A DNA stretch of 36,976 bases from Bacteroidaceae bacterium. GTDB taxonomy: Bacteria; Bacteroidota; Bacteroidia; Bacteroidales; Bacteroidaceae. The stretch lies in contig JAGCDE010000033.1 in assembly GCA_017651315.1 (NCBI GenBank), forward strand, positions 1 through 36,976, written 5' to 3'. The translations under genes were made by a program, and so were the position numbers. The notes under the pieces are model-generated. The model was not told the DNA's origin. It was given only the letters and a program-made list of their open reading frames with translations, and made no database searches. Of the stretch, positions 1 to 36,976 are shown one piece after another (the first letter of the stretch is position 1; every line of letters begins with the position of its first letter).

Positions 1-1
1 C

Positions 2-331
2 AATGTGAGAATTGAGGACGAAAGCAAGCCGCAGGGTTACAACATCGTAGCAGGCAAACTGAGTTTTGACATAAGCAAAATACTTGACCCAAACGATGTA
101 GCTCCCACACTTGTAGCAATGGATATGAACAAACTATTTGTTGGTGACAACGGAGGGCTTCGACGGCTTACTCTGCGCGAGGGATTACGGTTGTTTGGCT
201 ATCCAGAGGAGTATATTCTTGGCATGTCTGAAAGGGAAGGCTACGACCTCTTGGGCAACACCGTGGTCGTGCCTGTAATAAAGGCCGTGGCCGAGCGACT
301 TATCAACGGAATTAGTAAACAGAAGAATTAG
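2..331 (+). CDS. DNA cytosine-5 methyltransferase, C-terminal fragment (5' end outside window)
   Basis: This is the end of a C5-cytosine DNA methyltransferase; the reading frame is open to the window edge, so the catalytic PC motif lies upstream and out of sight. What remains contains motif IX (RRLTLREGLRLFGYP, about 35-50 residues into the fragment) and motif X (GNTVVVPVIKAVAERL), which packs against the AdoMet site. The next gene, 11 bases downstream, is a restriction endonuclease, so the pair is most likely a type II restriction-modification system in which this enzyme protects host DNA. Target specificity cannot be read from this fragment, because the recognition domain is largely missing. 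If the partner is truly NgoBV-like, GGNNCC would be the first sequence to test (inference). Confidence 0.88.
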   Translation, partial: NVRIEDESKPQGYNIVAGKLSFDISKILDPNDVAPTLVAMDMNKLFVGDNGGLRRLTLREGLRLFGYPEEYILGMSEREGYDLLGNTVVVPVIKAVAERLINGISKQKN

Positions 332-342
332 CAAAGGATAAT

Positions 343-1098
343 ATGAAACTAACAGCAGACCAAGTTTATCAGAAGTTGCTCGAAGACTTCAAGATATATG
401 AAGTTCAGGGGCAAATCAAATTTTATCTCGGAGACGTTGACATCATTGTCAAGGCGCGTGACGTTGTAGGTAACATCATGCAGGAATGGCTGGAGGGTTG
501 GCTCAAGAAGAATGACATAGAGTATAGCCCAAATGAAAACACACAGATGCCGCCAGATGTTTTCCTTAATCCAGACGATAAGACACAGGACTTGCTGGAA
601 GTAAAGGCTTTCAACTATGAGGCAACACCCGGTTTTGACATTGCCGACTTCAATGCATTCCAAACAGAACTCATTCGTGAACCCTACATGGTGCATACAA
701 AGTACATCATTTTCGGCTATGTGATGCAAGACGATGGCTTTGTAGTAATAAAGAAGATGTGGCTCAAAAATGTTTGGGAACTTTGCCGCCCTATGGAGAA
801 CTGGCCGCTCAACTTACAGGTAAAGAAGAACGTGGTACATAAGATTCGTCCAGGCAAATGGTATGCCGACGGTGAGCGCAGCAAGTTCAAACAGTTTGCC
901 TCTTTGGAACATTTCATTTCGGCCATTGACGAAACGGTTTTCCGAAATCCTGATACGCGTAAGTTCAGCGGAGAGTGGCTCTCGAAGTTCACAAGAAGCT
1001 ATCAAAAGCATTACGGCGTGAAGCTCAACATCCCCCGCTGGAATGACATAGCCGAAGATTATGTGAACAAAATAGAAAAGAAAGAAGAAAGAGAGTAA
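343..1098 (+). CDS. type II restriction endonuclease, NgoBV-like (PD-(D/E)XK)
   Basis: This 251-residue protein is the likely restriction partner of the methyltransferase just upstream. It shows a PD-(D/E)XK nuclease core: P71-D72, then 13 residues to E86-V-K88 (DVFLNPDDKTQDLLEVKAF), followed by an Asp/Phe-rich stretch (FDIADFNAF). The overall look, length and pairing with a C5 methylase fit the NgoBV family, whose characterised member cuts GGNNCC; the family name is from memory of the sequence pattern, not a search. The ATG sits 11 nt after the methylase stop, and the stop codon overlaps the next start by one base (TAATG), so the genes are probably co-transcribed and translationally coupled. 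Confidence 0.78.
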   Translation: MKLTADQVYQKLLEDFKIYEVQGQIKFYLGDVDIIVKARDVVGNIMQEWLEGWLKKNDIEYSPNENTQMPPDVFLNPDDKTQDLLEVKAFNYEATPGFDIADFNAFQTELIREPYMVHTKYIIFGYVMQDDGFVVIKKMWLKNVWELCRPMENWPLNLQVKKNVVHKIRPGKWYADGERSKFKQFASLEHFISAIDETVFRNPDTRKFSGEWLSKFTRSYQKHYGVKLNIPRWNDIAEDYVNKIEKKEERE

Positions 1099-1622
1099 TG
1101 GAAGTCCGCAACAAAATCTGGGAAGAGTTCAAACAGGCTAAGGCGAATGTGGTTTGCATCCGACGCTACACCAGCCTACAACGGCAATTGAATTGCATCT
1201 ATAATGTATTCATTGCCGCTACGGCTGCTGTCGGCACGGTCGTTTCTGGTTTCCATGTACAGGCCTCAGTCTATGCTTTGGGGGCGATAGCCATCGTGTC
1301 GCTTGCAAAGGCAATCTTCCCTGAGATTATCCAGCAGGAGAAGGAACTTTGTGAGCTTGACGACATCATGGACTATTACAACTCGTTTATGAACAAGATG
1401 GAGGTATTCTTCTATCAACTCGACAAGGATCAAAAGACAGATGACGAGGTGATGCAGGAACTCTTCGTGCTAAAAGAGGACGAGTGCAAGAAGCAGTCGC
1501 AGATGAACAGGCTGATACGATGGATTCCAAAGCGGATGCAGAAGAAAGTGGACGCAGAAGTGCAGACTTACATTGAAGAAGTACATTTTAACATATATAA
1601 TCAAAATGAGCAACAATCATAG
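1098..1622 (+). CDS. two-transmembrane-helix protein, SLATT-like, in the R-M operon
   Basis: This 174-residue protein has a charged N-terminal helix (1-30), two closely spaced hydrophobic segments (about 33-50 and 54-75) and a long Glu/Lys-rich cytoplasmic tail likely to be helical (about 76-170). That order is the layout of SLATT proteins, a family of 2TM proteins thought to act as membrane effectors in nucleotide-signalling and other defence islands. The assignment rests on architecture only. Its start overlaps the restriction enzyme stop by one base, and its own last 17 bases overlap the first microprotein gene in another frame. The tight coupling suggests it works with either the R-M system or, more likely, the three microproteins that follow. 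Confidence 0.6.
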   Translation: MEVRNKIWEEFKQAKANVVCIRRYTSLQRQLNCIYNVFIAATAAVGTVVSGFHVQASVYALGAIAIVSLAKAIFPEIIQQEKELCELDDIMDYYNSFMNKMEVFFYQLDKDQKTDDEVMQELFVLKEDECKKQSQMNRLIRWIPKRMQKKVDAEVQTYIEEVHFNIYNQNEQQS

Positions 1623-1734
1623 AAGCTATTCACCAGACACTATATACATTAGTACCGGTGATGACGTTAAGAAGATTCAAGGACAAATGCCCTCAGCAGT
1701 TAACACTCCTCCACCCCCTAAGCCAAGAAAGTAA
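1606..1734 (+). CDS. microprotein 1, proline-rich C-terminus (42 aa)
   Basis: A short frame beginning ATGAGCAACAATCAT, overlapping the end of the two-helix membrane protein gene by 17 bases, and ending in TAA. The product is hydrophilic and ends NTPPPPKPRK, nearly the same tail as the two microproteins that follow. A middle part (DTIYISTGDDVKKIQ) is unique to this one. It carries no signal peptide or membrane segment. Function unknown; it is called as a gene because the tail is shared with its neighbours at protein level while codons differ, and because the three frames are spaced like an operon. I do not recognise the family. Confidence 0.6.
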   Translation: MSNNHRSYSPDTIYISTGDDVKKIQGQMPSAVNTPPPPKPRK

Positions 1735-1735
1735 T

Positions 1736-1819
1736 ATGCCAGACAATAATAATCAGACACATCAGCGAGAGACACCTACAAGGGTTACAACTCCGCCACC
1801 TCCAAGACCATCAAAATAA
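1736..1819 (+). CDS. microprotein 2, proline-rich C-terminus (27 aa)
   Basis: The ATG lies one base after the TAA of microprotein 1 (TAATATG), a spacing that favours translational reinitiation. The 27-residue product starts MPDNNNQ and ends RVTTPPPPRPSK. Compared with microprotein 3, the shared RVTTPPPP block differs in five of eight codons, all at third positions (AGG/AGA, GTT/GTG, ACA/ACT, ACT/ACG and the last Pro CCA/CCG). That pattern is expected for a protein-coding sequence under selection and is hard to explain otherwise. The run of four prolines next to the stop codon should slow ribosomes lacking EF-P. Function unknown. Confidence 0.62.
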   Translation: MPDNNNQTHQRETPTRVTTPPPPRPSK

Positions 1820-1825
1820 TTTGTG

Positions 1826-1909
1826 ATGCCAAACAGTGAACCTAAACCACAGCAGCAAAGTCCATCAAGAGTGACTACGCCGCCACCTCCGCCACCCATT
1901 AGGAAATAA
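1826..1909 (+). CDS. microprotein 3, proline-rich C-terminus (27 aa)
   Basis: The third tandem frame starts six bases after the stop of microprotein 2 and encodes MPNSEPK at the start and RVTTPPPPPPIRK at the end: the same length, the same MP start and the same tail as microprotein 2. Six consecutive prolines end three residues before the stop. The middle is Gln/Pro/Ser-rich and disordered in appearance. A perfect hairpin follows within 30 bases, so this is the last gene of the R-M operon. It appears to be a duplicate of microprotein 2 that has diverged mainly at silent sites. Confidence 0.62.
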   Translation: MPNSEPKPQQQSPSRVTTPPPPPPIRK

Positions 1910-1938
1910 TCTTATCAAGATTGATAACGAAACGAACA

Positions 1939-1980
1939 AACCCACTGACTTTCAGCAGTTATGCCAAAGGTCAGTGGGTT
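1939..1980 (+). terminator. hairpin ending the R-M / microprotein operon
   Basis: AACCCACTGAC at 1939-1949 pairs perfectly with GTCAGTGGGTT at 1970-1980 (11 bp), extended inward by a TTT/AAA match across a one-base bulge. Only a weak T-run follows (TTAATTGTT), so it may terminate transcription or protect the 3' end of the message. Confidence 0.65.
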
Positions 1981-2038
1981 AATTGTTCCCAAATTGTGTC
2001 ACAAGCAGCATGATGGGAACATTAGATGATGCCTAAAA

Positions 2039-2353
2039 TCAGCCTTGCCATCTGCCAACCATCATGACAATGACAGTAGTGAACAGGAAGAAGCCCAAGA
2101 CAAAGAAGAACCAGAAGAACCACGTCGAATGAAGTTATACTGAATGTTCTTTATATGCCTGAAGGGCATCTTCCCGAACATATAGGATTCCTTCAAACCT
2201 GGAGAAGTTGAGAATGTCTTTATGAGCCTCCGGTGGTGTGCTGCCAACGAAAATGAGGGATGTTGCCCTATTGAATGCATCTTCAATCTGTTTTACGGAA
2301 GATGAAATGATGATAGTCTTATAAAAAAAACAGATGGGAAAATTACCACTCAA
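2039..2353 (-). pseudogene. decayed gene: LRR/BspA-like C-terminal fragment with in-frame stop and TM anchor
   Basis: Reading the minus strand, one frame runs from about 2353 to a TGA at 2039-2041 with a single TAA at 2135-2137. Before the stop the sequence contains STPPEAHKDI...FEGILYVREDALQAYKEHS, which resembles the C-terminal cap of BspA-type leucine-rich repeat proteins (TPP ... LYVP..SVEAYK). After the stop, in the same frame, comes a strongly hydrophobic segment (WFFWFFFVLGFFLFTTVIV) ending GRWQG, a likely membrane helix. No convincing ATG exists at the start. The best reading is a gene remnant that has lost its front and gained a nonsense mutation at the edge of the R-M island. A stop-codon readthrough product is possible but less likely. 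Confidence 0.4.
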
Positions 2354-2366
2354 TTACAGAGACAAA

Positions 2367-2400
2367 GAGGCCGGCTAAAAAAATGCTTTTAGTCGGCCTC
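2367..2400. terminator. stem-loop terminator downstream of the DUF3127 gene
   Basis: GAGGCCGGCTAAAA (2367-2380) pairs with TTTTAGTCGGCCTC (2387-2400) with one mismatch and a six-base loop. It lies just past the stop of the minus-strand DUF3127 gene. A/T tracts in the stem are compatible with terminator action on the minus strand. Confidence 0.7.
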
Positions 2401-2408
2401 ATCCGATG

Positions 2409-2795
2409 TCAGAACGGAAGGTCATCCTTTTCGTTACTCGGGGCGAAGGGATCCGGGGCGGCAGCAGCGGGAGCGGCGGCGGCCGGAGCGTAAGGCTGGG
2501 CAGCGGGAGCGGCGCCGTTAACGTCGTGGCTTACGCGCCAGGCGCGGATGTCGTTGTACCAGCGGCCGTTGAACTCCCTGGCGTTGATATCAAAACTTAC
2601 AACCACCTCATCGCCCACACTGATTGCGGCCTGACGTATCTTGTCTTCACCGAAGATGCTGAACATCATCTTCTTGGGATACTGTTCATTGATTGTTTCC
2701 AGAACGAATTCCTGTATCATCCACGGATTGCCCGATGTCTTGGATGTACCCGACCTTGATTCAAGGGCAGCTATTATTTTTCCTGTAATCTCCAT
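2409..2795 (-). CDS. DUF3127 single-stranded-DNA-binding-like protein
   Basis: The 128-residue product has an OB-fold-like N-terminal part (about 1-85; MEITGKIIAAL, SGNPWMIQEFVLET, DEVVVSFDINAREFNGRWYNDIRAWRV), then an Ala/Pro-rich linker and an acidic tail ending NEKDDLPF. That end mimics the DDIPF tail of bacterial SSB, which recruits repair and replication proteins, so a role in single-stranded DNA handling is plausible. DUF3127 is typical of Bacteroidetes. It is transcribed away from dnaN, with a shared upstream region of 169 bases. The linker's repeated Ala/Pro codons explain the GC-rich low-complexity DNA at about 2450-2530. Confidence 0.85.
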   Translation of the reverse strand: MEITGKIIAALESRSGTSKTSGNPWMIQEFVLETINEQYPKKMMFSIFGEDKIRQAAISVGDEVVVSFDINAREFNGRWYNDIRAWRVSHDVNGAAPAAQPYAPAAAAPAAAAPDPFAPSNEKDDLPF

Positions 2796-2895
2796 AATTA
2801 TCCTTTTTCTTGTTTCGTCTGCGAATTTACGGTTTTATCTCATTACAGCCCCAACTTTTGTTACAATAATTTTTCGGTTTCCGATTACTTATCCT

Positions 2896-2903
2896 TATCT
2901 TTG
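2896..2903 (+). promoter_or_regulatory. -7 element of the dnaN promoter
   Basis: TATCTTTG matches the Bacteroides -7 consensus TAnnTTTG and lies about 60 bases before the dnaN start. No good TTTG -33 box stands at the right distance. Confidence 0.5.
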
Positions 2904-2964
2904 TAAAAGTATCGTGCACATATACGTGCCCGTTTTGCAGACTTTATAACAAAAAGACATATTT

Positions 2965-4089
2965 ATGAATTTCACAGTATCCAGTTCCGCTCTGACAAGC
3001 CGCCTGCAGGCTATCAGCAGGGTTATCAACCCCAAACCGGTCTATCCCATTCTTGACGATTTCCTGTTCCGCATAGAGGAAGGAAAGCTCACTGTTACCG
3101 CCGCCGACAATGACACCACCCTCGAGACTCTCATCGACCTCGTGGAGTGCGGAGGGGACGGCCAGCTCGCGCTCCCCGCCAAGACGCTCCTCGATGCACT
3201 CAAGGAGATTCCCGAACAGCCACTCAAGTTCACGGTTAACGCCAACACTTTTGAAACAGCAATAGAATATCAGAACGGAGAATACCGTCTGATGGGACAG
3301 AATGCCGACGAGTACCCTACCCCGGCTGTACTCCAGAGCGACCCCGTGTCACTTACGATCAAGGCTTCAATCCTCTCCGACGGCCTTACACGTACCATCT
3401 TCGCCACAGCCGACGATGAACTCCGTCCTGTAATGAACGGCATATACTTCGACATCAATGATGAGGGTGCCACTTTCGTGGCATCGGACGGGCACAAACT
3501 GGTATGCAGCAGGAACGCCACGCTGCAGACCGAGGGAAAGTCCTCCTTCATCCTGCCCAAGAAACCGGCCTCACTCTTCCGCAGCCTCATCGGCAAGGAC
3601 GTGGAGACGGTCACCATAGAGTTCGACAGCCGCATAGCAAGGTTCTCGCTGCCTGAGTTCCGTATGGTATGCCGCCTTATAGACGGACGTTACCCGAACT
3701 ATGCCTCCGTCATTCCGCAGAACAACCCGCATCACCTGACCATCGACCGCCAGACATTCATCAACGCCCTGCGTCGCGTGTCGGTTTTCTCACCGGCCAG
3801 CAGCGGACTCATCAAACTGCGCATACAGGAGAGCCAGATATCCATCTCCACACAGGACATAGATTTCTCCACTTCGGCCAACGAGACCCTCACCTGCCAG
3901 TATGACGGTATCCCTATGAGCATTGGCTTCAAGGCGAATTTCCTTATTGACATACTCAACAACATCCCGAGCCAGGAGATTGTGCTTCAGCTTGCCGACC
4001 CGTCACGTGCGGGAGTGATTGTACCGGCCGAACAGGCTCAGGACGAGAATCTGCTCATGTTGCTCATGCCTATGGTTCTTAACGACTGA
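2965..4089 (+). CDS. dnaN: DNA polymerase III sliding clamp (beta subunit)
   Basis: DnaN forms the ring-shaped dimer that tethers polymerase III and many repair enzymes to DNA. The 374 residues match the usual length and carry the three clamp domains. Recognisable family pieces include LRFI-like N-terminus (MNFTVSSSALTSRLQAISRVI), TIFATADDELRPVMNGIYFD, ATDGH-like ASDGHKLV at the second domain, and the C-terminal VIVPAEQ...LLMLLMPM. The stop overlaps the next start by one base (TGATG), so it leads an operon with an exonuclease. No dnaA is adjacent. Confidence 0.97.
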   Translation: MNFTVSSSALTSRLQAISRVINPKPVYPILDDFLFRIEEGKLTVTAADNDTTLETLIDLVECGGDGQLALPAKTLLDALKEIPEQPLKFTVNANTFETAIEYQNGEYRLMGQNADEYPTPAVLQSDPVSLTIKASILSDGLTRTIFATADDELRPVMNGIYFDINDEGATFVASDGHKLVCSRNATLQTEGKSSFILPKKPASLFRSLIGKDVETVTIEFDSRIARFSLPEFRMVCRLIDGRYPNYASVIPQNNPHHLTIDRQTFINALRRVSVFSPASSGLIKLRIQESQISISTQDIDFSTSANETLTCQYDGIPMSIGFKANFLIDILNNIPSQEIVLQLADPSRAGVIVPAEQAQDENLLMLLMPMVLND

Positions 4090-4850
4090 TGAGACTCAAA
4101 CTTGACAAACCCATAGTGTTCTTTGACCTGGAAACCACAGGCACGAACACGATCCAGGACCGTATCGTTGAGATAAGCTATCTCAAGGTGTGGCAAAACG
4201 GCAATGAGGACATGCACACACGCCGTGTCAATCCCGAGATGCACATACCTGAGGAGTCAACTGCAATTCACCATATTACCGATGACGATGTCCGGGACTG
4301 CCCGACTTTCAAGGAGATCGCCAAAGAGATTGCGCGTGACTTCGAAGGCTGTGACATTGCAGGTTTCAACTCCAACCGCTTTGACGTGCCTCTTCTGGCT
4401 GAGGAGTTCCTCCGTGCCGGAATTGACATTGACCTTAGCCGGCACCGCTTCATCGACGTGCAGGTCATATTCCACAAGATGGAGCAGCGTACCCTCTCTG
4501 CCGCCTACAGATTCTACTGCGGCAAGGAGCTGACCGATGCCCACAGTGCCGACGGCGACACACGTGCCACATACGAAGTGCTTATGGCACAGCTGGACCG
4601 TTATCCGGATCTCCCCAACGACATGGGAAAACTGTCAGAGTTCTCCTCTTTCACAAGGAACGTGGATTTTGCAGGGCGCATTATCCGCAACGACAAGGGC
4701 CAGGAGGTGTTTAATTTCGGCAAATACAAGGATATACCGGTGATTGAGGTGTTCCGCCGCGACCCCGGTTACTATTCATGGATACTTCAGGGGGATTTCC
4801 CGCTGAACACCAAACAGGTGCTGACAAGAATAAAACTACAGTCCCGATAA
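4089..4850 (+). CDS. 3'-5' exonuclease, DnaQ/epsilon-like, with C-terminal DUF3820-like module
   Basis: A DEDDh exonuclease: ExoI is FFDLETTG with D13 and E15, ExoII is FNSNRFD with D99, and ExoIII is AHSADGD with H152 and D157. It likely proofreads for polymerase III or trims DNA 3' ends during repair; being co-transcribed with dnaN supports a replication role. After about residue 200 a second small part (FNFGKYKDIPVIEVFRRDPGYYSWIL) resembles DUF3820, often attached to exonucleases of this group. It is coupled on both sides: the start overlaps dnaN by one base and the stop overlaps the coaBC start (ATAATGG). Whether it is the main epsilon subunit or an auxiliary exonuclease is not decidable here. 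Confidence 0.9.
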   Translation: MRLKLDKPIVFFDLETTGTNTIQDRIVEISYLKVWQNGNEDMHTRRVNPEMHIPEESTAIHHITDDDVRDCPTFKEIAKEIARDFEGCDIAGFNSNRFDVPLLAEEFLRAGIDIDLSRHRFIDVQVIFHKMEQRTLSAAYRFYCGKELTDAHSADGDTRATYEVLMAQLDRYPDLPNDMGKLSEFSSFTRNVDFAGRIIRNDKGQEVFNFGKYKDIPVIEVFRRDPGYYSWILQGDFPLNTKQVLTRIKLQSR

Positions 4851-6928
4851 TGGACAACATACTGAAAGGCAAACATATAGTATTAGGTATCACGGGCAGC
4901 ATCGCCGCTTACAAGGCTGCTGTCCTGGCACGACTGCTCGTTAAGGAGGGAGCGGAGGTGCAGGTGGTGATCACACCGGCGGGCAAGGAGTTCATCACTC
5001 CCCTAACACTCTCCACACTCACCCGCAAGCCCGTAATCAGCGAGTTTTTCAATAACCGTGACGGTTCGTGGAACAGCCACGTGGAACTAGGCCGGTGGGC
5101 CGATGCCATGCTGATAGCCCCATGCACCGCGGCCACTCTTGGCAAGATGGCAAGCGGTGTGGCGGACAACATGCTCACAACCACCTATTTCTCCATGAAG
5201 GCTCCGGTATTCATAGCTCCGGCCATGGACCTTGACATGTACAGTCACCCCGTAACCCAGCGTAACATTGAGACCCTGCGCTCCATAGGGAACACAGTAA
5301 TAGAGCCCGGAAGCGGAGAGCTTGCAAGCCAACTCACAGGCAAAGGCCGCATGAGGGAACCCGAGGAGATAATACAGGTGCTGGAGCAGCATTTCGCCGC
5401 CGGACTTGAACTTTCAAAAAAAAAAGTTCTCATAACCGTAGGTCCCACTCATGAGGCCATAGACCCTGTCCGTTTCATAGGCAACCACTCCACAGGCAAG
5501 ATGGGATTCGCGCTGGCCGAGGAGTGCGCTGCCGCCGGTGCCGATGTCACCCTGATAGCCGGTCCCGTGACGCTTGTCACGCAGAATCCGCGTATCACAA
5601 GAATTGACGTGACATCGGCTGCCGACATGTACCGTGAGGCCGTGGCCCGCTTCCCCGAGGCCGATGCCGCTATACTCTGCGCCGCTGTGGCCGACTATAC
5701 TCCGGAAATCGTATCGGATTCCAAAATCAAGCGCAAGGGGGAGATAACCCTCAGGCTTAAGCCTACCCGTGATATTGCCGCCGCACTCGGGGCCTCCAAG
5801 CGTCCTGGCCAGCGTCTCGTGGGATTCGCCCTTGAGACCGATGACGCGTTCACTAACGCACACGACAAGCTGGAACGTAAGAACCTTGACTTCATAGTGC
5901 TCAACTCCATGCGTGACAAGGGGGCAGGATTCGGCTATGACACCAACAAGGTGACCCTGATTGACAGTAAAAGCGAGGAGTCACTCCCGCTCATGTCCAA
6001 GAGGAGCGTGGCGGCGGCCATCGTTAAACGGCTTGCAGGCCTCTTCATCATGCTTCTGACGTTCCTCATACCCTCCACCCTAAGGGCGCAGGAACTTGAC
6101 CCGCAGGTCTCCTTCAACATCTCTAAGGTCCCGGGAACGGAGAGAAGCATCTTCTCCTCCCTCCAGAATGCCGTTCAGGAGCTGCTCAGGAACCAGTCAT
6201 GGACTGACTACCATTTTGCGGAGAACGAACGCATACAATGTGCATTCAACTTCACCGTGAACAAATATGACCAATCCACAGGCCAGATGGAGTGTGAGCT
6301 GATAGTCCAGAGCAACCGCCCTGTCTATAACTCATCCTACTACACCACGGTATTCAATTTCCGTGACCCGAGCGTGGATTTCGCCTACACTGAGCAGGAC
6401 CGTCTGGACTATACCCCGGGAAGCGTCGGCAACAATCTGGTGGCTGTCCTTGCCTACTACAGCCTGCTCATCATAGGGCTCGATTTCGACACCATGTCAC
6501 TCTATGGCGGCACAGACATACTCAGACAGGCCGAGTCGCTTGCAGCAAGTTCCCAGTCACTCGGGACAGGCTGGCGTTCATTCGATACAAACACAAACCG
6601 TTACACTATAATCAGCGACTATCTGAACGGCACTCTGGCACCGTTCCGTGAGCTTCAGTACAAGTATCACCGCAAAGGTCTGGATGACATGGCCGCCAAT
6701 GCCGACCGCGGGCGTGCCACCATCACGGAGAGCCTGGAACTGCTGTCAGCCACACGTCAGGCCAAGAGCACATCGGCCCTGCCTGACCTCTTCACCGAGA
6801 TAAAGAAGAACGAGCTCCTGAGCATCTACTCCAAGGGGATGGCCAAGGAGAAAGAGAAGGTAAGCGACCTGCTCACCCGCGTCAACCCGTCATTCACATC
6901 GGACTGGAATACCATAAAGACACAATAA
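4850..6928 (+). CDS. coaBC: CoaBC phosphopantothenoylcysteine synthetase/decarboxylase fused in frame to PorD-type DUF4835 protein
   Basis: The first 400 residues are CoaBC, which makes 4'-phosphopantetheine for coenzyme A: CoaC flavoprotein part (about 5-180; GITGSIAAYKAA, NMLTTTYFSMKAPVFIAPAMD) and CoaB part (about 185-397; VTVGPTHEAIDPVRFIGNHSTGKMG, LCAAVADYTP, KIKRKGE). With no stop codon the frame runs on into LFIMLLTFLIPSTLRAQE, a signal peptide, then DUF4835 (about 415-692), related to the type IX secretion protein PorD. Normally these are two neighbouring genes. Internal starts in frame could free the secreted part: GTG at 6008 (residue 387) or ATG at 6050 (residue 401). The start at 4850 was chosen over an upstream ATG at 4778 because it begins MDNILKGKHIVLGITG as in the family and overlaps the exonuclease stop. 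Confidence 0.85.
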   Translation: MDNILKGKHIVLGITGSIAAYKAAVLARLLVKEGAEVQVVITPAGKEFITPLTLSTLTRKPVISEFFNNRDGSWNSHVELGRWADAMLIAPCTAATLGKMASGVADNMLTTTYFSMKAPVFIAPAMDLDMYSHPVTQRNIETLRSIGNTVIEPGSGELASQLTGKGRMREPEEIIQVLEQHFAAGLELSKKKVLITVGPTHEAIDPVRFIGNHSTGKMGFALAEECAAAGADVTLIAGPVTLVTQNPRITRIDVTSAADMYREAVARFPEADAAILCAAVADYTPEIVSDSKIKRKGEITLRLKPTRDIAAALGASKRPGQRLVGFALETDDAFTNAHDKLERKNLDFIVLNSMRDKGAGFGYDTNKVTLIDSKSEESLPLMSKRSVAAAIVKRLAGLFIMLLTFLIPSTLRAQELDPQVSFNISKVPGTERSIFSSLQNAVQELLRNQSWTDYHFAENERIQCAFNFTVNKYDQSTGQMECELIVQSNRPVYNSSYYTTVFNFRDPSVDFAYTEQDRLDYTPGSVGNNLVAVLAYYSLLIIGLDFDTMSLYGGTDILRQAESLAASSQSLGTGWRSFDTNTNRYTIISDYLNGTLAPFRELQYKYHRKGLDDMAANADRGRATITESLELLSATRQAKSTSALPDLFTEIKKNELLSIYSKGMAKEKEKVSDLLTRVNPSFTSDWNTIKTQ

Positions 6929-8601
6929 TGCTCAAATCACTACACATCAGGAACTATGTCCTGATAGACAGCCTTGACATAGAGTTCAGGGAAGGTTTTT
7001 CCGTCATGACCGGTGAGACCGGTGCCGGCAAGTCAATAATCATAGGTGCGCTGAACCTGTTGCTCGGAAGCCGGGCGGACTCCCGCCAAATCATGCAGGG
7101 GGAGGAAAAATGCACTGTCGAGGGCCATTTCGTCATAACCGGATATGGTCTGGAAGAGTTTTTCGAAAGGAACGGTCTGGACTGCTGGCCCGATGACACC
7201 ATCCTGCGCCGGGAGGTTTCCGTCTCAGGAAAGAGCCGTGCGTTCATCAACGACACACCGGTCAACCTTTCACAGCTCAGGGGACTTGGCAGCCGTCTCA
7301 TCGACATACACTCCCAGCACCAGTCACTTGCCATCGGCACAGAATCCTTCCAGATAGATACAGTCGATACCATAGGTTGCAACGGCAGCCTGAGAACCGC
7401 ATACGGGACATGTTTTGAAAACTGGTCACGGCTTTCGGCTGAACTGGAGTCGCTCAAAGCCATGCACGATGCCGATACTGCTGACCGCGATTACCTATCC
7501 TTCCAGCTCGAAGGGCTTGAAGGTGCACGTCTCACTGACGGGGAACTGGAGCGACTTGAGCGGGAATCCGAGATACTGGAACATGCCGAGGAGATAAAAC
7601 AGGAGCTTTTTCACGCCTCCGGGATACTGGATGCCGATTCAGAAGGTGCTATCACTTCAGTGAGGCTGGCCATACAGGCACTCAACTCCGTGCGCAGGAA
7701 CTATCCTGAGGCCGGAGAATATGCCGACAGGCTTGACAGTTGCCTGATAGAGCTCAAGGATATTGAAGAGTCCATACGTGACTCGATGGAGAGGGTCCAT
7801 TTCGATCCGCAGCGACAGGAACAGGTGAACAACCGTCTGGACCTGATATATTCACTGCTCAAGAAGCACCGCAAGGACTCCGTGGCACAACTCATACAAC
7901 TCACCGGAGAGATACGCAGCCGGCTGGACCGTGCCGACTCCTTCGATGAGGAGCTCAAGGCTCTCGAATCCAGGACAGCCCGTGCCCGTGCCGAGATGGA
8001 AAAAGCGGCCGAAAGACTCTCCGGATCCCGCAGGAAGGCATCGGAAGCACTCATCAGGGATATTGAGGAGCTCCTCGTTCCCTTAGGTATCCCCAACATA
8101 CGCTTCGGGGTGGACATCACGCCCTCCGACGGTTATGACCGTACAGGGCATGACAATCTGCGGTTCATGTTCTCTGCCAACAAGTCCCAGCCTTTGCAGG
8201 AACTATCGGCAGTGGCGTCAGGCGGAGAGATAGCACGTGTCATGCTATCTGTCAAATCACTCATAGCAGGGGTGCGTACACTCCCCACCGTGATTTTCGA
8301 CGAGATAGACACAGGCGTCTCAGGAGCCGTAGCCGAAAAGATGGCCGTGCTGATGAAACAGATGTCCGCCGGTGGCCGTCAGGTCCTGGCCATAACTCAT
8401 CTGCCACAGATTGCCGCGATGGGCGCCACCCACTACAAGGTATATAAGACCGATGACAACGAAGCCACCCATACCCGCATCTCCATACTGAATGGTGATG
8501 ATAGAATCCGCGAGATAGCATCCATGATGAGTGGAGCCCGCCTCACGCAGGCCGCTCTCGATAATGCCCAAGCACTTGTAGAACAATGGAAAACGAAATG
8601 A
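6928..8601 (+). CDS. recN: DNA repair protein RecN
   Basis: RecN is an SMC-like ATPase that holds broken DNA during recombinational repair. The 557 residues show the family order: N-terminal MLKSLHIRNYVLIDSLDIEF with Walker A GETGAGKS (29-36), QHQSL motif region (DIHSQHQSLAIG), a central coiled-coil (about 150-370), the ABC signature region LSAVASGGEIARVMLS, Walker B PTVIFDEIDTGVSG and the H-loop AITHLPQIAA. Its start overlaps the previous stop (TAATG), and its end overlaps rlmB by 16 bases, a compact operon arrangement. Confidence 0.96.
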   Translation: MLKSLHIRNYVLIDSLDIEFREGFSVMTGETGAGKSIIIGALNLLLGSRADSRQIMQGEEKCTVEGHFVITGYGLEEFFERNGLDCWPDDTILRREVSVSGKSRAFINDTPVNLSQLRGLGSRLIDIHSQHQSLAIGTESFQIDTVDTIGCNGSLRTAYGTCFENWSRLSAELESLKAMHDADTADRDYLSFQLEGLEGARLTDGELERLERESEILEHAEEIKQELFHASGILDADSEGAITSVRLAIQALNSVRRNYPEAGEYADRLDSCLIELKDIEESIRDSMERVHFDPQRQEQVNNRLDLIYSLLKKHRKDSVAQLIQLTGEIRSRLDRADSFDEELKALESRTARARAEMEKAAERLSGSRRKASEALIRDIEELLVPLGIPNIRFGVDITPSDGYDRTGHDNLRFMFSANKSQPLQELSAVASGGEIARVMLSVKSLIAGVRTLPTVIFDEIDTGVSGAVAEKMAVLMKQMSAGGRQVLAITHLPQIAAMGATHYKVYKTDDNEATHTRISILNGDDRIREIASMMSGARLTQAALDNAQALVEQWKTK

Positions 8602-9326
8602 TATTCGGCATACGCGCCGTGATTGAGGCCGTGGAGGCAGGTAAGGAGATTGACCGCCTGCTCGTGAAAAAGGACCTTCAGGGAGAACTCTCCAAGGAAC
8701 TATTCTCTGCCATCAGGGGATATGACATACCAGTACAGCGTGTTCCGGTAGAGAAACTCAACCGCATAACACGCAAGAACCATCAGGGGGTGATAGCCTT
8801 CATCGCACCAGTCACATACCAGCATGTGGAGGATCTCGTACCCGCACTTTACGAGGAGGGCAAGGAGCCTTTCTTCGTCCTTTTGGACGGAGTGACCGAT
8901 GTCCGCAACTTCGGTGCCATAGCACGCACAGCAGAATGTGCCGGAGTAAACGCCATCATCATCCCTTCAAGGAACAGCGTGAGCGTCAACGCCGATGCCG
9001 TCAAGACTTCGGCCGGTGCACTGCATATCCTTCCGGTATGCCGCGAGAACCAGATTGCATCCGCAATAAGATACCTCAAGAACAGCGGCATCCGCATAGT
9101 GGGTGCCACCGAGAAGGCTGAGCTTGACTACACCCGGGCCGAACTGCAGGGTCCTGTCTGTCTGATTATGGGCGCTGAGGACAAAGGCATCCCCCAGGAG
9201 CACCTCGCCTTATGTGACGAATGGGTACGTATTCCTATTTTGGGACAGATAGAGTCACTTAACGTTTCTGTAGCAGCAGGTATATTGATATACGAAACCG
9301 TAAAACAGAGGAACAATGAGAACTGA
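8586..9326 (+). CDS. rlmB: 23S rRNA 2'-O-ribose methyltransferase, RlmB/TrmH family (SpoU)
   Basis: This 246-residue protein has the N-terminal substrate-binding part (FGIRAVIEAVEAGKEIDRLLV) and the SPOUT catalytic knot with its three motifs: LDGVTDVRNFGAIARTAECAG, LIMGAEDKGIP and IPILGQIESLNVSVAAGILIYE. RlmB methylates the ribose of a G in domain V of 23S rRNA using AdoMet. The RNA target is inferred from family resemblance; other TrmH-like enzymes act on tRNA. It overlaps recN upstream and the TPR gene downstream by 11 bases. Confidence 0.9.
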   Translation: MENEMIFGIRAVIEAVEAGKEIDRLLVKKDLQGELSKELFSAIRGYDIPVQRVPVEKLNRITRKNHQGVIAFIAPVTYQHVEDLVPALYEEGKEPFFVLLDGVTDVRNFGAIARTAECAGVNAIIIPSRNSVSVNADAVKTSAGALHILPVCRENQIASAIRYLKNSGIRIVGATEKAELDYTRAELQGPVCLIMGAEDKGIPQEHLALCDEWVRIPILGQIESLNVSVAAGILIYETVKQRNNEN

Positions 9327-11004
9327 ACTGCACAGGACACTGATTGCAGTGCTGATATCCGCACTCATGCCGGCATTCGCCAATGCCAAGGCGCCCAAAT
9401 GGTTCAAGTCCGCCCGGAAAGCCATGTTCGAGATCGTGGCGTACGATGATGACGGCCGTGAAACAGCCCGTAGCCACGGATTCTTCACAGACAGTGACGG
9501 TACCGGAATCACGGGTCTCAGCGTCCTCTCCGGAGCGACTAAGGCGGTAACCATCGACGGTCAGGGAATCACCCGACCGGTGGAGATCATTCTCGGAGCC
9601 GATGACACGTATGACGTGGTACGTTTCCGCGTCAGGACCGACAAGAAATTCACGGCTCTCACCCCGGCAGCCCACGGAGCTGCAAAGGATGACAAGGTCT
9701 ATATCCTCCCCTCCGGGTCCGACCCTATGGAAACCAGTATCAAGGAGATCAAGGCCATAGCCGGTGACCACAGATACTACACGCTGCAGACACCATGGGA
9801 CATCGCTCTGCTCGAATGTCCCGTGATGGACTCCGAAGGCCGTGTGACAGGCATCATCCAGCGGGGGAGCGAAGGTGACACGCTACTTTATGCCCTTGAG
9901 TCTGCATACGTGACAGATATAGCCATCGCGGCGCTTGACAGGGAAACCGAGGCTTACCAGAGCCTCAGGATCAAGACTGCCCTGCCGGCCGAAGAGGACC
10001 AGGCCCTTGCATATATCATGATGTCACGGGGAGTCAAGTCCATGATTGAGTGCCGGCAGCTCCATGAACAGTTTCTGGAACAGTTTCCAGGCAGTCCGGA
10101 CGGAATGTTCGCCATGGGCACTTTCCTCATCCTGGAGGTTGACTCCACACAATATGCCGATGGGCTGGCCATGATTGACAAGGCCATAGCCGCAGCCGCC
10201 GATGAGAAGGACCGTTTCCATTGCGACTATGCCAACATCATCCTCAACGCTCTTTCAAGGAACATACAGCACCCATCGGAATGGACATACGATAAGGCTC
10301 TGCACGAGATTGACGCAGCCATCGCCATCAAGCCAGAACCCGTTTACCACCAGGTACGCGGCAACATCCTCTACAGCATGGAACGGTACCAGGAGGCATA
10401 CGACAGTTTCGTAAAGGTCAACAATTCCGATATGGCATCGGCCGACACATATCTCACCTCATACTACGTGAGCCGTAATATGGCCGGCAGCCCGGAACTG
10501 GGCATTGCACTGCTTGACAGCGTCATAATGAAGCTCGGCACCCCCATTCCGCCCAGAGCCGCACAGGTCCTGCTCGAACGTGCCCTGCTCAAGGAGGAGG
10601 CAGGCCTTAACCGCGATGCTGTCATGGACTACAACAGCTACGAGCAGCTTGCAGGTTCCTACAACATGAACTCAACGTTCTACCTGAACCGCCACAAAGT
10701 GGAGATAAAGGCCAGAATGTACGAACAGGCTCTGCAGGATATTGAAAAGGCACGTTCTCTGTCCCCACGTGACTCCAGCCTCGTTCTGGAACACGCCAGC
10801 CTGCTGCTGCGTATCGGGCAGAACGACGATGCACTTCCCCTGCTTGAAGAGCTCTCCCGCGCCTATCCCGACGTGCAGGACGTACAGCGTCTGCTTGGAG
10901 TGTGCTACATGAGACGTGAGGATAAAGTCAAGGCCCGCCGCCACCTCACCATAGCCAAGGAGCTTGGTGACGAACTGGCCGCACAGCTGCTTGAGCAACT
11001 CTGA
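9316..11004 (+). CDS. secreted degenerate trypsin-like protease domain with C-terminal TPR repeats
   Basis: The 562-residue product begins with a signal peptide (cleavage after about ANA, residue 24). Residues 35-210 have the outline of an S1C trypsin-like protease: GFFTDSDGTGITGLSVLSGA matches the strand carrying the catalytic His, and ECPVMDSEGRVTGI matches the strand after the catalytic Ser. But the His position is Ser69 and the Ser position is a Leu (about 166), so it should be inactive. From about 220 on there are TPR-like helix pairs (YHQVRGNILYSMERYQEAYDSF, RMYEQALQDIEKARSLSPRDS). A periplasmic scaffold or chaperone role is the best guess. It ends the dnaN operon. Confidence 0.75.
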   Translation: MRTELHRTLIAVLISALMPAFANAKAPKWFKSARKAMFEIVAYDDDGRETARSHGFFTDSDGTGITGLSVLSGATKAVTIDGQGITRPVEIILGADDTYDVVRFRVRTDKKFTALTPAAHGAAKDDKVYILPSGSDPMETSIKEIKAIAGDHRYYTLQTPWDIALLECPVMDSEGRVTGIIQRGSEGDTLLYALESAYVTDIAIAALDRETEAYQSLRIKTALPAEEDQALAYIMMSRGVKSMIECRQLHEQFLEQFPGSPDGMFAMGTFLILEVDSTQYADGLAMIDKAIAAAADEKDRFHCDYANIILNALSRNIQHPSEWTYDKALHEIDAAIAIKPEPVYHQVRGNILYSMERYQEAYDSFVKVNNSDMASADTYLTSYYVSRNMAGSPELGIALLDSVIMKLGTPIPPRAAQVLLERALLKEEAGLNRDAVMDYNSYEQLAGSYNMNSTFYLNRHKVEIKARMYEQALQDIEKARSLSPRDSSLVLEHASLLLRIGQNDDALPLLEELSRAYPDVQDVQRLLGVCYMRREDKVKARRHLTIAKELGDELAAQLLEQL

Positions 11005-11007
11005 CCA

Positions 11008-11022
11008 GTGACAATTTGTCAC
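11008..11022. promoter_or_regulatory. perfect palindrome GTGACAATTTGTCAC upstream of clpB
   Basis: A 15-base perfect inverted repeat around a central T lies four bases after the TPR gene stop and 62 bases before the clpB start. It is a candidate operator; it is not the CIRCE sequence. Confidence 0.4.
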
Positions 11023-11040
11023 ACACCGGCATCTGGTCCG

Positions 11041-11054
11041 CATGTTGCAACATG
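11041..11054. promoter_or_regulatory. perfect palindrome CATGTTGCAACATG upstream of clpB
   Basis: A 14-base perfect palindrome 30 bases before the clpB start. With the palindrome at 11008 it makes two dyads within 50 bases, suggesting repressor control of the chaperone gene. No regulator can be named. Confidence 0.4.
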
Positions 11055-11083
11055 TTCCATAGTAAACATATAAAACAGATGCT

Positions 11084-13231
11084 ATGGAATACAATCAGAA
11101 CAAACCGCAGAACCTTGAGCAGTTCGCCATCAACCTGAACGAGCGGGCACGCAAGGGTAAGCTGGACCCTGTCATAGGCAGGGACGATGAGATAAGGCGG
11201 GTCTTACAGATACTGAGCCGCCGGACCAAGAACAATCCTATCCTTATAGGTGAGCCGGGTACAGGCAAGACCGCAATCATAGAGGGTCTGGCCCAGCGTA
11301 TCGTACGTGGAGATGTACCCGAGAACCTTAAGTCCAAGACTGTCTATTCACTTGATATGGGTGCCCTGGTGGCTGGCGCCAAGTACAAGGGCGAATTCGA
11401 GGAACGTCTTAAGGGTGTCATCAATGAAGTCATCCAGTCGGACGGCAGTTACATCCTCTTTATCGATGAGATACATACCCTGGTCGGTGCCGGAGCCGGC
11501 GAGGGGGCAATGGATGCGGCCAATATCCTCAAGCCTGCCCTTGCCCGCGGTGACCTGCGTGCCATAGGTGCCACAACCCTGAACGAGTATCAGAAATATT
11601 TTGAGAAGGACAAGGCCCTGGAACGCCGTTTCCAATCGGTAATGGTCGATGAGCCTGACGTGCAGAGCTCCATCTCAATCCTCCGCGGACTGAAGGAACG
11701 TTACGAGAATCACCACAAGGTGCGTATCATGGATGAGGCCGTGATAGCTGCCGTGGAACTTTCCAACCGTTACATCACTGAGCGTTTCCTCCCGGACAAG
11801 GCCATCGACCTTATGGATGAAGCTGCTGCCAAGCTGCGTATGGAACGCAACTCTGTCCCCGAGGAACTTGACGAGATTACACGTCGCCTCAAGCAGCTTG
11901 AGATAGAGCGTGCCGCCATCAGGCGTGAGAACGATACCGTCAAGCTCAAACAGCTTAACGCTGAGATTGAAGACCTTCAGAGACAGGAAAAACAGATACG
12001 CGAGAAATGGGAGTCAGAGAAAACACTCGTAGCCAGGATTCAGCAAGACAAGCAGCATATGGAACAGCTGAAGATCGAAGCCGACAACGCCGAACGTGAC
12101 GGCAACTACGGCCGAGTGGCCGAAATCCGCTACGGAAAGCTGAAGGAGCTGGAGCAGGACATATCCCGCATACAGGAGGAGCTACACTCCAGGCAGGGTG
12201 ACAACGCCCTCGTCAAGGAGGAGGTTACCGCCGATGACATAGCCGAGGTGGTATCCCGTTGGACAGGCATACCCGTGAACCGTATGCTGGAGAGTGAACG
12301 CGAGAAACTGCTCCACCTTGAGGAGGAACTGCATAAGCGTGTGGTAGGTCAGGAAGAAGCCATAAGCGCAGTGGCCAATGCTGTACGCCGAAGCCGTGCA
12401 GGCCTTCAGGACCCCAAACGCCCTATAGGCAGTTTCATCTTCTTAGGAACAACCGGTGTGGGCAAGACAGAACTCGCCAAGGCTCTGGCCGAGTATCTTT
12501 TCAACGATGAGAAACTCATGACCCGTATAGACATGAGTGAATATCAGGAGAAATTCTCAGTCACCCGTCTTATCGGAGCGCCTCCGGGATACGTGGGATA
12601 TGACGAGGGCGGCCAACTTACTGAGGCCGTGCGCCGTAAGCCATACTCCGTGGTCCTCTTCGACGAGATAGAGAAGGCCCACCCTGATGTGTTCAACATA
12701 CTGCTGCAGGTTCTTGACGACGGACGTCTGACAGACAACAAGGGCCGTACCGTAAACTTCAAGAACACCATAATAATAATGACCAGCAATATGGGCAGCG
12801 ACTACATTCGTGAACGTTCCGCCAAGATAGGAACGTCCGAAGAGAGCCGTCAGGAATGGCTGGACGAAACCCGCAAGCACCTTCTTGAGATGCTCAAGCA
12901 GACCATCCGTCCGGAGTTCCTCAACCGTATTGACGAAACAGTAGTGTTCATGCCTTTGCGTGAGTCAGAGATACGTCAGATTGTGAAGCTTCAGGCAAAG
13001 GGAGTATGCAGTATGCTCGCTGAGAACGGAATCAAACTCACTATAGATGATTCGGCTATCGACCTTATATCAAATGCAGGTTATGACCCGGAGTTCGGTG
13101 CCCGTCCTGTCAAGCGTGCCCTACAGACTCTGCTCCTGAACAGGCTCTCCACCATGATCCTCTCCGGTCAGGCAGATTGCAGCAAGCCCGTCACCGCATC
13201 GGCTGAAAACGGTTTAATCACATTCAGATAA
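11084..13231 (+). CDS. clpB: ClpB-type disaggregase ATPase lacking the N-terminal domain
   Basis: ClpB is a hexameric AAA+ machine that, with DnaK, pulls proteins out of aggregates. Here the 715 residues hold NBD1 (Walker A GEPGTGKT 56-63; [12 protein letters not shown]), the coiled-coil middle domain (about 255-375) that binds DnaK, and NBD2 (Walker A GTTGVGKT 455-462; [11 protein letters not shown]). Usual ClpB is about 860 residues; the first about 145, the Clp_N domain, are missing, and the 79 bases between the previous gene and this ATG cannot encode it. The protein starts just where the linker before NBD1 normally begins ([23 protein letters not shown]). No IGL/IGF loop for ClpP binding was seen. 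Confidence 0.93.
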
Positions 13232-13253
13232 GTTAGGACAATCGTAGCAAGAG

Positions 13254-13292
13254 AGGCTTCCCCACCCTATTTCCGGTGCTGAAGCCTTTTTT
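13254..13292 (+). terminator. rho-independent terminator after clpB
   Basis: AGGCTTC (13254-13260) pairs with GAAGCCT (13281-13287), with a possible inner CACC/GGTG pairing, followed by a run of six T. Confidence 0.8.
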
Positions 13293-13396
13293 GTTTCAGG
13301 CTGGGAATCAACGTTTATCAGAATCTGCTTAGAAGCTATAAAGACTACCTGAAATGTTTTTTAACCGAACAGGTATTAAAATCAGCATATTTTATG

Positions 13397-13404
13397 TATG
13401 TTTG
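13397..13404 (+). promoter_or_regulatory. -7 element of the esterase promoter
   Basis: TATGTTTG matches TAnnTTTG exactly, 42 bases before the start codon of the esterase gene. Confidence 0.6.
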
Positions 13405-13445
13405 CAGTAAGTAAGCCTAATTATTAACTATTTAAAACTAAAGAG

Positions 13446-14612
13446 ATGAAAAAGATTATCCTTTCAGTCATGATGCTTGCGGCATTGTCTGTGTCAGCTC
13501 AGCAGAGAAACAACAACGTCCCGTCATTCGCGGACGCAGTTGAAGATTTCAAGCCCAATGTAACCAACCAACCGGGCAGACAGTATCCTATGGTAAACTC
13601 ACAAGGTGCAGTTCGCGTACAGCTACGCGCTCCAGGTGCCACATCAGTCCAGCTTGATCTGGGCCGCCGGTATGAGATGACCAAGGATGAGAACGGTGTA
13701 TGGACTGGTACATCGGCCCCCCAGGATGTAGGTTTCCACTATTACCAGCTCATAGTTGACGGCACGGCAATGCCCGATCCCGGAACAGTGTCGTTCTTTG
13801 GTGCAGGCCGTTGGGGAAGCGGAATCGAGATTCCTTCGGACGATATGGATTTCTGGCAGGTCAAGAATGTTCCCCAGGGCTCTGTCGAGGAGAAATACTA
13901 TTGGTCAAAGGCCACCGAAAGCATGCGTCACTGCTATGTCTATCTGCCTAATGAGTATGACAAGAACCCCAACAAGAAATACCCTGTCCTGTATCTGCAG
14001 CACGGTAATGCCGAGAATGAGTACGGTTGGTCAGTCCAGGGTCATGCCGGACAGATCATGGACAATCTGATTGCCCAGAAGAAAGCTGTTCCTTTCATCA
14101 TTGTTATGGATTACGGTCAGGGCCAGAACATTCATCTGGTTGGCCAGTACGCTCAGCAGCAGCCTCAGCAGGGGCAGCAGGGTCAGGGTGGCCGTGGAGG
14201 CAGCAACGACGCCTTCTCTGTTGTTCTCATGACCGACATCATCCCCTTCATTGAGAAGGAATACCGCGTTTATACAGATGCACAGCACCGCGCAATGGCC
14301 GGTCTGTCAATGGGCGGCGGACAGACCCGCAGGATTACACTTGCCAACCCCACCAAGTTCGGATACGTAGGTATGTTCAGCGGCGGCACCATCAGCCCCG
14401 AAGATGTCAACGGTGCCAATGGCTTCAAGAATACCGCCAAGCTTGTTTTCATGAGTTCCGGCAGCAAGGAGAACCCCAGGGTAATGGAGGCAGCCGAAGC
14501 CCTCAACCAGATGGGTGTGAAAGCCGTAGGTTACATTTCGGAGGGCACTGCCCACGAATGGCACACCTGGCGCCGCAGCCTGTATCAGTTTGCACAGCTG
14601 ATTTTCAAATAG
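13446..14612 (+). CDS. secreted CE1-type esterase with N-terminal CBM48-like domain
   Basis: A 388-residue secreted hydrolase: signal peptide MKKIILSVMMLAALSVSAQ, an immunoglobulin-like CBM48/E-set domain (about 40-140; VRVQLRAPGATSVQLDLG, WTGTSAPQDVGFHYYQLIVDG), and an alpha/beta hydrolase domain of the esterase D/feruloyl esterase type. The nucleophile elbow is GLSMGG with Ser288 and the likely catalytic His373 is in AHEWHTWRRSL. Relatives remove feruloyl or acetyl groups from plant xylan. A Gln/Gly-rich insertion (about 236-253) lies just before the elbow strand. It stands alone with its own promoter and terminator, so the substrate cannot be deduced from neighbours. Confidence 0.85.
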   Translation: MKKIILSVMMLAALSVSAQQRNNNVPSFADAVEDFKPNVTNQPGRQYPMVNSQGAVRVQLRAPGATSVQLDLGRRYEMTKDENGVWTGTSAPQDVGFHYYQLIVDGTAMPDPGTVSFFGAGRWGSGIEIPSDDMDFWQVKNVPQGSVEEKYYWSKATESMRHCYVYLPNEYDKNPNKKYPVLYLQHGNAENEYGWSVQGHAGQIMDNLIAQKKAVPFIIVMDYGQGQNIHLVGQYAQQQPQQGQQGQGGRGGSNDAFSVVLMTDIIPFIEKEYRVYTDAQHRAMAGLSMGGGQTRRITLANPTKFGYVGMFSGGTISPEDVNGANGFKNTAKLVFMSSGSKENPRVMEAAEALNQMGVKAVGYISEGTAHEWHTWRRSLYQFAQLIFK

Positions 14613-14651
14613 TCAGTTTTACGCTCTGAAAGGGCGGAATTATACAGAAAT

Positions 14652-14700
14652 AATCCTACCAGCCTCCTGCCGCAAGGCCAAGCTGGTAGGATTTATATTT
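14652..14700 (+). terminator. strong terminator after the esterase gene
   Basis: AATCCTACCAGC (14652-14663) pairs perfectly with GCTGGTAGGATT (14682-14693), 12 bp, followed by TATATTTTAT. Confidence 0.85.
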
Positions 14701-14778
14701 TATCTTTCCGAATAACAGCCTATGTCAATATCATTATGTAATTATAATTGTATTATGCCGGAATAACGCATTTTTTTG

Positions 14779-14786
14779 TAAGTTTG
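14779..14786 (+). promoter_or_regulatory. -7 element of the SGNH hydrolase promoter
   Basis: TAAGTTTG matches TAnnTTTG, 28 bases before the start codon. Confidence 0.6.
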
Positions 14787-14813
14787 CGGACATAATTACA
14801 TTTTTACCTGATT

Positions 14814-15473
14814 ATGAAAAAACTATTTTCAATGGTACTGTTGGCACTCACTGTTGTCGCAGTATCGGCTCAGACAAAAAAAGTGTCAATACTTGGAGAT
14901 TCCTACTCAACTTTTCAAGGCGTGAATCCTGAAGGCTACAACCCCTTCTACCCCAACAACAACAATGATGTGAAAGAGATTTCGCAGACATGGTGGGACC
15001 TTTTCATCAAGGCCAAGGGATACGAGTTGGACAAGAATGACTCATGGGGTGGCTCAACCATCTGCGGCACCGGTTACGGAAGGATGGACGCATCACGGAA
15101 CAATTTCATTTCCCGTGTTGACAGATTGGGAAATCCGGATATAATATTCATTTTTGGCGGAACCAACGATGCATGGGCCCAATCCCCTGTTGGAGAGTAC
15201 CAGTATTCCGACTGGACCAAAGATGACTGCAAGAACTTCCGCCCGGCTCTGGCCTGTCTGATAGATATGCTCAAGAAACAATATCCGAAGGCTGAGATAT
15301 ACTCCATTCTGAACTCAGAACTGCGCGAACCGATCAACGAGTCAATGCGCGAGGTCTGCAAGCACTACAATGTCCAGCTCATAGAGCTGCATGATATAGA
15401 GAAACAGAACGGCCATCCTTCAATAAGCGGCATGAAGAGTATATGCAACCAGCTTCTTGAGGCTATCAAGTAA
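14814..15473 (+). CDS. secreted SGNH/GDSL-family hydrolase
   Basis: The 219-residue protein has a signal peptide (MKKLFSMVLLALTVVAVSAQ) and the SGNH blocks: block I ILGDSYS with nucleophile Ser30, block III GGTNDAW with Asn118, and block V NGHPSISGM with His201. Such enzymes deacylate polysaccharides, lipids or glycoconjugates. The usual Asp three residues before the catalytic His is not present (QNGHPS), as seen in several secreted Bacteroidetes members. With the neighbouring esterase it may form a carbohydrate de-esterification pair, although each has its own promoter. Confidence 0.85.
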   Translation: MKKLFSMVLLALTVVAVSAQTKKVSILGDSYSTFQGVNPEGYNPFYPNNNNDVKEISQTWWDLFIKAKGYELDKNDSWGGSTICGTGYGRMDASRNNFISRVDRLGNPDIIFIFGGTNDAWAQSPVGEYQYSDWTKDDCKNFRPALACLIDMLKKQYPKAEIYSILNSELREPINESMREVCKHYNVQLIELHDIEKQNGHPSISGMKSICNQLLEAIK

Positions 15474-15505
15474 TATACTGACCGGTATTTGATAAAGCCA
15501 TGCGA

Positions 15506-15535
15506 TGAAAGTCTATGATATCATCAAGACTTTCA
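15506..15535. terminator. bidirectional hairpin between converging genes
   Basis: TGAAAGTCT (15506-15514) pairs perfectly with AGACTTTCA (15527-15535); the loop itself holds the palindrome ATGATATCAT. It sits between the SGNH gene and the converging symporter gene. Confidence 0.65.
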
Positions 15536-15551
15536 GTAACAGAGAATCTGC

Positions 15552-15584
15552 TTCCAGGAAATCCCTTTTGTGTCATTCCTGGAA
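15552..15584 (-). terminator. hairpin overlapping the stop codon of the symporter-regulator gene
   Basis: TTCCAGGAA (15552-15560) pairs with TTCCTGGAA (15576-15584). The right arm encodes the final residues of the minus-strand gene, and its stop (15573-15575) falls in the loop. Confidence 0.45.
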
Positions 15585-17537
15585 ACAGTAGCCGAAACCG
15601 GCGCGTGTAGCCAGGCTGTCGGCATACGGCTCAATCTTTTTGCGGATGCGGGTGATGTTAACATCGACCGTGCGGGTATTGACTACGACGTCATCGGGCC
15701 AGATGGCCTGCAGCAGCTGCTCGCGTGAATAGACCACGCCGCGGTTCATCATGAACAGTTTAAGCAACTCATACTCTGTCTTGGTAAAAGAGACCGGCTT
15801 GCCGTCAACGGTAACCTCCTTGCTGTCAGTGTCAATCTGAATGCCTCTGTAGCGGATACCATTGCGGACGGTTCCTAAGCGGGATTCCACTACGTTTATG
15901 ATATAGTCGCCGGTCTTCTCGCATTCGCTTATCAGGTCCGAGAATACCGTTCCGCTGCCATAGCCGTAAGTATGCTGGTCCAGACTGTTTATATTCTCCT
16001 GTTTCAGGCGGTTGCGGCAGGCGTTGATGCTGTTCTCTATCTCCTCCGACAGGGTTATGTCATACTCCTCCCTACGGCCGGCCAGAAGCTCGTTCATACG
16101 GGTAAGTGCCTGGTCTATAAGTCCGAACATCTGACGGACTCCTTCCTCCTGTGTCTGGTTGAACTCAATCCTGTTCTCCTGCTTGCGGCGCATGATGCGT
16201 GCCAGGCCAAAGCAACTGTCACCGATTGACTCAAGTTCGCCAATCTGGCGGAGCATGGCGCGGATCTTCTCCTTGGTGTCATCCGACAGATGCGCATCGC
16301 CTACATCACCCAGATATTTGCCAATCTCCTGTTCCATACGGTCACTGCCGTCCTCGGTCTTCTCTATGCGCTCAAACAGTTTCTTGAACGCCTGCTCATC
16401 GGTAGTCTTGTAGAGCTCCTTCACCAGACCGAACATGTGCTGCATCTTCTCACCGAATATGACAATCTCCTTCTGTGCCTGGAAGACCGATATTTCCGGG
16501 GTTTTCATGATACCGCCGCGAATGAACTGCAAGCGGAACTCGTCCTCCTCATCGGCCTTGCCGGGTTTGATTATGTAGCAGACCAGTTTCTCTAACTGCG
16601 GGATGAAACCTATCAGCAATGAGGTGTTGATTACGTTGAACGCGGTGTGGAACGTAGCGAGCGCAAAAGTCAATCGTGAGGGGTCAACGGTATCGGTCGT
16701 AACGTCGATGCCAACCACACGGCAGACGGTGCGTACAAACGGGAAGAATATTATTAGCACCCAAATCACACCGAACACATTGAACAGAAGGTGAGCCATA
16801 GCCGCCCGGCGGGCCTGTGTGTTGGCTGAGAGTGCAGCAAGGTTAGCAGTGAGAGTGGTACCGATGTTCTCGCCCATAACCAGTGCGATACCCTGGAATA
16901 TCGATATGGCACCGGTTGAGCAGAGTACCATTGTGATGGCCATGAGTGCGGCCGATGACTGGGCGATACATGTCAGGATGGCACCTATTAAGAGGAACAG
17001 CAGTATTGTGCCGTAACTGCCGGAGTCAAATGATGCAAAAAAGTTCACCACCGCCGGGTTACTTGCCAGATCCATCTCGCGGCCGGTCTGGTTGAGCATT
17101 CCTAAGGCGAACAGCAGGAAACTGATTCCGAACAGGAAATCACCCACATAACGGTGCTTGCCCAATTGGATAAGTACGATTCCTATCAGGAATGCCGGCC
17201 AAACCAGATTGGCGATGTTGAAAGAGAATCCGGCCGACATAATCCAGGCACTCAGGGTGGTACCTATGTTGGCGCCCATTATGACCGATATGGCCTGGCT
17301 TAATGTGAGCAGCGCGGCGTTCACGAACGATACGGTCATTACCGTTGTTGCAGCCGATGACTGTACTGCTACTGTTACAAGTGCTCCTGTTGCTACTCCT
17401 GAGAACCGGTTTGTGGTCATTGCGCCCAACAGGTGACGCAGTTGCGGGCCCGCCATCTTCTGCAACGCCTCGCTCATGACCTTCATACCGTAGATGAGCA
17501 GGGCTATAGACCCTAAAAGCTTCAATACGATTAACAT
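15573..17537 (-). CDS. Na+/phosphate symporter with PhoU domain and C-terminal OmpR-type winged helix
   Basis: Residues 1-330 are a Na/Pi cotransporter of the NptA/YjbB type with the two inverted repeats, each with a QSSAA motif (59-63 and 193-197) and a G(A/E)NIGTT motif (88-94 and 222-228). Residues about 355-545 are a PhoU-like helical bundle. Residues 562-654 are a complete OmpR/PhoB winged helix (IQIDTDSKEVTVDGKPVSFTKTEYELLKLF, YSREQLLQAIWPDD, RTVDVNITRIRKKI, TRAGFGYCF). No receiver domain is present. A membrane phosphate carrier ending in a DNA-binding domain could sense phosphate or transport state and act directly on promoters, like an inverted ToxR/CadC protein. The frame is continuous, so it is not an annotation artefact of two overlapping genes. 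Confidence 0.9.
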   Translation of the reverse strand: MLIVLKLLGSIALLIYGMKVMSEALQKMAGPQLRHLLGAMTTNRFSGVATGALVTVAVQSSAATTVMTVSFVNAALLTLSQAISVIMGANIGTTLSAWIMSAGFSFNIANLVWPAFLIGIVLIQLGKHRYVGDFLFGISFLLFALGMLNQTGREMDLASNPAVVNFFASFDSGSYGTILLFLLIGAILTCIAQSSAALMAITMVLCSTGAISIFQGIALVMGENIGTTLTANLAALSANTQARRAAMAHLLFNVFGVIWVLIIFFPFVRTVCRVVGIDVTTDTVDPSRLTFALATFHTAFNVINTSLLIGFIPQLEKLVCYIIKPGKADEEDEFRLQFIRGGIMKTPEISVFQAQKEIVIFGEKMQHMFGLVKELYKTTDEQAFKKLFERIEKTEDGSDRMEQEIGKYLGDVGDAHLSDDTKEKIRAMLRQIGELESIGDSCFGLARIMRRKQENRIEFNQTQEEGVRQMFGLIDQALTRMNELLAGRREEYDITLSEEIENSINACRNRLKQENINSLDQHTYGYGSGTVFSDLISECEKTGDYIINVVESRLGTVRNGIRYRGIQIDTDSKEVTVDGKPVSFTKTEYELLKLFMMNRGVVYSREQLLQAIWPDDVVVNTRTVDVNITRIRKKIEPYADSLATRAGFGYCFQE

Positions 17538-17558
17538 CTTTGACTTTTGATTTCAGTA

Positions 17559-17588
17559 CAAATATACAGAAACTCCTCCATCTGCAAA
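17559..17588 (-). promoter_or_regulatory. promoter of the symporter-regulator gene
   Basis: On the minus strand TTTG (plus 17585-17588) is followed after 18 bases by TATATTTG (plus 17559-17566), a near-ideal Bacteroides promoter 21 bases before the start codon. Confidence 0.7.
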
Positions 17589-17661
17589 ATAACCGGAAGC
17601 AATTGTAACAAAATCTTAATATCATAGAGAGAACACCCTCTAACAGGGGTTATATGGAACG

Positions 17662-17673
17662 TTTTGGCCAAAA
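17662..17673. other. palindrome TTTTGGCCAAAA between symporter and LytTR genes
   Basis: A 12-base perfect palindrome 15 bases past the LytTR stop; with the adjacent GCCAAA it can also form a small hairpin (TTTGGC/GCCAAA). It may be a weak terminator of the LytTR gene. Confidence 0.3.
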
Positions 17674-17687
17674 GCCAAATATGATAA

Positions 17688-18611
17688 CTAAGAATTGGCT
17701 TTGAGCCGGTCGGAGATAGCCACACGGTAGGATTCGCCTATGGGTATGATGCTGGCATTCTCCATTGTAATCTGTGTGCGGCTGTTGTTGATGATGCGGT
17801 TCAGGTTCACTATGTATGACTTGTGGACTCGGGCAAAACGGTCATCGGGCAACTGCTCAAGTATGCGTTTCATGCTCATGAGCACAACCAATGGCGTGGC
17901 GGCATCCAGATGGTATATCTTGAGGTATTCTCCCATGCCCTCAATATAGAGAATGTTATCGGGCTTGACGCGAACCTGCTTGTAATCAGTCTTGAAAGTC
18001 AGTTCCGTCTCTGCTTTCTGCAGATTGGCCGCGTTGCGGCTCATCTCTTCAAGCCTCTGCTGATGTTTCTGGTTCTCGGCCCTTAGGTCATCGACCTGCT
18101 TCTCGGTGTGCAGATTGCGCAGATACGCCATCACCCCAAGATCCACAAGAACAAGCAGCAGCCCTATAAGCAGTTTCATAACCTCCGGCCGCATGGGCCT
18201 GCGATGGTCATCCCTCATCATTGGAGTACGCATCTCATCCATTGGCGGACGCTCGCCCTCCATTGACGGACGGAAACCATCCGGAGGCGGCATCATGCCG
18301 TCCATGGGAGCCATGCTGTCTATAGGCGGGCGCATATCATCAGGTCTGGGAGGAGGTTCAGATCCCCTCTGCATCATGGGTGGAGGTCCCTGGAACTGTC
18401 CCGGACCACCCTGACGGAAATCCTGAGGATTGCCCACCTTGAAACAGTAAAAGCCGAATGCAGTGAGCAGCGCCAAAGTAACAGGCACATAAACAAACAG
18501 TTTCTTCTTGAAAAAGAGCGGAGCCAGCACAAAATGGTGCAGCAGGAGCAGCAGCAGATACGGCAATATCTGTATCATCACCCCCATAACATTGTTGTCC
18601 GGTCCTTGCAT
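17688..18611 (-). CDS. membrane-anchored LytTR transcriptional regulator with Met/Pro-rich loop
   Basis: The protein has three hydrophobic segments (about 14-32, 38-57, 146-163), a coiled coil (165-200) and a LytTR DNA-binding domain (about 205-303; IEGMGEYLKIYH, RFARVHKSYIVNLNRI, IPIGESYR). Between helices 2 and 3 lies an 85-residue loop with about 13 Met and many Pro (GPPPMM, MAPMDGMMPPPDG), predicted outside the cytoplasm: a possible metal or ligand sensor. It is divergent from the beta-helix lipoprotein operon it probably controls. The start is uncertain: a strong -7 box ends only 6 bases before ATG 18611, so translation may be leaderless or begin at 18587 (MGVMIQ) or 18578 (MIQILP). An upstream frame extension to 18920 lacks protein character. 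Confidence 0.82.
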   Translation of the reverse strand: MQGPDNNVMGVMIQILPYLLLLLLHHFVLAPLFFKKKLFVYVPVTLALLTAFGFYCFKVGNPQDFRQGGPGQFQGPPPMMQRGSEPPPRPDDMRPPIDSMAPMDGMMPPPDGFRPSMEGERPPMDEMRTPMMRDDHRRPMRPEVMKLLIGLLLVLVDLGVMAYLRNLHTEKQVDDLRAENQKHQQRLEEMSRNAANLQKAETELTFKTDYKQVRVKPDNILYIEGMGEYLKIYHLDAATPLVVLMSMKRILEQLPDDRFARVHKSYIVNLNRIINNSRTQITMENASIIPIGESYRVAISDRLKANS

Positions 18612-18616
18612 AAGTG

Positions 18617-18645
18617 CAAAATTAGTTTTTTTACCCTTCTGCAAA
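18617..18645 (-). promoter_or_regulatory. promoter of the LytTR regulator gene
   Basis: Minus-strand TTTG (plus 18642-18645), 17 bases, then TAATTTTG (plus 18617-18624). The implied transcript start falls at or just before the first possible start codon. Confidence 0.6.
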
Positions 18646-18647
18646 CC

Positions 18648-18679
18648 CGTTTTGTTGAGGAAAATGCGGCGTTTGTTGA
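18648..18679 (+). promoter_or_regulatory. direct repeat with 21-bp period, candidate LytTR binding site
   Basis: TTTGTTGA occurs at 18651-18658 and again at 18672-18679, inside longer matches CGTTTTGTTGA and CGTTTGTTGA. Two direct repeats one or two helical turns apart are the usual layout of LytTR sites. It lies between the regulator and its divergent neighbour, about 30 bases before a possible -7 element TACCTTAG at 18709. Confidence 0.45.
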
Positions 18680-18744
18680 ATATATTTTCAATAGTGAATA
18701 CTCTGGAATACCTTAGCGACAGGAAATCAAAAGAAAAAAACGAT

Positions 18745-21147
18745 ATGAAAAGAACAGCAACAATTCTTCTGGTATTACCGCTCTTATTAAGCGGTTGCAC
18801 CGGTGATGACATTACCGTAGTTGAACAGGAAAAGACTGGTGTATCAGTTGACTGTTCGGAACTCAACTCTGACATTGCCGCATTACAGTCATTATCCAAT
18901 GAGTGTATAGCCGGCAGCATGGTAACTTCTGTAAGTGATGGTACAATTTCTTTCTCATCAGGTCAAAAGACAACAGTCATTACCCGTTCCGCATACAGTT
19001 TTGATTATGCAAACCCTACCATTGGGGTAGGTTCGGCACAATGGCTGATTGACGGCACCGACATAAGTTCTGACTTTACGTCAGAGCTTCTGAGAATAAA
19101 AGGAGAAAACGGATACTGGTATGCCTACTACGGTGGAGAATGGAATAAGCTGTACGATATTTTTGAAGGCATCAGCATTCCTGTATTTTCAAGTCTTTCA
19201 GATGATGCAGACAGTGTATATATAACCCTGTCAGACGGCATCAGAATCAATATACCCAAATATTCTGGAGTTAATTACGTTACACTGTCCGAGAGTCTTG
19301 TAAAGCCACCTGTAGATGGCGGGGAATACTCATTGACCGTTACAGCCGGTGATGAATGGACTGCCGTCATATCCGAATCCTGGATAGGGCTGTCTGATGA
19401 GTATGGTGAACAAGGGGAAACCCAGGTTACTGTTACCGTTGAGCCTAATGAGGATACGGCACGGTCCGGATATGTGACTTTTACATCGGGTGATGTATGC
19501 GCCATTCTTACAGTAAACCAGGACGGGGAGTCCGGCGGCGGAATAATTGAGAATTCAGACACAGAGGAGAGTGAGGACAATGTGTCCTATACTGAATTTG
19601 ACCGCACCATATATATCACATATTCAGCATCTGGAGCCACTGTTAAGGGTGACGTTGACGGTATTACTGCAGTTACCGGTAATGATGTTACCGTGAATAA
19701 CACCACTGATGAAAAGATAATATACTACCTGAGCGGTACGGCACAAGACGGTTTCTTTAAGGTATATAGTTCTAAGAAACAGGCGATAATAATGGATGGG
19801 CTAAGCTTGACAAACAGGAACGGTGCCGCCATCAATAACCAGGGCAAGAAACGCTGTTTTGTAGTTGTTAAAGGAAACAACACTATTGCCGACGGATCAT
19901 CATACACCGACACACCATCGTCCGAGGATGAAAAAGCTGCTTTTTTCAGCGAGGGACAGCTAATATTCAGCGGAGATGGCACCCTTACAATAACGGCCAT
20001 CGGAAAGGCTGGAATTACAAGTGATGACTATGTGCGTTTCATGTCATCACCTACCGTTAAAGTCACATCGTCAGCCGGACACGGCATTCGCGGCAAGGAT
20101 GCGGTAATTGTATCAAACGGTATTATAAGTACAGATGTATCAGCCAACATGAAGAAGGGCATTACTTCGGACTCTCTGGTATGTATTGACGGAGGCTCTA
20201 CCACAATCAAGGTTACGGGATCAGCCGCGTATGACAGTGATGATGCCGAATACACAGGCACGGCAGGTATCAAGGCCGACCAGCGTTTTGAGATAAACGG
20301 AGGTACACTTACAATAACCAATTCAGGAACCGGCGGTAAGGGTATAAGCGGCGATGCCGTGGGATATTTTAACGGTGGCAATGTAAGAGTTACAACAACA
20401 GGTTCCAATTACGGCTCATCACAGGGGGGCCGGAACGGTTCTTCATCCAACAGTGTATCCGCCAAGGGTATAAAGTTTGACGGTAACCTGTACTTTAACG
20501 GCGGGACAGTGACTGTAAGTTGTAAGGCACATGAAGGGATAGAGTCTAAAGGCACCATCACGGTAACAGACGGTGTGGTGTACAGCTATTCGTCAGCTGA
20601 TGATGCCATAAATGCTGCCAGCACATTTACAATAGAAGGAGGTATGGTTTGCGGATATGCTACAAGTAATGACGGGCTTGACGCTAACGGAAACTTCTAT
20701 ATAAAGGAAGGTCTGGTTTATGCAATAGGATCCGGTTCACCTGAGCTTGCCGTCGATGCCAATACTGAATACGGCTACAAGCTTTATCTGCAAGGCGGTA
20801 CATTAATTGCAATAGGCGGTCTGGAATCAGGTGCCAGCCTCACTCAAAGCTGCTATCAGGCATCAGCATGGAATAAGAGCACATGGTATTCAATGACGGT
20901 AGGCAGCACCGTTATTGCCTTCAAGACCCCCGCATCAGGTGGTACACCTCTTGTGGTATCGGGGGAATCCACACCAACACTTAAGTCCGGTATTACAGTA
21001 TCGGGCGGCACAAGCTGGTTCGAAGGCATCCTGACCGCCGGTGGCTCTGTAAGCGGAGGCTCATCAGTATCACTTTCATCTTATACCGGCGGCAATGGCG
21101 GCGGAGGCAATCCAGGTGGCCCCGGCGGAGGCGGAAGAAAATGGTAA
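18745..21147 (+). CDS. lipoprotein with BACON and Cthe_2159-type polysaccharide-binding beta-helix
   Basis: An 800-residue surface lipoprotein: lipobox LLSGC (Cys at about residue 16), an N-terminal region of unknown type, a BACON-like domain (about 185-265; GGEYSLTVTAGDEWTAVISESWIGLSDEYG), then a beta-helical region (about 285-770) of the Cthe_2159 kind, whose founding member binds polygalacturonate. It has repeated Gly-Asn-Thr turns and motifs DGLDANGNFYIK and AHEGIESKG. The C-terminus is a Gly/Pro tail ending GGGGRKW. The start at ATG 18745 was chosen because the lipoprotein signal begins there; the frame extends upstream to 18508 but overlaps the LytTR gene. A paralogue follows two genes later. 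Confidence 0.8.
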   Translation: MKRTATILLVLPLLLSGCTGDDITVVEQEKTGVSVDCSELNSDIAALQSLSNECIAGSMVTSVSDGTISFSSGQKTTVITRSAYSFDYANPTIGVGSAQWLIDGTDISSDFTSELLRIKGENGYWYAYYGGEWNKLYDIFEGISIPVFSSLSDDADSVYITLSDGIRINIPKYSGVNYVTLSESLVKPPVDGGEYSLTVTAGDEWTAVISESWIGLSDEYGEQGETQVTVTVEPNEDTARSGYVTFTSGDVCAILTVNQDGESGGGIIENSDTEESEDNVSYTEFDRTIYITYSASGATVKGDVDGITAVTGNDVTVNNTTDEKIIYYLSGTAQDGFFKVYSSKKQAIIMDGLSLTNRNGAAINNQGKKRCFVVVKGNNTIADGSSYTDTPSSEDEKAAFFSEGQLIFSGDGTLTITAIGKAGITSDDYVRFMSSPTVKVTSSAGHGIRGKDAVIVSNGIISTDVSANMKKGITSDSLVCIDGGSTTIKVTGSAAYDSDDAEYTGTAGIKADQRFEINGGTLTITNSGTGGKGISGDAVGYFNGGNVRVTTTGSNYGSSQGGRNGSSSNSVSAKGIKFDGNLYFNGGTVTVSCKAHEGIESKGTITVTDGVVYSYSSADDAINAASTFTIEGGMVCGYATSNDGLDANGNFYIKEGLVYAIGSGSPELAVDANTEYGYKLYLQGGTLIAIGGLESGASLTQSCYQASAWNKSTWYSMTVGSTVIAFKTPASGGTPLVVSGESTPTLKSGITVSGGTSWFEGILTAGGSVSGGSSVSLSSYTGGNGGGGNPGGPGGGGRKW

Positions 21148-21212
21148 CGGTATGATCGTACTTTAATGTCACAAATATATATCGGATACAAGTATTCTTT
21201 TAAAAAACTCCC

Positions 21213-22445
21213 ATGGATGCAAGGTTTATTTTTATTGCAATAACGATATTCGCAGCCTGTACTGAATCTGACGCCCAGCCGGGACATGGCAGAAACGGTG
21301 AACGCGGCAATTCCGGCCTTAAGGCCCCTGCAGGAGCGGAATATGTCATCTCTGACGGCTCTGTAAAGGAACTGAAGGATGAGACGCTTGCCACAGTAGT
21401 TCCTGATTACAATGTAATACAGGTCACAAACGGCAAACTGACTCTTTCTGACTGTAATATCACAAAAAAAGGAGACTACAGCAGCAACTATACTGGCGAT
21501 GCCACAAGCTTTTACGGCACAAACTCGGCCGTATATGCATCGGGCAAGGAGTCTGTCATAAACATTAAAGACTGTATTGTGACAACTGTTTCCAAGGGCT
21601 CAAACGCTGTTTTCGCCACAAACGGCGCGAGGATAGACATTAATGGAATAAATATTGACAACTCTGCAAGCGTGTCACGCGGACTGCATTGTACAGACGG
21701 CGGGATAATAAGCGCATCAAACGTAAACATAACCACACGGAGTGAGACAAGCTCGGCCATTGCAACAGACCGTGGCGGAGGTACAGTCAATGTTACAGGT
21801 GGCTCAGTTACGGCCAAAGGCAGTAAGTCTGCCGTAATATACAGTACAGGAGACATTTCCGTGACAGACATAACAGGAGTGTCCGAAAAAGGGCCGGTTG
21901 CTACTGTTGAGGGGAGTAATCGTGTCACTATCAATGACAGCCGGATGACATCTCATTCTGATACACGCGGAATTCTTTTGCATCAGTCCACATCGGGCGA
22001 TGCCGATGGCTCCAATCCGGTCTGCACCGTGACCAACAGTACGTTAAGCGTCACCAGTACCGGGGCGCCGCTCTGTTTTGTAACCAATGTGTCGGGCACT
22101 CTTACCCTGACCGATGTCACCCTAAATGTAGCCAGCGGAAAACTGATGAGTGTAGAGTACTATAAGCGCGGTAACGGATCAACTGGTCATCTTGTGCTCA
22201 ACACCACTAAGGACTCATGGACTTACAACGGTGACGTATGCGCTGATGATGTAAACAATGTCAGTGTTACAGTAGGTAACAACGTGACCTGGAACGGAGC
22301 AGCCAATACCGGCAACACTGCAAAATCTGCAACAGTGACGGTTGAAAAGGGTGCCGTATGGAACTTGACTGCAGATACATATCTGACAGGGCTAAACAAT
22401 AACGGAACTATAAATGAAGGCGATTTCAAGATTCATATCCGATGA
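21213..22445 (+). CDS. secreted right-handed beta-helix lipoprotein
   Basis: A 410-residue protein with a short N-terminal hydrophobic stretch and lipobox (IFAAC, Cys15). The rest is a series of beta-strand turns rich in Asn, Thr, Ser, Gly (INIKDCIVTTVSKGSNAVFATNGARIDINGINIDNS), the pattern of adhesin- or pectate lyase-like parallel beta-helices; no catalytic residues are recognised. It lies between two Cthe_2159-type paralogues and overlaps the next gene by four bases (ATGA), so the three are one operon. It probably binds or organises a polysaccharide on the cell surface (inference). Confidence 0.7.
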   Translation: MDARFIFIAITIFAACTESDAQPGHGRNGERGNSGLKAPAGAEYVISDGSVKELKDETLATVVPDYNVIQVTNGKLTLSDCNITKKGDYSSNYTGDATSFYGTNSAVYASGKESVINIKDCIVTTVSKGSNAVFATNGARIDINGINIDNSASVSRGLHCTDGGIISASNVNITTRSETSSAIATDRGGGTVNVTGGSVTAKGSKSAVIYSTGDISVTDITGVSEKGPVATVEGSNRVTINDSRMTSHSDTRGILLHQSTSGDADGSNPVCTVTNSTLSVTSTGAPLCFVTNVSGTLTLTDVTLNVASGKLMSVEYYKRGNGSTGHLVLNTTKDSWTYNGDVCADDVNNVSVTVGNNVTWNGAANTGNTAKSATVTVEKGAVWNLTADTYLTGLNNNGTINEGDFKIHIR

Positions 22446-24094
22446 GAGCATTATACCATTTCTTATTACCAACGTTACTTATTGCATGTAGCGCACACAG
22501 TTCAGGTCAGGATTCGGGTACAGGTTTCAACATTAATGAGTATGACCGTACCGTCAGGGTTGAATTTTCAGGGAGTGGTGTACAGGTGACGGGAGATACC
22601 AATAATACTGTAACCGTTCACGGCAGTCATGTAACTGTAAACAACAAGACTGATGAAACAGTGGCTTATGAACTGTCGGGAACTGCACATGACGGTTCTG
22701 TCAAACTGTACAGCAACAGGAAACAGGCTTTGGTCCTGGATAACCTTAACCTGACAAACTCAACTGGAGCAGCCATAAATAACCAGAGTAAGAAAGAATG
22801 TTACGTAGTAATAAAAGGTACAAACAGCCTTAAGGATGCGGCATCATATACGACCACCCCGTCCGATGAGGATGAGAAGGCTGCCCTTTTCAGCGAGGGA
22901 GAGCTGATAATCTGCGGTAAAGGAACATTAAACGTAACAGCAGCCGGAAAATCCGGTATCAGCAGTGATGACTATGTCAGGATAACAGAGGAACCTGTAA
23001 TTAACGTAATTTCAGCGGCAGGTCACGGAATCCGCGGAAAGGAGTCTGTCGTTATAGAAGGCGGAGCAATAGGCATCCTTGTATCGGCCGATATGAAAAA
23101 AGGCATAATATCAGATTCAATGGTACTTATAACCGGAGGCAGTACAAATATCAGTGTGACAGGAGCAGCAGCATTAGATACAGTGAATGGAGAATACAAG
23201 GGCACTTCTGGTATCAAGGCTGACCGCAGGTTTGAGATTACTGCGGGTACGCTTGACATAGTCTGTTTCGGGGCAGGCGGCAAGGGTATAAGCGGAGACG
23301 GTACAGGCTGTTTCAGCGGTGGCAGAGTACGCGTAACCACAATAGGCTCCAACCTCGGTACAACAGACAGGGGACGTGGCTTTTCATCAAACAGCGCATC
23401 GGCCAAGGGCATAAAGTTTGACGGCAACATTGTATTCCAGGGCGGAACGGTGTCTGTAAACAGTGAAGCGCATGAGGGCATAGAGTCCAAGAGTGACATA
23501 ATTGTGAAAGGAGGCTCGGTTTACAGCTATTCGGCCGCTGATGATGCAATAAACTCCGGCGGCACATTTACCATTGAAAGCGGTAATGTATATGGCTGTT
23601 CAGCACGCAATGACGGTCTGGATGCAAACGGCAACTTCTACATCAAAGGCGGTCTGGTATATGCCATAGGGAGCAGAGTTCCAGAGGTGGCAATTGATGC
23701 CAATACCGAAAGAGGATACAGGCTCTACATACAGGGCGGTACGCTGATTGCCATCGGAGGGCTGGAGTCTGGCGCAAGTCTCAATCAGAACTGCTATCAG
23801 GCATCTTCATGGACCGGAAACACGTTATACTCTCTTACGGTAGGCGCTGATGTGATTGCGTTCAGGACTCCATCAAGTGGCGGCACACCCATGGTGGTAT
23901 CGGGCGCATCGGCACCTGTTCTTATGGCTGGTGTGACCACTACAGACGGCGCGGCGATAATGGAGGGCATGATAATAACGGACGCATCGGTCAGTGGAGG
24001 CTCCCAGGTTTCATTGTCATCCTACACAGGCGGCTCTGGCGGAGGCTTTGGTCCCGGCGGTGGCGGTCCCGGCGGCAGGCCTGGCGGTTGGTGA
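22442..24094 (+). CDS. lipoprotein with Cthe_2159-type carbohydrate-binding beta-helix (paralogue)
   Basis: The 550-residue product has lipobox LLIAC (Cys16) and then the same beta-helical domain as the 18745 gene, closely matched in stretches such as KLYSNRKQALVLDNLNLTN, SDEDEKAALFSEGELI, AGHGIRGKESV, AHEGIESKS and NDGLDANGNFYIKGG. It lacks the BACON region, and ends in a Gly-rich tail finishing GGRPGGW. The two paralogues and the beta-helix protein between them look like a tandem set derived by duplication. Control by the divergent LytTR protein is likely. Confidence 0.8.
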   Translation: MRALYHFLLPTLLIACSAHSSGQDSGTGFNINEYDRTVRVEFSGSGVQVTGDTNNTVTVHGSHVTVNNKTDETVAYELSGTAHDGSVKLYSNRKQALVLDNLNLTNSTGAAINNQSKKECYVVIKGTNSLKDAASYTTTPSDEDEKAALFSEGELIICGKGTLNVTAAGKSGISSDDYVRITEEPVINVISAAGHGIRGKESVVIEGGAIGILVSADMKKGIISDSMVLITGGSTNISVTGAAALDTVNGEYKGTSGIKADRRFEITAGTLDIVCFGAGGKGISGDGTGCFSGGRVRVTTIGSNLGTTDRGRGFSSNSASAKGIKFDGNIVFQGGTVSVNSEAHEGIESKSDIIVKGGSVYSYSAADDAINSGGTFTIESGNVYGCSARNDGLDANGNFYIKGGLVYAIGSRVPEVAIDANTERGYRLYIQGGTLIAIGGLESGASLNQNCYQASSWTGNTLYSLTVGADVIAFRTPSSGGTPMVVSGASAPVLMAGVTTTDGAAIMEGMIITDASVSGGSQVSLSSYTGGSGGGFGPGGGGPGGRPGGW

Positions 24095-24098
24095 AGCA

Positions 24099-24133
24099 AA
24101 ACGCTGCAAAGGGGTCGTTACCATTTGCGTCGC
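24099..24133. repeat. intergenic inverted-repeat element, copy A
   Basis: Reading the minus strand: GCGACGCAAA ... AACGACCCC ... TTTGC.GCGTTT, matching the shared ends and core of the family found in most gaps from here to 33.5 kb. It begins five bases after the upstream stop codon. Confidence 0.55.
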
Positions 24134-24149
24134 ATCTTGTTTTTTTTAT

Positions 24150-24157
24150 TACATTTG
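24150..24157 (+). promoter_or_regulatory. -7 element of the dipeptidase promoter
   Basis: TACATTTG matches TAnnTTTG, 26 bases before ATG 24184; a TTTG at 24124-24127, inside repeat copy A, stands 22 bases upstream and could be the -33 box. Confidence 0.5.
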
Positions 24158-24183
24158 GAGACCTAAAAGGACTAATAACAGAT

Positions 24184-24876
24184 ATGAGAAAGCACTCCGC
24201 ACTTTTTATTGCATTATGCTTAACACTTGCAGCCTGCCAACAGCCTGTCAGCATGGTTAAGGAGCAGGACTCAAGTGGTTTTGTGACCATTACAGATGTG
24301 GTTCCCGATGTCATCCTTGAGATACGTTACTATGGCACTTACAACTTTGTAGGCACCCGCATAGACGGATATCTGGCTCCAAATGCTTTGCTTACACGCC
24401 AGGCCGCCGATAGCCTCAAGGCAGTCAGTGATGACGTGATCAGTCTTGGTTACAGACTAAAAATATATGATGCTTACCGTCCTCAGTGTGCAGTTGATCA
24501 TTTTGTCCGATGGGCAGAAGATGTTGCTGACACCACCATGCGACGCTATTTCTATCCCGATGTAGATAAAAGCCGCCTGTTTGAGCTTGACTACATCATG
24601 GCCAAGTCCGGCCATACACGCGGATCGACAGTTGATCTCACTCTGTTTGATATGACAACTGAGAAAGAGGTGGATATGGGCGGAACATTTGACTGGTTCG
24701 GAACAGAAAGCCATCCTGATTACCATGGTATTACCGATGAGCAGTTTGCCAACCGTATGATACTGCGTGATGCCATGCTGCGTCATGGTTTCAAGCCGCT
24801 GGATTCAGAGTGGTGGCACTTTACCCTCAAGGATGAACCCTATCCGGATACATACTTTACTTTCCCGGTAAAATGA
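24184..24876 (+). CDS. D-Ala-D-Ala dipeptidase, VanX/DdpX family lipoprotein
   Basis: A 230-residue zinc dipeptidase: SGHTRGSTVD gives ligands His144 and Asp151, and SEWWHF gives catalytic Glu209 and ligand His212, the same spacing as VanX. KIYDAYRP is also typical. Cleaving D-Ala-D-Ala recycles peptidoglycan precursors; with no vanH/vanA nearby and with a lipoprotein signal (LTLAAC, Cys18), it is probably a periplasmic housekeeping or nutrient enzyme, not a resistance determinant. The start at 24184 gives the lipobox signal; an upstream ATG at 24088 overlaps the previous gene and the promoter. Its stop codon lies within repeat copy B. Confidence 0.9.
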   Translation: MRKHSALFIALCLTLAACQQPVSMVKEQDSSGFVTITDVVPDVILEIRYYGTYNFVGTRIDGYLAPNALLTRQAADSLKAVSDDVISLGYRLKIYDAYRPQCAVDHFVRWAEDVADTTMRRYFYPDVDKSRLFELDYIMAKSGHTRGSTVDLTLFDMTTEKEVDMGGTFDWFGTESHPDYHGITDEQFANRMILRDAMLRHGFKPLDSEWWHFTLKDEPYPDTYFTFPVK

Positions 24877-24948
24877 CGCAATGAGCGCTCGGCCCGAAGT
24901 GACGCTTTTACCAAGCGAAGCAACTGAAAGAAACGACCCTAATGCGTC
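24875..24948. repeat. intergenic inverted-repeat element, copy B (long form)
   Basis: Ends GACGCA (24875-24880) and TGCGTC (24943-24948). The interior shares CGCTCGGC, ACCAAGCGAAG, ACTGAAAGAAACG and CCCTAATGCGTC with copy F at 31.5 kb. It overlaps the TGA of the dipeptidase gene and the TAG plus last codons of the converging HAD gene. Confidence 0.75.
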
Positions 24949-25730
24949 AGGTTGAAGTGATTGAGGGCATTCAGGATGCCGTCTTCATCGACGGAGGTGG
25001 TGATGTAGTCGGCGTGCTGCTTGAGTTCGGGGGTGGCGTTGCCCATCGCCACGCCTATTCCTGCCTGCAGGATCATTGAAAGGTCATTGCCACCGTCGCC
25101 GAATGCAATCGTGCGGCTGGGGTCAAAGCCCTTGCGGCGGGCAATTGCCCGGATGCCTTTGCCCTTATCGGCCTCCCGGGCGGTTATGTCGGTAAACTCG
25201 GGATGCCATCGGCCCGATACACAGTGAGGCATGCATGGCAGCATCTGCTTTTCATACCCGGAATCAAAGAATGCTGTCAGCTGCAGGATATCCTGATTGA
25301 GCAACTCCGGGAGCGGTGACGGGTTATCGAACTCCTTTACGTTCAGATACTGACGGAATATGCGGTCCACACTGCCGGTTGGGTCAAGCACAGCCACCTG
25401 GTCACATCCGATGACGATGAGACCGTACCCCTTGTCCTGTGCGTCCCGTACGCACGTAATCACATCCCGCTGAGGTATGGGATGATAGCACACCAGCTCA
25501 TCGCCTATAAAACAGAGCGCACCGTTTATGGTAATGTATCCGTCAATAAGATGCTCTATTGCACCCAGATTGGTGATGATCATGGGCGGACGTCCGGTGG
25601 CGATATAGACCTGCGCCCCGTTTGCCTTTGCATCGGTCAGCGCACGGACGGTCGATTCAGGAATCTGATGAGTGTTGAAACTCACAAGCGTCCCGTCAAT
25701 ATCAAAAAACAATGCGTACTTATCGCTCAT
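24939..25730 (-). CDS. HAD-superfamily phosphatase, Cof type (IIB)
   Basis: The 263-residue protein has HAD motif I FFDIDGTL (nucleophile D10, acid D12), motif II ATGRP, a type IIB cap, and the motif III-IV region DKGKGI ... IAFGDGGNDLSMI. Cof-type enzymes dephosphorylate sugar phosphates, pyridoxal phosphate or flavin nucleotides; the substrate is not readable. A -7 element sits just before the start codon, giving a very short leader. The last codons and the stop are provided by repeat copy B. Confidence 0.92.
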   Translation of the reverse strand: MSDKYALFFDIDGTLVSFNTHQIPESTVRALTDAKANGAQVYIATGRPPMIITNLGAIEHLIDGYITINGALCFIGDELVCYHPIPQRDVITCVRDAQDKGYGLIVIGCDQVAVLDPTGSVDRIFRQYLNVKEFDNPSPLPELLNQDILQLTAFFDSGYEKQMLPCMPHCVSGRWHPEFTDITAREADKGKGIRAIARRKGFDPSRTIAFGDGGNDLSMILQAGIGVAMGNATPELKQHADYITTSVDEDGILNALNHFNLTH

Positions 25731-25738
25731 TCAGAATG

Positions 25739-25746
25739 CAAAGATA
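25739..25746 (-). promoter_or_regulatory. -7 element of the HAD phosphatase promoter
   Basis: Minus-strand TATCTTTG, 8 bases before the ATG at 25730, so the message should have almost no leader. Confidence 0.5.
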
Positions 25747-25749
25747 CAC

Positions 25750-25790
25750 AAAAACGACGCATAAAGAAACTGCTACATTGCGTTCTGCGT
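25750..25790. repeat. intergenic inverted-repeat element, copy C (divergent)
   Basis: AAAACGACGCATAAAGAAAC ... ACATTGCGT: it keeps the left end and the AAAGAAAC part, but the CGACCCC core is altered to TGCTA. Confidence 0.45.
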
Positions 25791-25800
25791 TCACCGGCAC

Positions 25801-26724
25801 TTATAACCGGATGTAATCAGGTTTTATGGTGCTTTCATAAAAAGATGGAGGGATAACGGTTTTTATTGCTTTGATAATCACATTCATCATTCGTTCATGT
25901 ATGTAATCACGCCTTATGACAAGAATGATCTTTCTTGAACCTTCCGGATTGATTATCGGCCTCAGGTTTTTCTTCTGGCTCTCCAGAATCAGAGGAATAT
26001 GCAACTCAGGAACTATGGTAAAGCCACCTATATCATTAGCAATCTTTATAAGCGTCCCCACTCTTCCTCCCTCATACATCCTGTCATATTTGAATGCCTC
26101 TCCCTGTTTAAGCATTGAACGGTCATATAGTTGCACCCCCTCCTTCATTATCCATAACCGCTTGTTCGCCAAGGTGTCTCGGGTTATTACATCATCTTTG
26201 TAGTTTTCTTTTGGCGATACGTATGCAAAGTATTTTTCGTGATACAGCGGGATTTCCAGAAATTCGTCATCATTCAATGGGGCAGACATTATTCCCATGT
26301 CAATCTCTGCCTTGTGTAGTTTATCCTTTATAGTGGCTGATATCATCTCAAATGCCTGTAACTTGACATCGGGATATCTATCGGCAAAAAACTTGAATAA
26401 ACCTGGCATAAGCACGGGTGACACCGTCGAAATCATAGCCAATCTGAGCCTTCCTGAAACCAGTTCCTTCTCAGACCGCGTAAATTCAGGAATCTGTCCT
26501 GCATGATACAGTACCAAACGTGCCTTTTCTATTATTTTCCCGCCGGTTTCGGTAGGCTTTACAGGATGTGTATCACGCACAAACAGAGTGGCATCCAGTT
26601 CTTCCTCCAGTTTTTTTATCATCAGACTTAGAGTTGACTGCGTAACTCCACATGATTCGGCTGCTTCCGTAAAAGAACCGTACATGTCAAGTGCCACTAC
26701 ATATTCAAGTTGTTGTAATGTCAT
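25801..26724 (-). CDS. LysR-family transcriptional regulator (OxyR-like)
   Basis: Residues 1-60 form the LysR winged helix (MTLQQLEYVVALDMYGSFTEAAESCGVTQSTLSLMIKKLEEELDATLFVRD), followed by a periplasmic-binding-like effector domain; 307 residues is the usual length. The opening resembles OxyR of Bacteroidetes (MTLQQLEY), but the redox Cys pair of OxyR is absent in the effector domain, so peroxide sensing is doubtful. The start at 26724 was chosen over 26784, because the first 20 residues of the longer form are unlike LysR proteins and contain the promoter. It is divergent from a TrkH potassium transporter. Confidence 0.88.
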   Translation of the reverse strand: MTLQQLEYVVALDMYGSFTEAAESCGVTQSTLSLMIKKLEEELDATLFVRDTHPVKPTETGGKIIEKARLVLYHAGQIPEFTRSEKELVSGRLRLAMISTVSPVLMPGLFKFFADRYPDVKLQAFEMISATIKDKLHKAEIDMGIMSAPLNDDEFLEIPLYHEKYFAYVSPKENYKDDVITRDTLANKRLWIMKEGVQLYDRSMLKQGEAFKYDRMYEGGRVGTLIKIANDIGGFTIVPELHIPLILESQKKNLRPIINPEGSRKIILVIRRDYIHERMMNVIIKAIKTVIPPSFYESTIKPDYIRL

Positions 26725-26730
26725 ACGGTT

Positions 26731-26747
26731 TATTGATAAAATCAATA
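26731..26747. promoter_or_regulatory. operator-like inverted repeat TATTGAT-AAA-ATCAATA
   Basis: A perfect 7-bp inverted repeat with a 3-bp centre between the -7 box and the start codon of the LysR gene. Its T-rich to A-rich dyad is in keeping with LysR sites and the position suits autorepression. Confidence 0.5.
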
Positions 26748-26755
26748 CAAAGATA
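26748..26755 (-). promoter_or_regulatory. -7 element of the LysR gene promoter
   Basis: Minus-strand TATCTTTG directly next to the inverted repeat, 24 bases before the start codon. Confidence 0.55.
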
Positions 26756-26767
26756 GATAATATTGTA

Positions 26768-26798
26768 TTGGTAAATATATTCAATCACTATAATTTCG
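26768..26798 (+). promoter_or_regulatory. promoter of the trkH-like gene
   Basis: TTG (26768-26770), 20 bases, then TAATTTCG (26791-26798), one mismatch from TAnnTTTG, 29 bases before the start. Confidence 0.45.
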
Positions 26799-26826
26799 CA
26801 TCCGTCAATAGTTATAACATTGTTAC

Positions 26827-28269
26827 ATGAGACCGTTTGTAATAATAAGACATTGCGGAATATCTTTACTCATAATATCGGCGCTAATACTGCTTTCTGC
26901 CCTTATTGCCCTGTCTAATCCGTCCGATCACAGTTTCCTGCCACTGGCATTATCCGGTCTGGCAGCGTTCTCATGCGGATTTATAGCTCTCATATATACT
27001 AAGCCTGTCACTAATATATATGTAAAGGAAGGATATGCAATAGTTCTTGCATCGTGGATTACAGCATGGATATTCGGAGCATTGCCATATCTCATTTATG
27101 GCGGTGAATTCACTCTGGTCAATTCTCTGTTTGAGAGTATGTCCGGCTTTACCACTACCGGAGCTTCAATACTCAATGATATAGAAACGCTACCTCAGGG
27201 AATTCAATTCTGGCGGATAGCGTCGGCATGGATAGGTGGTATAGGAGTGGTTTTGCTTATTACCTTGGCCATACCCAGTGACCGGAATGGTCAGGTGATA
27301 TTGGTTAGTACAGAGACATCAGGTCTGGCAAGAGAGTATTTCAGGGGCGGAAAACGCGGATTTGTAAGGATGATGCTCATTACTTACACATCAATCACAC
27401 TGATCTCTTTCATCAGTCTTAAACTGGCCGGAATGGAGTGGTTTGACGCTTTGATACATGCCATGTCGGCCTGCAGCACATGCGGATTCAGCAACAAGAA
27501 CAACAGCATAGCGTTCTTTGACAACAAGTTGATAGAAACTATCCTGATTCTTTCCATGCTGTCCGGAGCAGTCAATTTCACCCTACTCTATTCAACGATA
27601 ATCCCGGGTAGGCGCAAACGTTTTTACATCTTTAAATCAGAGGTGTTCAGGGTTTTTATAATACTTTTGGCAATAGCCACGCTGTTCATAACAGTTAACC
27701 TGAGAATCAGAACGCTGTCTGATACCACTGCTGAGTCGTTCCGCCAGGCTGTATTCCAGACCGTATCCATAGCCACGACAACCGGATTTGCCACGGCCGA
27801 TACAAATATCTGGCCCGATTTCAGCATCGGCATACTTATTGTGTGCTCATTGATATGCGGATGCGCCGGATCTACTTCGGGCGGCATTAAAATTGACCGT
27901 ATAGTACTGGTGGGTAAGCAGATACATTTTCAGATCCATCAGTTCATGGACCCATTTGTGGTAAGACGCAACAGGGTTGACGGACGGCTCAGGAATCCCA
28001 TTGAGATTAATCAGGCGGAACTGTTCATACTGATGTATCTTGCGCTGGTATTCATTGGTGTTGAGTTCAACACTATTGCGGGAATGGATTTCCGGTCAGG
28101 CATTTCAGCCGCAATAGCCTGTATGGGTAACGTAGGGCCGGGATTCGGTCAGGTAGGCTCTTTCGGTAACTATTCTTCCATGCCCGATGCCGCCAAACTC
28201 TTCAGCATTGTACTTATGCTTGCCGGACGTCTGGAGATCTACCCGCTCATACTCTCCTTCAAAAAGTGA
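26827..28269 (+). CDS. potassium uptake transporter, TrkH/KtrB family
   Basis: A 480-residue membrane protein with four pore repeats and their selectivity-filter sequences: FTTTGAS, CSTCGFS, ATTTGFA and MGNVGPG. The filters identify a TrkH-type K+ channel-like transporter. A TrkA gating subunit, normally needed, is not adjacent and must be elsewhere. The final ILSFKK is followed by TGA, which is part of repeat copy D. Divergent transcription from a LysR gene with an operator-like dyad between them makes regulation by that protein possible. Confidence 0.93.
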   Translation: MRPFVIIRHCGISLLIISALILLSALIALSNPSDHSFLPLALSGLAAFSCGFIALIYTKPVTNIYVKEGYAIVLASWITAWIFGALPYLIYGGEFTLVNSLFESMSGFTTTGASILNDIETLPQGIQFWRIASAWIGGIGVVLLITLAIPSDRNGQVILVSTETSGLAREYFRGGKRGFVRMMLITYTSITLISFISLKLAGMEWFDALIHAMSACSTCGFSNKNNSIAFFDNKLIETILILSMLSGAVNFTLLYSTIIPGRRKRFYIFKSEVFRVFIILLAIATLFITVNLRIRTLSDTTAESFRQAVFQTVSIATTTGFATADTNIWPDFSIGILIVCSLICGCAGSTSGGIKIDRIVLVGKQIHFQIHQFMDPFVVRRNRVDGRLRNPIEINQAELFILMYLALVFIGVEFNTIAGMDFRSGISAAIACMGNVGPGFGQVGSFGNYSSMPDAAKLFSIVLMLAGRLEIYPLILSFKK

Positions 28270-28307
28270 CGAAAAGGGTCGGCCACATTTTGCGGTGTTT
28301 TTGTGTC
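28266..28307. repeat. intergenic inverted-repeat element, copy D (divergent)
   Basis: GTGACGAAAAGGGTCG ... TTTTGCGGTGTTTTTGTGTC; read on the minus strand it gives ACACCGCAAAA ... CGACCCTTTTCGTCAC. Overlaps the TrkH stop codon, and its TTTTGC may serve as the -33 box for the next gene. Confidence 0.45.
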
Positions 28308-28314
28308 ATTTTAC

Positions 28315-28322
28315 TACTTTTG
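28315..28322 (+). promoter_or_regulatory. -7 element of the DMT/MATE operon promoter
   Basis: TACTTTTG matches TAnnTTTG, 26 bases before ATG 28349; TTTG at 28289-28292 is 22 bases upstream. Confidence 0.5.
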
Positions 28323-28348
28323 CACCGCTTTAAAGACGAAAGTACTGA

Positions 28349-29284
28349 ATGAATTACATTGGCCAGATTATTTCACTTGTTGTGGCGGTACTTTGGACTG
28401 TAACCGCCATTTATTCTGATAAAGCGAGCCACCGCATAGGTACCATGTCGGCCAACGTTGCCAGACTTACACTCTCCACTTTCCTGTTGGCAGTAATACT
28501 GTGGGTAACCATAGGGCACCCGTATCCGGTTTATGCCGATACAAAAACATGGTTCTGGCTGGCGCTGTCGGCGGTTGTGGGTTATGTTTTCGGTGACTGG
28601 TGCCTGTTTAACTGCTATCTCTCCATCGGGGCCAGGTTCGGCCAGCTGTTCATGACTCTTGCGCCTCCTATGGCCGCATTTGCAGGATGGGCGCTGCTGG
28701 GCGAGCAGCTCTCCTGGCGCACGGCACTGGCAATGGCCGTCACGTTGAGCGGTATAGCCATATCTATCCTGAGCCGTGACCGTGAGCACCATTTCAAGTT
28801 CACATTGCCGCTTAAGGGAATCCTGCTCGGAATCGGAGCGGGTACGGGTCAGGGCGTAGGACTTGTGCTGAGCAAGATAGGTCTGGAGCACTATTCAGCT
28901 GCACTCCCTCCACAGACTCCTGAACTGATGCAGACCATGCTGCCGTTTGCATCGACCATGATCCGCGCCATTTTCGGCAGCATCGGCTTTATCCTGCTAA
29001 TGACAATCAGCAGGGAACTGCCTAAGCTCAAGGCTGCAAAGCGTGACCATAAAGCGATGCTTTATATTTTGATAATGAGCCTGTTCGGTCCGGTGGTAGG
29101 AGTCTCGCTCTCGCTCATGGCCGTACGTTATACCGATGCCGGAATCGCATCGACGCTGATGGCTCTAACTCCCGTGCTGATACTTATCCCGGCCGCCGTG
29201 TTTGACAATCAGCGCATCAGGTTCAAGGAGGTAATCGGCGTGCTGGTAAGCATGACCGGTGTGGCACTGTTCTTCCTTCTGTAA
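28349..29284 (+). CDS. EamA/DMT-family transporter
   Basis: The 311-residue protein is almost entirely hydrophobic with about ten predicted helices in two EamA-like halves (SLVVAVLWTVTAIYSDKAS ... LAPPMAAFAGWALLGEQLSWR and MSLFGPVVGVSLSLMAVRYTDAGIASTLMALTPVLILI). EamA proteins export or import small metabolites such as amino acids or nucleotides; nothing here fixes the substrate. The MATE gene begins three bases after its stop, so both are in one transcript, presumably for export of related compounds. Confidence 0.9.
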   Translation: MNYIGQIISLVVAVLWTVTAIYSDKASHRIGTMSANVARLTLSTFLLAVILWVTIGHPYPVYADTKTWFWLALSAVVGYVFGDWCLFNCYLSIGARFGQLFMTLAPPMAAFAGWALLGEQLSWRTALAMAVTLSGIAISILSRDREHHFKFTLPLKGILLGIGAGTGQGVGLVLSKIGLEHYSAALPPQTPELMQTMLPFASTMIRAIFGSIGFILLMTISRELPKLKAAKRDHKAMLYILIMSLFGPVVGVSLSLMAVRYTDAGIASTLMALTPVLILIPAAVFDNQRIRFKEVIGVLVSMTGVALFFLL

Positions 29285-29287
29285 GAG

Positions 29288-30622
29288 ATGAGATACGGAA
29301 AACTGACCGGACTTCTTGTCACTTTGGCACTGCCAATATTCATTGACACGCTGCTTGTCATGACATTGGGTGCTGCCGATACATTCATGCTTAGCCGTTA
29401 TTCCGATGAGAGCGTGGCAGCGGTGGGTCTGGTCAACCAGCTGGTCAATATCGTTTTTATTATCTTTCAGGTCATTTCGATGGCCACATCCATACTCTGC
29501 TCTCAGTATGTGGGTGCCGGGCAGCGTAACCGTGTGCTGCAGGTGATGGGGGTATCGGTCCTGTTCAATTTCCTTATCGGACTGGCTTTCAGCGCATTCC
29601 TGTTTGGTGGAGCATCGGGCCTTCTTAATATGATGGGCGCACGTGATGAACTTTATGCGGAGGGGTTCCCATACATGCGTATCGTGGGTGCGTTTGCGTT
29701 CTTCCAGGCGGTGTCTCTGTCAGCTGCGGCAGCGCTCAGGAGCGTTGACAAGGCGCATTATCCCATGTTCGTATCGGGGCTGGTCAATGTGATAAACATT
29801 CTGGGCAACTACGCCCTTATATTCGGTAAGTTCGGACTGCCGGCGATGGGTGTCCGCGGCGCGGCCATATCCACCGTGATCTGCCGCGCGTTGTCATCGG
29901 CCCTTCTGTTGTATCTGCTTTACCGAAAGTACATTGGGCATCTGCCTAAGGGGCTTTTCCGCTCGTTCCCGTGGGCCGAGACCGGCAAACTGTTCAAGGT
30001 GGGCATACCGTCGGCCGGCGAGCAGATGTCTTACAGCCTGTCGATGGTAGTGGTTACCTATTTCATCAATATGCTGGGCAACGATGAACTGGCTACGCGT
30101 ACCTACGGACAGACCATAACCACGTTCGTGTTCCTGTTCTCGCTTGCGGCGGCGCAGGGCGGAGCAATCGTGATAGGGCATCTGACCGGCATGAAAAAGT
30201 ATGCCGCCGCGTTTGCGTTGGGCCGACGTGTTCTGCGCGTATCGGTGGCGGTTACGTTCGTGCTGTCGTTCACTACCGCCTGTTTAGGGCATACCATATT
30301 CTCCATGCTTACCGATAATGAGAACATAATCCGCATGGGTACGATCGTGCTTTGGATTGATATATTGGTCGAGGTAGGACGTGCCATCAATTTCTTTGGA
30401 GTGAACTCGCTGCGTGCCGCCGGCGATATCTATTATCCTGTTACGGTGGGCATGATAGTGTGCTGGACTGTGGCCGTAGGCGGCAGCTGGGTACTGGGCA
30501 TCGGCCTTAACGGCGGCCTGATTGCCCTGTGGTGCGCCCTTATCCTTGATGAGAATATCCGCGGCCTTATCTTTATCCGCCGGTGGAAATCCCGCCGCTG
30601 GACTACCAAATCGCTGGTTTAA
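29288..30622 (+). CDS. MATE-family efflux transporter
   Basis: The 444-residue protein has twelve predicted helices and MATE features: LALPIFIDTLLVMTLGAADTFMLSRYSDESVAAVGLVNQL in the first half and VGIPSAGEQMSYSLSMVVVTYFINMLG in the second. MATE pumps exchange Na+ or H+ for cationic drugs or metabolites. It follows the DMT gene by three bases. Eight bases after its stop comes repeat copy E, shared with the converging gene. Confidence 0.92.
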   Translation: MRYGKLTGLLVTLALPIFIDTLLVMTLGAADTFMLSRYSDESVAAVGLVNQLVNIVFIIFQVISMATSILCSQYVGAGQRNRVLQVMGVSVLFNFLIGLAFSAFLFGGASGLLNMMGARDELYAEGFPYMRIVGAFAFFQAVSLSAAAALRSVDKAHYPMFVSGLVNVINILGNYALIFGKFGLPAMGVRGAAISTVICRALSSALLLYLLYRKYIGHLPKGLFRSFPWAETGKLFKVGIPSAGEQMSYSLSMVVVTYFINMLGNDELATRTYGQTITTFVFLFSLAAAQGGAIVIGHLTGMKKYAAAFALGRRVLRVSVAVTFVLSFTTACLGHTIFSMLTDNENIIRMGTIVLWIDILVEVGRAINFFGVNSLRAAGDIYYPVTVGMIVCWTVAVGGSWVLGIGLNGGLIALWCALILDENIRGLIFIRRWKSRRWTTKSLV

Positions 30623-30629
30623 TACGCAT

Positions 30630-30664
30630 AACGACGCAAAAGAAACGATCCTATTGCATCGTTT
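30630..30664. repeat. intergenic inverted-repeat element, copy E (short form)
   Basis: AACGACGCAA (30630-30639) against TTGCATCGTT: 9 of 10 pairs, with AAACGATCCT in the middle, the smallest clear unit of the family. It contains the stop and last codons of the converging minus-strand gene. Confidence 0.7.
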
Positions 30665-31325
30665 TTGCAAGTCTGGTGATGTCGCGGGGGCCGATGGCGG
30701 ACTTGCTGTAGCCGTTGCGGGAACAGGCAATCATGGAAAGCGCCATCTCGGTCATACTGTTAGCGCCTCCTAACAGACGGGTGATTGGATAGAACGGGAT
30801 GAACCAGTACTGCATCTTCTGAATGTGGCGCTGTCCTTTGGCCCATCGCATGAATGCCGGCCTGTAGGCAAAGGCGTACCGGAATCCTGCTTTAGCGATA
30901 TACTGCTCTGTGGCACCTTTTATCTTCATCCACCATTGCCTGCCTTCAGGATTCGTGCCGGCACCGCTCAGGTAGATGAATGTCATATTCTCCTTGTGCG
31001 GCATGATATCGGCAAAATGGGTGGGGATATCGTAAGAAATCCTCCTGTAAACATCCTCGGGGGCTCCTATGGAACTGATGCCGGCGATAAAGAACACGGC
31101 ATCATACCCGTCAAGTCGGGGATCGGCCTCCTTTAAGGTCATCATGTCATTCACTATGTACTCCTCAAGCTTGTTTTTCTCATCGGCCGATAAGCAATCA
31201 TATTTGTCTGTCTCAACCGGTCTGCGGCTTACTGAGAGGACTTTCTCTACCTGCCCGGAACGGAGCAGTTCCAGCATCACGCCTTCACCCACATAACCTG
31301 TGGCACCTGTCAGAATGATCTTCAT
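30651..31325 (-). CDS. NAD(P)-binding Rossmann-fold protein, atypical SDR/NmrA type
   Basis: A 224-residue protein beginning MKIILTGATGYVGEGVMLELL, the GxxGxxG dinucleotide-binding loop of extended/atypical short-chain dehydrogenases. Short length, SRRPVE after the second strand and no evident YxxxK dyad suggest an NAD(P)-binding oxidoreductase or sensor of the NmrA/HTATIP2-like group. It has no operon partner. Its last residues LAKTMQ and stop codon are encoded inside repeat copy E, so the C-terminus may have been altered when the repeat arrived. Confidence 0.8.
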   Translation of the reverse strand: MKIILTGATGYVGEGVMLELLRSGQVEKVLSVSRRPVETDKYDCLSADEKNKLEEYIVNDMMTLKEADPRLDGYDAVFFIAGISSIGAPEDVYRRISYDIPTHFADIMPHKENMTFIYLSGAGTNPEGRQWWMKIKGATEQYIAKAGFRYAFAYRPAFMRWAKGQRHIQKMQYWFIPFYPITRLLGGANSMTEMALSMIACSRNGYSKSAIGPRDITRLAKTMQ

Positions 31326-31525
31326 ATTTCATGTTTTTAACTGCGAATATACAAATAATACACAAAAACGTAGAACTGTCAAATGAATATGAGAAGCACT
31401 GAATGTGAAGATAAAAAAAGAATATGAAAACAATTTTTTAACTCACATCCTTTTTCATGATAAGCATTGACAATGTTTTTTTTAGTAAATTTAAAGCCAA
31501 ACTTTAAAACACACAATATTTATTA
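31326..31525. other. AT-rich intergenic region without a recognisable gene
   Basis: Two hundred bases of very AT-rich DNA before repeat copy F. It should carry the promoter of the Rossmann-protein gene; TATATTCG on the minus strand (plus 31344-31351) is a weak -7 candidate. ATACACAAAAACG at 31359-31371 repeats the left flank of repeat copy C. No open frame, hairpin with T-run, or RNA gene was seen. Confidence 0.4.
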
Positions 31526-31637
31526 AAACGACGCAAAACGCGCTCGGCTCAAAGGGACGCATTGACTTCCCCCTGTGGCCGTCGAGCTAAACCTTCACCA
31601 AGCGAAGTGACTGAAAGAAACGCCCCTAATGCGTCGT
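31526..31637. repeat. intergenic inverted-repeat element, copy F (longest form)
   Basis: Ends ACGACGCA and TGCGTCGT pair perfectly (8 bp). It matches copy B throughout, with an additional stretch of about 30 bases in the middle (around 31561-31593), and contains its own hairpin around CTTCACCAAGCGAAG. It lies just before the promoter of the ATPase gene. Confidence 0.75.
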
Positions 31638-31665
31638 AATTTGCAATTTTGTAAAATACATTTTG

Positions 31666-31673
31666 TATATTTG
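31666..31673 (+). promoter_or_regulatory. -7 element of the DUF4143 ATPase promoter
   Basis: TATATTTG matches TAnnTTTG, with TTTG at 31640-31643 22 bases upstream. It supports the start codon at 31696 over an in-frame ATG at 31663, which lies before this element. Confidence 0.65.
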
Positions 31674-31695
31674 CAAAATAGAATTTAGAATCATT

Positions 31696-32895
31696 ATGTA
31701 CGAGAGACATCATTTGGCCATCCTTAAAAGCCGTATGGCGGAGCCGCGCCGTAGGATTCAGATTGTTATGGGCCCCCGTCAGGTGGGTAAATCCACCCTT
31801 GTAAGTCAATATACGGACATTTGTTCTGTACCTTTTGATTTTTTTGCAGCTGATGGAGTGAGCCGTTCTGACAAGGCTTGGATACCTAATCATTGGCAGG
31901 AGGCAAGAATGAAAATGAATCTGCATAATGAGGCAGAGCATATACTCATAATTGATGAAGTACAGAAAATAGATGGTTGGAGTGAGCAGGTAAAGAAAGA
32001 ATGGGATGCAGATACCCGTGCCCACCGTAACCTCAAGGTCATACTGTTGGGCTCCTCACGCGTATTGCTTCAGAAAGGACTTGAAGAGTCTCTTGCAGGC
32101 CGATTTGAGTCCATAAAGATGGGATACTGGGAGTGGAATGAGATGCATGATGCATTTGGCTTTACAATTCCGCAGTATATCTATTTCGGTGGTTTTCCCG
32201 GATTGGCCTATGATATTGATGATGAGGACCGTTGGCGTAGGCTGATGGAATATACCATCATATCGCCTATATTGTCACGTGATATTCTGGAGATAGAAGA
32301 GATACGCAATCCGGCCCTTTTACGGCAAGTCTTTGAACTGGCTTGCATTGAGTCGGCCAGGGAACTCTCCCTTACCAAGATGCAAGGAACCATGAACAGC
32401 GGTACTGTACCCACAATCAAGAACTATCTGACTATCCTGGACCAGACAATGACTGTCAAGCCTTTGCAGAAGTACTCTCCTTCGGCTGTCAGAGAAAAGA
32501 ACTCTGTTCCAAAGATGCAGGTCTGTAACAGTGCATTCAGAAACAGGTACGGACTCTACACTTTTGAGCAGGCGGTTACCAACCCAACTGAGTGGGGACG
32601 TCAAGTGGAGTCGGCGGTGGGTGCATTTCTGGCCGGGCGTTCAGTTATTGATGATTTTGAACTGCTGTATTGGCGTGATGAGCACCGGAAAGAGTGTGAC
32701 TATGTGCTCAAGAAGGGCCAAGCTTTGGTTGCCATTGAGGTCAAGAGCAGTAGTGCCGATGATACCACTGGATTTGAAAAGTTCAGGGAGTTATATTCAA
32801 AATACATCACAGCCGCTTTAATTGTGGGACCAGAAGGCCTTCCGCTTGAAGATTTCCTGAGCATGGACATGAAAGCGTTGTTAAAGAGTTTTTAA
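31696..32895 (+). CDS. AAA ATPase with DUF4143 / PD-(D/E)XK-like C-terminus
   Basis: The 399-residue protein has an AAA_14 ATPase domain (Walker A GPRQVGKS 26-33, Walker B ILIIDEVQ with D87-E88, sensor VILLGSSRVLL) and a DUF4143 C-terminus. The end contains ECDYVLKKGQALVAIEVKSS, which resembles a PD-(D/E)XK nuclease core. Such proteins are common in Bacteroidetes as solitary, often horizontally moved genes of unknown role. The coding sequence overlaps the converging flavodoxin gene by 15 bases. Confidence 0.88.
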   Translation: MYERHHLAILKSRMAEPRRRIQIVMGPRQVGKSTLVSQYTDICSVPFDFFAADGVSRSDKAWIPNHWQEARMKMNLHNEAEHILIIDEVQKIDGWSEQVKKEWDADTRAHRNLKVILLGSSRVLLQKGLEESLAGRFESIKMGYWEWNEMHDAFGFTIPQYIYFGGFPGLAYDIDDEDRWRRLMEYTIISPILSRDILEIEEIRNPALLRQVFELACIESARELSLTKMQGTMNSGTVPTIKNYLTILDQTMTVKPLQKYSPSAVREKNSVPKMQVCNSAFRNRYGLYTFEQAVTNPTEWGRQVESAVGAFLAGRSVIDDFELLYWRDEHRKECDYVLKKGQALVAIEVKSSSADDTTGFEKFRELYSKYITAALIVGPEGLPLEDFLSMDMKALLKSF

Positions 32896-33474
32896 CCACT
32901 TCTCGACTTTGGATTTGCCGGAGCGGACCTCGTGGCCGTAGATGCTGAATCCCTGGATTACTTTGGCCTTGGGAAATTTTTTCTTTACATCGCTGACGCA
33001 TGACGCCAGGCCGCTGCCCTCGTGGGTGGTGAACGGGATTACGGTCTTTCCGTCCAGATTGATGTCGTTGAACAGTGTGAACATAACCTGGGGATATGTG
33101 CCCCACCATACGGGACCGCCAATGAATACCGTATCGTACGCAGCCAGGTCAGGAGCCTTGCCCTCGTACGGGGGTAACTCGCCATCGGCCGCCTCCTTCT
33201 TGGCCAGTTCTATTAGCGGAGTGTATGCCATGCCGTCATACTTGTGGGTTACTATCTCAAACTGGTCGGCACCGATAATATCGGTTATGTAATCGGCCAC
33301 GATCTTAGTGTTGCCCACCTCTACGTTTCCCACGCTGTAGTTATCACCGGCGTGTGAAAAGAATATTACAATTGATTTGCTCATCTTATCTGTTTTTTGA
33401 TTGTTTGTCTGTCCTTTACAGCCCGATGCCACGCACATGGCCAGCACTGCTGCAATAATATTCCTTAGTCTCAT
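32881..33474 (-). CDS. flavodoxin-domain lipoprotein
   Basis: A 197-residue flavoprotein with lipobox VASGC (Cys19) and a flavodoxin fold: IVIFFSHAGDNYSVG in the phosphate-binding loop position, FIGGPVWWGTYPQVMFTLF after the third strand, and PFTTHEGSGLAS. It probably carries FMN and moves electrons at the cell envelope. It is the last gene of a minus-strand redox cluster, separated from the preceding ABM-CMD-cupin gene by 48 bases that are mostly repeat copy G. A second start at MSKSIVIFF (residue 31) would give a cytoplasmic form. Confidence 0.88.
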   Translation of the reverse strand: MRLRNIIAAVLAMCVASGCKGQTNNQKTDKMSKSIVIFFSHAGDNYSVGNVEVGNTKIVADYITDIIGADQFEIVTHKYDGMAYTPLIELAKKEAADGELPPYEGKAPDLAAYDTVFIGGPVWWGTYPQVMFTLFNDINLDGKTVIPFTTHEGSGLASCVSDVKKKFPKAKVIQGFSIYGHEVRSGKSKVEKWLKTL

Positions 33475-33490
33475 GTCTTTAAAAGTGTTA

Positions 33491-33546
33491 AAAACGCCGC
33501 ATTGTTAAACGCCCCCTTTGCGTCAAAACGACCCCAACGCGTCGTA
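33491..33546. repeat. intergenic inverted-repeat element, copy G (double unit)
   Basis: AAAACGCCGCA ... AAACGCCCCC ... TTTGCGTC followed at once by AAAACGACCCC ... GCGTCGT, so it looks like two overlapping half-copies. It supplies the stop and last residues of the minus-strand gene ending at 33523. Confidence 0.6.
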
Positions 33547-35001
33547 GATTTGGTCGGTGACGGGTTCAAGCCACTCGTTCGAGGCGCCGGGCTGGACGTC
33601 CTTGTGGTAGGTGAGATGCTGGAACCATGAGTCCTTTGCCGCACCGTGCCAGTGCTTGACCTCGGCGGGTATGGCTATTATGGTGCCGGGAGTCATGGGC
33701 ACAGCCTCCTTGCCCCATTCCTGATACCAGCCGCGGCCGGCAACACAGATAAGTACCTGCACCTGCTTGTGGTGGATATGCCAGTTGTTGCGGCATCCGG
33801 GCTCAAATGTCACATTGTTGACACCGCCCTCCATCGGAGCCAGATAACTGTTGCCTGTAAAATACTGTGCGTATGCGGTATTGGGCTCACCCTTGGGCCA
33901 AACCGAAAAATCAACAGTCTGTACAGGAGTGTAATCATTCCCGAATACGGCAGCCAGCGCACCACGGAGCCGCTCGGCCTCAGCCATTCCAATCCTGTTT
34001 TCAAGGATGGCGGGAATCTCACGGAGCGCTTCATCGCTTACACCCATATTCCTGGCTCCCGATACATGGGCCTGAAGCTGCGGCTCACAACCGGGTAGAG
34101 CAGATATGGCCGAAACCGTCACAACTTCGCGGTCAGCGAATGACAGGTTGTTTCGGGCAAAAATGTCACCAAAAAGATGCGCTTTGAGATAGTAGTCGGT
34201 CTGCGGAGCGAATGTGTAGTTGAAGGGTTGTCCACCAACAAGCTGAGTCTGCACACTGGTACCCTGCTTCAGTGCGTCGTAACCGTTGGGCAGCGGGTCA
34301 GCCTCACGTCCTTCTTCCACACGCAGTCCGGCAGCCGTACGTTCATTTATCACCTGCTGCAATACGCCCAATGCATTAAGCGAACGCGGAAATCCGGTGT
34401 ATGCATAGAGTTGTGACAGAGCCTCCTTGGCCTCACTTACAGTCAGTCCCTGCTCAAGTCCTTCATTAAGTGAAGATTTGAGCCCTTCCATGTCGCCTTT
34501 AGCCTCGTTGGCGGCGATTGCCACGAGAGCCTGTTGTCTGATAGTCAGTGTCATATTTTTTTTATCATTTGTCTCTACATTTAATGGTTCAGGTGCCTGC
34601 TTGGTCCTGATAAACTTTTTATCTGCGGCGGTAAGGTCCTCATCGGCCCTATAATAACGCTCGGCTCTCATGGTGAGGTCATACTTTTCACGCAGGGATG
34701 CGATGGTCTGCATCATAGGTGTGGCGTGGTGTGCGTCAAGCGCCTCCTGACTGGCCCAACTGTCTATCAGGAGCACGGTCTCGGGCTGATCCTGTGAGAT
34801 AAAGTATTCATAACGCAGGTTTCCCTCCTCCTGCCGTATGGCATCGGCCGTACCGGTAGATTCCATCTCCTGCACGAACTTGAGTGCGCTGCCGTTCTGC
34901 CCCGTGTAGTACAGGTTCATCGTGATGGGGCCGTTCTGCTTGCAAGACATAACTATAACCGATAATGCTAATAGTCCGATATTCAATAATTTGGCTCTCA
35001 T
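33523..35001 (-). CDS. lipoprotein fusing ABM monooxygenase-like, two CMD-like and cupin domains
   Basis: A 492-residue protein: lipobox VIVMSC (Cys20); an antibiotic-biosynthesis monooxygenase (ABM) fold (about 26-118); a first carboxymuconolactone decarboxylase (CMD)-like helical unit without Cys (about 150-225); a second CMD unit (about 268-345, SALPGCEPQLQAHV with one Cys and His); and a cupin (about 390-470, metal-ligand-type WHIHH at 407-411 and HWHG). CMD-cupin fusions are common near flavodoxins and alpha/beta hydrolases, but adding ABM and a lipid anchor is unusual. A quinone or aromatic detoxification role is a guess. The last residues DALGSF are encoded in repeat copy G. Confidence 0.82.
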   Translation of the reverse strand: MRAKLLNIGLLALSVIVMSCKQNGPITMNLYYTGQNGSALKFVQEMESTGTADAIRQEEGNLRYEYFISQDQPETVLLIDSWASQEALDAHHATPMMQTIASLREKYDLTMRAERYYRADEDLTAADKKFIRTKQAPEPLNVETNDKKNMTLTIRQQALVAIAANEAKGDMEGLKSSLNEGLEQGLTVSEAKEALSQLYAYTGFPRSLNALGVLQQVINERTAAGLRVEEGREADPLPNGYDALKQGTSVQTQLVGGQPFNYTFAPQTDYYLKAHLFGDIFARNNLSFADREVVTVSAISALPGCEPQLQAHVSGARNMGVSDEALREIPAILENRIGMAEAERLRGALAAVFGNDYTPVQTVDFSVWPKGEPNTAYAQYFTGNSYLAPMEGGVNNVTFEPGCRNNWHIHHKQVQVLICVAGRGWYQEWGKEAVPMTPGTIIAIPAEVKHWHGAAKDSWFQHLTYHKDVQPGASNEWLEPVTDQIYDALGSF

Positions 35002-36089
35002 TTCAGATTGGCTTTAAAGAATGATTCAATCCTGTCGTAAGGGATTACGCCGGCTACGTCATCGTAAAGGTCCACGTGCGATGCACCGGGGATAATCATC
35101 AGTTCCTTATTTCCCTCTACGGCCGATACACCCTCCACGTGCCTGCCGGTCATGCGCTCAAAGGCGTACTCCGAGAAGTAGCGTGAATGGGCCTTCTCAC
35201 CGTGGATGAGCAGCACCGGATTCTCGATCTCCTGAGCCCATGCCAGCAGAGGCTGGTTCATGAAACTCTGGCAGCCTATAACGTTCCAGCCGTCATTTGA
35301 GTTGCCGCTGCGCCTATGGTAGCCGCGCGGAGTCTTGTAGTATGCGTGGTAATCCTTTACAAACCAGGGCGCATCGTCGGGCAGTGGATCAACAACACCG
35401 CCTGCGCGCTTGTAAGTGCCTGATTTAAAATCCTCTGTACGCTGTGCTGCAATGGCCTTGCGCTTTTCCATACGCTGTGCGGGGGTGTCCTCGCTGGCAA
35501 AATAGCCCTCTACGTTCACCTTGCTCATATCATACATGGTGGATGCAACGGTTGCCTTGATGCGCGGATCGAGTGCTGCCGCATTCACGCCCATACCTCC
35601 GAATCCGCAGATGCCGATTATGCCGATACGCTCGGGGTCAACGTTATCCTGAACGGACAGGAAATCAACCGCTGCCAGGAAATCCTCGGTGTTGATATCG
35701 GGCGATGCCATACGGCGGGGCTCGCCGCCACTCTCACCGGTAAACGAGGGGTCAAAGGCAATAGTCAGGAATCCGCGCTCGGCCATGTGCTGTGCATACA
35801 AACCGCTTGACTGCTCCTTAACGGCGCCGAACGGGCCGGTCACGGCAATCGCTGCCAGCTTGCCCCTGGCATTCCTGGGCGTGTACATATCGGCCGCCAG
35901 CTCAATGCCGTAGCGGTTGCGGAAAGTAACCTTCCTGTGGTCAACCTTATCACTCTTGGGGAACGTCTTGTCCCACTCTTGTGTCAATTGCAGTGTAGTC
36001 ATATTATTGTCTGTCTTTGTTTGTCCGTTACCTGTGCAGCCCGTGAGCATTACGCCTGTCAGTGCTGCTGCTAAAATAATCTGTTTCAT
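34998..36089 (-). CDS. alpha/beta hydrolase lipoprotein with cysteine nucleophile
   Basis: A 363-residue hydrolase with lipobox MLTGC (Cys18). The nucleophile elbow reads GICGFGG, placing Cys161 where most relatives have Ser, as in dienelactone hydrolase. The likely acid and base lie later, with His338 in GASHVDLYD. Related proteins (YcjY-like) have unknown substrates. The start overlaps its upstream neighbour by four bases and its stop overlaps the ABM-CMD-cupin gene by four bases, so the three are translated together. It may hydrolyse a lactone or ester made or used by the CMD partner (inference). Confidence 0.85.
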   Translation of the reverse strand: MKQIILAAALTGVMLTGCTGNGQTKTDNNMTTLQLTQEWDKTFPKSDKVDHRKVTFRNRYGIELAADMYTPRNARGKLAAIAVTGPFGAVKEQSSGLYAQHMAERGFLTIAFDPSFTGESGGEPRRMASPDINTEDFLAAVDFLSVQDNVDPERIGIIGICGFGGMGVNAAALDPRIKATVASTMYDMSKVNVEGYFASEDTPAQRMEKRKAIAAQRTEDFKSGTYKRAGGVVDPLPDDAPWFVKDYHAYYKTPRGYHRRSGNSNDGWNVIGCQSFMNQPLLAWAQEIENPVLLIHGEKAHSRYFSEYAFERMTGRHVEGVSAVEGNKELMIIPGASHVDLYDDVAGVIPYDRIESFFKANLK

Positions 36090-36622
36090 ACCTTCCTGCC
36101 TAATTCAAAAGCCTCGTCAAGTTTGGGGTTGCCCTCAATCTCGCGGGCGTCGTTGACATTGCCGCAGAAAAGCGTTCCGGCCAGACGGCTCTTGGGGAAG
36201 CACTCTATCCATCCCGTCAGGCCCGATTCGGCCCGTTTGGGAGTCTGCTCCTCATTCTCGGCTGCGGTTGTGAGCAGATAGACGTCACGGAACTGATAGT
36301 CCAGCGGATACATGGCGTTCATACGGTCAATGAGGGTCTTCATCTGGCCGCTCATCTCATAATAGTAGATGGGGGTGGTCCAGCAGATGACATCGGCCTT
36401 GAGAACCTTGGCCATGATGTCGTTCACATCGTCCTTGATCACGCATCGTCCCAGCTTCTGGCAGCCGAAACAACCTTTGCAGAACTGGATGTTCTTGCCC
36501 ACCAGAGATATCTTCTCTACATCGTTTCCGGCGGCCCTGGCGCCGTCAATAAACCTGTCGGCCAGCATATCGCTGTTGGAACCACCACGCAGGCTCGTGG
36601 AGATTACTATAACCTTCTTCAT
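36086..36622 (-). CDS. flavodoxin-family NAD(P)H-dependent oxidoreductase with Fe-S-type cysteine motif
   Basis: A 178-residue FMN protein: VIVISTSLRGGSNSDMLADRF is the FMN phosphate loop, and TTPIYYYEMSGQMKTLIDR is the flavin-ring loop. Between them FCKGCFGCQKLGRC has Cys48, 51, 54 and 60, the CX2CX2CX5C of iron-sulfur flavoproteins, though many FMN reductases share it without a cluster. It is cytoplasmic, without a signal peptide, and is co-transcribed with the hydrolase and the cyclophilin-like gene (ATGA overlaps on both sides), forming a redox cluster. Confidence 0.9.
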   Translation of the reverse strand: MKKVIVISTSLRGGSNSDMLADRFIDGARAAGNDVEKISLVGKNIQFCKGCFGCQKLGRCVIKDDVNDIMAKVLKADVICWTTPIYYYEMSGQMKTLIDRMNAMYPLDYQFRDVYLLTTAAENEEQTPKRAESGLTGWIECFPKSRLAGTLFCGNVNDAREIEGNPKLDEAFELGRKV

Positions 36623-36976
36623 AATGCTACTTTTTTACCGTTTTTAATGAATATACCGTTTGATGGCATGGTCACTTTCTGGCCATTGAGTGAATAGTAT
36701 TCACTATTTTCTTTTACACCTGAAACGTCATTGACTGCCGTCACACCCGATGTAAGCGAGAGCGTAACGCTGATATTGCTCTGGCCTGCCTTGAGGAACG
36801 TGCTCAGCTCATTCCCTGTCAGACCGTCAATCTTACCCAGACGGGTGTAGCTCCATGAGTTGGAGCCGTAGAATATGCAGATGTTACTGCCGTTGTAGAG
36901 TATTACATCGCCGGGCTGGGCCGTAATCTGCTGGTTGCTGGCGGGTAATGAGAACCCCAGCGCACCCCATATCTCA
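36619..36976 (-). CDS. cyclophilin-like fold protein with secretion-type C-terminal tail (5' end outside window)
   Basis: The frame is open to the window edge and ends with TGA overlapping the ATG of the flavodoxin gene (ATGA). About 118 residues are visible. EIWGALGFSLPASNQQI, TAQPGDVILYNGSNICIFYGSNSWSYTRLGKID and SVTLSL match the cyclophilin-like domain often encoded beside flavodoxins in Bacteroidetes. After it comes a tail (EYYSLNGQKVTMPSNGIFIKNGKKVAL) of the kind found at the ends of many secreted Prevotella/Bacteroides proteins, which suggests export. Function is unknown; the conserved neighbourhood points to redox or flavin chemistry. Confidence 0.75.
   Translation of the reverse strand, partial: EIWGALGFSLPASNQQITAQPGDVILYNGSNICIFYGSNSWSYTRLGKIDGLTGNELSTFLKAGQSNISVTLSLTSGVTAVNDVSGVKENSEYYSLNGQKVTMPSNGIFIKNGKKVAL

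Follow-up and report, generated by a model that had tools for sequence, protein, structure and literature searches.

A single gene in the window (the whole analyzed stretch of 36,976 nucleotides, from a draft genome that is 83% complete) encodes a sodium/phosphate symporter, a PhoU domain and a PhoB-type DNA-binding domain in one polypeptide, and appears to be a membrane-bound, one-protein phosphate regulator that was born of a fusion between nptA and phoB, activates itself and replaces the PhoR-PhoB pair in most of its carriers; we put the probability of this reading at about 0.6. Under the proposed mechanism, the membrane part would import phosphate together with sodium, the PhoU domain would signal the transport state, and the PhoB domain joined to it would bind a Pho-box-like repeat beside its own promoter and, when phosphate is short, would activate its own gene without a kinase, so that the fusion would have taken over from the PhoR-PhoB two-component system in most carriers. 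From the sequence, we infer that the protein binds DNA, that it activates rather than represses, that phosphate is the signal and that PhoU is the switch. The gene and its domains are as follows.

15573..17537, minus strand: whole fused gene, Na/Pi symporter, PhoU and PhoB-type winged helix; a single frame of 654 amino acids with an ATG start.
16563..17537, minus strand: Na/Pi symporter (NptA/SLC34-like) membrane domain, residues 1-325 (TIGR00704, two Na_Pi_cotrans matches, model helices, invariant columns).
15876..16499, minus strand: PhoU domain, residues 347-554, six long helices (Pfam PhoU, model, alignment).
15852..15875, minus strand: junction, residues 555-562 (low model confidence at 557-559; the unfused NptA proteins of relatives stop nearby).
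15576..15851, minus strand: PhoB-type winged-helix DNA-binding domain, residues 563-654 (Pfam, NCBIfam, alignment with E. coli PhoB, model, fold match).
15636..15677, minus strand: predicted recognition helix, residues 621-634, TRTVDVNITRIRKK (model helix, alignment with E. coli PhoB).

The sequence-only reading had recognized an NptA-type carrier, a PhoU domain and a winged helix in this uninterrupted frame, and the Pfam and NCBIfam searches confirm all three. Na_Pi_cotrans matches in two stretches with 179.7 bits, TIGR00704 (Na/Pi symporter II-related) covers residues 1-325 above its own cut-off, PhoU also matches in two stretches (33.7 bits, the best at 362-448), and Trans_reg_C covers residues 579-652 with 78.4 bits against a cut-off of 26.2. 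Residues 558-653 correspond to positions 130-225 of the 225-position Bacteroidetes PhoB model NF053854, the score of 118 bits falling short of the 270-bit family cut-off, and no receiver domain is found in the fused protein by this comparison or by the Pfam scan. Among solved structures, the E. coli PhoB effector domain is closest in sequence to the winged helix, and the top fold match is 1gxp, PhoB on pho box DNA. Across 64 fused sequences, the QSS motifs of the two Na_Pi_cotrans repeats (Q59-S61 and Q193-S195), which we take to be the signature of the Na/Pi symporter family, are invariant, and so are the three ExxxD pairs of the PhoU domain (E395/D399, E436/D440 and E540/D544), presumably the signature motif of the PhoU family. 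Judging by its family, the symporter part is predicted to perform sodium-driven phosphate transport. The AlphaFold2 model built from the 64 fused sequences has a mean pLDDT of 80.2 and a pTM of 0.48, which leaves the packing of the domains unfixed, and shows low confidence for the link between PhoU and the winged helix (residues 557-559). Among 14 genus members of equal length (91 pairs), the median dN/dS is 0.033 for the symporter (87 usable pairs), 0.077 for PhoU (89 pairs) and 0.070 for the winged helix (79 pairs); thus, the winged helix is under purifying selection in the genus, with dN/dS of about 0.07.

Elsewhere in the window, a LytTR regulator (minus strand) adjoins a Cthe_2159 carbohydrate-binding-like protein (plus strand) at 17688-21147, a second Cthe_2159 protein is encoded at 22442-24094, and a single 716-amino-acid frame at 4778-6928 (plus strand) combines CoaBC-type domains (Flavoprotein and DFP) with DUF4835.

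The fusion is present in 21 of the 37 genomes of its genus, and these genomes seem to have given up the canonical regulators. A PhoR profile built from 8 PhoR proteins encoded beside phoB finds matches in 5 of the 37, the same five that have a stand-alone PhoB above the family cut-off, four of which contributed rows to the profile. Neither PhoR nor a stand-alone PhoB was found in any of the 21 fused genomes, including one that is 100% and one that is 97% complete, and the window's own genome, at 83% completeness, has no PhoR match. Neither the fusion nor PhoB was detected in the other 11 genomes, four of them at least 90% complete, so that phosphate regulation can simply disappear. In a sample of 201 genomes of the family, in which, for most of the genomes listed, the best 7 candidates were scored, PhoR was detected in 123, namely 1 of the 18 fused genomes (two of which, G063 and G152, have incomplete fused frames) against 122 of the 183 others; most of these genomes are drafts, and the Fisher tests ignore relatedness. 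PhoR was found in 6 of 48 further fused genomes, listed without completeness values, with at most 31 candidates scored per genome; in one fused isolate, Prevotella ruminicola KHT3, no PhoR match turned up among the 31 candidates scored out of 40. Overall, assuming that no genome is counted twice, and with mostly draft assemblies, PhoR is kept in 7 of 79 fused genomes and was not found in 72, so that replacement of PhoR-PhoB appears to be common but incomplete.

Among the 10 fused genomes outside the genus, PhoB is matched above the cut-off in G122 only. At locus L095 of this carrier (2374-4311, minus strand), PhoB is short in the receiver and two frames share the PhoR sequence between them, as if the genes were decaying or wrongly assembled.

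Matches to PstA occur in 5 of the 21 fused genus genomes (G000, G104, G209, G147 and G224) and are poor evidence of a phosphate Pst system because a gene resembling the PAPS-reductase-domain gene of G000 follows in four of the five, the contig of G224 ending earlier (Pfam was searched with five proteins from the G000 operon and one from G224, and the remainder were compared by eye). In G000 (contig C19, L257:3168-9615, and likewise in L258-L262), the Pst-like ABC transporter is preceded by an Rrf2 regulator and consists of a 646-amino-acid protein that fuses the substrate-binding part with a permease, a second permease and an ATPase; it is followed by genes for a PAPS-reductase-domain protein and an EF-Tu-type GTPase, read as cysD/cysN-like. 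This Pst-type transporter is perhaps used for sulfate.

With neither a receiver nor a kinase found, the DNA-binding domain would have to be controlled from within the same protein, the simplest route being PhoU and the state of transport. The same lack of a receiver in the Pfam and NCBIfam searches also fits a protein that senses no phosphate at all, in which the receiver-free PhoB domain would be always active and would keep the symporter gene on. On its own, the E. coli PhoB effector domain is active constitutively, and the low model confidence of the link between PhoU and the winged helix points the same way. Nevertheless, PhoU retains its ExxxD pairs and is under constraint, which argues against such unregulated self-activation and makes it unlikely.

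The proposed self-activation depends on the DNA upstream of the gene, where three elements can be distinguished.

17602..17620, minus strand: Pho-box-like 11-bp direct repeat ATTAAGATTTTGTTACAAT, upstream of the fused gene.
17585..17588, minus strand: TTTG, a possible -33 element of a Bacteroidetes-type promoter (read from the sequence, the promoter type being presumed from general knowledge).
17559..17566, minus strand: -7 element TATATTTG (TAnnTTTG), 54 bp downstream of the box start; conserved.

The sequence-only reading also credited the gene with a good promoter. In the sigma-70 sense, this did not hold, with matches upstream of the gene at chance level (2 found and 2.3 expected), but the gene is preceded by TTTG-N18-TATATTTG, with a conserved -7 element, and TTTG-N18-TAnnTTTG is the arrangement that we take to be the Bacteroidetes-type promoter. 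The box is present in all 17 readable promoters of the genus, the window included; 16 of these match the pattern RTTAAGATNNTGTTAnAAT, which was derived from the same promoters in which it was counted, and the remaining one (G220) carries the variant GTTACAATTTCATTACA. The box starts exactly 54 bp before the TAnnTTTG -7 element in 15 of the 16 pattern-matching promoters and in G220. In 15 pattern-matching promoters (the set leaves out G104, which is too short, and G220, which does not match), the mean pairwise identity is 34% in the 40 bp before the box and 51% between the box and the -7 element, compared with 95% in the 19-bp box itself, a value that is inflated because the rows were chosen by the pattern.

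Related repeats are found beyond the genus. In the other clade of fused genes, all 8 members that were read have a repeat resembling TGTAACC-N4-TGTAAC about 50 bp before TAnnTTTG. With strict forms of both patterns, 39 of 63 fused promoters contain the box, compared with 3 of 23 unfused ones (named public genomes). Twenty-four promoters of the other fused clade served to train a matrix; applied to held-out sequences, with 150 shuffles of each, it gave p<0.05 for 19 of the 29 fused promoters in the window's clade, the other 10 failing the shuffle test, and for all 10 relatives' promoters that precede either a stand-alone phoB (8) or an nptA-phoB operon (2). In the window's clade, the best matrix match is oriented opposite to that in the other fused clade. 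Among unfused nptA promoters, 7 of 21 pass at the same threshold: L091, L092, L242 and L247, which belong to the nptA clade containing the phoB-linked L091 and L092 (these two are counted in both the phoB/operon and the unfused sets), and L234, L236 and L251, which lie outside that clade and show that the p<0.05 threshold lacks specificity. The most plausible reading of the site is a candidate Bacteroidales Pho box. The PhoB protein of B. fragilis binds the pst promoter, and the words ‘consensus' and ‘motif' do not appear in the main text of that report (PMC3547664).

In the window's own genome (83% complete), the exact box occurs once, upstream of the fused gene, which makes self-regulation a firm prediction. 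Sites at other pho genes of this genome, for which a search had been recommended on the basis of the sequence alone, did not materialize, the exact box being confined to the fused gene; with up to 3 mismatches allowed, the genus motif yields 10 matches in this genome and 12 in the control, that is, no excess. Across the 37 genus genomes, no conserved second target was recognized among the matches listed. In G161 and G219 (L150 and L151), an exact box-like repeat is located between a gene that, by sequence, resembles a uracil permease and another gene. The proposal of a one-protein sensor-regulator is borne out in part: it fits the PhoB-type domain, the Pho-box-like site and the missing PhoR in the great majority of carriers, and the single occurrence of the exact box favors self-regulation over a pho regulon.

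A box that occurs only at its own gene could also serve a repressor, the protein binding its promoter region and limiting its own amount, with negative feedback by the number of transporters. The position of the box, upstream of both the TTTG and the -7 elements, argues against repression and suggests activation, as sites upstream of the promoter elements are in the usual activator position. Furthermore, a similar motif precedes phoB genes, and the PhoB protein of B. fragilis (BF1576) is reported to be an activator of pstC (PMC3547664), so that self-repression seems improbable.

The DNA-binding domain and the box tend to be kept or lost together. When the 64 fused genes are tallied with a matrix score of 0 as the cut (24 of the 64 supplied the training promoters of the matrix), 51 combine the box with an intact recognition helix, 9 lack both, 4 retain the helix alone and no gene retains the box alone, so that 13 lack a box by the matrix. 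A plain test of this association gives p = 2.6e-8, which overstates the case because the tree implies only 4-5 changes, with one well-supported independent pair. In the nine genes with an altered recognition helix and no box (L171, L172, L176, L178-L181, L196 and L225), the pattern suggests that DNA recognition has been relaxed or changed. Two relatives inside the window's clade (L229 and L232) are missing both the winged helix and the box. These two losses and the nine altered genes are what would be expected if the winged helix were a leftover that binds no DNA and serves in folding or protein contacts only. This possibility was judged to be quite improbable given the dN/dS of 0.07 of the winged helix in the genus and the joint retention of the recognition helix and the box in 51 of the 64 genes.

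The fusion is rare across the order, being found in 2 of 393 genomes of an even sample, one of which is the window's own. In named public genomes, from which at least 79 loci were retained out of at least 575 confirmed candidates, 74 of the 79 loci encode the fusion in one frame (among the matches listed, some of them clipped by contig ends). Of these 74, 24 carry the label of Prevotellaceae, 7 of Bacteroidaceae, 4 of Paludibacteraceae, and 1 each of Muribaculaceae and Salinivirgaceae, and 37 have no family label; isolates with the fusion include Prevotella ruminicola KHT3, Prevotella sp. khp7 and P. aff. ruminicola Tc2-24. Ruminant or RUG/RGIG/RUI labels (the RUG series being, presumably, rumen genomes) accompany 57 of the 74 fused loci, a raw share that does not by itself imply enrichment. 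Among the 20 other genus members read, five frames (L057, L060, L069, L071 and L076) have a start that is missing, altered or differently spelled, and that of L057 contains an ambiguous residue. Although the window's own genome is an incomplete draft, an artefact of sequencing or assembly, the circumstance under which the sequence-only reading would have fallen, is practically negligible and was rejected because the same fusion recurs in 21 of the 37 genus genomes and in 74 of the 79 loci from other assemblies, including isolates such as P. ruminicola KHT3, with a winged helix under purifying selection.

Traces of the origin of the fusion can be discerned in gene order. In G185 and G084, nptA, phoB and phoR are consecutive on one strand, and nptA stops near the point where the winged helix of the fusion starts; in G214, which belongs to the window's genus, nptA and phoB-phoR are divergent neighbors. 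A tree built on the NptA-PhoU part places the unfused clade that includes G185 and G084 as the sister of one of the fused clades (support of 93/89). The nptA-phoB-phoR neighborhood is therefore a likely source of the fusion: loss of the nptA stop codon next to phoB, along with loss of the PhoB receiver, would yield the fused gene. The unconstrained tree splits the two fused clades, but a tree that unites them is not significantly worse (AU p 0.257), and the winged helix is too short for its own tree to distinguish one fusion origin from two. Taken together, this looks like a two-component system shrinking into a one-component system, in which unfused neighbors and fused genes can still be seen alongside secondary losses and a genome whose PhoR looks broken and whose PhoB is shortened.

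How PhoU and transport inform PhoR about phosphate is a long-standing question. Here, the kinase is seemingly gone, and the transporter, PhoU and the PhoB output are in one chain, so that the signal path would run inside the protein, and signaling by PhoU becomes testable with one gene and one candidate binding site in carriers that are in culture (P. ruminicola KHT3 and others). A bolder version of the self-activation scheme, which we consider tentative and somewhat short of an even chance, is that the symporter itself is the transcription factor, the phosphate flux, as read by PhoU, directly switching the PhoB domain, so that the Pst/PhoU/PhoR/PhoB chain would have collapsed into one protein that spread among rumen Bacteroidales partly by gene exchange. 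The rumen is rich in both sodium and phosphate.

The architecture can be compared with several known systems. NptA/SLC34-type symporters with PhoU (TIGR00704, PF02690) match the entire N-terminal part of the fusion, including the QSS motifs, whereas unfused relatives (for example, L229, L232, L091 and L092) stop after PhoU. PhoB, both in E. coli and in B. fragilis (BF1576, PMC3547664), shares with the fusion a winged helix of the same family and a direct-repeat site near the promoter; unlike PhoB, the fused protein has no receiver, is tied to a membrane transporter and coexists with PhoR in only the few carriers counted above. Combining a DNA-binding domain and a membrane region in one protein, it falls under the broad definition of transmembrane transcription regulators; regulation of transcription from the membrane is predicted, the box upstream of the gene being circumstantial evidence. 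Like ToxR and CadC, the fusion is a membrane protein with its own DNA-binding domain. Members of the ToxR family have an N-terminal DNA-binding domain, one membrane helix and a periplasmic sensor (PMC5936718), whereas in the fusion, a multi-helix transporter and PhoU precede the DNA-binding domain, which lies at the C-terminus. In the open-licence papers that were searched, no description of the symporter-PhoU-winged-helix architecture was found. A survey of transmembrane transcription regulators, in its accessible part, describes proteins with up to 22 membrane regions, mentions no transporter-based regulator and presents Rsp of Neisseria gonorrhoeae as a PilS-PilR chimera (PMC10269533). Like the fusion, Rsp joins a membrane receptor part to the DNA-binding domain of a response regulator, but Rsp derives from a kinase receptor, and the fusion from a transporter.
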